Source of the DNA: Apricaphanius iberus
Lineage: Eukaryota; Chordata; Actinopteri; Cyprinodontiformes; Aphaniidae
DNA: 64,000 nt
Assembly (NCBI GenBank): GCA_028564705.1
Contig: JAPXFQ010001354.1
Coordinates: 41,624 to 105,623 of the forward strand
Direction: 5' to 3'
Program-made: the position numbers and the translations under genes
The notes under the pieces: model-generated
The model's input: the letters and a program-made list of their open reading frames with translations, nothing else
Database searches by the model: none
What the model was told of the DNA's origin: nothing
Shown: positions 1 through 64,000 of the stretch, piece by piece
Numbering within the stretch: position 1 is the first letter of the stretch
Layout of the letters: each line of letters starts with the position of its first letter

Positions 1-173
1 CTCTTTGTGTGTAAGTTTGAATTTGTGTGTGCGTAATACTTGATTTGTAACTTGTGTCTGCCTCTTTGTGTGTAAGTTTGAATTTGTGTGTGCGTAATAC
101 TTGATTTGTAACTTGTGTCTGCCTCTTTGTGTGTAACTTTGGATTTGTGTGTGCGTAATACTTGATTTGTAAC
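1..173. repeat. 61-bp tandem array, about 2.8 copies
   Basis: Three head-to-tail units begin at 1, 62 and 123, each starting CTCTTTGTGTGTAA and rich in TGTGTG. The third carries a few substitutions and ends near 173. The array may extend left of the window. No coding sense is evident. Confidence 0.9.
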
Positions 174-340
174 CCATAAAAAACCATTTGTGCGTAACTG
201 TGTGTACTTACAGTTGTGTAATCATATATACACACAAATATCAAAAACTTACAAGTACGAAATACAATTTACACACGCACAACTTGAAATTACACCACCT
301 TAAAACTAACTATGAATTCAAAATGACTCTTACACATACA
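174..340. repeat. CA-rich stretch resembling the 61-bp unit in inverted orientation
   Basis: After the array the sequence switches to CA-rich text (ACACACAAATATC, CTTACAAGTA, ACACACGCACAACTTG) that resembles reverse complements of parts of the 61-bp unit. This could be the other arm of a foldback element. The match is patchy and was made by eye. Confidence 0.3.
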
Positions 341-821
341 ATCCTCAAATATGTATGCACCAATTGCCTGATACACACAGACAAGACCACAGATCATAGT
401 TACAACTGCAAGACGGGGGTTGAGACTCTTTTCACGTCTGGAGATTTGTGCGTTGATGATGCGTTTGAATGCTGATCGAATGCTGGGTTATAGGAATTTT
501 CTCTCCACCATTTCCCTTTAAACGTTTTTCCTTCTATAGCTGTTACTGAAGTGACAAATACTTGTAAAAGAAAGAAAAATGATTGTGGCAGCACTTGAAA
601 TGTACTGTTTTAAATCAAAAATTTAAAACAAATATATATTTTCCTTTTCTGAGACGTAGAAATAACATGGGTATACAATAAATAAAAAAATAAAAAAACG
701 ACCACTAGGTGGTGGTCTGGTTGTGTTTGCTGAAGAAATCTGGTAGACTGAGGAGTAAGGTCTAGCTGCAGCCGTAGCCCCTACAAAACATGTCCCCAGG
801 CCACTCAAGCTCAACTGAAGT

Positions 822-833
822 AAGATGGCCGCC
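822..833 (+). promoter_or_regulatory. YY1-like AAGATGGCCGCC motif
   Basis: AAGATGGCCGCC is the core often seen at vertebrate transcription or translation starts that bind YY1. The ATG inside it opens only 15 codons before TAG. A consensus-like splice donor (AAG/GTAACT) lies at 919. It may be a relic first exon or coincidence. From 341 to 1090 nothing else is recognised. Confidence 0.2.
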
Positions 834-1091
834 GCAAGCTGTCTCTCTCCAGGCAGGAGAAATCACTCATAGCAGCTCTTCAGAGATTTCTCCCTCGGCC
901 CCAACCCCTGGAATGAAGGTAACTTAAGCGTGTTTCCTTATGTATTTTGTTGTATACTTTTCAAAGTGATAATACAACATAATAAAGTCATTTTAGGCTT
1001 GCTAACATATCAGTTCCGAAGGCTTTAAATTCAGCTAGCAGGTGCTGTAGGCTACTCAAGCCACCCGAAATGTAGTTAATCCCTCACTCAT

Positions 1092-1263
1092 AAATATAAG
1101 CATGTCCAGAAAGTATAACCGACTTTTTTTCACTGTAGTATCAGTTTTGAGCTTGATAACTTTGCTTGAATTAAAACTAATCGACGAGAGGTAAGGGAAA
1201 CGTTACCATAGCAACGCGTAGGCACACTCGATCTCTGTTACAGAGTAACGTGAGGTTACAGAC
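1092..1263 (+). repeat. 172-bp dispersed repeat, copy 1 (X-box repeat)
   Basis: This stretch recurs in the same orientation at 51967-52147 with most bases conserved, from AAATATAAGCATGTCC to GAGGTTACAGAC. Flanks outside these limits do not match, so it is a discrete repeat unit. It has no long ORF. The family is not recognised. Confidence 0.85.
1202..1215. promoter_or_regulatory. Perfect X-box (RFX-type) motif
   Basis: GTTACCATAGCAAC fits the palindromic RFX binding consensus GTNRCC-N(1-3)-RGYAAC exactly and is conserved in the second repeat copy (52077-52090). Binding is inferred from the motif only. Confidence 0.5.
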
Positions 1264-1359
1264 AATTTTCTGATAAAGAGTATCATCAAAAATTTCTTAC
1301 AGGAATAAAAAAGATAATAAACTAGGCCCATAGGTGTTTTTAATACAGGGATAAACATG

Positions 1360-1842
1360 TTAATGACATCCCTGCCCCTGCTTTGTATTTGCCAGTGCTG
1401 TTATCTGGGGCTCACACTGTGTAAAGTTCTTGAGACAGTTAAATGTCTCTGGTAATGATTCCCAACAGGTGAAAATGCAGGCTCCGTGATCACGCACAGC
1501 TGTGGTTCCTAGCTGCTGTCGTAGTTCTGCAAACTTTGTTCCTCGCAGAGTCAAGCTTTTCAGTTCAATCAGCTGCTTTTCCATGCCCTCTGCATTCAGC
1601 CAGTTAAACAGCGACAGACCCAGCTGGACAATAAAGATTTCTGGTTTGATTTGAAAGCGCTGCGAATTCTGTTTCAAGTCCTCAGATGTATCCTTGTATT
1701 TCCGTGGTGCTGATACTGCGCTGAGTGGACAGCGGCATTTAAACTGGTGGAACGTGGATGTTTCAACATCGCTTGAAAAAATTGTCAGCTTTTTAACGCA
1801 TGTGTAAAATAGTTTGTCCTGCTCCTTGGAGCTTGAGATTAA
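1360..1842 (-). pseudogene. hAT-family transposase C-terminal remnant
   Basis: The minus-strand reading frame is open and contains a stretch (LRQQLGTTAVRDHGACIFTC then WESLPETFNCLKNF) that I recall from the C-terminal dimerisation region of fish hAT transposases, just upstream of the usual FGSTYxCE motif. That motif and the DDE core are absent, so this is a fragment. The open frame continues into the MITE at 1843 only by chance. A hAT-like terminus at 2475-2522 in the matching orientation suggests both belong to one element. Assignment is from memory of the family, not a search. Confidence 0.45.
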
Positions 1843-2349
1843 GGCCATGTCCACACGTAGCCGGGTTGTTTTTTTTAAACGAAGATTTTCCTCTGCTTCT
1901 TGAAAAAAAAATCTCCATCCACACGTAACCTGTAGGGTGCAAAAGTTCTCCCCAGTCCTATCCGCCAAGAGAAACTTTATATCCTCTCTTCAGCACGCAG
2001 CAGTTATACAGCTTATAAAAGCAAACAAACAAGACGTGCTTTAACAATGGATGATACCAACACAGCACTGAGGAAATAAATGCTGTTTTAGAGAGTAAAC
2101 ACAGGTCGCACATGTGGTGCTGGAGCATTTTTTGTCGCGGATAGTGACGTTACGGCTCTTAAAACTCAGTTTTCAACCGTCCACACGTAGATACTGAAAA
2201 CGGAGAAAACGCAAATCTCCACTTTGGCCGGAGTTTTTAAAAAGCTTCGTTTTTAGTGCCGAAAACCTCCGGCTACGTGTGGATAACAGGCCAAACCGTA
2301 GAAAAATATCTCAGTTTTGTGAGATACCCGGCTACGTGTGGACAGGGCC
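1843..2349. mobile_element. PIF/Harbinger-type MITE, 507 bp, TAA target duplication
   Basis: The left end GGCCATGTCCACACGTAGCC and the reverse complement of the right end GGCCCTGTCCACACGTAGCC are near-identical inverted repeats. TAA lies immediately outside both ends (1840-1842 and 2350-2352), the TWA target duplication typical of PIF/Harbinger. There is no transposase inside. It is inserted within the hAT remnant. Confidence 0.85.
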
Positions 2350-2352
2350 TAA

Positions 2353-2522
2353 GCTTGTTGAGGTGCGCAGTTATATCTACGAGAAATAATTTGGGATGTG
2401 GACTGGTGGACAGGCGGATATGTTTTTTAAATATATCTGAATATTGTTACACTACGTGCTTTGCCATCAGTTAACCCTTCACGTGCCACACGTGGCACGA
2501 GTGCCCAGGGTTGCGACCCCTG
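2353..2522 (-). mobile_element. 5' terminal segment of a hAT element
   Basis: Read on the minus strand from 2522 the sequence begins CAGGGGTCGCAACCCTGGGC, the classic Charlie-like hAT terminus, followed by a short palindromic GCCACACGTGGC block. It is probably the 5' end of the element whose transposase fragment lies at 1360-1842. The opposite terminus was not found. Confidence 0.5.
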
Positions 2523-3347
2523 CTCTAGTTGTATGATCTGTTGAGCTTCTCTGCCATACTGCCAGACAAGTCACGTAAAAGAAAATGTACGTTTTATTGA
2601 CTCTTCCTGTAATGAGGAAGTGAATTTTGATTTTTTTCTTCTTAACAGTAAGGCGTCATATATGTCCTTTTGCCTAAAAATCCCCTGGCAGTCCTTTTGT
2701 GATGCAGCACATTGGAATTAATCTAGAATAAAATCCTCAAGTGTAAACTACCAACATGATTGTATAGTTGTAACAAAGGGATTTAAATAAAATGCTGAAT
2801 TTTATTTCCTTTAACTTTGCAGTGGCTGTTTTTGTTGTTTTGGCGGTCGGTGGGTGGGGATGACCCAGTGATTACCTTTGTCCGTGGTGGAATTTCTATT
2901 ACAAGCTACCATTCTGTGATGCAGAGTGTGGTGTGAGATGTTACAGGCCATCAGGCAGAACGTTGGAGCTGTCTGCATTTTAAAGCAAACTTCCAATTTT
3001 CTCGTCTTATCTTTCTTCATCCTCACTGAAGCTGGAAATTGGGTAAGGCACACTTATGTGGAGAGGAAGAGAGAATAATAATGGGTAAGGCACAATTCAG
3101 CAGTTGAGCTAGTTTCTTTATTTAGTTTACATTACTTGTTTGTTTATCCAGGCTGACTGAATATACCTTTTGTTTTTTATGAAGAGTGAAATGAAATGCC
3201 TGCACAAACAGACATTTTTAGGTGCTACTTTTTGTTTAAAAAATGTTATGCCATCAAATATGGAGGACCATCTCTACCCTTACCAACAAGGAATGAATGA
3301 ATGAATGAATAAATTAATAAAATTGAAAAAGAAAAAAAGAATAAATA
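2523..3347. other. Unassigned sequence with an (AATG)n tract
   Basis: No family is recognised. An (AATG)n tract lies at about 3290-3312. After an acceptor-like CTTTAACTTTGCAG ending near 2820 the plus strand stays open for about 38 codons, which is too weak to call an exon. Confidence 0.4.
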
Positions 3348-3850
3348 CTTAAAGTGACAGTGTGTAGTTTTTGCAGTACATCTTTGAAAATAGCCATTAA
3401 ATTGTTATGTAATAATTACGTAAAGCACATTGCAAAAATACTGGCGATATTGTAAAATATGACTTTAAAAATCAGTTTTAAAATACATATTCGTGGGTCC
3501 TCTTTCCAAGGGAAAGACATATTAGATTATGTCTTTACTTTTGCAAGAGCCCGGACAGACAAAGCACACGGAACATGTCCGCTATTAAAACATTGATTTC
3601 CCCTCAAAATGCAGAAAAGTTTAGACATAAATACATTTTTACCTCTTCGCTAGTTCCAAGCAATGAAAGAGACTGATGTGCTCATCATGTTGCTTCAAAT
3701 AGATCATTCTCAGGGAATTGAGCGTTTGAAGACAGCACTAGTTCGACCTCGTTGTTGAGTTTCTTACTCGAAGACACGGATACCGCATGCTTGTGATAAT
3801 TTAGGTATGCACTGCCCCCTACTGGCCGAAAATTACACACTCTGCCTTTA
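3348..3850. mobile_element. hAT-like MITE, 503 bp
   Basis: The ends share an imperfect inverted repeat of about 22 bp: TAAAGTGACAGTGTGTAGTTTT on the left against TAAAGGCAGAGTGTGTAATTTT read from the right. Flanking 8-mers AATAAATA (3340-3347) and AATAAATG (3851-3858) match at 7 of 8 positions, as expected for hAT duplications. The right part has the GCCCCCTACTGGC block common in fish MITEs. There is no coding capacity. Confidence 0.7.
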
Positions 3851-3983
3851 AATAAATGAAAATATATATTTGAAAACAACAATAATTATAGTTTAGATTT
3901 ATTTCCAAATGTATTTATTTCCAGATTTACTTATTTATTTCCACATATAATTACAAACTTATTTGCTTTTTTATTTCCATATG

Positions 3984-4144
3984 GCGCATGGAGGCCCTGA
4001 GTTCAAATCTCAGCCCAGGACCTTTCTTCATGGAGTTTGCATGTTCTTCCTGTGCATGTGTGGGTTCCCTCCAGGTACGACGACTTCCTTCAACAGTCCA
4101 AAACATGACTGTTAGGTAAATTGGTCTCTCTCAATTGTGTGTGC

Positions 4145-4188
<44 letters not shown>

Positions 4189-4336
4189 TTGTTTGTCCTA
4201 TCTGTTTCTGCCCCCTTCTATGGACTGGAGACCTGTCCAGGGTGTACCCAGCCAGTCACCCGTTGACCGCTGGAGGCACCAGCCCCCCTGTGACCCCTCG
4301 AGGATAAGCAGTATAGAAAATGGATGGATGGATTTC
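3984..4336 (+). mobile_element. tRNA-derived SINE with (GGAT)n tail
   Basis: A B-box-like GAGTTCAAATCTC is followed by the body typical of a common teleost SINE (GGAGTTTGCATGTTCTTCCTG, ACCTGTCCAGGGTGTACCCA) and the tail GATGGATGGAT at 4322-4334. The tRNA-like head is largely missing. The centre has expanded into a (GT)n(TA)n microsatellite at about 4138-4187. The open frame across it is not a gene. Confidence 0.8.
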
Positions 4337-5972
4337 CACATGTATTCTAATATGGGGACATTTCTAACAGAAGCCTAAGGCCTGATTGTCACATCTGACA
4401 CGACTCCTGGCTTCCCTGTGTGTCTGTCACAGAGTTGAGATACCCGGCTGCTGGAATCTCACTGTCAGATAAATGCTGGCTCTAAACCAGGCTTGTCCCT
4501 GTCAGGGAGGTCTCCTGCAAACAACAGATAAAACCAGAGGTGCTTTAGGTAGTAAGGTTCTTCTCAGTGGCGTCTGGCCTGAACATTTCTCATCAAGCTC
4601 CAAATGTTTTTCAACCCAGAATGAATAAGTTTACATTAGCCACACTATGGAATTAATGAAGAAGGCAGCTTTGTAATTTTCTGGCTTAGGTAAATAAACA
4701 GATCCTTGACTTTGTGAGCGAGAGGTGATGAGTTATAGGCTAATTGGGGAATCCTCTATGTTTTATTGACTTTAAGCCCAGTCTGTAATCTAAAGTCTTT
4801 GGAGCAGACATAAAATGGACATAACAGTTTTTGACAGCGATAAGAGGGACAACTCTACAGTTCTGGTGGCTGGCAGTTGGCAGTAAAACTCAGGGCCAAC
4901 AGATAAAAAGTAAAGTTCAACTAATTTAAATCCTGTAGTTATGTCTGCAAGAATGTTAAGTAGATCTTTCCTCACAGCAGTGTTTGTTAAAACAATTCGG
5001 ACATTACGGACATAGGTTAAAATTGTTAAGCAACAAATTTAAAATCAATGGGCATAGTGACTGATGTGTTTCTCATCTAACTTTGCAAATATAATGAATT
5101 ACGGAAATATCTTTAAAAACAGGTTTTGCTTCTGTCTGTGTCTCCATCATGCCTGGAGCCCAAAAATGCACCTCCTCATTTCAAGCTTTCTTTCGGCCCA
5201 TAACTGGCAGCTCGGTTTTAGAAGAACCAGAACTTACTGGAAAAAGATCTGCCTGCTTGTATTTTTTATGTACACAGCTGGAGTCGCTTGTTATAAAATT
5301 TATAAACAGCTTTGTTCACACATCTGCGTAACAATCCGCTCACCAGTGAAACGCTGAGACAGAGCTTGTTCATGAACTTCAGCTCTAGGGAGATGTGTCA
5401 GCTGCAGAACACAAAAAACGTGAAAAACCCTGAAAGAAACAAAGACTTTTCTAAGCATTTGAATTATGTGGGTCAGACCTGCTGTATTTATTCCTAAAAA
5501 GTTAGTTTAATCCAGTGTTGTATTCAATATGATGGGAAATAATGCTTGAATAATGTTTATATAAACCTTAAAATAATTTATTAGAGTGCTGAGTAGGGGT
5601 GTGTCAAGGAAGTTTTTAAATAGGGCTAAATATGGCCTAGTGATAATTATGGAGTTTTACCTTACTAACTAATTAAAGCAGTTTCTCTTTCTTATATTTC
5701 ATTAAAATATTATCTACACAAGAAGTGATTTTGTAGCATCTTCATAAATGAAGAACTGAAGCAGCTTCTGCAGAAAGCAGGGTAGTATTAAAATCACTGA
5801 CTAATCAACGACTATTTAACATTTTGAGTGATGATTTTCATGGAGGAAAAAAAAAGACTATAATACTAGAATAAAATAGACTACAAAACTGATTAAATCA
5901 ACAGTTTTACTTTTGTTCTGAGTGCAAAAGTCATTGTCTTAACTGTGACTGAGCTGCCTTGGCGTAGGTCTA
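4337..5972. other. Unassigned AT-rich sequence
   Basis: Short open frames only, with no motif, RNA gene or repeat that I can name. Composition resembles ordinary fish intergenic DNA. Confidence 0.5.
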
Positions 5973-7100
5973 CAGTTGTGGCCAAAAGTTTTGAGACTAA
6001 CACAAATATTAGTTTTCACAAAGTTTGCTGTTAAACTGCTTTTAGATCTTTGTTTCAGTTGTTTCTGTGATGTACTGAAATACAATTACAAGCACTTCAT
6101 ACAATTCAAAGGCTTTTAACGACAATTACATGACATTTATACAAAGAGTCAGTATTTGCTGTGTTGGCCCTTCTGATTCAGGACCTCTGCAATACAACTG
6201 GACATGCTCTCACTCAACTTTTGGGCCAAATCCTGACTGATAGCAACCGATTCTTTTATAATCACTTCTTGGAGTTTGTCAGAATTGTTGGGGTTTTTTT
6301 GACCACCCGCCTCTTTAGGATTGACCAAAAGTTCTCAATGGGATTAAGATCTGAAGAGTTTCCAGGCCATGGACCCAAAATGTCAACGTTTTGGTCCCCG
6401 AGCCACTTAGTTGTCACTTTTGCCATCGTGCTGGAAAATGCATTGTTCTTCACCAAACTGTTGTTGGATTGTTGGAAGAAGTTGTTGTTGGAGGGTGTTT
6501 TGGTACCATTCTTTATTCTTGGCTGTGTTCTTGGCCAAAATTGTAAGTGAGCCCACTCCCTTGGATGAGAAGCAACCCCAAACATGAATGGTCTCAGGAT
6601 GCTTTACTGTTGGCATGACACAGGACTGATGGTAGCGGTCACCTTTTCTTCTCCGGACAAGCCTTTTTCCAGATGCCCCAAACAATCGGAAAGAAGCTTC
6701 ATCAGAGAATATGTCTTTGCCCCAGTCCTCAGCAGTCCATTTACCACACTTTCTTCAGAAGATCAATCTGTCCCTGATGGGTTTTTTTGGGGGGGAGAGA
6801 ATTGACTTCTTTTCTGACCATCTTCCAAAAGTCTTCGCCGCACGTGCATCTTAACATGCGTGCAGATGCGCTCACACCTGCCTGCTGCCATTCCTGAGCA
6901 AGCTCTGTACTGGTTGCACTCCGATCCCACAGCTTAATCCTCTTTAGGAGACAATCCTGGCGCTTGCTGGACTTTCTTGGAGACCCTGAAGCCTTCTTAA
7001 CAAGAATTGAACCCCTTTCCTTGAAGTTCTTGATAATCCTATAAATTGTTGATGTAGGTGCAATCTTACGCCGTAAAAAATGTGAACCAAGGTTACTCAA
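5973..7100 (-). mobile_element. Tc1-like transposon relic
   Basis: The left terminus starts right after a TA (5971-5972) with CAGTTGTGGCCAAAAGTTTT, a well-known fish Tc1 terminal repeat. Homology to the antisense of a Tc1 transposase continues to about 7100 and then stops. No matching right terminus is seen before the PLE at 7387, so that end has been lost or replaced. Confidence 0.85.
6255..7100 (-). pseudogene. Tc1-like transposase, frameshifted
   Basis: Cut-and-paste DDE transposase read on the minus strand. The N-terminal DNA-binding part (SNLGSHFLRRKIAPTSTIYR) lies near 7100-6741. The first catalytic Asp is in IFSDEASFRLFG near 6690. The second is in CIFQHDG near 6440, and the third acidic residue is in SSDLNPIENFW near 6310. 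These pieces fall in different frames, so several indels have broken the protein, and the extreme N terminus is missing. The element cannot make its own transposase. Confidence 0.8.
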
Positions 7101-7386
7101 TAAAATGATGGCAACAAAGTGATACTTAATATAAACCAGTAATTTTAATTTCCCAATATTTGATTATAATGTATTAAAAAAGTTAACATAATTTAAATAA
7201 TAAAAATAAATAAATGTTAATCAACTGAACAGTAAAAATGTGTTGGATTTAGTGACATTATGTCAAAACTTTAGTCAAAGTTACTTAATTTCTCAAGAAA
7301 CAGTCTCAAAATTACATTGACTTCACTGAAAATTTTAAACAAATCAATTAAAATTCACAATATATCTGGTAGATATTAATTTACAT

Positions 7387-7620
7387 CTATTAGCTGAGTC
7401 TCCACACCAGTTAGTTGGACCAGTCCCAGCCTGGTCAGCGGCAATCATGAACTGATGAAGCCTCTTGGATAAGAGGTGAAACGTCCTCCAGGACAAATTA
7501 CCAAGTCCAGTTCGTTCGATTGAAATTTCCTTGAGATAACCATTAACCATGACCTGGATGAATGAGAATATTCACAGGCTTATTGGGGAACAATTTGGGT
7601 TGGCAACCCTTAAAATGGTG
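7387..7620 (+). repeat. Penelope-like element terminal repeat (pLTR)
   Basis: The sequence AGCTGAGTCTCCACACCAGT through CCATGACCTGGATGAATGAG leads into the PLE reading frame. A close relative lies on the minus strand at 13069-13225. The shared block carries a hammerhead-ribozyme core, as known for PLE terminal repeats. The short open frame at 7344-7550 on the other strand is meaningless. Confidence 0.75.
7452..7485 (+). ncRNA. Hammerhead-ribozyme-like motif in PLE pLTR
   Basis: Conserved core in order: CTGATGA (7452-7458), a stem II of CCTCTT/AAGAGG closed by GGAT, GAAA (7478-7481), then C and the cleavage triplet GTC (7483-7485). Stem III is only the palindrome ACGT, which suits a dimeric hammerhead. 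Stem I is short (GAA before the core), and here its partner is mutated (CTCC, against TTCC in the other copy). Self-cleavage is inferred, not shown. Confidence 0.65.
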
Positions 7621-10219
7621 CGGGAACGATGAAAGGTTGGCTCGGAAAATTGCAGATTACAGAAACCACCTGCGTTTCAGTTTGAGATGCAAACAACAAA
7701 GGCTCAACCCAAATAGCCTACGCTTAAATTCCACTATGAGAGGGCATAGAGTGGAAAAGATCATAGAAAAGGCACAAACCCAACTCCTCAATGAACGAAT
7801 AAGACAAGTCAATTTCTCAGTTGAAGGTCTGAAAGAGAGAGCAGACCATTCACTACAGAAACTGATGTCAATCTTACCTAGTCCTATCTTAGACAGAGTT
7901 GTGGTTTTCACCCAGACAGCACAACTATCTCAACACACCAAGAGCAAAGTAAGACAAACCAGGAAATTCCACAACCTGCAAACTCGAAACCTCGACAAAA
8001 ACACTGAAACACTGACTTGGAGGCAAAAAACTGACATCCCAACACAGAATGAAACACAAAACAGCTGGGTAAAGAACTTGTCAGAAAAAGAACGTACCCA
8101 CCCGGAGAAAGAGGTCCTAGCCAAGGGTTTGAACTTTGCCATGACACCAAAAGAGTTACCCATAGAGGACTGGATTACAGCCACAAAATCCACTATAAAG
8201 AAAAACAACTTAACTGGAACAGAGGCAGAACAACTTCGGTTAAAAGTGTCGGCAGCTTTGTCTGAGGCTAAGGTCCCCCCCTCTAATGTCACTGTTGAGG
8301 AGAGGAAAGCAGTATCATCACTGAGCAAGGAGCACAACATCACAATCCTTCCAGCAGATAAAGGTAAATGCACAGTTGTGCTCAATACAACTGATTACCA
8401 CACCAAGATCTTTGCACTATTGAATAGGGATGCAACGGGACAGGGTAAAGTACCGGGACCTTTCGAGTACTGCCATTGATTTTGTGCTGGTAATTAGTTA
8501 CTGCCGGCCTGACGTTACCAAACTGCGCCGCGCTCCCAGACACAGGTGCAACAACCAGCTCGCTGTTCCCCGCTCAAGCAGCTGGTTGGCATAGAGACAT
8601 GTCCTCCTCTCCACAATGCGCACAACACGGAGCACCGTGAGGAGCGAAAAAATATACACTGGTCAGTTGCGCATTTTTCAGAAATCAGCCCTGGTGTGAG
8701 GCGTTGCTCAAATTTCTCCTGACTTGAGCTCTTTCTGCCCGGGTGGGCTGCAGGATCCAGGGGCTCCGGTTTGCGCTGTTTTCATCTCCTCTTAGCGGTG
8801 CGCCGGAGCGCGAAGCAAAGAGGAGATGTGATGCGCTCCATTCATTGATGCACACACAAATGCCCTTTGAGCAGCGGGCACACAAAGAATATTTATCCGC
8901 CACCTGTGTCAGTGTGGTCAGATGCGCTCTCGTTGCACCCCTACTACTGAATGACTCTAACACGTATGAAACTCTCAAACGAGACCCCACGAGTGGGTAC
9001 AAAAAGAAGGTGTTAGAATGTTTACAACAACTACAAAAAGAAGGCATGATTGACAAAACACAATACTACCGACTTTACCCCCAGGACTGAATTCCTTGCC
9101 TATATGGACTTCCCAAGATCCATAAAGGGGCCCCGCTCGGGCCCATTGTCAGCAGCATAACCTCTGTCACGTACAATATAGCCAAACACATAGCCAATAT
9201 CCTGGCACCTCTGGTAGGTAACACCCCACACCACATCCAAAACTCCATTGACTTTGTGAACAAAGTCCGGAACCTAAAAATGGATCCAGATGAGACAATG
9301 GTTTCCTATGACGTGACTTCACTGTTCACCTGTATTCTTACCATGGAGGCCTTGGCCACAGTAAGAGAACGACCTACACAGGACAACTCCCTCCAAAACA
9401 GAACAAAACTCACACCAGAACAAATTTGCCAACTTCTGGAATTGTGCCTGAACACCACATATTTCCAGTTCAATAGCAAGTTTTATAGACAGTAACACGG
9501 CTGTGCCATGGGCTCACCAGTTTCTCCAATTGTGGCAAATTTATTCATGGAGGAGGTAGAGTGCAGGGCTTTGAACTCCTTTGAAGGAATAACACCTAAC
9601 CACTGGTTCAGATACGTAGATGACACATGGGTTAAAATCAAAACCAAAGAGGTGCAAACTTTTACTGAACACATAAACTCAGTGGACAGAAACATCAAAT
9701 TCACCAGAGAAGATGTCAAGGACAATAGTTTGCCCTTTTTAGATTGTGTCATCCAGAGGAGAAAGGACAGAAGGCTCCACATTGGGGTATACAGAAAATC
9801 CACACACCCAGACCAATACCTACTTTTTGACTCACACCACCCACTGGAATACAAGCTTAGTGTTATCAGGACCCTGCAACACAGAGCTGATAACATACCC
9901 ACCAGCTCACAGGCCCAAGAGGAAGAACGCAAGCAAGTGAGAGACACCCTCACAACTTGTGGTTACCCCAGCTGGACTTTTGTGAAAACTGCAGCTAGAA
10001 AGAAAGCCAACAAAGTGGTTGAAAAAGAAAACAAAACAAACGAAACAATGTAGTCATTCCATATGTGTTTGGGATTTCTGAAAAACTCAGGAGGATTTTT
10101 AACAAACACAGTATCCCTGTGTATTTCAAACCCAGCAACACACTCAGACAGAGACTAGTACATCCCAAGGACAGAACACCACAAAACAAAGCCAAAGGAA
10201 AACTTCCAAACCCTTAATC
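7562..10219 (+). pseudogene. Penelope-like element RT, interrupted and truncated
   Basis: The N-terminal part runs at 7562-8424, ending with LPADKGKCTVVLN, a hallmark at the start of the PLE RT domain. After a 519-bp insertion the frame resumes at 8952 (NDSNTYETLKRDP). RT blocks follow: CLYGLPKIHKGAPLGPIVSS near 9100, VSYDVTSLFTC with the first catalytic Asp near 9305, GCAMGSPVSPIVANLFMEE near 9505, and the FRYVDDTW catalytic pair near 9615. In-frame stops lie near 9087 and 9493, and a frameshift near 10050. The frame ends about 10219, before the C-terminal GIY-YIG endonuclease usual in PLEs, so it is dead and 3'-truncated. Confidence 0.85.
8425..8943. mobile_element. hAT MITE inserted in the PLE, 519 bp
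   Basis: Termini TAGGGATGCAACG and, from the right, TAGGGGTGCAACG form a 13-bp inverted repeat with one mismatch. Flanking 8-mers CTATTGAA (8417-8424) and CTACTGAA (8944-8951) are a hAT-size target duplication. Removing it rejoins the PLE frame in phase (LLN/NDSN). Open frames inside it carry no transposase. Confidence 0.9.
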
Positions 10220-11590
10220 TTCCAAAATCCTACTGACTATGAAGAAGTAGAAAAGCAATAGTTTTAGAAGAACATCAAATAGTGAAGCTCTAAAATGTCT
10301 AAATCATAACTCTTAAGGTTGGTAATTTCTCTCTTGAAAGAGAGAAAGATTCTCATTAATGGCCAATGTGCTTGTTAAATTGCATTTTGATGCAAATATA
10401 ACGAAAACACATCTTATTTATTAAGAGGTCCATCGTAATCCCTTACCTTTAAATGACAAATTTTAAACTGTCATATCTGGGGGTCATGAAATGTCTGAAT
10501 GGTGTTTTGTCATGGACATTGGCAAAACATCCTCCAGACACTGTGGATCGTGAGATTTCTTTGGATTGAGACTGGTTCCCACAGATACCATTGTATCCCA
10601 TCTAACTGGTATTTGGAGATTTTGGAGGCCAGGTGAATGCATCAGATTTCTTGATGGGTTTTTTTAGCCATTCCGAAGTAGTTTCTGAAGGGCTCATTTT
10701 TGCCATGTTAAGAGAAGCGCCTAACTCTAAGGGAACCTCTGTTACCATTCAATGGGTGTGATCAATTATTAAAAATGCTCGAGTATGTATTAGAGTTACA
10801 GTCAAATAAATGCTAGGAATGCAGGTTTTACAGACAGAGGTTTGTGTTGAAAAACATCAGCAGTGTTATTCAATTTGCCACTATGTGGCAATAATACTCC
10901 GGTTTAATGGTGTGATTGTAATTTGGCATTCAAAACATACACATGTAAGGAAAGGGGGTAAAGGCAGAATAAATAACATTTCTGTTTTTAACAATCACAT
11001 CAACTTACATTAAACTCTCTAAAGAGTTGATCGGTATGTTCCCCAAGGTAAACCATCAGGCACTGAATGACAAGATCTCTGATAGTATTGATGCTTGGAT
11101 TGCTTGGTGCCTCAAAAAAGACAAAAATAATCATCATCCTCCAGTTTTACACTCACCAATAATCTATTTAAATTCTACAGTTTAAGTAACAAACACATCC
11201 CGCATGGTATGATGGATAAAGTGGGATCAATGCCATCTGAGGTGATAGAAAGTACTGTGAGGAAAAGTATGCTAGAATCAAGTGTTAAGATAAAATGTTA
11301 AAACTTAATGCTCACATTGAGTTAAATTAAATTCTGTTAAAGATAAAGTGAGCATACACCTGTTTCTGTCAACAGTCTGACACGGACCATGACATCAAAA
11401 CACAATTTATGTAAATGAAAAAAGAGGGAAGTATTTATCTGAGATCACTCATTTCTCAGACTGATGGTGATTGGAAAAATACATTTAAAATGCCATTTAA
11501 AAAAAAAAAAGTTGTGTAGCCTACAAATAAGTTTGATGAATTAAATAAATTGATGCTATCAAGAATATAGGCTTAAAACTTTCCTCTTTG
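10220..11590. other. Unassigned sequence
   Basis: No recognised motif. Open frames are short. The stretch 10440-10760 reads like decayed coding sequence on the minus strand, but I cannot name a family. Confidence 0.4.
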
Positions 11591-11599
11591 ACAAAGCTT

Positions 11600-11835
11600 A
11601 CAGTGAGAGATACGTTAATAGGCAGTTAAGAGACAGGTTAGACAGGTAGCTAGTAAGAGACGAGTTAATGTTAGTAGCTAGGTAGAGTGTCAAAAGCTAG
11701 GAAGGGATATGAAGAGGTAGAGTAGCTAGGTAGAGATAGGTTAATGTAAGCCAGGTAGAAAGTGTTAGTAGCTAGGTCTCCTAGTAGCTAGGAGACAGGT
11801 TAATGTTAGTAGCTATGCTGCTTTAGGCTAGGCTG
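11600..11835. repeat. Irregular GCTAGGTAGAG minisatellite
   Basis: Overlapping variants of AGTAGCTAGGTAGAGA and GACAGGTTAATGTTAGTAGC recur roughly ten times with variable spacing. The array abuts the dispersed repeat at 11800-11975, whose own text includes GTTAGTAGCTATGCTGC. The minisatellite may therefore have grown from that edge. Confidence 0.8.
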
Positions 11836-11975
11836 TTGGAGGACATTATTAGGATCTGTTCCTACTTTCTCTCCTACTTCTCCCAGACTGCATAATGTGC
11901 TGTCAGTTCAAGCGCTAACCTGCTTTCTCTTAGTCTCTTCTTACAGTAGGTGCTCGTGACCCGCCCATGCAAGGC
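11800..11975 (+). mobile_element. Retroelement fragment (repeat R1), sense copy
   Basis: From GTTAGTAGCTATGCTGCTTT to about CTCTTCTTACAGTAGGTGCT this matches the reverse complement of 36650-36815 closely. It is one of four R1 copies in the window; see 36276-36815 for the argument that R1 is a non-LTR retroelement. Confidence 0.75.
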
Positions 11976-12632
11976 TAACAATTCATAATGGTAAACGGTG
12001 TTGCCAAGAGCAGGGTGCAATTTGTGAAATAAGCAAATATTGTGCATGATTGTTCCCATAAAAAATATTAAGATCAAATTAAGATGATTAAAATCAAAGA
12101 TAAGAATTGACTTGATTTATCCAGTCATGGTAGGTGAGAATATTTTTTCCTTGTGGGAGCATCAGCAGCACCTTGTCCTCTCGGACCCACAGCTCTGTAA
12201 ATTTTTCTGTGGGGGAAAAATGTCCACCTCTGGACCAGAGGAACCCAGCTTGAGTCAGGTGCAGAAATGTTCAGGTGTAAGAATCCGTACCCTCGGCTTA
12301 AACTGCGCACGGATTTGGGATGCTACTGAGAAGTATAGAGATTTTAGTAATTTTAGCCGGGGACATGTCTCAGGCTTTATAAATTACTTTTCTGTCCCCA
12401 CCAATAAATGAAAAATTGTAAATGGATGTTTTTTAACAGTGCATCCACCAGTGTAATTTTCATATAATCACTTTCCGAACTGACTGGTATTCTACTATCT
12501 TATACAGTTCCTGTTTGTGCGAATCCTGCAGCATTCTTTGTAGAGATCAATCTACATTCATCTCACATTCAAACAGATAACTGATTAACTCATATCTTTA
12601 ATGCAAGGTGTTTTAATTGTGCTGCCCCATAA
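11976..12632. other. Unassigned sequence
   Basis: An open plus-strand frame (12112-12411) and its minus-strand shadow have no recognisable domain. No RNA gene is seen. Confidence 0.4.
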
Positions 12633-12690
12633 GTAGGGCTGCAAAGAAAGGTTATTTGGATAATGGATTAATCGGATGGGGTCTTGACTC
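12633..12690 (+). mobile_element. hAT terminus fragment
   Basis: TAGGGCTGCAAAGAAAGGTT then TAATGGATTAATCGG resembles a common fish hAT terminus (TAGGGCTGCAAC...GATTAATCG). The partner terminus was not found, and 12691-13065 is otherwise unassigned AT-rich DNA. Confidence 0.4.
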
Positions 12691-13068
12691 TAATAAAAAG
12701 TGCTATGGAGATGTTTTTTCTCTCCTTTCTTCACTTTATTTAACAACTGAACATTATTAGAAAACAGTTTAATAGGTCGTAAAATAACATGATATCACTT
12801 CAAATGCCTTACAGCTGTTGAAATATAATTTAAAAAAAGAAATTATTTTTAAATTGCTATGCTTCATCAAAGTTCTGTAAGGACAAATGTGCCATATTAC
12901 CACCATAAAAAGAGGTATTTTTATTGCTAAAAAGTAACCTTAGCTATTAGAAACACAACACATTAAGATTAAAATCTAAATCAAAACATCACAACATGCT
13001 CCATTTCAGATATCCTACAGCTGTTGAAATTTCAAATATTAAAGATAAAAAATAGTTTTAAATAGCTT

Positions 13069-13380
13069 TATCTCAAGGAAATTTCAATCAAACGCAACTG
13101 GACTTGGTAATTTGTCTTGGAAGACGTTTCACCTCTTATCCAAGAGGCTTCATCAGTTCATGCTCGCCGCTGACCAGGCTGGGACTGGTCCAACTAACTG
13201 GTGTGGAGACTCAGCTATTTAACCTCTTGAACAAGAATCATTATGTCATTGGATCCTTTGTGCTCCATGTCTTAACGACGGTCATTGGCGTGCCGCCTAT
13301 TGGTGGAGGTAAGGTTTCGGCTTCGTTAGTGCCCTATTGTGTTATAACGACAGTCATTGGAGTCTATGTGTATGCAAGCA
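13069..13380 (-). repeat. Second PLE terminal repeat, minus strand
   Basis: Bases 13225-13069 on the minus strand match the pLTR at 7387 onwards (GCTGAGTCTCCACACCAGTT to TTGAAATTTCCTTGAGATAA). The part from 13226 to 13380 probably extends the same repeat and contains two copies of a CCAATGACYGTCGTTA motif and the palindrome AGCACATACATTATGTGCT. No RT follows it. Confidence 0.7.
13123..13156 (-). ncRNA. Hammerhead-ribozyme-like motif, second copy
   Basis: On the minus strand: CTGATGA (13156-13150), the same CCTCTT/AAGAGG stem II with a GGAT loop, GAAAC, then GTC (13125-13123) followed by TTCC. Here the TTC after the cleavage site can pair with the GAA before CTGATGA, so stem I is better preserved than in copy 1. 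Confidence 0.65.
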
Positions 13381-13383
13381 CAT

Positions 13384-13483
13384 ACATTATGTGCTTGCAT
13401 AAACTATGCATATTATTCCAATACAGTGAAATCAACTCTGCGGATTTTTTGTTTGTCCGTCAGTTTAGATGGTAGTTATATTT
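13384..13483 (+). repeat. Direct duplication, copy A
   Basis: These 100 bases (ACATTATGTGCTTGCATA to GGTAGTTATATTT) recur at 14007-14109 with one substitution and a 3-base indel. They sit just upstream of a Harbinger transposase exon. Confidence 0.95.
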
Positions 13484-13518
13484 GAGTTATATTCTTCTGT
13501 TGCCGTAAGTTCTGAACT

Positions 13519-14318
13519 ATGGCGGATCGTAACGAGAGAGTGGCTTGGCTTTATTTGCTAAATAAAGCCAGACAACGTCGACTTCGGCTACATCAGCACC
13601 GTTTGTGGGTTCACCCAATAATTCAGTTGTGTTCTGAGTTTGGGGAGTTTAACCATTTGCTCCAGTTGATACGTATGGATGAGGCTCGCTTTCAGCAGTA
13701 CTTCCATCTGTCCCGCACCCAGTTGGATGACCTCCTGGGCCGTAGCGGAGCTCAAATCTCCTAGCAGCACACCAACTACAAGTGCACTGTTCCTCCCGAG
13801 GAAGGCCTGTGTTTCTGTCTTCGGTAAGTGTTATGTTTGGTTTTTTTTAAATCTGCGTTTGCTAAACTACTCACCCTGGATGGGAAATAGATATAAAAAA
13901 AAATAGAACAGGGTTAGCAGATGATTATTCGCACTCTCATCTCTCATCAGCGCTCATCTCCTGTTCAAATTAGTGAACTCCCAAGCAGTTTTTTGAAATC
14001 GTTATTACATTATGTGCTTGCATACACTATGCATATTATTCCAATTCTACAGTGAAATCAACTCTGCGGATTTTTTGTTTGTCCGTCAGTTTAGATGGTA
14101 GTTATATTTTAATACCTCACACTGAAAAGAACCAATAGTAGGCTACAGATAACAGTAGAACAATGATTTCTAATAAATATTTTTGTTATTAAAATGTTAA
14201 AGAATATGTGGCCCACATTTTATTTTTTATTGTTTTGGTTCTGTACTAGCAGATTTCTTGCTACTGGTGACTCCTACAGAGCCATAGCCAGCAGCTTCTG
14301 ATTGTAGGTGATGGCTAC
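13519..14318 (+). pseudogene. PIF/Harbinger transposase, N-terminal exons
   Basis: HARBI1/ALP1-like transposase. Exon 1 starts ATGGCGGATCGTAACG at 13519. It carries the typical FWVHPI-type block (RLWVHPIIQLCSEFGEFNHL) and ARFQQYFHLSRTQLDDLLGR. A premature TAG sits at about 13762, and the exon ends at a clean donor, CTTCG/GTAAGT, near 13822. Exon 2 follows an acceptor near 14250 with RFLATGDSYRAIASSF, the conserved block after the helix-turn-helix, then breaks at 14299. The DDE catalytic half is absent. The intron contains duplication copy B. A convergent MADF gene lies at 14886-15332, as expected for a two-gene Harbinger. Confidence 0.75.
14007..14109 (+). repeat. Direct duplication, copy B (inside the transposase intron)
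   Basis: Near-perfect copy of 13384-13483. It places the 5' flanking sequence of the transposase inside its first intron, which implies a local duplication after or during insertion. Confidence 0.95.
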
Positions 14319-14885
14319 CAGACTATAAGGTTAATTATAACACCACCCAGACTTGCAAACAAGATTGCAAAAGTATTTTCTTTTTTCTATGATGTATTTT
14401 TTTTAACCTTAATTAATCAAAAAGGTTTTCATAAAGGTAATTACAGAAAATTTATAAGCAACAAGTATAACATTGAAGATCAAAAAAGATAATTCATTTT
14501 GATTGCAAAATATATTTATTAGAAAAATGTATATATAAAAAAATAAACAGGAATGTAAAGGAACTCGATTGGATGAAATGCGATGGGAGAAGGACACAGA
14601 AAGGAGTCTGATTCCTCCCCTGAAAAACATGCCACCTTCACTGAGTAAAAACTACTCTGTAGGCTCCAATGGTTCCAAATTTAACAGAACAGTGCTGCTT
14701 TCATGTAATAATGTATGCATTTTAAATGTATTTATTTAATAGGTCTAGTAACAGAGGCAGGAACAGTGTGGCCAGATGTAGGACCAGGGCGGGCAGAAGC
14801 AGCAGCAGCAGAAACAGAAGCAGGAACAGGTTGGACAGAGCAAGCAGCAGAAGGGCCCGGCTGCTCTTTGTGCTAAACTGCTGCC

Positions 14886-15332
14886 TTAAACAAGATCTGA
14901 AAGCCCTGCTGCTTCTTCTGCCTCTGTGTGGTCATACCCAGCCACCTGCTCTTCCTCGAAGCTCATGTTGCTGGATGATGGTCTGGGCGCGATGAAGGGC
15001 TCGAGGAAGGACAGGACGGACAGGTACTTCCACTTCTTCTCTTTCTCTACTTCTGAACTGCTCTTCTTTCTCTCTTTTTCCTTTCTGCTCTCCTTTGCAT
15101 ATCTGTCCCTCAGAATCCGGATATTTTTTAATCTTCTCATGACCGTCTTTCGCTAGCTAACGACACGGGCAATAACTACGTTGAGAAAAGATTAGATAAC
15201 TTACCCGACACGCCGATCTCTTCAGCAATCTTCATCGAAGCAAAATCCTTTACATTCCTGTCTCTATATAAAGACGAGGACGGATCATGAAGTTTTCTGC
15301 GATTGCAGACGGCCACGATTAGCTTGTCTTCC
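14886..15332 (-). pseudogene. Harbinger accessory MADF/Myb-SANT-like protein
   Basis: Exon 1 on the minus strand opens with ATG at about 15332 (MEDKLIVAVCNRRKLHDPSS, then SLYRDRNVKDFASMKIAEEI), a MADF DNA-binding domain start. It ends at a donor, GTCGG/GTAAGT, near 15204. Exon 2 continues within the open frame down to 14886 (LRDRYAKESRKEKERKKSSS, then SVLSFLEPFIAPRPSSSNMS), the C-terminal half typical of these proteins. In autonomous Harbingers such a protein helps nuclear import and terminal-repeat binding of the transposase. No stop is seen inside, so this gene decayed less than its partner. The splice acceptor near 15150 was not fixed exactly. Confidence 0.7.
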
Positions 15333-15639
15333 ATTGTTGAAAATGTTTTTTTTTATCCTGCTTCATTCAAGATACATGTATAGTGACATCACTACAGTGA
15401 AACGCTCTGATTGGTTGCCGCACTGCGTTAACTGCGTTGGGTCCGTCAAAAGTTAAATTAGCTGAACTTCTGCGTTGCTTGTGTTGCGACGTTGCCGTCT
15501 TTAACGTAAGTGAAGTTGACGGAGCCAACGTAAACAACGCACCGCAGAGACTGCTAGGGACCTCTGACATACTCTACCATAGACTTTACATGTAATCTTG
15601 CTGCAACTGACGCTGACGCATGGGGTTGGTGTGAATGCA

Positions 15640-16560
15640 GCATAACCCTTACTGTATGTACACACCAAAAGCAAATTAAGCAAGCGGCGAGTCAGGTGTA
15701 CATGTTATGTCAGGAGGAGCGCGTTGAAGCACGGCAGGGGGTCCCGTGTCTGTGACTGTCATGGATTCACAGCCTCAGCAGGACATGGAGGAAATACTGA
15801 TAAAGATCGTGGCTAATCACCCCGAGCTACATGACACAAGCTGTTTTCTATAGAAAGACAGGAATGAAAAAATATATAAATAGGTTAAACTATTTAGACA
15901 GGAATGCTCTTAAGAGGTTTTTGGGTGGCCCTTAAAAGAGCCGTTGTTGCTGTAAAAGCACCTTTCCTCCTAGAGTCAGCCTTGAAACAGCCTCCTCACC
16001 TGGTTTCCTGGTTGCAGCTCCCGCACCACGCCCCAATATAAACTTTTACGAGCCGCAGACAGATGGACAGTTGCTCAGAAATGTAGTTGGTATGTCGGCA
16101 GGCGAAGCTTGGACCTTTATGGCACAAACTGGGCGAGCAGGTCACGTTGTCCAGGCGGCGAGGAGCCGGTGTATATGAGAGGGTGCTCGCTGCTGTTTAT
16201 GGATCCCTCCGCCGTAGCTAGACTGTATCGCTAGCTCACCAAACCCCCAGTGCAGCGGTCTCCGGTCTTCCGGTATACTGTCCTCCGTCAGATCGGAGAA
16301 CATAATCCACCGGCAGCTGCGCTCTAGCCCCAGCTCCGCTGAAGCCCGGGCCGAACACGCTGTCCTCCATCAGCTCGGTCCATAATCCACCGTCAGATGC
16401 ACTATAGCCTCAGCTCCGCTGAAGGCCAGTTTGCGTGTGAAAATACCATATTTGAAGCGCGACCAGTTCGCTCTGTACACGCTTCAAGGTGCGAACGTTC
16501 AAGCATCCAGCTGGGGGCATGTGGCGCGTTTTGACGCTTTTGCTGTGGACACAGTGTTAG
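15640..16560. mobile_element. Degenerate Harbinger-like element with MADF relic
   Basis: The left text GTACACACCAAAAGCAAATT and the reverse complement of the right text GTGTCCACAGCAAAAGCGTC suggest terminal inverted repeats. Inside, at 15754-15890, a frame reads MDSQPQQDMEEILIKIVANH then PELHDTSCFL, a MADF start, before TAG and a decayed KDRNEKI. No transposase is seen. The boundaries are approximate. Confidence 0.5.
16277..16431. repeat. Imperfect tandem duplication, period about 83 bp
   Basis: CTGTCCTCCGTCAGATCGG...CCGCTGAAGCCC is followed by CTGTCCTCCATCAGCTCGG...CCGCTGAAGGCC. There are two copies, with an indel between them. Confidence 0.75.
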
Positions 16561-17620
16561 GGATTTCCCCTGGACTCGCTCCGTTGTTGTCTGATGTCCC
16601 AATTTAGGGGATTCCCCCAAGGTTCAGAACAGCTGGACGGCGTTAAAGCCTAGGCGACAGAGATCCTCTCGACAGCCTGCAGACAGCGTCTTCGTGAGCC
16701 CGCCGCTTTATTTGTTTATCTTCTATTCTTCTCCACAGACGTAGCACTGCACTGTTCAGGTCAGTTGGCTGTATTTCTCCAAATACACCTTTCACCTTTC
16801 TCCCTGACACTATTTATACACTTAAATCATGGGCATTGACCGCAGCTAAAAAACGTTTTTTCCGAGCTGCGGATGTAAGTGATCAAGGAGGGAGTGATAA
16901 ATTCATTGAAAACAAAGGACTGTGGCTTTATCAGGCTAAAGTAAGTTTGGGATCATCTGAGACTTTTTTATTTTCAGCTTAAAGCAACCAGGTTTAAAAC
17001 AATGTTGTTGTTTTTTCTGCCCTGATAAGTTTTTTAAAGATCGAGCATCAGTGTGTTTTCAACACTAATAGGATGAACTTCTGATTCAACCTAGCTGTGG
17101 GTGAGTTAAACTCTTTTTTACATTTCTTACAGGATTAATTTATCATGGTTGAATTGATTGAACATTTGTAACCTGCAGGAGCTACTGTGGTTAATAATTT
17201 AAAGTCATGAAGCTATCTACATTTTAAGGTGTAATACCAATATTTGAACCACTACGTTTGTCATTTATAAAAAAAAAGTAATAGGGGTCCAGGGTGGGGA
17301 AAAAAAACACACACAAAACCCCCCCCCCCGCTCAACTGTGTTTTGATTCCTTAATCCAGAGTCAGATTTAAAGATTTAAGCACATATGCAGACATTAACA
17401 ATGACACAACAGGAGGGATGGGGGGGGGGGACCCCAGTCAACAGCTGACGTGCTGCAACAGATGCGCACCGTCTAACTCTTTCCTGGAGTGGCCAGGAGG
17501 GTTGGGGGTACAGGTAGAGCAGTGATGACAAGAAAAGTGTGTGCATCTTTAAGGGTGTGAGTCTGTGTGTGCATGTCTGTGCATCAGTAGTCAGTAGCCC
17601 ATGAACTCAATCAGCTCAAT
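16561..17620. other. Unassigned sequence with homopolymer tracts
   Basis: A C-rich tract near 17321-17331 and G10 near 17421-17430 are the only notable structures. There is no gene or known repeat. Confidence 0.4.
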
Positions 17621-17624
17621 CCAA

Positions 17625-17725
17625 CAGTCTATTTGCCTATGATGTAATTTGCGTCCTGGGAGAGCTGAACCAGCTCATAGTTGAAGGTGTAGGGGTAGGC
17701 TGGGGGGGAAGGAGCGTCCTTCTAG
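17625..17725 (-). other. Possible terminal-exon or pseudogene relic
   Basis: The minus strand reads KDAPSPPAYPYTFNYELVQL then SQDANYIIGK and a stop at about 17632. Codon use looks protein-like and the frame ends naturally, but a TAG lies just upstream of the K and I cannot name a family. It may be the last codons of a host gene copy, or chance. Confidence 0.2.
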
Positions 17726-18175
17726 ATTCTCATCCAAGGGTGTATGTTTGGTCTAGGCCGAATACCAATTGATAACAAATGCACAGGCAAAGATCTCTTT
17801 TCCTTCTTAGCCTTAGAGTTCGTCAAAGTTGGAGATTCAGATTTTTTCTGTCACCCTTTTAAAATACCGGTCAATTACGGAAAATATTTGGTTAACGCGA
17901 CCCCTGGCTGGAGGAGATACTGACCACTTTTCTTAACTTTGTAATATTCTGCTACTACTTCAAAATTGTGCAATATTTGTTGTTATTTCAGCTTTTAGAA
18001 TATAATAGAGAAGTCCACAGGGAAATTCAGGTACCAGCATCAGTACAGCACCACAGTAAGCAAGATAAAATACTAGTAAAGTTGGTAAGAAATAAATAAA
18101 ATGAAGTAAAATAAAATAATATGGACTAAATAAACAAAATATACAACATTGCACACTACCAGTGTGCACTACTAA

Positions 18176-18400
18176 GGGGCGAATGTGGCTCAGGAGTTGG
18201 GTGTTTGCCTTGTAATCGGAAGGTTGCCGGTTCAAGCCCCAGCTCTGACGGTCTCAGTCGTTGTGTCCTTGGGCAAGACACTTCACCCGTTGCCTACTGG
18301 TGGTGGTCAGAGGGCCCGGTGGCGCCATTGTCCGGCAGCCTCGCCTCTGTCAGTGCGCCCCAGGGCTGCTGTGGCTACAACGTAGCTTGCCATCATCAGT
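18176..18400 (+). mobile_element. tRNA-derived SINE
   Basis: A-box TGGCTCAGGAG and B-box GGTTCAAGCCC are correctly spaced for an RNA polymerase III promoter. They are followed by TCCTTGGGCAAGACACTTCA and CTGTGGCTACAACGTAGCTT, the body of a common teleost SINE. It abuts the 3' coding end of the LINE at 18396. The acceptor stem does not pair, so this is not a tRNA gene. Confidence 0.85.
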
Positions 18401-19330
18401 GTGTGATGCCAAATGCGGCGTTGAACAGTTTGATGGCTCGGGGGACAAAGGACTCTCTGAGTCTGTTGGTCCTATTCTTCAGGAGGAGCAACCTATTGCT
18501 GCTCAGGCTTCTCTGTTCACTGATGAAAAAGTGCAGAGGGTGGCTAGTATTGTCCATAATAGCAAGCAGATTTTTATGTGTCCTCCTCTCTGCCACTATC
18601 ACCAGGGGGTCCAGCCTCATGCCGACCACAGAACCCGCCCGCCTGATCAGTTTGTCCAGTCTGTTTACACTCCTCTTTGACAGGTTGCCCCCCCAGCTAA
18701 CCACGGCATAGAAAAGAGTGCTGGCCACCACAGACTGGTAGAACAGGGAACCAGTTCAGCAGCGTAGGTCTTGAGAAGACGGGAGGGCACTCTGTCAGGG
18801 CCAGCTGCTTTCCTTGGGTGGAGCTTCCTCAGTTCTCTCCTCATCTGGTCAGATGTTATTCGGGGGGGTAGAGATGGGGGAGGGGTGATGGAGGCTGCAC
18901 CGGAGATGGAGTCAGGAAGGTTGAGTACTGTGGTGGGGAAGGGGGGACAGTGGGCTGGTCATAAGAAGTTGAAGTTTAAGAAGTTGTTCAGTCTGTTAGC
19001 TTCCTCCACTGTCCCCCCTGCTGTTGTTGCCTTTGTTTTGAAGCCTGTGATGATGTTGACACCCTCCATGACCTAATTCCTACAATTCTCACCCAGTTTC
19101 TCCTCCACTTTCCTCCTGTAGGTGTCCTTTGCCTCTCTCAGGCATTGCTTCACCTCCCGCTGTGCTGATTACATTGCCTCATTGTCCTTGTTCATGAAAG
19201 CCACCTTCTTCCTGTTAAGGGCAGCTTTCACCGCTTGTGTTACCCAAGGTTTGTTATTTGGGTAACAGCGGACAGTCTTATGGGGGGAGCCTAGGTCCAA
19301 ACAGAAGTTTAGGTAGTCTGTCACTTTGTG
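18396..19330 (-). pseudogene. L2/CR1-like LINE ORF2, internally deleted
   Basis: Read from 19330 downward: YPNNKPWVTQAVKAALNRKK, then the RT entry block LRKLHPRKAAGPDRVPSRLL near 18830-18780, then directly the C-terminal block STLFYAVVSWGGNLSKRSVN (18725-18665) and FVPRAIKLFNAAF before the stop at 18396. The catalytic RT blocks between the two are missing, so an internal deletion joins them near 18750. A TAA near 19170 and other stops and shifts disable the rest. In an intact element this ORF supplies endonuclease and RT for target-primed insertion. Confidence 0.85.
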
Positions 19331-20002
19331 CTTAATACTGTTTTTTTTATTTTCATAATAGCTTCATCTGGTCATACATTCTGTTTAGCTGTGAAATTAT
19401 CTGACTCAGTGAGCTACATTATAACCATTAGTATATTATATCAGAATAAGACATTATTGTATTTTACTAAATACTTGATACAGAGTTGAATAACACTTGA
19501 GTGTTTTATGATGGAACAGAAATATTAGACTGCACTGAAATATTCACAGAGCCCAGGATGAATGAGCTTGTGCTCCAGTCCTTGGAAATTAGCAGATGTG
19601 TTAAGCATTGTTCTGCAAAATGCTATCACACCCCTGTCTTTCAGTGCTGGACAGGAAACTGAGCACTGAAAGACCACTTTGAAGTGAGAATAGCTTGAGT
19701 GACAAAAATAAATTAAAAAGGGTAGGTTTTAATGGCCTACAGAAAATTGCAGACCACATGAGACCTTTCTTTAGTTCTGCTTTCCTGGAGCTTTGACTGA
19801 CAGCTACAGTACTGCAATTGTGTCTTCTCTTTGCCAGTGAAGACTACTTTAGCCCTGTTTTTATAAAGACAGTTGCTTTACATCAGAAAAAAAGATACAG
19901 GAAATGTGAAAAAAACCCAGCTTTTTGTGCATGACAAATGTGCACCTTATCCTAAATCATTAGCAAGAGTAGGGAAATTCTTATTATGAAAAGTCCAAGC
20001 AG
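19331..20002. other. Unassigned AT-rich sequence
   Basis: No motif recognised. It may be genuine single-copy intergenic DNA. Confidence 0.4.
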
Positions 20003-20060
20003 GGGCGGACTGGGACAATAATTCAAGATGGGAACTTAATACCATCCCAAGCCACCATCC
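20003..20060 (+). mobile_element. hAT terminus fragment
   Basis: CAGGGGCGGACTGGGACAAT is a familiar fish hAT terminal repeat. Only this end is seen before the LINE fragment begins. Confidence 0.45.
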
Positions 20061-20084
20061 AATTAACTCAAAATGCCTAGGTTG

Positions 20085-20290
20085 ATTTTAGTCAGGAAAC
20101 TGGTAATCCTCTGACAGGTGGAGGGAGGCACGGTGAGCTGGGACAGTTTTTGGTGGAGGAGCTCTGGGACGATGGTGTTGAATGCAGAGCTGAAGTCCAC
20201 AAACAGGACCCGAGCGTAGGTACCCGCAGAGTCCAGGTGGTACAGGATGTAGTGGAGAGCCATTTTGACTGCGTCATCCACTGACCTGTT
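20085..20290 (-). pseudogene. L2/CR1-like LINE RT fragment
   Basis: The minus strand reads RSVDDAVKMALHYILYHLDS then ARVLFVDFSSAFNTIVPELL and ITSFLT. LFVDFSSAFNT holds the first catalytic Asp of the RT. This is part of the region missing from the LINE at 18396-19330, but it lies upstream of it, so it is a separate insertion. Confidence 0.85.
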
Positions 20291-20411
20291 ATATATACAC
20301 ATATATACATATCCATATACATATGCACGTACATATACACCTATGTACATGCATATAAACATACATATATCTGCATCCCTGCACATACAGATACATGTAC
20401 ACACATACATG
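20287..20411. repeat. (TACATA)n-like microsatellite
   Basis: About 120 bases of ATACAT/ACACAT variants directly at the 5' edge of the LINE fragment. Open frames through it are artefacts. Confidence 0.85.
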
Positions 20412-20699
20412 CTTTTTTTTTTAAAGCTTGCTCGAAAGGGAATGGAGGAACGAAAGCGTATTTAATCTTACCTCCTAACACATTTTAATTAATTTAGGTT
20501 GCCATCTTTTTATACAATATCCCGTATCAATAATATAAAATTATGATAATTCTTTTCAAGTTATCAAGAATGTCAAACTGATTTTGTATCAGAATTATAA
20601 TGGATGAAAAGCAAAACAAAAGAGAAAAAAGTCAAATTTCTTCTATCATAAATGCCTAATGCCTAATAAACCAAAGCCTGATAAAGAAATCTTCATTCA

Positions 20700-21905
20700 T
20701 AATCCTTCCTCTGTTCTATATTTTAGAAATAACTTTTTATTTGGCCTTGAATATTTTGATGTTTGCGCATTGTTTGAGCTCCTCCCCCAACCCGTTCCAA
20801 AGTTTGACCCCACACACAGATACACACGTTTTTCTTTGTTGGTCTCACTGCATGCACTTTAAAGTTACTGCATCCCTTCAGATGATAACCTCCTTCTCTA
20901 TCTTTAAAGAGTCTTTGAATATTTTCTGGTAAAGCATTTTTATTGGCTTTATACAAAAGCTGAGCAGTATAGAAATACACTAAATCAAAAAAATGTAGAG
21001 TGGAGTTTGTATGATCACAGTATCCAACTTTATGTATATTACTTATTGCACATTTTTGGAGTTGAAAGAGGGGTTGCAGTGAACTTTTATAAGTGTTACC
21101 CCACACTTCTATACAATATATTAAGTATTGTATAACTCATTAACAATATAATATATATAATGATTTGTAATTAAGCACCAGCTTAGCATTGCCGATAATT
21201 GAAATACTTTTTGATACTTTGTTCTGAATGTATCTGATGTGTGGTTTCAAACTTAATTTATAATCAATAATTACTCCCAATAATTTGATTTGTGATACAT
21301 TTTCTATTACATTATTTATATTTTGATAATTCTAGGTTTTCTTTATAGTTAACAAACATGATTGCCTTAGTTTTATTCGGATTTATAGACAATTTATTAA
21401 CATCTATGCATGCTTTTAATTTAATAAGTTCACAATTTACAGTTTTTATGAGACTATTATATTTGGAATAGAATATATTCGTGTCATCAGCAAATAGTAT
21501 AATTTAAACTCCCCCATTTTAACAAACTGCTGTCTCTCAGTTAAATAGCTTTTAATCCACTTCCATTCCACGGCTCTTATGCCATATTTTTCCAGTTTTG
21601 AAAGTAAAATCGAATGGTCAATTGTATCAAAGGCTTTTTGTAAATCTACAAACACACCAATCGCAAATGTCTTTTTTACGGAGCATTTATGATTTCTTCC
21701 ACGGCCTCTATCATGGCAATATATGCTGACATCTTTTTTCTGAACCCATACTGACTCACATTTATTAAATTAAGTTTACTAATAAATTTTTCTAATCTTT
21801 TTTCGAAGTGTTTCTCCAAAATTTTAGAGAATTGTGGAAGCAGAGAGACAGGTCTGCAATTGGTGAAGATGTTCTCTTTCCTGTTCTTGTAGACTGTGCT
21901 GGAGT
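20700..21905 (-). pseudogene. LINE (CR1/jockey-type) RT and C-terminus, deleted
   Basis: From 21890 down: NCRPVSLLPQFSKILEKHFE, then VFVDLQKAFDTIDHSILLSK (first catalytic Asp, near 21650), ESYLTERQQFVKMGEFK-like text to 21500, and then immediately ILFADDTNIFYSKYN (the FADD catalytic pair, near 21490). The GVPQGSxLGP block expected between them is gone, a deletion of perhaps 40 codons. The C-terminal region (WGNTYKSSLQPLFQLQKCAI, DLVYFYTAQLLYKANKNALP) is open from 21106 to 20723. The clade was judged by eye. It differs from the L2-like copy at 18396. Confidence 0.8.
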
Positions 21906-22395
21906 TTAAATTTTATATTAAAATGTTCCTCTATTGTGGATTAACTCCGAAACTGTCAATTAGCTCTGTTCACGGTTTGAGGATCCAGCGGTCCTCAGTG
22001 GGGTCGAAATAGTGGTATTCTGTTCCAGGAATAAAGCAGAAACAACAACACAGATCTGTTTCTTATGAGACGCACCTGCAGTCCTGGCTCACCAATGTGC
22101 ACACTGGCTAAACAGGGCTCATCTCTTTTTTTATTGAACACAAAGAAAAAAGAATCACATGACATGGTCAGTTACCTCAGCCTTCTTTCTCATTCAATAT
22201 GCATGGTGATAAGAGGAGTATATACCAAAATAACCACTTATGTAATTTTAATATAGTAATGCAAATACACCCTTTAAAATGCAACAATTAAACTATTATT
22301 TAACATTGGAATTTAAGGTAAGGGTTACTTCCTAATTCATTGTTCTTTTATTGGATTTCCACTCCATTTCAATATATTCCAACTGTAAAGTGCTG
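21906..22395. other. Unassigned sequence
   Basis: No gene. CAATAAAAAAAGAGATG on the minus strand near 22130 is polyadenylation-like. This could be further ERV-derived sequence, but nothing proves it. Confidence 0.35.
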
Positions 22396-22399
22396 AAAA

Positions 22400-22860
22400 A
22401 TTGTTTAAATATCTGATTGAAAGATCCCTAGGGAAAAAGCAAACCCTCGCGTAATTTGGTGCATCACAGTTGTTGTGCCTGATAAGTAAACAAAAACCAA
22501 TCCCTAATTGAGGGATGTAAAAGTAAGTTAAAAAAACATTTGCTACGTAAATATCTATAAGTCAGTTTGAATTAGGAGTCAAACTAGCCAATGCTTTGTA
22601 AGGGTTGGGTGTGGCGCTTAATGCAGGTTTAAGAGCCCCATTTATTATCTATTAAGATAATGTATTATTCTCTATTTTCCCCGTACCTTGTCTCTCTAGA
22701 TAGAATAGAAGTGTTATAACTAGAATTTGAGGGTTCTAAACGCCCATTTGTTTTAAGCCTTCAATTTTGTCAGCTATTAATGCTTTAGCCTCAGGTTCAT
22801 GTAACACTGAAGGTGCTAGATGGGGTCAGGATGTTTCAGTTCAAATGTAATAGGTTCAAT
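22400..22860 (-). pseudogene. Endogenous retrovirus pol (RT) fragment
   Basis: Across three shifting minus-strand frames there are recognisable retroviral RT pieces: EPSNSSYNTSIL near 22730, RIIHYLN near 22670, NPYKALASLTP near 22610 and FTYQAQQ near 22490. Many stops and indels break it. It lies downstream, in ERV polarity, of the LTR and primer site at 28704-29275 and is probably part of the same provirus, with other elements inserted between. The catalytic YxDD region is not visible. It is inactive. Confidence 0.65.
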
Positions 22861-23139
22861 TTGAATCAGATCAGAGGATCGCAGTGCATGGGGAGTCATC
22901 TACATTTTCCTGTTTTCTTTTATTCTATTATGCTGGACAGGTATAAATGTTTTTAACAACAGGCTCAAAACTTTACCTTTTTCGTCTAACTTTTACCTGA
23001 TTACTTTTTATTCAACTTGTTTACATAGATTGATCGTTTTATTTACTTATTTTAATTAAAGTTGAGTTTTAATACACATCCCTTCTAAAAATGTATTAAT
23101 CATTTTATTATCCATTCTAACCTTTGTCATCTTAATCTG

Positions 23140-23215
23140 TTAAGCACTTTGAATTGCTCTTTCTGCATGAAAAGTGCTACATAAATAAAGTTTTGAATTG
23201 ATTTTGATTTAAATG
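23140..23215 (+). mobile_element. LINE/SINE 3'-tail fragment
   Basis: AAGCACTTTGAATTGCTCTT then GTGCTACATAAATAAAGTTT and TTGATTT repeats form the usual 3' end of fish L2-type retroelements. Nothing upstream is recognisable. Confidence 0.6.
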
Positions 23216-24121
23216 TTCCATTACAATTTAGCTTAGCCTACATTTAGTACATCCCTGTGAATGAAGAGTAAAATAAGGATATTATTTAAATACCTGTCCC
23301 GTCTGTTAGAGTTGTGTATTAATAAGGAAAGGTGAGAACCGCTCCCTCACCCATCATTTGGATTTCTTAAGTATTGAATTTGCTAGCAAAACAACGCTTA
23401 CCCAACACACCAAACAGGGACTTGATGTTATAGGCCAAATTCTTCCATCCACCCAACTTTCAAATTGTTCCTTGTAGAGGGTGAGGTGTTACATGGAGAG
23501 GATCTAGGGGAAGCACAAAGGGTCAGAATTCAAGCAACCAGGGACGCCATGCAATCAGAAAAGCAGAAGCCCTTGCTGGTAATCCAGCAGAAGTGGTTCG
23601 CAGATTGTATCAGCAGCTTTTGACCCGTCATCTCTCAGCAGAAATTGTCCATGTTGTTCACAACACAAGTGAGTTCATACACTTTTCCCCTTGAAAATTC
23701 AGCATGAAGAGGTGTTCTTTTAAGGTCTCCCTTTAATATTCACCAGAAAAGGGAAGATAGTGTCCATGCAGTCATTGTGCCACCCCTTTTTCCGCCCATG
23801 GGGAAAGTCTGTGCCTCCATCCGTATTCACTGATTCTCCCTTCTGTCATTGGGAGGAGCCAGAGCAGAGCAAGAAGGTGGGGGGTTGACATGGAGTTGTG
23901 TCAAGCCTTCTGTGCTGGTTAGGCTCTGGGTGTGTATTTTGGCTTACCCTGTGTGTAGTGCACCCAGTACTCTCCTTCCTTCGCCCACGTACTCCTCCCA
24001 TCACCCCTCTCATGCCCACCTTCCCAAGAACACTGGCTACCTTTATCTGAAGATAATCATGGCCTTGATGTGGTGGGAGAGCGCAGCTCCACCAGCTCCT
24101 GATTTCCTTAAACTTCTAAGT
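23216..24121. other. Unassigned sequence
   Basis: At 23470-23640 the plus strand has a short coding-like stretch (GEAQRVRIQATRDAMQ) that could be a decayed transposon exon. No family is assigned. Confidence 0.35.
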
Positions 24122-24144
24122 CCGGTGGCATTTTTCTTTTTAAA

Positions 24145-24312
24145 GGGTTTTTTTCGGCCAAGGTGGCCTTCATTGATCACGGGTAGATTGTGAAGAGGAG
24201 ATAGATGAGAGAGGTGGACATTAGGCAAAGACGCATGGGACGGGACTCGAACCAGGAGCAGCTGCGTTGAGGATGAGGGCGCCCGGTCTAACCACTGCGC
24301 CACGCAATGCCC
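24145..24312 (-). mobile_element. tRNA-derived SINE with perfect 23-bp target duplications
   Basis: On the minus strand the head GGGGGCATTGCGTGGCGCAG contains A-box TGGCGCAGTGG (24302-24292), followed by B-box GGTTCGAGTCC (24253-24243). Identical 23-mers beginning CCGGTGGCATTTTTC flank it at 24122-24144 and 24313-24335. Such intact duplications mark a fairly recent LINE-mediated insertion. The 3' tail is short (GGCCGAAAAAAACCC). Confidence 0.95.
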
Positions 24313-24335
24313 CCGGTGGCATTTTTCTTTTTAAA

Positions 24336-25107
24336 AAATATAAAAAATATTTATCTTCATATTCATTACTCTCCTTCCATAAATGCTGAATTTAAATGTC
24401 TTTCCCACTCAGACTGGTCCTACGTGGGCCCTATTTTCTACTGAGCGCACTGTGGGACCCTCTTTTTTACTTTTATTTTAATCAGTTATATTAGTGAACT
24501 ACTACTAATATTAACTATGCCATAATTTCTTCAGTATTAGTTATGATAAAAATATACTAATTTATATTTTGCTCTCTCAGACAAGGATGGTCTATGTGGC
24601 ATTAACCCTGTTATGTCTGCTTAAACTGTTGTTCTAATTATTCCCTTGCTTATGTTAATTAATGCTTCCTGCATTCTGTCATCTAATTTATATTCTATGT
24701 CTGCTCTTCCTTCTGCTTCCTTTTCCTCCCTCGTCAAACCTCTGTTGCGTCACAACTTCACAATAAGAGCATACATTCCTAATGTTAAGATTGAGAGTTT
24801 ATCTGATGAGTGTTTATATTTACGAAAAAGGGGAATTGTGACATTTCATTGCTAAGTCTATATCACATTTGATTTATTTGATATTTAACACAGCTTCTTA
24901 TATGCAAATATTGAATTCATTCATATATTTTGGTTACTTCTACCTTACCTTGCAATTGTTCTTATTTTTCATGAGATCACACATATCATCTCCCTCCTCA
25001 CATTTACATCACCCAAACCTGTATCAGCAGCTGTGTGGAAATATTAAAGAACAATAGAAATATAACAGCCTTTTATCCACCATATCTTCTCATACTCTGA
25101 ATGGCTT
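24336..25107. other. Unassigned AT-rich sequence
   Basis: Only short open frames; no recognised motif. Confidence 0.4.
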
Positions 25108-25110
25108 TAA

Positions 25111-25708
25111 GGCTACGTCCACACTAAGCCGGATAACGTTATACGGGGAGTTAGACGCCTAATGCTATCCACTCAACACAAGCATTTACGCCCCGTTTAC
25201 GGTCCGTTTAAGGTCCCATGATTGCGCAATCCAATGGCTACCTATGCATGTACTGGGCATGCGCGGGGAAAAACAAAAAGAACACAGATTGACGCGTATA
25301 ATCTATGTCGCTGTCTGCCTCTCCTGGATCGCCTCCTGTGTCGCCTTCTCATCCGCAAGTAGGTTAGGGTTAACTTTGCAAACGTCTGAATTTGCAAAAG
25401 AAGAAGTAGCATAGCGAGACTAGTCTCCATCTTTGCTGTTGTCATTATATGCTGTCGCGTTGTTGTCGTCATCAATTTAGGACGCAGCATTTGATTGATG
25501 TTGCTGCTCTGATTTAGCCGGGGACCGGATAAGTTGCGTCCAGACGTGCTCATTTAGCCGTTGAGATAACAGTTAGACGGCTCTCTTACCCGGCTAATAC
25601 TTATCCGGCCACAGACCACAAACAAAGCCACCTTAGTGTGGACGATAGGGGGTGTAGACTAAATACTTATACTTTTAAGGCATTATCCGGCTTAGTGTGG
25701 ACGTGGCC
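25111..25708. mobile_element. PIF/Harbinger-type MITE, 598 bp, TAA target duplication
   Basis: Termini GGCTACGTCCACACTAAGCC and, from the right, GGCCACGTCCACACTAAGCC extend as inverted repeats through GGATAA. TAA lies outside both ends (25108-25110, 25709-25711). The ends resemble those of the MITE at 1843-2349 (GTCCACAC..AGCCGG), so they may share a transposase source. Confidence 0.9.
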
Positions 25709-25734
25709 TAAGTGGAGCTCTGGTAGGTTATCCC

Positions 25735-25905
25735 AGTATGAATAGAGTGATCCCAGTCTGAACCAGTACCTCTATAGACAGCTCAGTGCAAAACTGTTGA
25801 AGCCTCTGACTGAAATCATTCTGTTGTCGTAGGATAGTCCTATTAAGAGGATGATCAGGGTTGTCCATCATTAACAAGAAACAGTCAGCTTTACATACAG
25901 AAAAT
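25735..25905 (-). pseudogene. L2-like LINE C-terminal fragment
   Basis: The minus strand reads MMDNPDHPLNRTILRQQNDF then SQRLQQF, the conserved C-terminal block of fish L2 LINEs. Related scraps lie at 46140-46215 and 50905-50965. Confidence 0.7.
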
Positions 25906-26154
25906 GTTAGCCAGTTAGTTTGCCTTAGCAACTGGCTGAACGATAAAAAAATCTATTAATCTCTCCTTTATTTCAGGAAAAAAGAGCTATGGCAATTGGA
26001 TTTGTCCCTTTACACTGAAATTTAATTATTCAGGATTAATTCACAGCTACCCTGTAATTAATTAGGTACAAAAAAATTGTTTGGCAACCTAACACTTAAC
26101 CATCATAGTCATGGCCCACCCTGGAGAAAACTCCACCAGCTGCCACTGGTTAAT
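25906..26154. other. Unassigned sequence
   Basis: Short gap with no recognised feature before the Tc1-like element. Confidence 0.4.
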
Positions 26155-27569
26155 ATATAGGTCCATAAATATTGGGACATCGACACAATGCTAAAATGTT
26201 TGGCTCTATACACCACCACAATGGATGTCAAATGAAACGAACAAGAGGTGCTTTAACTGCAGACTGTCAGCTTTTATTTGAGGGTATTTACATCCAAATC
26301 AGGTGAACGGTGTAAGAATTTCAACAGTTTGAATATGTGCGTCCCTCTTGTTAAGGAACCAAAAGTAATGGGACAATTGGCTTCTTAGCTGTTCCATGGC
26401 CAGGTGTGTGTTATTCCCTCATTTTCCCAATTACAATGAGCAGATAAAAGGCCCAGAGTTCATTTCAAGTGTGCTATTTGCATTTGGAATCTGTTGCTGT
26501 CAACTGTCAAGATGAGAGCCAAAGAGATGTCACTATCAGTGAAGCAAGCCATCATTAGGCTGAAAAAACAAAAGAAACCTATCAGAGAGATGGCAAAAAC
26601 ATTAGACGTGGCCAAAACAACAGTTTGGAACATTCTCAAAAAGAAGGAACGCACCGGTGAGCTCAGCAACACCAAAAGGCCCGGAAGACCACGGAAAAAA
26701 ACTGTGGTGGATGAACGAAGAATCTAAAAAAACATCTAAAAAAGCCTTCCCAGTTCTGGAACAACATCCTATGGACAGATGAGACCAAGATCAACTTGTA
26801 CCAGAGTGATGGGAAGAGTAGAGTATGGAGACGGAAAGGAACTGCTCATGATCCTAAGCATACCACCTCATCAGTGAAGCATGGTGCTCGAAGTGTCATG
26901 GCGTGGGCATGTATGGCTGCCAGTGGAACTGGTTCTCTTGTATTTATTGATGATGTGACTGCTGACAAAAGCAGCAAGATGAATTCTGAAGTGTTTCGGG
27001 CAATATTATCTGCTCATATTCAGCCAAATGCCTTAGAACTCATCGGACGGTGCTTCACAGTGCAGATGGACAATGACCCAAAGCATACTGCAAAAGCAAG
27101 CAAAGAGTTTTTGAAGGGAAAGAAGTGGACTGTTTTGCAATGGCCAATTCAATCACCTGACCTGAATCTGATTGAGCATGCATTTCACTTGCTGACTATT
27201 GCAGTAGAGGCCTGGCAGAGCATCACCAGGGATGAAACCCAACATCTGGTGATGTCTATGTGTTCCAGACTTCAGGCTGTAATTGACTGCAAAGGATTTG
27301 CAACCAAGTATTGAAGTGTATAAGTTTGATTTATGGTTCTTATTCTGTCCCATTACTTTTGGTCCCTTAACAAGTGGGAGGCGCATATGCAAACTGTTGT
27401 AATCCCTACACCGTTCACCTGATTTTGATGTAAATACCCTCAAATAAAAGCTGTCAGTCTGTAGTTAAAGCAAATCCTTTTAGTTTCATTTGATATCCAT
27501 TGTGGTGGTGTATAGAGCCAAAAATTTTAGGATTGTGTCGATGTCCCAATATTTATGGACTTTACTGTA
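26155..27569 (+). mobile_element. Tc1-like transposon with about 215-bp inverted repeats
   Basis: The left arm (GGTCCATAAATATTGGGACA to ACCAAAAGTAATGGGACA, 26160-26373) and the reverse complement of 27569-27350 match nearly throughout, including TCAGGTGAACGGTGTA. The right end finishes CTGTA at TA 27568-27569. The long terminal repeats with inner direct repeats resemble the IR/DR type of fish Tc1 elements. Confidence 0.9.
26512..27314 (+). pseudogene. Tc1-like transposase with internal deletion
   Basis: The frame starts MRAKEMSLSVKQAIIRLKKQ at 26512 with the first helix-turn-helix and the GRPRKK AT-hook-like linker, and ends at 26727. The second DNA-binding helix-turn-helix is missing. The catalytic half resumes near 26745 with NILWTDETK (first Asp), then VQMDNDPKHTAKA (second Asp, near 27065) and SPDLNLIEHAF (Glu, near 27170), ending at TGA 27312-27314. 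All three DDE residues remain, but about 65 codons are lost and the halves are out of phase. It could only move by borrowing transposase. Confidence 0.9.
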
Positions 27570-28703
27570 TATTCTAGTATAGTTCACTTCACGTATCCAC
27601 CACTACACACACTTATATATTTATATATTTTTTAGGTAATAGTTTATACTCGAGTTTTCAATTGTAAGACTCCTCCTTTCACACAGAGTTGAGATCTCAA
27701 CACACACTCACTTTCTCTGCTCTTTCCCGTTTATACAAAGACTGACAGATATTTATCCACTCATTCACAGCCCTATCGCCTCCAAAACACCACAAACTCC
27801 CTGCTAACTTACCCTGTTCCTGTTCCTGATTAGTGGGTGATATCATTGGTACTAGTTTACCTTATACTCCTAGTTGTTGTTCCAGAGTTAACCACCGTTT
27901 CCCCGGTTCTGGGATGCGAGATTTTGTATCTGTTTGTTCAGCCATCATGTCAATAAAATAATCTAAGGTAGTATGTGGTACTTTGATGGATCAGAAATGA
28001 TAAGACTCCAGGTTTTCTTCAGATGTTAAGCTTCTACTCTTCCAGGCTTTCCTGTCAGAGCGGACATCTACTGGGCGTTTAAAATTCGCAAAAAAACTAG
28101 AGTTTTAGACCCAATCCACCTTTTTCCCCTAAATGAGAGCTATTTAACTCTAGAGGTTCAAAACACTCTCTCTGGAGGGTGTTTCTTTATCAGTTCCTCT
28201 CAACACACACATACACTCCCCAACTATTTAATTAATACTAGTCCTCCATTCACACTGACCTTTTATCTTTAATTCCCAGGACCCTCTCTCACCGGGTTGT
28301 CTCATTATTTCACGGTGACCCTCTCTCATCGGGGCGTTGACCTGTGTATCGGCTCGCTTTGTGGTTGTCAGGCCACGGGTGTGCTCTACCCAGACTTGGC
28401 TGGTGACCCTCTCTCACCTAGATCATTCCGTAACCGGACGTCTCCAGCTACGTAGGTGCGTCCAACTCCTGAGCAGGTCAACGTCTTATTTCCTTGAGAC
28501 AAATAAAAACAACATTAGATGGAGAATTTCAGGTTTAATGTTTTCTCTAAAGTAGATCAGCGCTTGCCAGATTATTTAGGAAGACCCGGGTCGATCACAT
28601 TTTATCCTACATTCTCCACGTCCTGTTGATCAAAAGTTAACTTCAGACCAATATAATTCTTACAAATATTCCACACTTGGTTCTTAATTTGTCCCTGGAA
28701 ACC
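27570..28703 (-). other. ERV leader and decayed gag region
   Basis: In the polarity of the ERV this lies directly after the primer site. It holds three spaced GTGAGAGAGGGTC-type motifs (minus strand at about 28420-28403, 28333-28316 and 28295-28279), two of them resembling splice donors. An ATG at about 27948 opens a frame of only about 28 codons. No gag domain is readable. Confidence 0.5.
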
Positions 28704-28722
28704 AATCACGTCGTGGTCACCA
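28704..28722 (-). other. ERV primer binding site, tRNA-Trp type
   Basis: TGGTGACCACGACGTGATT on the minus strand differs by one base from the tRNA-Trp primer site used by avian leukosis-type retroviruses (TGGTGACCCCGACGTGATT, recalled from knowledge). It starts two bases after the LTR end, as usual. Confidence 0.8.
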
Positions 28723-28724
28723 GC

Positions 28725-29275
28725 TGAAGGATTGTAATATTTTTAGTCCATTATCAATATATATGTTTATGCAAACCCATTACCAAAAGACCTCTGACTC
28801 CTTCTCTCCTAATGAGGTTCCTTCAGTCCTCTGCGCGATCAGATTGGTTCTGTTACCAGGACCAAAGAAAGAACACTCACAAGAGACCAAGTAATAAGTT
28901 TGGCCAACGCACCTACAGGTGGGCTCAACAAAAGTGAGCGCCTGAATCAGGGAAGAAGCTGTTTTTATTAAGAAGCATATCACATTTCCAAGGTCCCCCC
29001 TTCCCTCACAGTTTCTTCAGAGTTCAGCTAATTATCAAAACCGTTCTCGAATCTTACCCCCACACTATGCCGCAGAACTGATTTATACCTTCCCCCTTTG
29101 ATAAGCTGGCCACTGGCTTGAATGTTATTGCTATAGTATAACTCATTTGGCCTTCTACCTTCCGGTGCAGCGGCAGCTGCCTGACTCAAGGTCTGTTATG
29201 ACACAAATAAGTTTATGTTAATTCACTTACTTTTATACACATTTATTCTATATACTTCACCTGATAGACCTTACA
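28725..29275 (-). repeat. ERV 5' LTR, 551 bp
   Basis: Begins TGTAAGGTC at 29275 and ends TTCA at 28725. Between them are a TATA-like GGTATAAATC near 29075 and the polyadenylation signal AATAAA near 28971, in the order U3-R-U5. No second LTR copy was found in the window, so the 3' half of the provirus is missing or unrecognised. Confidence 0.75.
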
Positions 29276-29780
29276 CGGGGCCAGACTGCCACAAAGACAC
29301 CCTTTGTCCACCATTATTGCCATGCCGGGTTTGAGTAGCTGTATTATGCCCGAAAGCTTAAAAATCTCACGGTCACTCGTGGACTATGCGTAAAGCGCAG
29401 ACACAAAGGTGATAGCAGCATGAGGGGCCATACCAATCATGGCTTTGAAAATAGCATCTGATTTGAAACTGGAAAACAATTCACTTTGCAGAAGAAGAGA
29501 AGATGGTGTCTGACAGTAACTTCCTGTGCAGTCCAGTACCACTTGTGTGTGGAAAATTTGAGAACGCTGATGTAAGGTGGGCTCTGACTACTTCAGGTGG
29601 GATCCAGAGGCGCTTGCTTCCAAGCAGAGTGTACAAAAAATGTGTCCATGTGGTGATAATCCTGCTGGCTGTAGTGAAATGAATCCCAAACCTTTCAGCC
29701 AGATCCCTGAGAGGCAGGCTGACAGACAGATATATCAGGAAGATCAGCAGATCATCAATGGGTGGAAGTTTCTGTAAAAA
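29276..29780 (-). pseudogene. DDE_Tnp_4-type transposase fragment
   Basis: The minus strand reads a helix-turn-helix of the HTH_Tnp_4 kind (LRDLAERFGIHFTTASRIIT) near 29690. After a frameshift near 29545 come QVVLDCTGSYCQTPSS (first Asp), FKAMIGMAPHAAITFVSALY and GMAIMVDKG (second Asp), with one stop just after SALYA. The frame ends at 29280, exactly where the ERV LTR begins, so the ERV may have landed in it. The upstream THAP-like region and the last acidic residue are absent. Confidence 0.75.
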
Positions 29781-30106
29781 TTGAGGAAGTGTTACTCCTG
29801 AATCAAGTTAAAATTCATAGCACTAGACATCAATTACATTAAAAAAATACTACAAATCCAATTTTAGATACTTTACCTTTTGTTCCTCCTAAGATATAAA
29901 CTGATATTTACAAAATGTTAGCAATTCTTTGCATTTATACCAGAGGCAGGTAGGGTTGAAAAAAAGTCACTCAAGATTAGCATTAATTTGAAAGAAATTA
30001 ATTGAGAAGTAGTTTGGTGTACAAATTTATGAAGTACAAGCATATTGTGAGAAAATACAACTAGTAATAGTTGGATCACAGCAACTGTACTTGTTTCTGT
30101 TTTTTA
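29781..30106. other. Unassigned sequence
   Basis: AT-rich gap without recognised features. Confidence 0.4.
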
Positions 30107-31248
30107 CGTGTTCTGTCTAGCAATTTGCTACTCAGAATTGGTGTCTGAGTACCAAGTACAAGCCCAACAGATTTACTTTCACAAGCAGAGCATTACAGCT
30201 TTACTCCACTTGACATATGTATGAAAACTCTTTATTAGTGATTACTGTGGGTTTAATTTCTTGAAGTTATGGACACAAAATTGAGATAAGAAGGAAGAAA
30301 GAAAGACGATGAAGAAGAGAAACAGGACAGGTAGAAATGTGAACTGACGATACAAGATAGAGAGGTAAACAAAGAACACAAGAAAACATCCCAGTCCTCC
30401 ACCTCTGTTGGAGGACTGGGTAGAAAAAACAAAACAAACAAACACAACCAATAGAACAGAACAACTTTAACAAAACAGATCTAGTAATATGAACTAAGAA
30501 CTACACATTTACTACACACAAAAATGGATTAATGAACACAACACTAATGTTTCTGGTTAGCTCCTGGTTCCAAAAAAAAAACTCAGCTCGGGATTATCTC
30601 CGTACACACTAATGTCCCCACATCTATGTGTGGGTGTGCAAGCATGCAAGTGTAAATAAGCTTTCCCCATGCAAGTGATTGATAGCTGGTGTAAGGAGCC
30701 GTCAATCCGTCCTACAGGAATCGAGGCAGACATGAAGGAGGTCGGAGACATATACGTCCAGAGCCTCCGAGAGCACAGGGGCCACAAGCAGACCAGGACA
30801 GGGCCGACTGCCCACCAAGAGAGGAACAAATGGAAGCACCCGGGGAACACCCAGCAGCCGCAATGCTGGGGCCCGGGAGGAAACAGGGACGAGCCCACGG
30901 GCTCCGCCAGTAACCTGCTACGCCAGGGAAGGCCCGGCCCAGGACCCGGAGGCCACAGGGATCAGAGGCAGCCCGCCAACCAGCAGGGCCCCGACCAGGG
31001 ATCGGCCGACAAAGGTTCCCTGCCACCGCCACAACGCAGGAGGGACCAGCAGCCAGCCGACGGATGACAGATGCCACCGCCATCCCGGGCCAATCCCCAC
31101 CGCCACTAATGACCAGCGGGTGGGGGCATCCATCACTGACAGGGAGTGACGGAGGGGAAAAAGTCCACACTGGAGGTGGGGCCTGAGATGCGCCAGGCCA
31201 GAGGGCCACCAAATACCCAGCCTGTAGGCAGACACATACAGAGACATT
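30107..31248 (-). mobile_element. L1-like LINE, 3' part (minus copy)
   Basis: This continues the LINE at 33188-35298 beyond the inserted DNA transposon. The GC-rich 3' region is followed by TTGGTTGTGTTTGTTTG, TGTCCATAACTTCAAGAAAT, ATTAAACCCACAGTAATCAC and the polyadenylation signal TAATAAAG near 30230 on the minus strand. The match with the plus copy extends to 30107. Long open frames here (for example 30712-31395) reflect high GC, not genes. Confidence 0.85.
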
Positions 31249-31712
31249 GGGTGTGTCCGAATTCAGGGGCTGGATCCTTCGAAGGACCCGGTCTACTCGG
31301 TCTACGTGGGCTGGGTCCTTTGTTGACCGGGTAGACCGGATGTTAACAGCTGTAAATTTGGATGGTCTTGCCTTCAGTTGAATTCCCGCCCCCATTTCGT
31401 TGAACGTCCTGCTGCCTTACAACCGCGATCACGCTAAACCAGCTGGTAAAGCAAGAAATATTCCCCAGTACTTTATTCACCTTTTATACTCTAGAGGAGC
31501 AACAAGTTTTACTGTCTGCGCCATGTTTTATATCTCTGGCTAAGAGGTCATCATATCAAGATGAAGTCCTTTTATTTAATCCAGGTTACAACTTAAAATA
31601 GCTACTTTCATGAACATTTCTGCAATTGAATGACTAGTGATCACATGTAAAAATTTGTAATATTACATTTTTTATATTCAGTTTAACTTTAAAAATTCTT
31701 TGTGAACTGTAA

Positions 31713-31786
<74 letters not shown>

Positions 31787-33187
31787 CAAAACTGCAGGTC
31801 ATAACACTTTTCTCCACAGCTGCCTCTGGGGATGAGCTTGAAGACAAAGCTGCTGCAGGTCTGTGGGGCTCTCCGGTTGGAAAAACTTGTCTTTTGAGCA
31901 CGTCGACTCTCTCTGCTGACCAACCTGTATGATATTCCCCTTGTCAACCAGAAAATATGAAAATATATCTGTATTGAGCTAAAACAGAAACACTGCCTGT
32001 TTGTTTTAATTAAGCGTAAAGATGTCATTTATACACCTATAAATAACTTCACAATTACTTATCCTAATGCCAATATATGTTATTTTAAATTGTTCAGCAT
32101 AAGCTTCTTTAAAAACACTAATACAACTTTTAATTAAATGACTTCATGATTTTTAACATTTTTAGAAAATAATTTATTCACAACCATCAAACACCTAAAT
32201 AAAAAATGTGACAAACATGAATAAATAAAAAAACAGTCCATCCATCCAGTGCCTGCTCTCCTCTCCAGTCTCCCTTTGCTGCTTCATGTCCTAAACAAGA
32301 AATCAATAAACATAGTTAACAAAAAAGAGCAACACAACAGCCTTTATGAAATGTATATTTATTAAAGTGATCAGTCATAAATTACGTTATTTGCACTGTT
32401 GCAAATGTACATACACTAGGTTTAATTTTCGCTCTCAAATTTTTTGTCGGCAAGGGATTAATTTCTCCAGCAGAAACATCTTCTCCTAAATTTTCCTCAT
32501 TAGATAGAAAATAAATAGGAGAGGAACGGACAACTTTATTGATTTAGAATGCAGAACTATAGTTTTCACAGCAGATCACAGGTTCTGTGTTGTATGAGGC
32601 TCAATAAGAGTCCTCTAGCATAAGCTGTGTAACTGGATTAAATTTTCAACCTCCAAGCCACCGTGCCCCGATTTTCACTTGGTAAAGAGGTAATAATTTC
32701 TCCGAAGAGGAGTCGACTTTTTACTTAATTTCCTAAAGCCGTAATTGGCCGCGTAATGATGAAGAAACCATTACACTACCATACGAGCTCGTTTACGAGC
32801 GATGCTTTACAAAAAAATATTAAAATACATGTCTACGCCAACAATAAACGGCAAACAACACAACTGCTTTAAGTTTTTTATTTTTGAACCGCCAGATTTT
32901 AATATACTTACATCTAAAACTGTCCTCCTCTCTTGCTTCGCCTGACGCTTCGTCCGCCATGTTGCTGGAAGAAAATTCTCCCGTTCAGCCTGCAATGAAT
33001 CTTGGGATATGTAGACCAGCGAAGGATACACCGCAACGGTCCTTCAAATCGGGGAGAAGTCGGCCCGATTTGTCAGCCGCATTTGAAGCAGTCTTCGAAT
33101 TTGAACAGGCCTAGTCGCGACGCTGTGACGTAACCGGCCGAAGAATCCGGCCTTCGAAGGATCCAGCCACTGGATTCGGACACAGCG
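31249..33187. mobile_element. DNA transposon, 1.9 kb, inside the L1-like LINE
   Basis: The left end GGGTGTGTCCGAATTCAGGG and the reverse complement of the right end CGCTGTGTCCGAATCCAGTG, both followed by GGCTGGATCCTTCGAAGG, are long inverted repeats. ATT lies outside both ends (31246-31248, 33188-33190), and removing the element rejoins the LINE. An exon-like stretch at 31820-31945 (SGDELEDKAAAGLWGSPVGK, then LSADQPV and a stop) has a related copy near 52420-52640. No transposase core is seen, so it is probably non-autonomous. Confidence 0.8.
31717..31784. repeat. (AT)n microsatellite
   Basis: About 68 bases of alternating AT interrupted by AATTATTATATA. The repeating YI/IY open frames on both strands are artefacts. 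Confidence 0.95.
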
Positions 33188-35298
33188 ATTCATACGTAGC
33201 CTCCCTATTACACACACATTCTCACCAACACAGGACACCCGGAAAAAGGAAGCTGTACACTCATTCCGACACCACATACATACGCTATACTCCCAGGCTC
33301 AGGGACAGACTCCCCCAATAGGGCAACCTGCACCCGGGAGACGAACCCCCTGCCCACCGGTATGGGAACAAGCAGACCGCCAAAGCACCCACCATGGCAA
33401 GAGTGGCCCACGAGCCCAGGTCCCCAGCCAGACGGCCTGATATACCCCCCGGGACGCCAACCCCAGATGGTCAAACGTACAGGGGCGTGGGAGGACCCCC
33501 AGTCTCTCTCCCCCTGCTCGAACGTGGTGTTGTAGCGTGTTGTTCTGATGTGAACTTAAAACAGAGGGGTGGGAGATGGGAATGCTGCCAGGAACCCCCA
33601 TCTCCCACCCCAGGCCCTCAGTGTCTTGATGCAATTAAACAGTGGGCTCCGGTACAAGAGGTGTGGTTCTTTAAAGGGCGCCGCCTCCAGCGCTTAGGTA
33701 TATCCACCGCCAGGTCCCTACATGTTTGTGTCTTATGTAAATGTTGTGAGTGAAAGTGTCTTAAGTTGTAAAATTAACATTGGGACCCAGGCCGCCACCA
33801 TGAAGGAAAGACGTAAACTCCTCCCCGCACCCCAGTGACGTGCCCACGCCCCAAGGCCCTATGTGAATGGTATAATGAAGGAGCAAGTGGACAGACGCGT
33901 CTGGGGATGGGGAGGAAACGACTGGGGTGACACAATGCCATCCCCAGGGAGCCAGCTCCCCTGCTGACTCCAATACACACAAACCAACAGGGGTGGGAGG
34001 CCCCAGCACACCGCGGCCACTCGTCAATACCCTGATGCGTAGGTATGGCAAGGGGCCTTCGGGGAGCTGGTGACAAGAACCAGCCCAGGAAGATGGAAAA
34101 GGCAGCACCGGCCACCGGCCGACCACAGACCCCCCAGCATGCACTAGTGACAGAGGCCCCCCCGCCAGCCAAGCCCCTTCAGGAACCCAGCTAGGGGGGT
34201 GCAGCGTCCCAGAGCCCCAGGTCCAGGTCAGACCGATCCCAGAGCAGCACAGCATCAGGCCAGTAACCCGTGTCCACCAGCGCAACCCCCCTAAGGCGCC
34301 GCATGCAGCCACTAGGAGTCACCACCTAAAGTCCCACCCCAGGTGAGGGTCATGGTACCTAGTGCCCCAACCGCAAGCGAACCCACCCCCAAAGACCCCC
34401 CGCAGACGCCCCCGACCCTAAAGCCCCACATCAGCGACAGCGTCACACAGAACAAAATCGAGGGGCCCGCCCCCACTAGGTGATGGAGCTGATTAAGGGA
34501 CACCAGAAAGATTGATCAGATGTGGAGGCAGAAGCCGTTTCAAGACCAATGTAATCCAGAAGAAGATCTCTATACTGATTAATATTGAGAGCATTTTTAT
34601 TTTTCCAGTTCAAGAGTATATTTTTCTTAGCGATGCATAAAGCAATGTGAACTAATTGCATCAACTTTGTATCTATGGTAACATCATCTAATTTTCCCAG
34701 CAATCAAACTGGGGGAGAAGGTGTGATATTACATTTCAGACACTGTGATAGATCTTCACAAATCTGGCGCCAAAATTTCTTGACAGGTTAGGGTTAGAAC
34801 CAAAGAGCATGAATATAATTGTCTGGTATATTGCTTGTACATTGTAAACAGGTATTAGATGACATAAAACCCTTCTTGAACATCCATTGGCCTGTATAAT
34901 GTATTCTATTAAGGATGTTATATTGTATTAATCGTAGATTAGGATTTATAAGAAATTTAAAGGTTCTTAAAGAAATCTGAGACCAGAGGTTTTGGTCAAA
35001 TGAGATGGACAAGTCCATCTCCCATTTTGAAATAGGAAGGGCTATTGATTCATCTAATGTATTTAATGTTTTTTATATTTTAGATAGAAGTTTGGGGGAG
35101 TTAAGATTAAGAAATTCTAAAATGTTTAATGGAATTTGTAATTCCACCGTATTGAGCCTAAATGTATCATTTATAATCAATTTAATTTGTTGATATTCTA
35201 AGACTTTGTTCTTGTAAATCCCGTGTTGTGTAACCAGTGTATTGAATGGGATAAAGTCTGTTCCGTCAAATATGTGTTCCAGGTATTCAATTTTTTCT
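33188..35298 (-). pseudogene. L1/Tx1-like LINE, ORF2 C-terminus and GC-rich 3' region
   Basis: From 35298 down: VTQHGIYKNKVLEYQQIKLI, ISFDQNLWSQISLRTFKFLI, a cysteine-bearing block SSNTCLQCTSNIPDNYIHAL and MQLVHIALCIAKKNILLNWK, ending LISSIT with a stop near 34476. These match the L1-clade C-terminal region with its CxxC zinc-knuckle-like motif. The frame is broken by a stop near 35065 and indels near 34790. Below 34470 is a GC-rich 3' region. The same sequence lies in opposite orientation at 47345-50806. Confidence 0.85.
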
Positions 35299-36275
35299 CA
35301 ATTCAATTCATTTTTATTTATATAACGCCAATTCACAACAAATGTCATCTCAAGGTACTTTACCACAAAAGTAATTTCAATACAATTATACAAGCTTTCC
35401 AATCAGTTAGAAGTTTTCTATGTAAGGAATCCCAGCAGATTGCGATGAGTCATCAACATGAGGTTGTGCCACGATCATGCAGACTCCAACCACAGCTATT
35501 CCTCAATGATCCCTCATACTGAGCAAGCATGTAGCGACAATGGAGAGGAAAAGCTCCCCTTTAACAGAAAGAAACCTCCGGCAGAACCTGGCTCAGTACA
35601 AGCGATCATCTGCCACGACCGTCTGGGGGTCTGAGAAGACAGAGAAGAGACAGCATGGAGGATGCTCGATTACTTGGAGCATCATCTGGACCGATGTTCC
35701 CCATCCAGCAGGGGACTTTATAGTTGAGCAGGGTACCGCAACATGTGGAGCTTCTATGGGGCGAAAAATACTGAGAGAAAACTGGGTTAACAATCACAAT
35801 AACGGCAGAAAAAATATATATGTGGAGAGTGGTAGAAAAAAAAGTAGAAGAAAGAAGAAAAGTGGTCAGTCTGTCCACCAACAGTCTAAACCTAGAGCAG
35901 CATAACAATAAAAAAAATAGCTCAGGATAACTTACGCCACTCTAACTATAAGCTTTATCAAAAACAAAGGTTTTAAGTCTTTGCCTTGAAAATAGATTAG
36001 AGTATCTGCCTCACAGAATTAAACTGGGAGCTGGTTCCACAAGAGAGGAGACTGGTAACTAAAAGATCTGCCTCCCATCCTAATTTTAGAAATCCTAGGA
36101 ACTACCAGTAGACCTGCATTCTGAGAATAAAGTGCTCTGTTAGGAACATATGGAACAATCAGATCTCTGATGTACAATTGAGTTTGATTATTAAGGGCTT
36201 TATAAGTAAGGAGGAGGATCTTAAATTCTATTCTGGATTTAACAGTGGAGAGAAGCCAAAAAAGGAGAATATTTT
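35299..36275 (-). mobile_element. Repeat R1, copy A (non-LTR retroelement)
   Basis: Starts CAATTCAATTCATTTTTATT, then TATATAACGCCAATTCACAA and ATGTCATCTCAAGG. It continues through GAAACCTCCGGCAGAACCTG and AACTGGGAGCTGGTTCCACA. On the minus strand the constant end reads GGCGYTATATAAATA then AATTGAATTG, the 3' end of fish L2-type LINEs or their SINEs. So this is a minus-strand copy of about 1 kb. Open frames at 35540-35908 are not genes. Confidence 0.75.
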
Positions 36276-36815
36276 CAATTCAATTCGGTTTATTTATATA
36301 GCGCCGTTTCACAACAGATGTCATCTCAAAGCACTTTACAAGAAGAGTTATTACAATACAATGTTTCATTTAGGAATTAGAGAACCACAGAAGATTGCGT
36401 CGTGACTTCTCAGCAATCCCTCACACTGAGCAAGCATGAAGCAACAGTGGAGAGGAAAAACTCCTTTTTAACAGGAAGAAACCTCAAGCAGAACCAGGCT
36501 CAGCATAAGCGGTCATCTGCAGAGACCGTCTGGGGTTTGGAGAAGGCAGCAGAGACACAGAAAGAGCAACATAACTGATGCAGAAGTTGGTAGCAGGACG
36601 TGGAGAACGTTCCTCCACTGCAATGCCATCTTAGTCAGGATCGTCAAGCAGAGAGGGTCAGGAGCACCGACTGTAGGAAGAGACTGCGAGAAAACAGGCT
36701 AGCACTTGAAATGACAACACATAATGCAGTTGGGGAGAAGTAGGAGAGAAAGTAGGAACTGACTCTAATTATGTCCTCCAACAGCCTAGCCTAAAGCAGC
36801 ATAGCTACTAACAAA
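36276..36815 (-). mobile_element. Repeat R1, copy B
   Basis: The same constant end (CAATTCAATTCGGTTTATTT) begins right where copy A stops, and the copy runs 540 bp to the truncated LTR at 36816. Four R1 copies in the window share this end but have different lengths. One (50317-50406) is flanked by target duplications, the pattern of 5'-truncated target-primed insertion. Confidence 0.8.
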
Positions 36816-37185
36816 ACATAATAAACAATGTATCTACCACGTAATTCATTCCCAAACATTCAGTTGGTCTCATAACATCTTACAGTACAGGTGTGCTTAG
36901 GCATTTACTCTTACCTGAAAAGGGGAGTAAATGATAAAAGAACCACGGACACGTTTTTCCCTCTGCTCAGACGTGTATTGAATGAGTCAGGAAAGCCATT
37001 CTCTCTCCTAAGGCACTCAGTTACTACAATGACTAAATTGAAATAAAGATTAGGATCCATTACACAAAATTACTGAAAACCATTTATAATCTAAACAGTA
37101 ATGAACAATTGTTTCTTAAAATCTATTAAATCATACATAATGGTAAATACAGTAAACAGTAATGAGGACATTTTATCCCATCACA
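36816..37185 (-). repeat. Gypsy 3' LTR, truncated
   Basis: Begins TGTGATGGG (37185 on the minus strand) and matches the 5' LTR (about 44657-45028) from there on. The last part expected before the element end is missing, and the sequence runs into R1 copy B. It contains one copy of the CCTGAAAAGGGGAGTAAA block near 36914. Confidence 0.85.
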
Positions 37186-37200
37186 TACTCCCCCTCAAAC
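37186..37200 (-). other. Polypurine tract of the Gypsy element
   Basis: GTTTGAGGGGGAGTA on the minus strand immediately precedes the 3' LTR TGTGATGGG, the expected plus-strand primer. Between it and the integrase stop (37201-37551) is about 350 bp of noncoding sequence. Confidence 0.85.
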
Positions 37201-37551
37201 TTAGATGTTGTCCTCAACATCCTACAATGTTTTTTATATAAGGAAATAAACAAACAACAGAGTTCTTACAGAATTACACTGGAGAACAATACATTTCTTT
37301 TCAGTCACGGTTTGTCACATCTAGGAATACTTAGAAAAGTTATCTGATCCAGTTGATGAAATTTAAAGTTTTCATACAAACAAGCTGTTGACAGTATTGT
37401 CTATGGAGCCTACATTCAAATATATCCCTAATACAGAAGCCTCAGACATCACCAGTACAAACATTTCTTTCTCTTAAACCATTACTTTCTGGTAAATGTC
37501 CATACAATTTTTCTCATTTCATATTCCGCTCACAAAAAGATGTTGGTTGCC

Positions 37552-39117
37552 TTATAGCTGTGGGTATGTACGGCAGGTTGGAGGTCTCACAAAAGGGTGC
37601 AGTGCAGCAAGACTGTAACACAATGGAGAACCTATTTTGTCATACCTCAATGTCTTCGGGGGTCGACGCAGTCTTTGTGGTCGCTGTGATCTGATTTCCA
37701 GTTCATATTCAGAAGTGTGATCAGTTGGGGCCATTGGTGTCTCTGCTTGTTCAGGTAAGTTTTCCATCTGAATGTTTTGAGTTTCGGGCTGCTGTTCATC
37801 TTCCAACTCAGACTGATGAGGTTCCACTACGTAGTCCATTGGTTGAGGTTCTGGTGCATCTGGTGCAACTCCAAGTGGACCATCTACAGATTGCATTGGC
37901 CGAGTTGATGAGTGAAACGGTGAATGAATGAGATAGTAGCTATCTTCATCATCGTCATCCTCTGATTCCTCTCTGGCTTCCTCCTTTGTTGTAGTTTTTT
38001 TCTTAGGTTTTGCAGGTGCATTTGTTCTACTTTCCAGTGGTAAGTGATCACAAGGCAGGATGTGATTACTGTGGAGTATCCTAGATCTGCCTTTCCTATT
38101 TTCTGGTCTCAGTTCATATACAGCGATATTGCTTACCACTTGTCGAACCACAGTGTGTATGGTGTCCTCCCAGTAATTCCTAAGCTTACCAGTACCACCA
38201 CGAGGAGTCAAATTTCTCACTAACACCCGGTCACCTGGGAACAACACTGAGCTCCTTACCTTAGAGTCATAGATTCTTTTGTTTCTTTGGGCAGATTTCT
38301 GAGCGTTTTTCTTTGCAATGGTGTAAGCCCGCTGCATTCCCTGCTTCCACTGTTCAACATAAGCATTGTGATCATGGCTTCCTGTTTCGGTTGGTAAGCT
38401 GAATAACATGTCAATTGGTAGTTTCGGGGAGCGGCCGAATAACAGGTAAAATGGTGAGAATCCTGTCACCTCTGTGCATGTACAGTTGTAGGCAAAGACG
38501 AGCTTATTCAGAGAGTCTTTCCAGTTTGTCCTGTCTCTATCAGTGAGGGTCTTGAGCATCTGAATCAATGTCCGATTAAACCGTTCGACTTGGCCATTCC
38601 CCTGAGGGTGGTATGGGGAACTTTTCGATCCTGCCATGTTGCAGTATTTGGAGAGCTGACTGAAAAGTTGATTTTCAAACTTGCCACCTTGGTCATGATG
38701 GATATGTGCTGGAAACCCAAACTTTAGAGCGTAATCATTGAAAATCTTGTCTGCTACTTTTTTTCCAGATTTTGATGTGGCGGGGTAGGCCTGGGCAAAT
38801 CGTGTAAAATGATCTACAATCACCAGTATGTATTCATAGCCACCTTTGCACCTCTCTAGATGGAGAAAGTCCACACACACGAGTTCAACAGGCTGTGTGG
38901 TAACAATGTTCAAAAGAGGAGCTGTTGTTGCCCTGCTAGTTTTTTGTTTTTGTTTCAGACAGGTACATTTCATAACATACTGCTCTATTTCACGCTGCAT
39001 GTAGGGCCAGACAAAGCGATCTCTGATCAAGCTTACTGTCCTTTCAGTGCACTGATGGCCCATCTGGTCATGCAGCTCCTTTAGGACCCTTGCTTCGTGT
39101 TGTTCTGGAAGGACTAA
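37552..39117 (-). CDS. Ty3/Gypsy pol: integrase
   Basis: Integrase joins the element's cDNA to host DNA. The open frame runs from just after a TAG at 39118-39120 to a stop at 37552; the ATG at 39063 is internal. In order: an HHCC-like zinc domain (HDQMGHQ...MKCTCLK, with the second Cys pair oddly spaced); the catalytic core with Asp in VCVDFLHLE, Asp in IHHDQGGKFEN and Glu in GNGQVERFNRT; a GPF/Y-like module (GKLRNYWEDTIHTVVRQV...SRILHSNHI); and an acidic tail (about 130 residues) with EESEDDDDEDS. All catalytic residues are present and there is no stop in about 520 codons. In the intact element it is cleaved from Gag-Pol. Upstream pol lies beyond a solo LTR. Confidence 0.9.
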   Translation of the reverse strand, partial: LVLPEQHEARVLKELHDQMGHQCTERTVSLIRDRFVWPYMQREIEQYVMKCTCLKQKQKTSRATTAPLLNIVTTQPVELVCVDFLHLERCKGGYEYILVIVDHFTRFAQAYPATSKSGKKVADKIFNDYALKFGFPAHIHHDQGGKFENQLFSQLSKYCNMAGSKSSPYHPQGNGQVERFNRTLIQMLKTLTDRDRTNWKDSLNKLVFAYNCTCTEVTGFSPFYLLFGRSPKLPIDMLFSLPTETGSHDHNAYVEQWKQGMQRAYTIAKKNAQKSAQRNKRIYDSKVRSSVLFPGDRVLVRNLTPRGGTGKLRNYWEDTIHTVVRQVVSNIAVYELRPENRKGRSRILHSNHILPCDHLPLESRTNAPAKPKKKTTTKEEAREESEDDDDEDSYYLIHSPFHSSTRPMQSVDGPLGVAPDAPEPQPMDYVVEPHQSELEDEQQPETQNIQMENLPEQAETPMAPTDHTSEYELEIRSQRPQRLRRPPKTLRYDKIGSPLCYSLAALHPFVRPPTCRTYPQL

Positions 39118-39195
39118 CTACTTCCTATGGGCTGTCTTTCTCCAGAGCACACCATGTTTGTCTAGTTCCAATCTGTCCCACTCCCTGAATAAACA

Positions 39196-39674
39196 TGTCG
39201 GTTCTCAGAGTATTATCAAGTGTTAAAAAACACAGACACAGCCTTAGAGAATGGATATGCAGCCTTGGGCCAGGTTTTAATCAAATGCCACAAAATTATG
39301 ACAAAAGATCATACCTTAAAACAGCATCAAACGATCGCACCGGGGACTCTCACTCAAAATGGAGTGTACAGATTCTCAAGTACTTTTCTGCGCACGGGGG
39401 AACATGTACGTCTTGCATACACACAAGTGTGGTGCCTAAATGATGGATCCCAGGTGTGCTTTCCTAGACTGGAGCCAGGTCAAGTCGACCTCTATCAGAT
39501 TCTGACTAATGTTTTCTTGGAAATCCTCAGTCGATGTTCTGCTAGATCTTCGCACAAACAATCCTTTGGCCGTATCAAACATTCCTTGCTAATGGGGGAG
39601 ATCTTGCAATGTGGACTCTAGTTATATAGACATTCATCCTGACAGTATAAAATAATATGAATCTGCCTTCTACA
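39196..39674 (-). repeat. Solo LTR inserted in the Gypsy pol gene, 479 bp
   Basis: On the minus strand it starts TGTAGAAGG (39674) and ends CCGACA (39196). The same 4-mer AACA (plus strand) lies outside both ends (39192-39195, 39675-39678). A TATA-like CTATATAAC lies near 39625. Removing it brings the spacer before integrase back in phase with the frame from RNase H, apart from older stops. It does not match the Gypsy LTRs here, so it comes from another LTR element. The plus-strand open frame of 133 codons (39220-39621) has no recognised domain. Confidence 0.75.
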
Positions 39675-39684
39675 AACACCTACT

Positions 39685-40880
39685 TTAAGGGTTAAGCCTG
39701 TCTAGCTCATGGCGCGAAGGTATCCCTCCAGATATTTTGGACTGCAACAATACTCTAATATGAGTGTCATCTTTTTGATCTAACTGTATGTTCTCCTGTG
39801 TTATTGAAAGTGAGTTTTCCTGTGTATCAAGCAAACTGTAAATAGAAATTGGCATTGACCAGGAGGCGTGTGACTCTGACTGCGTCTCTACCGCTGAAAC
39901 AGTTGCCGCTACAGCATCATAAGACATTTCTTCTGTGCACTCAGCCATCTAGTTCTCCACATCTAGTGGCATCCGGGACAAACTATCAGCGTCAATGTTT
40001 TCTCTGCCTGGCCGATACTTCACTGTGAAATTAAAATCGGCAAGCTCCGCGACATATTGACTCCCTGTAGCATTTAGCTTAGCAGTTGACAACACATAAG
40101 TTAAGGGATTGTTGTCACTGTAAACTGTGAAAAAGGGGGCATAGTACAAATAGTCTCGAAAATGTTCTGTGATGGCCCATTTAAGAGTAAGAAATTCTAA
40201 TTTGCCTGAAAGGAGATTGTAATTTTTTTCTGGTTCTGACAGAGTTTGTGATCCATACGCAATGACACGTAACTTTCCATTTTGTTTTTGATATAGTACA
40301 GCTCCAAGGCCTTTGCTGGAAGCGTCTGTATGGAGAACAAATGGGAGAGAGATATCTGGAAATGCCAGAATAGGCGGGTGAATTAGACAATCAATCAGCT
40401 TCTTAAGAATTTGTTGATGGCTTTCTGTCCACTCAATTGGAGTGTGAGATGACACTACTTTTTTATCAGTGCAGCTTTGTGACTTTTTCCCTCTACAGGG
40501 TGGTTGGCTTTGGTCTTTAACCGGCCCTTTGGTCAGATCATAGAGGGGGGCATCAATGCGGGAAAAGTCTTTAATGTACTGACGGTAGTAGCTTAAAAGT
40601 CCAAGAATTTGCCTCAACTCACCAACAGTTTTTGTTTTCTTATTTTTCAAATTCCGGACAGCTGCAGTATCTGAAGGATCTACTTTATTTTCCTCTGCTG
40701 ACACTATTCTTCCATGATAGCGGATTTCAGCCTTAAACAGCTCACATTTGCTAGATTTTAGTTTTATTCCATGTTGTCTGAGTCTTTGCAAAACTTTTCG
40801 AACATCACTGACATGACTTTCAAATGTTTTACTGAACACAAGTGTATCATCCAAATATGGTACACATTTTGTCCCTCAGC
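39685..40880 (-). pseudogene. Ty3/Gypsy pol: RT 3' part, RNase H and spacer
   Basis: From 40880 down: the RT catalytic YLDD ([11 protein letters not shown]), the thumb region [20 protein letters not shown], then RNase H with [18 protein letters not shown] and [12 protein letters not shown], ending at a TAG after SRMPLDVEN (39949). The frame continues past that TAG as a spacer (SYDAVAATVSAVETQSESHA) to about 39685. A frameshift near 40870 separates this from the first RT part. RT and RNase H copy the element RNA into DNA. With one shift and two stops this copy is recently disabled rather than ancient. Confidence 0.85.
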
Positions 40881-42429
40881 TCTTCGAGACACTCTTCCAT
40901 GCAGCGTTGGAAGGCTGCTGGAGCATTCATTGGCCCAAATGGGATCCTGTTCCATTCATATAACCCCCAGGGGGTGACAAAGTGGTCAAATGTTTACTGT
41001 CTTTTGCCACAAACCCCTGGTGGTATGCCTTTCCCTGGTCAATCAGAGAGAACATGGTGTTTCCACCAAGACCATCCATAATATCCTGAACTCTCGGAAT
41101 TGGCTGTCGATCAGGGTGAGTTTTTCTATTTAGTTCCCTGTAGTCAATGCAAAGACGCATCGAACCACACTTTTTCCTAACACAAACTACAGGGGAGGCA
41201 TAGGATGAGTGAGATTTCTCAATCCATCCATGGGTTATCAGATCAGTCAGATAGTCTTTCATTTCATCATATAATGGTTTAGGGACTGACATGTAGGTAC
41301 GGGCAACAGGTTCAGAATCTTTAAGCTCAATTTTTAACTGAAGCTTCTCTATACATCCAATATCATTGTCAGATTGAGAGAAAGAAGCGGACTCTTCCCT
41401 TAACATGTCACGTACAATCTGTCTTTGAGTCTCATTCAGGTGACTAAGATCAATAGGAGGATCCCAGGGTTCTGCAGAAGCATCCCTGTCCTTCTCATGG
41501 TGAGTCTGAATATGATTTACAGAGGCAGACAGCTGTGAATCATTACCTGCGTTGACTGGATACACAGATGTGACTGGCTGTGCTGTACCGATAACTACTC
41601 TTTTTGTTAACATGATGTCGCGATCTGTGGGATTTTGTACACTAAGGACAATATTAGGCTGAACACCTTTCTGTACCTTAATTAGGGTTTCACAAAACTG
41701 GAGTCCCTCTGGCCACAGTGGGTTCCCATCTGGTTCAAAAACCAACATGGTGTCCTCTTTAAATGGTCTGGCATTGATTCTGCATTTTACTTGAACAGTA
41801 CTATGGCTTGGCACACTAATTCTCAGACATGCTGTTTTAACTAGGTACTCACATGCTCGCTCCACACTTACTGCTTTAATGAATATCTTCTCATCCCCCC
41901 TCTTTAAAGTTGGGAAAGCCATTTTCACAGTTTTCAAAAGCCCCTCTTTTGCTTCATTGTTGTTCACTTCATCCTGACTGTTAGTAATAATGCGTTCAAT
42001 AACATTAAAACCAATAATGGGACGGGCAAGTTGGCTGCCTTTCATAACAAGTACTGGGACATAAAACTCTTCAGGACCAGCTTCTAGTTTAAACAACACT
42101 TCTACCCATCCTACATATGGCATCTCTGTGCCGTTAGCAGCCTCAACTTGTAGGGGGTCATGTGGGTTAACAATTTCTGATATGTCCCTCAGTTTTACAT
42201 CTGGAATGTTCTCAGCTTTCCACGCTTCATCAACTGCAGAAACTTGCGACCCAGTATCCCAGAGCGCTTCTGTTTTCCTTCGTTGTAGGTAGCAGCTAAT
42301 GAAACACTTCTTTCCCACCAGATCAACTACAGTAGGGTCTTTCTTTGATATAGTACTTTTCTTTTTTTCTGTCGTAGCTTTACATAGTTGTCTCTTTTCA
42401 AAGGTTGTTTGAGTGTTTGTGGGTGGCTT

Positions 42430-42552
42430 ACAGGTCTCTCTATGTTCTGGCCAATGACCCTCCTGGCACTCTTTGGAAAAGTAAAGCACCATTTTACACA
42501 CTGAACACTGTCCAAGCCCTTTTAATCCTTCCATTCCTCCACAACTGGCACA
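42430..42552 (-). other. MYND-type zinc finger at the start of pro-pol
   Basis: Reading CASCGGMEGLKG, then QCSVCKMVLYFSKECQEGHW and PEHRETC. This fits C-x2-C, C-x2-C, Y-[C]-S-x2-C-Q, H-W-x2-H-x3-C of MYND domains. One of eight zinc ligands is replaced (YF instead of YC). MYND fingers bind proline-rich peptides in host regulators such as SMYD and ZMYND proteins. A role in the retrotransposon is not known to me. Confidence 0.75.
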
Positions 42553-42578
42553 TTTTTGGGACCTCTTAGTGTGCGTGG

Positions 42579-44191
42579 TTACTCCATGTCCCGTGGGAGC
42601 AACCTTCCCTCGTTTAAAGGATACTCTCTTGTAGTGCTATGCATACTTTTGTTTCCTCTGCAGCCAGCCTGGAAATGTTCACTACTTCCACACCTGTAGC
42701 AGTGTTGGCAGAAGTTTTCTCCCTTGTCCTGGCATGCAAAGCACCTCGGTCGGGGACGTGACACTGGGTATCTTTGTGGAGCAAATCTCTGTTGAAATTG
42801 GGCAGTTCCTCTCATCGATCTTGGATCAGCAGCACATTGGTATTCCTGCAGAGGCCCACTCTGATGATGATGAATGGTTGCACCCTCTCTAGTCCCGGCG
42901 GTGAGCTGTGGATGAGTATATGACATATGATAGGGATAACCATATTCCGCCCCTTGGCACACTGCAGGTTGCGATTTCTTTTTCTCTTCTTTGTTGTGGA
43001 TGGATTCTCTGATCTGTGCAATCTCAGTTTTGAGGTCTTTTAACAAAACCATGTCTGCTTTAATTTCTTTCAGGTCTGACAGCAAATCTGTGGGGAGTGC
43101 CGCAACATGTTGTTCTTCCACTTGTTTCCTCTTATTACCTGTTTCACTAGACTGGACTGCATGCACACCAGTAGACCTCTGTGTTGTAGCCCTCTTCTTA
43201 TCCTGTCTTTCTTTATCATTAGCACAGGCAATATTTAGGACTTCTAGAAGTAACTCGTCTGAGGTATTTGGTTCCAACAAATGGGGTTGGAGATCAGTCT
43301 TTATGCAGTCACTTTGAAGGCCTGTGAGAACTGTGTGCATAAACATGCTTTGTACTAATGCAGGATCATACTTGAGACCAGATTCAGCCTCTTGGGAAGC
43401 AAACAATATTTTTTGTCGCAGATCCATTGCTCTAATTACAAAGTTCTGTGGTGTTTCCCTGCTGCTTTGCATTTCTGTGGTAAGTTGTTTGTATAACTCA
43501 GTTGCGCTTCTCTCTTGATAATGTGAACGAAGGATTCTCCTAAGAGTAGGAAGGGATAGATCATTCTTTCCTTCTAAGTAGCTGCGCAACTGTAGACCAG
43601 GAACTATTGCCCTAATAACAGCATCCACTATCTCTGATTCTGGGTAACCTTTGCTGAGACCATTCTCTATTTGGCGGGCCAAGCTGGAAAATGTTAGTCT
43701 GTCCTTTTGGCCAGGGTCACCAATTTGTCCTGAGATCTTAAAGTCTTTTCTCCATGAACTGCTGTTTATATAGGCAGGAGCAGCCTGGACCAATACAGTT
43801 TCAGTGTCCTTTGGTTTTTTGTTAGCCAGAATCTGCATTTCAGCTTCTTTCTGATGAACTTTAAGTTTTAGTTGTTCTAATTCTTTGCTTAATGTCTCCT
43901 GCTCCTCATCTTTCTTCTCTGGTGTGTTTTTTTTTACATCTTCCTGTACTGATTTTATCATGTCCCATAAATCCAACAATGTTGACATTCCCTCGTCTTC
44001 TAGTTGTCTCAGTTGATCACTTTCAATATGTTTGCTGATCAGGGAAACCAGATAATTACGACTTTTTCCTATTATATTTTCTTTGTTTGTTCCAGAAATG
44101 TCAAGGAAATCACATATTTTTATCAGTTGGTCGCTGGTAAATTGGAAGAGGGCTCCTTTAATTTCAAACTGTAGACTTTCCAATTCTGAAT

Positions 44192-44195
<4 letters not shown>
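42579..44195 (-). CDS. Ty3/Gypsy gag
   Basis: Structural protein that packages element RNA. It is an intact frame of 538 codons from ATG 44195 (MDSELESLQFEIKGALFQF) to TAA 42579. The N-terminal third is helical and charged, with a likely coiled coil around residues 90-125 (KELEQLKLKVHQKEAEMQIL). The middle resembles a retrotransposon capsid (LPTLRRILRSHYQERSATEL, ETPQNFVIRAMDLRQKILFA). Near the C terminus a CCHC knuckle, CYRCGSSEHFQAGC, follows another cysteine-rich run, CFACQDKGENFCQHC. The start is chosen because it directly follows the A-tract leader. The last codons overlap the pro-pol frame and contain the slippery site. No premature stops. Confidence 0.9.
42612..42618 (-). promoter_or_regulatory. 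-1 ribosomal frameshift site U UUA AAC
   Basis: TTTAAAC lies in the gag zero frame as T TTA AAC, 11 codons before the gag stop. Shifting back one base enters the pro-pol frame, which is open without stop from here through the MYND finger. It is the same heptamer used by several retroviruses and coronaviruses. A downstream stimulatory structure was not evaluated. Confidence 0.8.

Positions 44196-44222
<27 letters not shown>
44196..44222 (-). promoter_or_regulatory. 27-nt A tract leader joined to the gag ATG
   Basis: On the minus strand 27 consecutive A residues run straight into the gag start codon. It could be a translational leader, as in poly(A)-leader mRNAs, or simply an unstable homopolymer. 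The length may be affected by assembly error. Confidence 0.6.
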
Positions 44223-44438
44223 AGGTGGTGAAGTGTGCTGAAGAGTAGTGTTTTAGCCAAATACCGCAGAGCTGATCCTTCCTAGTGAGTTATTTTTTTT
44301 TTTGCACCTCAGAATACACAGTCCTCTTGGTTTGGCGCCACCTTGCTTGCAGCTCCTCCCTCCACTACCCGGGTTGTTAAGGGGATGGTCGATGTGGGGT
44401 GTTCTCCTCTGCAGTAAGATTCCAGCCTCACGACCACC

Positions 44439-44456
44439 ATCCCAGCGGTGCCTCCA
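44439..44456 (-). other. Gypsy primer binding site, tRNA-Thr type
   Basis: TGGAGGCACCGCTGGGAT on the minus strand lies two bases after the LTR. It is complementary over 18 bases to the 3' end of vertebrate tRNA-Thr(AGT), ATCCCAGCGGTGCCT plus CCA, as I recall it. From here to 44223 is the untranslated leader. Confidence 0.8.
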
Positions 44457-44458
44457 AA

Positions 44459-45028
44459 TGTAAAAGCCCTGAAAAGGGGAGTAAAAGATAAAAGAAACCA
44501 GACACGTTTTTCCCTCTGCTCAGACGTGTATTGAATGAATTAGCTCAAATACATACAGAGTCATCAAAAAGAAACACAAGTACAGACTGTCGTCTTACCT
44601 AGTTAGCATCATCGGCTACGAGCTAGCGGCTAACTGCGGCTAAGCCTCATTCAACAGCATCAAAATATAATAAACAACGTATCTCCCACGTAATGCATTC
44701 CCGAACATTCAGTTGGTCTGATAACATCTTACAGTACAGGTGTGCTTATACATAAACTCTTACCTGAAAAGGGGAGTAAAAGATAAAAGAAACCAGACAC
44801 GTTTTTCCCTCTGCTCAGACGTGTATTGAATGAGTCAGGAAAGCCGTGCTCTCTCTTAATGCTCACTAGCGCTAGACTCCCCCTGGTGGCCCTACTCCGT
44901 TACTACAATGACTAAATTGAAATATAGATTAGGATACAACCATTTCTAATCTAAACAGTAATGAACAATTGTTTCCTAAGATCTATTAAATCATACCAAC
45001 AGTAATGAGGACATTTTAACCCATCACA
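44459..45028 (-). repeat. Gypsy 5' LTR, 570 bp
   Basis: Starts TGTGATGGG at 45028 and ends CTTTTACA at 44459, next to the primer site. A 71-bp block (CCTGAAAAGGGGAGTAAAAG to CGTGTATTGAATGA) occurs twice within it, at 44468-44538 and 44763-44833, apparently identical. Confidence 0.9.
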
Positions 45029-46043
45029 CCGTTACACAACGCTTCTGAGACGTGTCTGATTTGCAGAAATGGTCCCACTGACTTTAATAGTGGCTATCAG
45101 CAGTCTATTACACTTCAATGACATTACGCGGTGCTTATGCATCCGGTGGAAAGGAGGGGTTAGGCAGTGCAACCATCACTGCTCCCAACAAACTATTAAG
45201 AACTAAGTGTTAACTTGCTGGCTGTTATTTCCACTGTTGTCTCATTTCAGGCTGTATTGACACGTGATAGTCCGGTAGAGTTGGTTTTGTTGGGTACCAA
45301 AATAGCAACATTGTTGCTGTTTTTATGTGGTGCGGTTTGCCTTCACACTGGCTTTTTACTATCAGAAAGTCCAGACCTTTAAGCAACAATTTTGCCTGCC
45401 CACCTGTGGTGGCACTAATGTAGAGCCATGTTTCCTCCTTCCGTTGGGGAACTTCCAGTACAGCTGAATGTAAACAAACTCGGGAAAGCAGCAGATTGTA
45501 GCTGTTTAAGGACCAATATGTTTTATTTGGCAAATGTGTCAGATAAATATTGCAGTAGCAACTCATGATGAACACAGAATGAGGCGGAGGACTATGAAAC
45601 ATTTTGTTTTTTATACAAGAAGGCTGAGGCATATCCATGTGAGGGGGTGTGCTATAAGAAGGACCACCTGAATGCAACGTCCAGCACAGATCGCCTCCTT
45701 ATAAAGACGTTGTGCAAGGTATGTACAAGATCCATGATGTATCTCTCCAGCATTAGTGGTTGTTTAGATTGTGTTTACTCAGGATGGCCTGATCAATAGT
45801 CTGCTTCCTGCTTTTGGTGCGACCTCTGTCTGTTTACCATTCACACATGCAATCGAACCGAAGCAGGGTTCATTTCCATCCAACCAAGACCACCATTGTT
45901 AGGCGGACTAGAGTTTGTTTGTTTGATCCGAATCAGAGTTCGATTGCCCATTCACACCTCCCGAAAGGAACCAGACTTTCTGAGCAAACGAACTAGAGTT
46001 TGTTTCAGGCGGACTAAACAGGGCTGGTGTGAATGCACCCTTG
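45029..46043. mobile_element. Unassigned sequence ending in a Harbinger-like MITE terminus
   Basis: From about 45800 the text CATTCACACATGCAATCGAA, GGCGGACTAGAGTTTGTTTG and the end GGGCTGGTGTGAATGCACCC TT (46020-46043) is typical of fish MITEs with AAGGGTGCATTCACACC ends. The left terminus was not identified. The minus-strand frame 45225-45677 has no recognised domain. Confidence 0.45.
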
Positions 46044-46139
46044 AATATTTTTTTTCCTATTATTCAATTCAATAATAATTGCAGCTCATACTATATAAAT
46101 TTCTTCAAGGAGTTTGTGTAAATGCTGATACCTGTGGGC

Positions 46140-46215
46140 AGGAGGGATCTTCTGTATCAGTCTGTGTTACAGCGAAACTGAAGAAGCCTCTGACTTAAGA
46201 CACTGTTGTAGAGCT
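46140..46215 (-). pseudogene. L2-like LINE C-terminal scrap
   Basis: The minus strand reads QRLLQFRCNTD, stop, YRRSLLP, matching the last block of L2 ORF2. Confidence 0.55.
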
Positions 46216-46388
46216 TCAAACTTCTGCTGACGTCGGGTACTTTCGTCAGCAGAGGAGATGAGCAGCTGAGATCTCGCGAGAGCTGTGCGTAAGTAAACAT
46301 GGCGGTATACTGGTAAAACAAACAATGTCAGGTAAAATAAGCCAATAACTTTGAACCAAATGCAGTGAATGTGTATGTCCCTTTAAAC

Positions 46389-47344
46389 CAGTGTTTCTGA
46401 ATTATTTTTTGCTATGCCCGCCCTAGAGAAGAGATTTATTTTCACGCCCCCCATCCCCCCACCCCAACCAGATTGATATGTAAAAATATTTAATTATTTA
46501 TTGATACAAACCGGCACCAGCATACTGCATATACTATATAGTGATTATGAAAAAAGATTAATTAAATAAGATGCAACTACTTCAAATGGTTGCATTAGGT
46601 TTTTTAGGTCTTGACACTATTTCCCAGTTCAGTTTATTAACTCAGTTGGTAACATTTAATCCAGACTGCTCGGTCTGTGTGATGCTCAGAACAGAAACAG
46701 TTCAAATGATTCACTGGGATTTGCATTTTTAAACTAATATTGAATATGAAAGCTTTTTAAAACTTTGTTCATTGATAACCTGTCAGCTTCATCAGTTTAT
46801 CACTTTTCAAGCTACATAACTTCCTCACCTTCACTGTTTTGAGCTCTGCAACCCTATGAAATCCATTTATTGTGTTAGAAATGCTCTCCATTTAGATTTA
46901 TCTGAATTCTGCTTTTTCCATTCTAGTCATATTTTATAAACCAAAAAGTGTGTAATTGTGGTGACTGAAAACAATTGACCAAATACCACATTTACTGTTA
47001 TTCACAACTATTTTCACAAATCTAACAGTGCTGTAGTTCAAGTATTTTCCTGTCATTTTTAAAGATCTAAAACATCCTATGTGCAAAACGAATAATCTCA
47101 TATTTTTCATAGACCCTATTACATAATATCTTTCACCACCTGATCAAGTCTCATAGAGACCTGGAAAAAGTAAATATTCATATTACTTCCATATTTTTAT
47201 TTCCTAGTCCTTCCCAGACTCCAGTGAAATCAATGTATGTCAGTGCTTTTATGTTTATCGGTCTTTCTGCAGGGCTTCGTTTGCGTTTTTTCCCTGACAG
47301 AGCTCTCGTTTCTTCTTGTTTCTAATGGAAACCTTGGTTTTTAA
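46389..47344 (+). mobile_element. hAT terminus followed by unassigned sequence
   Basis: CAGTGTTTCTGAATTATTTT then GCCCGCCCTAG resembles the common hAT terminus CAGTGTTTCTCAACC. No opposite end or transposase was found; 46450-47344 is AT-rich and unassigned. Confidence 0.4.
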
Positions 47345-48715
47345 TTCAGAGAGTTACCAGGCAGGGATGTCCACTTTCTCCCTCCCTGTTTGCTATTTTA
47401 TTAAACCAGCAGCAGCAAATTAATAATATTAAAGTTATACAATGCAATGAAATAGAACATAAAATTAGTATGTATGTGGATGAATTACTACTTTTTCTAC
47501 AGCATTCACAAACTCTCTCTCTCTCTCTCTCTCTCAGGTAATTGAGTTGATAAAATCTTATTCAAGAGTTTCCGAATATTCCATAAATTGGTTGAAATCT
47601 ACAGTCCTTCAGATCAATTGTTCCTTCCAGAGTCCCGGTGTGCAACACCGGTCAGGAAATATTACATATTTACGAATCCATATCTCACCAAGACTGGCAG
47701 ACATATCAAAGCTAAAGTATGTCCCACTTTTAAAAAAAGTGGAAGATGATCTGGCTAGATGGAAATCCCTTCCGATATCACTTATTGAAAGAGTAGCTAC
47801 AACAAAAATGATGGTTTTGCCTAGAATCAATTATTTATTCTCAATGATCCCAAGCAAACATCACCTGATTAGTTTAGATCTCTGGACTCTTCTGTTTCTA
47901 AATTACTTTGGTAAGATAAACCCCCACGTATCAGCTTGGAAACACTGCAGAAGTCCAAAGATAAAGGAGGTCTAGACCTACCAAACTTCCGTCATTATTT
48001 CTTAGCCAACAGGCTCCAAAACATATCAAGATGGTCAAAACACATTTCTCTCGATGAGTCCTGGATAGATGTTGAACCAAACTGCTATCTAAAATATGTA
48101 AAACATTAAATACATAAGACGAATCAATAGCCCTTCCTTTTTCAAAATGGGAGATGGACTTGTCAATCTCATTTGACCAAAACCTCTGGTCTCAGATTTC
48201 TTTAAGAACCTTTAATTTTGTTTAAAATCCTACTCTGTGATTAATACAATATAAAATCCTGCATAGAGTACATTATACAGGCCAACGGATGTTCAAGATG
48301 AGTTTTACATCGTCTAATACCTGTTTACAGTGTAAAAGCAATATATCAGACAATTATATTCATGCTATTTGGTTCTGCCCACCTGTTAAGAAATTTTGGC
48401 ACCAGATTTGTGAAGACCTATCAAAGTGTCTGAAATGTAATATCACACCTTCTCCCCCAGTTTGCTTGCTGGGAAATTGAGATGAAGTTATATTTATATA
48501 TATCATAGATGCAAAGTCGATGCAATTAGTTCACATTGCATTATGCATCGCTAAGAAAAATATCCTCTTGAATTGGAAAAATAAAAATGCTCTTAATGTT
48601 AATAAGTATAGAGATCTCCTTCTGGATTACATCAGTCTGGAAACGGCTTCTGCCTCCACATCTGATCAATCTTTCTGGTCTCCCTTAATCAGCTCCATCA
48701 CCTAGAGGGGGAAGG
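47345..48715 (+). pseudogene. L1/Tx1-like LINE ORF2 (plus copy)
   Basis: Begins inside RT motif B (RQGCPLSPSLFAIL), so it is 5'-truncated. It then has MYVDELLLFLQ in place of the usual YADD-type catalytic motif (near 47475), a (CT)n tract at 47509-47535, and the open block VEDDLARWKSLPISLIERVA to about 47975. After a deletion near 48110 it resumes with SSNTCLQCKSNISDNYIHAI and MQLVHIALCIAKKNILLNWK, stopping near 48703. The catalytic motif is mutated and several frames are used, so it is inactive. Confidence 0.85.
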
Positions 48716-50806
48716 TCCCTCGATTTTGTTCTGTGGGACACGGTCGTTGATGTGGAGCTTTAGGGTCGGGGGCGTCTATGAGGGGTCCTTGCGGTTGGGG
48801 CGCTAGGTGCCATGACCCTCACCTGGGGTGGGGCTTTGGGTGGGGACTCCTGGGTGGGGAATCCTAGTGACCGCATGCGGCGCCTTAGGGGGGTTGCGCT
48901 GGCGGACACAGGTTACTGGCCTGGTGCTGTGCTGCTCTGGGGTGGGTCTGGGCTGGGCCTGGGGCTCTGTGGCGCTGCGCCCCTCTAGCTGGTGTCGTCA
49001 CCGGAGCTTGGCCTCTGCCGGCGGCGACGGCTGGAGGGTGTGTGGGCGACCAGTAGACGGCGGGCGCTGCTGCCTTTTCCATCTCCCCGGGCTGGTTCTT
49101 GTTGCCGGCTCCCCTTGCCATACCCACTCTTCAGGGTGTCTGAGGGTGGGGCCTCCCACCCCGGGTGGATCGTGCTGAACATGGGTTCCTATTGGAGTCG
49201 GTAGGGGAGCTGGCTCCCTGGGGATGGCATTGTGTCACCCCAGTCGTTTCATCCCCATTCCTGGATGCCTCTCTCCACCTGCTCCTTCATTATACCATTC
49301 ACACTGGGCCTTGGGGCATGGGCACGTAACTGGGGAGCGGGGAGGAGTCTCCGTCTTCGCTGCCTGGTGGCAGCCTGGGTCTCAATTTTAATTGTACAAC
49401 TTAGGCACTTTCACTCTCAACATTTACATGAGAGACATGTAGGGACCTGGCAGTGGATACAACTCAGCGCTGGAGGCGGAGCCCTTTAAACAGCCTCGCC
49501 TCGGGTGCCGGTGCCCACTGCTTAACTGCATCTACACACTGAGGGCCCGGAGTGGGAGATGGGGGTGCCTGGCAGTATTCCCATGTCTCACCTCTCTGTC
49601 TGTTTTAAGTACACATTAGCTGGTAGATCTGGGTTTCCAGGTCCTGGCTGGCCACTGCCTGGGGAAGGCGTACATGTGCTGCGGCTTTTACTGTGGCTCC
49701 GTGGCGTTTGGGGGGCGCGGGGGGCTGGGTTGTTGGCTGTGGAGATTGGCCCGGGGTGGCGGTGGCGTCTGTCGTCCGTGGGCTGGCTGCTGGTCCCTCC
49801 TGCCTTGCAGCGGCGGCAGGGAGCCCTTGTCAGGGGCCTGCAGGGGGGGCGGGGCGCCTATGATCCCCGTGGCCTCCGGGTCCTGGGCTGGGCCTTACCG
49901 GGCGTAGCAGGTTACCAGCGGAGCCCGTGGGCCCGTCCCTTCAACCTGCAGCAATGCGGCTGCTGGGTGTTCTCCTTCCATCTGTTTCTGTCTTGGTGTG
50001 CGGTCGGCCCTGCTCTGGTCCGCTTGTGGCCCCTACGCTCTACATCTCTGACCTCCTTCGTGTCTGCGTCGATTCCTGTAGGACAGATTGACGGCTCCTT
50101 ACACCAGCTATCAATCACTTACATGGGGGAAGCTTATTTACACCTGCATGCTCACACACACACAGGTGTTGGGACATTGTTGTGTACGGACATAATCTTG
50201 AGCTGAGGTTATCGTCAATAGATAGTTGGTACCAGGAGCTTACCAGAAACATTAGTGTTGTGTTCATTAATCAATTTTTGTGTGTCGTGAATGTTTATTT
50301 CTTAGTTCATATTACTCAATTCAATTTGATTCAGTTTATTCATATAGCGCCAGTTCACAACAGATGTCATCTCAAGGCTCTTTACAAGAAGAGTTATTAA
50401 AATACAATTACTAGATCCATTTAGTTAAAGTTGTTCTGTTCTATTGGTTGTTTTTGTTTGTTTTGTTTTTCTCACTTCTCTGCCGTCCAAAAGAGGTGGA
50501 GGACTGGGATGTTTTCTTGTGTTCTTTGATTTTCTCCCTATCTTGTATCGTCAGTTCACACTTCTACCGGTTCTGTTTCTCTTCTTCATCTACTTTCTTT
50601 CTTTATTCCTTCTTATCTCAATTTCATGTCCATAACTTCAAGAAATTAAACCCACAGTAATCACTAATAAAGATTTTTCATACATATATATCAAGTGTAG
50701 TACGATATCAAAGCTGTATTGCTCTGCTTAGGAAAGTAAATCTGTTGGGCTTGTACTTGGTACTCGGACGCCAATTCTGAGTAGCAAACTGCTAGACAGG
50801 ACACGT
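48716..50806 (+). mobile_element. L1-like LINE 3' region (plus copy), G-rich
   Basis: About 1.4 kb of strongly G-rich sense-strand sequence is followed by an AT-richer tail with TAATAAAG near 50663. The match with the minus copy ends at 50806. G-runs such as those at 49709-49729 could form quadruplexes, as in mammalian L1 3' UTRs. Open frames (48828-49178, 49559-50206) come from base composition. Confidence 0.8.
50317..50406 (-). mobile_element. Repeat R1, 90-bp copy with 6-bp target duplications
   Basis: CAATTCAATTTGATTCAGTT to ATTAAAATACA is the constant end of R1. ATTACT flanks both sides (50311-50316, 50407-50412). The minus LINE copy lacks it at the same site (ATTACTAGATC), which confirms a clean insertion. 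Confidence 0.9.
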
Positions 50807-50904
50807 TAAAAAGATAAATAAAAAAAGAAGATATCGACAGCACATTAATTTTAAGAGAGAAATTTTAAAAGAGGAACAGATAACGTCCGTCGCTTTTTTT
50901 AAAA

Positions 50905-50965
50905 AAGACACTGTTGTTGAATGATAGTCTCCAAAAGAGGATGTTGAGGGTTGTCCATTATTACC
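50905..50965 (-). pseudogene. L2-like LINE C-terminal scrap
   Basis: The minus strand reads VIMDNPQHPLLETIIQQQ, the conserved L2 C-terminal block. 50966-51160 is unassigned. Confidence 0.6.
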
Positions 50966-51160
50966 CATCTGTGATCTTTGTACAGTTTTTGGTTTGCCGC
51001 TTTTTGGAAATAGACTTATGTAAATTACAAATAAATATGATTATTTTGTAAATATTTTTACGTATCCTGCTCAGTGACACATTTCTTGAACTGGAGTATG
51101 TTATTTTTAATAACTTAAAAGTATTGTAACGATGTTATTTTTCCCTTACAATCTACAGTA

Positions 51161-51865
51161 GGGGAAAAAGTATTTGATATGCCATCCATCTATCCATCTT
51201 CTTTCGCTTATCAGGAGTCAGGTCGTGGGGGCAGTAGCCTAAGCAGAGAGACCCAGACTTCCCTCTCCCCGGCCACTTGGGCCAGCTCCTCGGGTGGATG
51301 ATTTTTAGATAATCAATATCCATTTTATTGCATGTTTGATGTGGTCGGGCTCGGCCCTGGTACATGTGGAAAGAAAAACAGAACTCAATATTTTGGTACA
51401 GAAACGTTTGTTCTTCTGTAGTTCTTCCCAAGGTTTGCACACATTGCAGAAGTGATTTTGGCCCACTCCTCCATACAGATCTTCTCCTAAGCGTCCAGAT
51501 TTCGCGGCTGTCGCTGAGCAACAACGACTTTCAGGTCTCTCCAAAGATTTTCTATTGGATTCAGGTCTGTAGACTGGCAAGGGCACTCCAGGACCTTAAG
51601 ATGCTTCCTACGTAGCCAGGCTCCATGGGAAGCACCTGTCTGTGTGATTCGGGTTTTTCCCATGCTGGAAGACCCAGCCACTACTCATCTTCAATGCTCT
51701 TACTGAGGGAAGGAGATTGTTGGCCAAGATCTCACAACAATTGACCCTATCGATCCTTCCCTCATTACGGTGTAGTCGTCCTGTACCCTTTGCAGAAATC
51801 ATCCCCAAAAAATTATGTTTCCTGCTCCAAGCTGTACAGTTGGGATGGTGTTCTTTGGGGTTTTA
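51161..51865 (-). mobile_element. Tc1-like transposon relic with nested LINE end
   Basis: The left terminus CAGTAGGGGAAAAAGTATTT is a known fish Tc1 end. On the minus strand the transposase part shows [10 protein letters not shown] (second catalytic Asp replaced by Gly) near 51670 and [17 protein letters not shown] (Glu) near 51545. The N-terminal half is gone. At about 51183-51300 a LINE 3' end is inserted (minus-strand PRSWPKWPGRGKSGSLCLG and DKRKKMDRWM, with a (GATG)n-type tail). Confidence 0.8.
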
Positions 51866-51888
51866 CTCATCCTTTTTTCTTTTTTTTT

Positions 51889-51925
51889 TCTGTGGGTTTA
51901 ATTTCTACAAGTTATGGACATGAAA
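51889..51925 (-). mobile_element. Short L1-like 3' end fragment
   Basis: TCTGTGGGTTTAATTTCTAC then AAGTTATGGACATG matches the 3' tail of the L1-like LINE seen at 30247-30275. Confidence 0.6.
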
Positions 51926-51966
51926 ACGAGAAAACAGAAAAGACGATTGAAAGAATATTAAGAAAA

Positions 51967-52147
51967 AAATATAAGCATGTCCAGAAAGTATTACTGACTA
52001 TTGTCCACTATAGTATCAGTTTTGAGCTTGATAACTTTGCCTGAATTAAAGCTAAGCTACAAGAGGCAAGGGAAACGTTACCATAGCAACACTTACGCAC
52101 ACTTGACCCAGTAAATCTCGGTTACAGAGTAATTTGAGGTTACAGAC
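51967..52147 (+). repeat. X-box repeat, copy 2
   Basis: Same-orientation copy of 1092-1263, including the X-box at 52077-52090. Flanking sequences differ from copy 1. Confidence 0.85.
52077..52090. promoter_or_regulatory. Perfect X-box (RFX-type) motif, copy 2
   Basis: GTTACCATAGCAAC, identical to 1202-1215, while neighbouring bases of the repeat have diverged. Confidence 0.5.
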
Positions 52148-52279
52148 TTGGGTACATTCTTTCTTGTGTTAGAAATCAAATTCCTATTTCATGAATCATA
52201 AAGATACCACTACCTTTGTCATCGGAAACTGAATTTGAATAACTGCTTTTAAAATGGGAATCTGAATATATCTCATTGG

Positions 52280-52280
<1 letters not shown>

Positions 52281-52311
<31 letters not shown>
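52281..52311. repeat. (AT)n microsatellite
   Basis: About 30 bases of alternating AT. Confidence 0.95.
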
Positions 52312-52316
<5 letters not shown>

Positions 52317-52319
52317 TTT

Positions 52320-52680
52320 TAACAAAACTAAGTGGCAAAATCTAACAATTTTCCCTTTACATCAGTACAGGTCATCTCAGCATGCAGGATTCTCAACATC
52401 TGCTTCAGCTCTGGTGATGCTGTGGTCCCTGAGGATGAGTTTGAATAGCAGAAGATGAGGAAGAGGTGGTTTGGAGGCAGTCAGCGAGGTTCCCTGGTGG
52501 GACCAACTGTCCTGTTAATATATTTTATGGCAACTGTAGATTGAGAAATTCAAAGTTTTTTGATGGACGATGCAGTGGATACTATAATGAAGCTACCCAG
52601 AGCACTCTCTGCAGACCTTTCTGTATGATATCGCACTTCTATGTCACAGCTCCTCATCTAAATCTGATTTTTCTTAAGTA
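52320..52680 (+). mobile_element. Relative of the exon-like part of the 31249-33187 transposon
   Basis: Follows an (AT)n tract and AACAAAACT, as at 31786. Its frame then reads SSGDAVVPEDEFE and ends ALSADLSV, stop, matching SGDELEDK and TLSADQPV, stop, at 31820-31945. It is probably a decayed copy of the same element or captured exon. Confidence 0.4.
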
Positions 52681-54640
52681 GATCCAGCACATCTACCTGA
52701 TACTTTCTGTTTAATCTATTAAAGTTTAAATCCAGTAATCCAGCAAACGTTAATTCAAGTTCATACTGTACGTAAAAAATATAAAATAAGTTTTCCTTCT
52801 CTAATTATTTTATGTCCTTTACCTATTGTTTTACTGTTTTTATTTACATTCATTTGACATTATGTAATTGTTCAGAGTTAGCTTTATGAATATGACTGCA
52901 ATGACTGAAATCACACAATACGTTTTGACTACATATCTTCTACCAATGAACTCAGTATAAGCATGTCTACAATGTTTTATAATATTCTGCACTTAAAACC
53001 AAACTGTAAATACACAATATGAAGCTCTTTCTGGTGGCATTTAGATGCTAGCGCGGAGAGGCTATATCTGGTCCCGTAAATATACCAGTAGTTAAGAGGT
53101 CTGCTACAGCTTACCTTCAGATGTTCATCCTTCACTAAAACATGCTATATTACTGTTAAAGGATAAACTAATGGTCCCAAACAACCCATGTGTAGATGTC
53201 AATCTGTCTCCTCTCTGCCTGATATCCAATGGAAAATTAGCTGAATGACAGAGCTGATCTAAACTACTTATTTTAAAGACGTTTTAAATAGTAGGGCAAC
53301 TTGAGTGTAGATGTTTGATATGAGAATCAACCGTTTTTCCCTGGGCAACTTAATGATTCAGCATTTCATTTTTTTATTCTGATCTGAGAAAATCTGTGTG
53401 TAACCCAGTTGGTTGTGCTTCTTGCCAGAAACTTGTAAAATAGTCATTTGATCAAAAACTATAATTAAATCAAACTGTCTCAGTTAAATACATACTAAGG
53501 GGTAAAGAAGTGTATACTAATTTTGCAAAAACAAGAAACTACCAAACATTTTATTAAATAATATAATGAAAATGTGATGTATGCCTTGCTGTTCCCCCAA
53601 TCAAATTGTAAATGTTGGAATAGTTTACAAAGACAATTATTATTAAAGAATTCACTTTTATGCTAACAGTGTGGTGATATTCTTAGAGATTGAGAAAGGA
53701 AGAAACATAACATGGTTATGTTATTGTTAATAATTCTTAATTTTTTATACCCTCTACTCCATAACATGATTGCCAATTATAATTTTATAAAACAAGTGCA
53801 AATGAAACGTACATATCAACGTTGCAAAGGTTATGCTGCTCAAGTACTCAAATATCAAATATCTTGATTCAGCTCTTATTACTTTTGGAGGACAAAAGAA
53901 GAAACCAACATAGTTTGTTAATCCTGTTTATGTCATATGCTTCAGCAGGTCGATGTAGTCAGACTTTTGTGAAAAACATAAAATAATTACTCATCTTCAT
54001 TATCACATTTTGCTTTACTGAGTATATCAATTTGTGCTTCAATATCTGATTAAATAGTTAAAGACTAATGGTACAGCGACCAGGAACACACCAAATGTAT
54101 TTAAAAAAAATCGCAAATAAAATTGGTAAAATATATAAAATGTATAGCCTATTTTAAACAGTGCTGAATATTCCTAAAAAGTGAAATTAGACAGACTGAA
54201 ATAAAACAGTCTCCAGCTCATCAAGCTTGTCTGGACCCTCCTGCTCACATTAGCTAGCTGCAGCTAAACTACAGCTCATTAGCTAATTAACAAAATAAAA
54301 ACTGGCTGCATTTAACGCTTCACAATGCTGAAATTGTTTTAATTTCATCAACTTCCCAGAGAAAATGATTCTAAAACACTGAAAATGAGCTGCGTTCCGT
54401 GACGAGGGTGCTGCTGTTTGGAACTATTTGCAGCTGCATGTACCCCATGACTTCGAACTCTCATGGTTCTGGGCTTGCTGGCGACGGTGACCTGATTGTC
54501 AGACGTCATTGCTGTAGAAACCTGTGAATCAAACGGTCTGACCAATGGGGGAGGACCTGCCCACTGTGAAACGTGTGTGTTTAAATTGTTCAACCCAAAA
54601 AAAATAGACTTCAAACCTTTTTTCAGTTTGTTTAAAAGAT
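52681..54640. other. Unassigned AT-rich sequence
   Basis: No gene or repeat recognised over nearly 2 kb. The minus frame at 54348-54647 has no known domain. Confidence 0.45.
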
Positions 54641-54807
54641 AAATCACTTCAAATAATATTAATAAAAATGTTAAATTAAAAAAAAGTGTTTAAATGCCAT
54701 TTTTGGGGTTAAAATTCTTCTCGGAATTCTGATTTTAATATTTTTTTGAAATTAAAATATTTTTTTCAATTGAAAATATTTTTTGTTAGAAGCAATTTCT
54801 TTTTTGA

Positions 54808-55262
54808 TTGAATGATAAAGACACAAATGCCCTACCCATAATATGGTGCAAACACAAAAAAAGTAATTCAATCAAAGAAAACATTTTCAATAAATAAATA
54901 AAAAAACATGTTCAAATGCAATTTTTTGAGCCTCAAAAAATATTTTTTTTGGATTCAAAACCTTTTTCTATGATTGAAAAAGTTTATTTTGATCAGTGTT
55001 TTTTTTTCAGTTGAATTGTTTTTTTCTTCTTCTTTTAAACAACCTTGTTTTGATTGCATAATAAAGACACAAATATCCTACCTATAACATGACCCAAACA
55101 CTAAACAACAGCACTTCATTCAAAAAAGTTACTTCAAACAAAAAAAACTTCACTTCTATTAAAGAAAACATTTTCAATCAAAGAAAAACAATGTTCAAAT
55201 GCATTTTTTTGAGTCTCAGCTATATTTTTGCATTCAAACACTTTTCTTTGCTTGAACGTCCT
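54808..55262. repeat. Diverged direct duplication, period about 240 bp
   Basis: GATTGAATGATAAAGACACA...CAAACAC at 54808 and GATTGCATAATAAAGACACA...CAAACAC near 55050 start two similar units. Each continues through AAAGAAAACATTTTCAAT and GTTCAAATGCA. The whole area is rich in TTTGATTGAAAA-type words. Confidence 0.7.
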
Positions 55263-55344
55263 TTTTTTTGTTGAAGTGAACGTTTTTTGTTTGAAAATAT
55301 ATCTTTTTGATTGAAGAAACCTTTTGTTTTATTCAATAAAACAC

Positions 55345-56660
55345 AAATCTACCTCCAGGAGAGTACAGATCTGGTCTGGAGTCAGTTTTGTCCTGTCCTT
55401 TAAGGAATCATCTTGTTCCAGCCGTTTCTTAACTGCTTCAACGGCTTCGTTTGTGGGTATACATGTGTACAGTGAAGTGACATCAAAAGAGATGGTGGTT
55501 TCCCCTGGGGTCTGTTTGAGATGTTGAACTTTCTTTGCAAAGTCCACCGATTTCTGTACAGTATGTGATGTTGGGTCCTTCCAACCAGCGGGGCCGGGAT
55601 AGTGGTAAGATGTTTTGTGATGTTGTATTGGGCTGAGTTAATGCTGCTTATGATGGGTCTGAGTGGTGTTCCTTCCTTGTAAATCTTCGGAAGGCCATAT
55701 ATGCATGGGGTGGCTTCTCCTGGATAGAGTCTGTACTACTAACTGTGGTCGATTACTTTGTCCTTAAGCGGATACAAGAAGAGAATCACGGACCATCTAC
55801 AGAATCTGCTAGTCAGATCCGTCTTAAGATTCATAAGTGGTGCTGTCGTTCAAAAGGGTGGTGACTTTGTTGTGGTAATCTGTTGTATCCAGAATAACCG
55901 TACAACGTCCCTTGTCTGCAGGTAGAATTGTGATTTTCTGTACTGCTGTAACCTTGATCCTCAGTTCGTCAGCTTCCGTTCCCCTCAGGTTGTTGTTTCT
56001 TATAGCAGATTCTGTGGCAGTGATGAAGTCCACTATGGGAATGTGTTGTAGTGTAATAGAGAGATTGAGTCCTTTGGTCAGGACGTCCTTCTCTGTTTGC
56101 GTGAGTTCTGTTTGATAAGTTTTTCACCCACTGGTCCTGGTCATTCATCCGGTTAGTGTCCTCTGGTGGCAATCCAGTTACTTCCGGCGTTTTTGGCTGT
56201 AGTTTTTGGAATTTGAAGTTTTTGGAATTTTTAATTTTTTTGGAAACTTCTTATGCTGCGCTAGTTGTGCCATTTTGGTGAAGCTTGGAAACTTTCTAAC
56301 ACTGTCCTGGGGAGAAATTCTGAAAGCTTCTCTGTGATGTTGGAGATCCTGTGGGTAAGGGCTTCTATGGTGAAATGGGTCTTTCTTATCCGTTCATTTA
56401 GCAGCTGTTGTGCTTTTTTAAGAATCTCTTCCGCTCTGTGTCCTTTAATAATACTTCTAAGTCTCAAGCTTTTTGGAAGGAGACTTTGTTGTCGTCATAT
56501 CAGGTTGAAACGGAGGTGGTTTCTGTAGTCAGCCAGCTTCATTGAAGTCCTCTCATATTCTCTTACAATTCCAAGGGTGTCTTTTCCAGAGTGCAGGGCA
56601 ATATGCTGGTGAAAGTTCTCAGTCATCCAGGTCATGGTAATCCAAAGGGTTTAAGTGCAG
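55345..56660 (-). pseudogene. Penelope-like element, 5' RT part
   Basis: From 56660 down: ACCATGACCTGGATGACTGA (as in the PLE at 7553), RLRSIIKGHRAEEILKKAQQ, ILPADKGRCTVILDTTDYHN near 55920, PCIYGLPKIYKEGTPLRPII near 55690, and ISFDVTSLYTCIPTNEAVEA (first RT catalytic Asp) near 55470. It stops at LTPDQICTLLEV, 55345. The later RT blocks and endonuclease are absent. Multiple frameshifts. It is related to, but distinct from, the PLE at 7562, and its ribozyme-bearing repeat is not present. Confidence 0.8.
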
Positions 56661-56689
56661 GCAACCTGACTTTATTTTTTTTTGTATTC

Positions 56690-57050
56690 CCACCAAGCTG
56701 TCAAAGAGGAGCTGATACTGATACTTTTAAAACATTCATTTTGCTTTATATTTGAGATAATAAATGGTAGGTCTGAAAGTGTTTTCTTATTGCATATTCT
56801 CTGTTCAACATCTATCCAGGACTCATCGAGAAAGCTGTGTTTTAACCATCTATATATATATTGGAGCCTGTTGGCTAAGAAATAATAATGAAGGTAGGTC
56901 TAGACCTCCTTTATCTTTGGGCATCTGCAGTGTTTTCAAGCTGATATGTGGGGGTTTATCTTTCCAAAAAAATGTAGAGTCCAAATATCTAAACCAATCA
57001 GGTTTAGAAATAAATAATTGATTCAAGGCAACACCATCATTTTTATTGGA
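56690..57050 (-). pseudogene. L1/Tx1-like LINE ORF2 fragment
   Basis: The minus strand reads FFWKDKPPHISLKTLQMPKD then KGGLDLPSLL. After a frameshift come [20 protein letters not shown] and the AWWEYKK end. It covers the stretch after the RT domain and overlaps the part deleted from the plus copy near 48110. Confidence 0.8.
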
Positions 57051-57169
57051 CAGGGTGGCGGACACATGCCGCCGCCACCCTGGACCAAACACCGAGGTTC
57101 TTTGCTTGTGTTCAGTTTGTGAATGTGAATCATATGTGGATGTAAACATACTGTGTGATGACCAACAGA

Positions 57170-57640
57170 TCTGGGGTCTCATTTATAAACGTTGCGACAT
57201 AAAAAACGGGGCCTGAAACTGGTGGACGCCACTTTCAAAGCAAAAGTTGTGATTTATAAAAAACAGACTTGACGGAAAATGTGTGCACCTGTATGCAAAC
57301 TCTGACCCGTGCATACGGACATTTTGGAGACGGAGGGAATCAACGACGCAGTTGGTGAGGTGGTGAAAAGCAGCCAAACTGCATATTACACCTCTCACAC
57401 ATATAATTTCACCTCACACCAAACGTTAATTATGGATTCATGTTATTATAAACATTATATTATAAACAGCAATGATATCAATATTGTAGCTTTGCAGTGA
57501 GCTATAGCTCTTCTAAAAACATTTTTCAATATTAAAATAAATACATAAAATGTATCTCTAAACCTTAAACTCAGAGAAAAGGTATGTATGCCAATTAATA
57601 AATTGAATCATCTGTACAATAAATCATTGATTGGCACGTT
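57170..57640 (+). mobile_element. Harbinger 5' end and leader
   Basis: GGGGTCTCATTTATAAACGT then TGCG resembles the terminal repeat of a fish Harbinger family. A matching right terminus was not found by 61.7 kb, and no TWA duplication is visible here. The rest to 57720 is leader sequence. Confidence 0.45.
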
Positions 57641-57720
57641 CACTATGCCAACGGAGGAAGCAATCATTCTTATTGCCGCCAATAGAAATACCCCAACTAC
57701 TTTCAAGCGTAATATTTGAG

Positions 57721-58917
57721 ATGGATGCACTGGCGTTGCTAGAAGATTTTGCAAATGGAAGGATTAGGAGAGAACGCGTGTTCAGGGATCATGCGGACCT
57801 CCTTGCCCATGATAATGTCTGGCTAATAAGCAGATTCAGATTCCCTAGAGCTGTTCTCTTGGATCTCTGTGCTGAATTGGGCCCGGTTTTGGAAAGACCG
57901 TCAAGGCGGAACCGTGCTATTCCGGTCCAGCTGCAGGTGCTCACCACTCTGGGGTTTCTTGCAACTGGTTGTTATCAGCGGGAATTAGCCGACAGGTATG
58001 TGTCTGAGTGACATGATTCTTACTATTCTGCCCAAAGTCCCTTTTTGGAAATAATGCCTTCAAATATGTTATATTTATTTACTAGGTCTGGGATATCACA
58101 GCCGTCCCTGATCGCAACAATGCCTGCAGTCTTGGATGGGATCATTAAGATGAGCAGGCGATACATCACGTTTCCATATACTGTGGGGTCGAAATTAAGA
58201 TGCAATTTGCAGCAGTGTCCGGTTTCCCAAACATAATCGGCGCAATTGACTGCACCCATATTACTACAAGGGCCCCGTCCGAGGATGAATTTGTTTTCGT
58301 CAATCGGAAACATATACACAGTATTAATGTGCAAATCATATGTGATTCACACATGCTGATCACTAATATGGTGGCACGATGGCCTGGGTCAACACACGAC
58401 TCCTTTATCTTGACACAAAACAGTGTAGGGAACAGACTGCAGGCAGGCACAGTGCGTGATGGCTGGCTGCTCGGTAAGTCCTCACCATTATTAGAAATAC
58501 TGGTTGTTGACGCCTGAATTAAACATGTTATCACTTGCAGGTGATAGTGGCTACCCTCTCAGGAGCTGGCTTCTGACCCCGTTCCCAGACCCACAGACAG
58601 CAGAGGAAATGCGCTACAACTCCAGTCACACGTGTGCGTGCTATGTCGTGGAGCGTGCCATAGGCCTGTTAAAATGTAGGTGGCGGTCATTGAATGCCTC
58701 GGGGGGCAGACTATTATACCACTCTACAAAGGTCTGCAAGATCATGAGGGCATGTGGAATTCTTCATAACATGGCACCTACAATTGGAATTCCCCTCCCT
58801 CCTGGCCTACCCCCTTCCCAGCATGAGAACCCCGACCCACAGCCGCCTCCTCCTCGACAGGAAGCCTTCACCCAGGGATCAAGGATCCGCCAGGATGTAA
58901 TGCGGCGTTTGAGATAA
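57721..58917 (+). pseudogene. PIF/Harbinger (HARBI1-like) transposase, three exons, one frameshift
   Basis: Nuclease that excises and inserts Harbinger elements. Exon 1 is 57721-57995 (MDALALLEDFANGRIRRERV, QVLTTLGFLATGCYQRELAD). Intron 57996-58085 has GTATGT/ACTAG. Exon 2 is 58086-58473 (SGISQPSLIATMPAVLDGII, then IIGAIDCTHITTRAPSEDEF with the first Asp, and ARWPGSTHDSFILTQ). Intron 58474-58540 has GTAAGT/TTGCAG. Exon 3 is 58541-58917, with the second Asp in GDSGYPL and Glu in CYVVERAIGLLKCRW, ending RRLR, stop. Length is about 345 residues, usual for the family. One indel near 58190 (before EIKMQFAAVSGF) is the only clear defect, so decay is recent. The ATG is chosen by family fit. A partner gene converges from 61.5 kb. 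Confidence 0.85.
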
Positions 58918-58961
58918 CAACAACGTTCATTTATTAAAATTTTTTTTTAATCATTTAAGGT

Positions 58962-59100
58962 CAGGGGCGCTGCTAAGAATTTTGGGCCCCATGACAAGAA
59001 TCGAGGCAGGGCCCCCAATACAGCTGAGATTTTTTTCATATTAATTTACATAAAATCATGCACTTTATGGTATTTTACTATCATTCTCATATATTTAAGT
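58962..59100 (+). mobile_element. hAT terminus fragment
   Basis: CAGGGGCGCTGCTAAGAATT then TTGGGCCCCATGAC is a familiar fish hAT end, here without a visible partner. It lies between the two Harbinger genes. Confidence 0.45.
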
Positions 59101-59219
59101 CAATCAGACTTTATGTGAATCATATATAACTGCTTCTGTACTGCTAGACCACCTTAAATTCATTATTTTTTGCTTGCACTAGCAATGTAAGTGGATTACA
59201 AATTATTTACTCTTATTTT

Positions 59220-60200
59220 TGCAAATTGTTTGAAAAGTGGTATTGGACAGATGGTAAAACACAATCAGAATTTATAAAGGATATGTCTATACATAATAAA
59301 GTCAGATTAGTCCTTGATATAGTAGATTATAATTATTTGATTGAAGATAAGGCTTTCATTTTAATTTTTGGATCTTTACATAGCATTTGATTTTGTTGAA
59401 CCTACATGTATTATAAAAACGTCAGAATATTTTAGATTGAGTACAGAGTTTATTAAAGCGATACATATAATGTATAAGGATATTAATAGCTTGGTTTCTC
59501 TCCCCCAAGGAACACCTAAAGGATTCATTATCAAACGTGGAATCCGGCAGGGCTGTCCCTTTTCTCTCTAATTGCTTATTTTAGCTGCTGAGTTATTAGC
59601 TATATCTCTAAAAAAAAACTGTCCAGATTCCTTTGGTAATAATAACAAAATTTGAAGATTTTCTAAAGCTTTGGGATTCTATTTACATTTTAAAAATTTG
59701 AGCGTATGTCAATACATGATATGGAGCAAACTTACTTATATGGGATTCCAGTTAAAATGAGGTAAAATCTTTGTAAATGATTATAACTAAAGATACTAAA
59801 ACCGGAGAAGACTTAAATATTTTACTTGTAATAACAAAGTAAATCTATACTCAACTCCTAGTTTCAGGCAACTCCTTGCAGGCAGAAACTCTGATAGAAA
59901 TCCTCTGCCAGCTACTGAACAACTTACTTTAAGCTGTTTGGGAGGTTTCAGTGAATCTCTTGAAGATTATGTGGAATAGTCTTACTACACTTTCCCCTAT
60001 GTTGTCAAATACAGTATGATCCATCTCTACCAACCACCCTTCACAGAATACTTTCATTTTATCTGATCCAGAATGTTTGCAAACTCAATTTAAACAGCGC
60101 AAAATCCTTTGTAAAAATGATCATATTATTATTCACATGATAAATATTCAAAATAGTTTTATTAAAATTCATAGTTTTAGGAAAAGTCAGGGACCAACAA
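59220..60200 (+). pseudogene. L1/Tx1-like LINE RT fragment
   Basis: RLVLDIVDYNYLIEDKAFIL, then FLDLYIAFDFVEP (first RT catalytic Asp, near 59367) after a frameshift, FRLSTEFIKAIHIMYKDINS, and motif B GFIIKRGIRQGCPFS ending in a stop near 59570 (LLILAAELLAISLKKNC beyond it). Later sequence is AT-rich and decayed. It belongs to the L1 clade but to a different family from the 47-kb copy. It was inserted between the two Harbinger genes. Confidence 0.7.
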
Positions 60201-60929
60201 GGCTTCATTACTTAATTTGATAAAGTTATTTAATATGCATATTTCAAAAGTTTCAAAATGACTGCCTTGGACATTCTAATGTTTAAGTGTATTTGACTGT
60301 TCAGAATCATCAAGATTCATTTTGAAGAGGCAAGGTCAACTGACTGTCAATATATCTCATCTTATGTTTGACTGCATTTATAAGTTAACAGAGAAAAAAA
60401 GGGGGGTTCTTGAGCTAACGTGGAGAAATTTGAGCAAAGCTACTGTATCACATCACCATGAGTTAGCATTAATTTAAGTCCAAAAACATCACTTTAACTG
60501 AATAATGCGCACTTTAATGCAGTGGTAACTCACTACGAAATGTGCTGAAACCACATTGTGAACCAAAACGCATGAAAAACCCTAAATACAGTGGTTTTAT
60601 ACTCTTTGCATCTCGACATAGGGGCTGCTGGCTATCAGCAAGACCGAGCCGACAGCCGAAGCAGATGTGGGAATCTCTATGGGGCGCTTCTGAACAAGTT
60701 TACAAGTACAGTCAAAAGAACAAAACATCAAACTGACAGCGGGTCAGTTGGTAAACCATCAAACAATTTTCCTGGCACTGTATCGCATCATCATGCCCAA
60801 ATAACTCAGGAGCAAGCATTTATTACTTACCAATCCAGTAGCAATGTGGCTAGTTCAGCATCCATACATCCTCCTGTATCTCACAGAGAGGCTGGCGGCG
60901 CCCGTGCACAGCACACTCTTTATTTCCTT
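60201..60929. other. Unassigned sequence inside the Harbinger element
   Basis: Open plus-strand frames from 60542 onward overlap the antisense of the accessory gene and carry no known domain. Confidence 0.4.
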
Positions 60930-61546
60930 TCACTCGTTTGTCACAGAATTGATGGCGCTGATGGTGTCTCTCTGTGTCTGCATCACAGGTTCTGTCAGAA
61001 CCCGACCACTGCTGGATGCACCACGGGCACCGGCAGCACTGGTGCTGGGGGCAGCCGGACGCTGGGTAACCTCATCTTCCTCAGCCTCCTCATCCTCGCC
61101 ACCTACCAACTGTGGAAGAGCTGAAAAGACAGTTCAAATTTGTTAACGTAGCCATGTAATAAAATATATAAAAAAGATGCTTAACCGGGTTCATCTGTCG
61201 TTTCTGCCAGGTCGTTGTAGCCATCCTTCTCTGACACAATACTGTACACGCTTTATGTTCCCATGATACTTGCCATCTTCCTGTCAAGTGGTGTCAGCTC
61301 GGGTGTACACGTACCCTCCAGTAGCAGACCCACTCTGGCGGTGGGAAGCAAGTTTTTTTTTTTGCCTCGACTTTGAGGTCCGACCACTTTTTTAAAATTT
61401 CGGGTACCGTCCTGTCAGTTGCACTGACAGTCTACACATGCTGCCACTCACAGTTCTTCCTTTTATTTGTGACACCACTGCTGTGTCCACCAAGTAAAAT
61501 GTCTCTTCTAACGTCCACTTCACCCATCCCCAGATAGCAGAAGATG
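60930..61546 (-). pseudogene. Harbinger accessory NAIF1/Myb-SANT-like protein, two exons
   Basis: Exon 1 (about 61546-61186, minus strand) shows VDVRRDILLGGHSSGVTNKR, then KNCEWQHV, RTVPEILKKWSDLKVEAKKK, and after small shifts TPELTPLDRKMASI and SEKDGYNDLAETTDEPG. This is the Myb/SANT-like domain and linker of NAIF1-type proteins. Intron 61185-61121 has GTTAAG/TTTTCAG. Exon 2 (61120-60930) is open: LPQLVGGEDEEAEEDEVTQR then LTEPVMQTQRDTISAINSVT, ending NE, stop. The N terminus is cut off where another repeat starts near 61550. There is one stop and two or three indels in exon 1. It converges on the transposase, the usual two-gene arrangement; it would bind terminal repeats and help import the transposase. 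Confidence 0.8.
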
Positions 61547-61549
61547 TTA

Positions 61550-61740
61550 TTTCAACATGGAATTTAGGTTGAAATGGTTGATTGATGGTTATTTTGGAAA
61601 ATGTGTTGGTGAATCAGCCAATGAAGAATTGAAAGTTGAAAAAATGTCATTGAATCAACATTGAATTATGGTGAGACTTAAAGGTTGAGTTGCAAACATT
61701 AGATCAATGTTGAATCAATATTGTCAGATTAGGCGGGATG
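61550..61740. mobile_element. Dispersed repeat rich in TTGAAT/AATCAA words
   Basis: AGATGTTATTTCAACATGGA then GGTTGAAATGG, GAATCAACATTGAA and ATCAATGTTGAATCAATATT resemble a common fish non-autonomous repeat. It cuts off the 5' end of the accessory gene. Confidence 0.45.
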
Positions 61741-63150
61741 CACGAGGAGTGGCTGTTACTGTTAGGTGATACCATTAAGATAAGGGGTTTCATATATTTT
61801 TTATTATATTTTTAAATAAACAATAATTGTACAATTGGTTGTGATTGTTTTTTAAACATGTATATAAGTTTATGTGTGTAACATTTAAGAAAACAAATGA
61901 AAAACAAGTAAGAAACAAACAAAAAACCACATCTATAATTTGTTTGGAACAGTCCAAATCAGTCTGTAGCTGCTACGGGATCTGCAGTAAATTAGTCAAG
62001 GCCATCAGTGGACTCCTGCTGTGGTAAGTTTTTACTGAATTTCTGAATTTTACTGAGTTCCTTTTTTTAAATAAATAAACATGTAAATTGTTTGAGCACT
62101 TATTCGATGAATGGAAACCTTATCACTAAGGGAATGAATGTGATTGATTCATGTGAATATAGCTAGCTAGCTAGCAGGTAACGCTAGCTCCAATTTAAAC
62201 AGTTGTAGTGACAACAAGGCCGACCATATTGTTGCAAAAGTGTAAGTAGAGTGTGTCACTCGAAAGGAGGGAATAATTCCAAACAGAAAACGAAGTGGTA
62301 ACGCGTTTTGTCCTGTTACCGCGATATCATAATGAAGAAAGCAAGCGGGAAACTGGCTAAGCGGCAAAGCGGGAAGTACTTTAGCGGCTAAGCTAAATAG
62401 CAAGTGTGCTGCTTATTTAATATGCGTCATATAAATAATTGACGCTTAGCCAAGTGGGGTTGACCAAATATGTCCCGCTTTTCCATGACTTTTGACGTTT
62501 CCCGCTTACTGGGACGCTGTCACACTTTGTTATTCATAGTCTCCAGTTTAAAGCGATTGTGTAATGAAAGCAGTGAGGTTTGTCATAATCACACAGCCCG
62601 CTCGGCTGATTTGATTGACACAAATGCCGTTCAAGATAGGAGGCGGGACTTTATTGCTGGTCCAGGCTTCACAACTACCTCCACGGTCAATGTGAAAAAC
62701 TTGCATGCAATGTTTGCTGGCCGATGAACTGTCTAATTGTTTCCCTCATCCCTAGTGACACGTCGGCTCTGTTTAATGACTGAAAAGCCGCAACAAGTAA
62801 ATATTTATGACATTTCTGAGCCGTCATTAAAGGCATCTTGTTAACGACTGGGGACATGTTGAACAGCACGGTTCTTCCAGAGGCAGCAAAAAGCTCAAAA
62901 CATTGTAGTTTTCCTCCCAGACAAACCATAGTAGAGTAAAGCTTTTGTATCCATATAATGTTAGCTAAATGATGACTTATTAATACATGTCATGTCATCT
63001 TAAGCTATTTGACAAAAGAATGTTACCATGTTACATTCCTTGCAAATAAGTTTGTACTAGGAATAAACACAATCATCTTTAATTTCTGTGCAGAACTTGT
63101 GCTCATTATTGATTTCCATATATTTAACATATTGCTACAAAAGAGCAGAG
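61741..63150. other. Unassigned sequence
   Basis: Contains a short (GCTA)n run at 62162-62175 and no gene that I can support. The plus frame 62470-62727 has no recognised domain. Confidence 0.45.
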
Positions 63151-63345
63151 ACAGGTAGAAGGCCATGTTTCAGGGCAGAGGTTGAGGCTGCAGCTCTGTT
63201 CTCCGGTGTGTGTGTGTGTGTCTGTGTATATATATATATCAGGGTGATGTGGCTTTAGTGCCATCGCCTGCTCTATCTCTGTCTGCAGGCTCTCCATGAC
63301 CCAGCCTGGTCTCTGCCTTGAAACATGGCCTTCTCCCTGTGGTAC
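63151..63345. repeat. Imperfect inverted repeat with (GT)n(TA)n in the loop
   Basis: GAAGGCCATGTTTCAGGGCA GAG at about 63159-63181 pairs with the reverse complement GAAGGCCATGTTTCAAGGCA GAG from 63334 down. Arms extend a little further with mismatches. The loop of about 130 bp holds a microsatellite at about 63208-63238. Confidence 0.75.
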
Positions 63346-64000
63346 CTTTTACAAACCAGACTAAGACATTTTGAGTGTAAATGAGTGTAAACATGAAATA
63401 CCAGTAAAAACCCTGTCCCGATATCTGTCTTTTTTTTCCTGCTGTAGATATGTTTTTCTCAGAAGGTTTTAATCCCTCCTTACCTGTGAAGACCATCATC
63501 ATCCCTGCTGCTGGTCTCTTGTCTAATGTCACCTCCCTGACTGCTCTCTATTGTAGCAATAAAGATCTATGTTAAATATATGCACATTTTTACTTGACCT
63601 ACTTAGCAGAAACAGCTTTAATGCAGCATCTGTTTGCACAACGCATCCTCACTCCCAACCTTCACATATGGACCCATGATCAGGTTCCTGACAATGCGTC
63701 ACATAATGATGCGTTGGGTACCCCCCTCATGTTTTTTTTTGACGCACTCAGAACAGGCCGTATGGTTGTGGTGCTTTATTGTAAATATCTAAAGTTTATT
63801 TTGTTTCAGAGCCGTTTGATCAAGCAGAATAACATACCGTACATTGAGTTATCTAATCAATTTTAACCAACCCACAACTTTTATGTTCTAACCTTAGGGT
63901 CAGAGAAGGACAAAAATGCATCTTTTAAACAAGCAAGCAAGTAAAGAGAGTTCTTGTCAACGTGTTGTCAATTACTGACGTATAGTGATCTGTATAACAT
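63346..64000. other. Unassigned sequence
   Basis: No recognised gene; 63594-63866 is open on the plus strand without a known domain. Confidence 0.4.

Follow-up and report, generated by a model that had tools for sequence, protein, structure and literature searches.

A MYND-type zinc finger ahead of the protease in Ty3/Gypsy elements of Apricaphanius iberus and their relatives, and its possible role as a docking module of Gag-Pol

For the choice of sites and partners, retroelements rely mostly on their integrase tails and on Gag, and their Pol proteins can carry accessory domains such as the integrase chromodomain of chromoviruses, the G-patch that follows the betaretroviral protease and dUTPase; to our knowledge, the MYND finger is not among these. 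The locus studied here, a stretch of 64,000 nucleotides from the genome of Apricaphanius iberus (contig JAPXFQ010001354.1; below, the window), contains on its minus strand a Ty3/Gypsy element that encodes such a finger in its pro-pol frame. This raises the questions of whether the finger is real, whether it is peculiar to this element and what it might do. An earlier note, made from the sequence alone, had proposed that the element captured or evolved a protein-docking domain fused to the front of pro-pol, perhaps for recruiting chromatin factors of the host, and had suggested a profile search, a survey of related elements and an estimate of purifying selection as checks.

The element and its MYND finger

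The assignment to Ty3/Gypsy is based on a gag frame, the order PR-RT-RNase H-IN and flanking LTRs (Table 1), with the protease recognized through the clear predicted fold of a relative, L007; in the window itself, the protease is only a weak Pfam match (E 0.062, below the cut-off), and no Pfam gag family was found for the gag frame. The LTR repeats lie 7849 apart. The right end of the 5' LTR was read by eye from the sequence, and its left end is also the point at which its match to the 3' LTR of a duplicate copy on contig C919 stops. Comparison of the window 3' LTR gave one further match, to an internal repeat, and the duplicate has a longer 3' LTR than the window copy. No clear target site duplication was read around the window copy, the 3' LTR of which is apparently cut at 36812. 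Because pol is split over three frames, we regard this copy as decayed and dead. An 18-nt candidate primer binding site (44439-44456, minus strand) adjoins the 5' LTR and resembles what we take to be a match to threonine tRNA. Elsewhere in the window, a 163-aa open frame on the plus strand (47484-47975) looks like the end of a LINE reverse transcriptase.

Table 1. Features of the Ty3/Gypsy element in the window, in the order in which the element reads
Feature	Position	Strand	Basis and remarks
5' LTR	44459..45036	-	Repeats 36812-37185 and the 3' LTR of the C919 duplicate copy; TG...CA ends; element reads right to left
gag frame, 557 aa	42579..44252	-	Open frame; C-terminal Cys/His region including CCHC knuckle
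pro-pol frame, 569 aa	42636-40927	-	Open frame with finger, protease and RT start
Slippery heptamer T_TTA_AAC	42612..42618	-	Sequence; gag zero frame
H-type pseudoknot (predicted)	42558..42604	-	Stem 1, 42604-42596/42585-42577; stem 2, 42592-42588/42562-42558
MYND-type zinc finger	42430..42552	-	Residues 29-69 of pro-pol frame; Pfam PF01753; tally of relatives; L007 model
Variable linker, finger to protease	42295..42429	-	pLDDT <50 in L007 model; low conservation
Retropepsin-like aspartic protease	41992..42294	-	DTG motif; residues 115-215 of pro-pol frame
Reverse transcriptase start	40927..41300	-	Pfam RVT_1 below cut-off; PDB sequence match to Ty3 RT; frame broken after
RT end and RNase H, second frame	39949..40875	-	Pfam RVT_1, RT_RNaseH_2, RT_RNaseH
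Integrase (zinc-binding and catalytic core), third frame	37552..39117	-	Pfam Integrase_H2C2, rve
3' LTR, incomplete	36812..37185	-	Four collinear pieces, 91.5-96.8% identity; apparently cut at 36812

LTRs, gag, a -1 signal and the PR-RT-RH-IN order are features that the window element shares with fish Ty3/Gypsy elements. The open Pol frames of its relatives L007, L011 and L013 (1545-1568 aa) resemble in size those of the puffer fish elements Barthez3-5, given as 1563-1580 aa in excerpts of PMC11117352, where Barthez5 is 7544 bp long, to be compared with the spacing of the window LTR repeats. On this likeness in length alone, the window lineage may perhaps belong to the Barthez clade. The excerpted paper mentions no such finger, as the word "zinc" does not occur there.

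The finger in the window element is real. The Pfam zf-MYND model (PF01753) matches it over the full profile (positions 1-39 of 39; E value, 2.6e-9; 37.4 bits, with the cut-off at 22.7), which makes it more than a chance resemblance, and a whole-genome scan with the same model recovered it again at 40.5 bits. It follows the Gag zinc region and precedes the variable linker and the protease. The reading of the earlier note was borne out in its details: the motifs CASC, CSVC, YFSKECQ and HWPEHRETC, said to share one open frame, are all present in the pro-pol frame (the last as part of GHWPEHRETC); the interval 42430..42552 runs codon-precisely from the first to the last finger ligand; the slippery heptamer lies upstream and the protease downstream, as described; and seven of the eight MYND ligands are kept. 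The fifth, a Cys in the C4-C2HC pattern, is Phe in the window copy (codon 42480-42478), which accordingly lacks the complete set of eight. The residues that line the peptide-binding groove of MYND domains correspond to Y52, Q58 and W62 of the frame.

The Phe at the fifth ligand was seen in only four loci, L001 (the window copy) to L004; most relatives have Cys, and the decayed loci L021 and L020 have Ser and Gly, respectively. L001 and its counterpart on C919, L002, are 99.97% identical over 9.5 kb of flank and 99.5% identical over 5.8 kb of the element, so that the two are either a single insertion represented two times or the products of a duplication; L003 and L004 also closely resemble each other. 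When C919 is compared with the window, the flanks match (44501-54000) and the sequences part at the 3' LTR, at window position 36812; the alternatives are an allelic contig, a duplication or an assembly join. Locus L005, with 88% protein identity to the window, keeps the Cys and has a stop inside the finger, and the database protein P0001, 71% identical over a piece of pol, keeps it too, and therefore the change from Cys to Phe came late, in a decaying subfamily. Judged from these comparisons, the missing ligand is a mark of decay in the subfamily formed by L001-L004.

Frameshift signal, constraint and predicted fold

The slippery heptamer sits in the gag zero frame, which places pol in the -1 frame. 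Of the 30 loci fetched from this genome, 21 have the same heptamer upstream of their match, and L008, L012, L020 and L025-L030 lack it; the L008 element (L087) has GTTAAAC at the slippery position, and the finger-less L025 element (L063) has GGGAAAC in a fitting frame. Together with the X_XXY_YYZ site, a short spacer of 7 nt and a downstream pseudoknot, whose stems measure 9 and 5 bp, constitute a predicted -1 frameshift signal. Across nine sequences, 95.2% of the pseudoknot cells are paired and five pairs are changed on both sides. Among 500 shuffles, none reached the observed covariation score, 3 the fraction of paired cells, 2 the number of both-sided pairs and 37 that of further pair types. 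Each slid register was far worse than the unslid one, which is favoured in this comparison, since the pseudoknot was derived from the same nine sequences. Its last strand codes for the residues directly before the first finger cysteine.

In an alignment of 130 rows, the ligand columns are 98-100% conserved, a level favoured by the selection of the rows with the finger profile, and the groove Tyr, Gln and Trp are found in 98%, 99% and 84%, respectively; most other columns vary. The finger is under purifying selection: the omega estimates of a codon model over eight loci are 0.156 (finger), 0.133 (protease) and 0.169 (linker), with synonymous sites near saturation and several pairwise dS values not computable, and setting omega to 1 for the finger cost 32.6 units of log likelihood (-910.4 versus -943.0, kappa fixed at 2). 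The linker value is not trusted, as its tree length is 37. By nonsynonymous distance, the linker exceeded the finger in five of six pairs (clearly in four), and every one of the six had a larger value for the finger than for the protease. Constraint on the finger is thus weaker than on the protease and, judged by distance, stronger than on the linker, from which the codon model does not separate it.

A fold search with a model of the finger and protease together gave protease-type matches and no MYND domain among the matches listed, and for this reason the finger was modelled alone. With the finger-alone model of L007, all 50 best Foldseek matches were entries for MYND proteins, and the finger is thus predicted to take the MYND fold. 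Cellular MYND domains (SMYD1/2/3, ETO [CBFA2T1], DEAF-1, ZMYND10, ZMYND8 and BS69/ZMYND11) share with it the ligand pattern, the predicted fold and the Tyr-Gln-Trp groove; they differ in that they sit in cellular proteins, whereas the element finger is part of a retroelement Pol and, in the window copy, is without its fifth ligand. SMYD2 is the best solved match both by sequence and by Foldseek (among the best 50), and a SMYD1 exon (L033) leads the ten fetched host MYND loci when these are scored with the element profile (44.5 bits). Descent from a SMYD-type gene is no more than a lead, as about 40 residues would hardly resolve on a tree.

Distribution, gain and loss of the finger

A search of the 1.2-Gb genome with a 195-aa query spanning the finger and protease yielded at least 150 scored matches among 309 candidates. 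Eighteen of the 30 fetched loci (L001-L011, L013-L017, L023 and L024) have the finger motif, defined with C or F as the fifth ligand and with stops allowed; it is damaged in L012 (His ligand), L018 (stop), L019 (one Cys), L020, L021 and L022, and L025-L030 have no finger. In our own grouping, eight families carry or carried it (those of the window, L007, L008, L009, L013, L018, L019 and L022); families show 44-55% identity to the window element over the finger and protease. Genome-wide, the Pfam MYND model has 39 matches, of which 24 were assigned to elements and 15 to host genes by place, an adjacent finger-protease match marking an element. The families L009-L011 and L013-L017 each have copies that are at least 98.98% identical and keep all eight ligands; in L016, a stop stands directly upstream of the finger.

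Beyond this genome, profiles built from five families (A1) and from ten more distant ones (A2) matched 332 and at least 614 proteins, from each of which the best 120 were collected. The finger profile detected 125 of the 234 collected database proteins at an i-E value of <1e-3, a count in which finger-bearing proteins are somewhat favoured because A1 and A2 include the finger, as well as all five own-genome frames supplied. Among the 99 proteins of at least 1300 aa, 74 match at this threshold, one weakly and 24 not at all; the 24 have only 5-63 aa in front of the protease motif, beginning with Met in 23 cases and with Val in P0216, and are uninformative, since any finger would fall outside their starts. 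Among fishes, the finger is whole in a Syngnathus protein (P0064) and nearly so in one from medaka (P0002), and its back part is found in Labrus (P0008) and Tachysurus (P0035). In corals, ligands 3-8 are visible in the stony coral Oculina patagonica (P0130) and ligands 5-8 in Acropora cervicornis (P0235), and even less can be seen in Paramuricea (P0262). The coral fingers are partial apparently because the gene models P0130 and P0235 jump from gag straight into mid-finger, probably by way of false introns laid over the frameshift site.

As relatives in several fishes, and partly in corals, have the finger at the same position, it appears to be a persistent component of these elements, maintained by selection, and not a one-off. 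The acquisition proposed in the earlier note therefore stands as regards a real and conserved fusion, which is, however, no novelty of this element. Neither of the two outcomes that the note had named as refuting, a missing MYND hit and absence of the finger from every other family member, occurred. As to whether the finger is always present, we favour the view, drawn from sequence comparisons, that it is an ancient component common to a large Gypsy lineage, some branches of which lack it.

In a quick tree of 99 PR-RT pieces (29 with the finger, 14 without and 56 in which it is not visible), finger rows occur in many branches of a group of 74 rows, and none were found among the few visible rows outside it. 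This tree requires at least five changes, and at least four are required by an 80-row tree with more distant members, which omits database rows with unseen N termini, includes a sample of 25 of the new rows bearing the finger and counts as finger-less any own-genome locus whose visible N terminus is short. The finger-less L065, L081, L083, L072 and L084 fall inside the finger group in the 80-row tree and beside it in the 99-piece tree, both trees having been made by a quick method with a weak backbone. Although L069-L071 have no finger, the finger-linker profile still aligns with their frame, starting at the conserved Trp position (EHRLLC..., 50.9 bits), with the last His and Cys ligands in place; the finger-less L067 aligns from the linker on only (39.8 bits), and the vestige adds little over ten bits. 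L066 aligns from the same point as L069-L071 with its Cys absent. This vestige points to a probable loss of the finger front in the branch concerned, and on the basis of the trees and sequences we favour one old gain followed by several later losses. The L069-L071 copies are >99.8% identical, so the loss did not stop amplification. In L066, L069-L071 and L079, where the finger front is apparently lost, the visible gag and pro-pol regions form one open frame (1970, 1437, 1967 and 2025 aa in L066, L069, L070 and L071, respectively), and in this group the finger front and the frameshift appear to have been lost together.

Among the best-listed open-access papers, a scope outside which lie subscription journals and Repbase reports, and as far as their excerpts go, no description of a MYND finger in LTR-retrotransposon Pol was found; in the excerpts of PMC12350819, PMC12147562 and PMC3562529, MYND appears in other senses only. 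Precomputed Pfam annotation already pairs MYND with RT, RNase H and integrase domains; the architecture is therefore on record, though apparently undiscussed in the open-access papers listed, as far as excerpted.

Possible functions of the finger

A docking module best fits a domain that is folded, conserved and groove-bearing, sits on a flexible linker and is encoded in the Gag-Pol frame. We give somewhat better than even chances to the reading that, in one old animal Ty3/Gypsy lineage, the finger serves Gag-Pol as a conserved accessory module for protein docking. Made via the -1 frame in a minority of molecules, it would use its Tyr-Gln-Trp groove to bind a short peptide with proline and leucine; the partner would most likely be a host protein, and the finger could bring this factor to the assembling particle or preintegration complex or hold Gag-Pol there. 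Chromatin proteins, corepressors and cochaperones are guesses as to the partner. Since finger-less families also multiplied, the finger would be useful and not essential; like the chromodomain, G-patch and dUTPase, it is an extra, partly dispensable domain on a standard Pol. Tyr, Gln and Trp belong to the usual MYND consensus, and because they are common to MYND domains generally, their conservation is permissive evidence only and names no partner. According to excerpts of PMC4742278 and PMC3555993, the equivalents of BS69 Y540, Q546 and W550 are the strictly conserved non-zinc residues and contact the peptide in BS69, ETO and DEAF-1. A more elaborate version, which we offer tentatively, is that the finger was anciently taken from a cellular, perhaps SMYD-like, gene and that Gag-Pol recruits through it a proline-motif protein (corepressor, remodeller or cochaperone) to particles or integration complexes, steering target choice or silencing from the Pol side.

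The main rival to docking is a structural role that involves no host partner: as a folded spacer or a domain on the protease side, the finger would govern how Gag-Pol is packaged, how the protease dimerizes or when cleavage takes place. A parallel would be the G-patch of betaretroviral proteases, which presumably acts on enzymes of the virus itself. The finger has a fixed place near the protease (36-60 aa before the active-site motif in those fingers, 64 of 75, for which that motif was found), is produced together with it in the -1 frame and has a similar omega. We nevertheless consider this role rather doubtful: the linker is predicted to be disordered and is unconserved, so that no fixed contact with the protease is predicted, the groove Tyr and Gln are as well conserved as the zinc ligands, and the finger-less families keep the protease motif. 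Docking within the element itself finds no match in its motifs, as PxLxP or PPPL is absent from the four window frames and occurs in 2 of 110 linkers, with shuffles reaching 4.

That the finger is instead a second nucleic acid-binding unit, aiding the Gag zinc region in RNA packaging or reverse transcription, would accord with its position closely behind the Gag CCHC region, with the basic character of element fingers (mean net charge, +3.8; n = 75) and with a report, cited in PMC3555993 (excerpt), that suggested DNA binding by the SMYD3 MYND domain. It is unlikely, given that the five host MYND fingers compared (of 15 host matches in the same genome) are as basic (+2 to +6), that the window finger has a charge of -1 and that the groove is known for binding protein (excerpts of PMC3555993 and PMC4742278). 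Charge as a sign of RNA binding was rejected, as it does not distinguish element fingers from these five. A functionless one-off capture or chance similarity in a single element, to which the dead window copy with its lost ligand might point, is very improbable, given that several families of this genome, other fishes and, in part, corals have the finger too, under purifying selection; a chance motif is ruled out by the Pfam cut-off and the relatives.

If the docking reading is true, the finger would constitute a new host contact point between Gag and the protease, present in the minor Gag-Pol product only. A single genome with recently multiplied families both with and without the finger offers a system in which this is testable.

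The end of Gag (42660-42743, minus strand) has an unusual zinc region of its own, CxxC-x(6-8)-CxHC-xx-C-x4-H-x4-C, which is also found in L063, L070, L087, P0045 and P0056 and is kept by finger-less families as well; its sequence suggests that the CCHC knuckle may be preceded by an additional zinc site.
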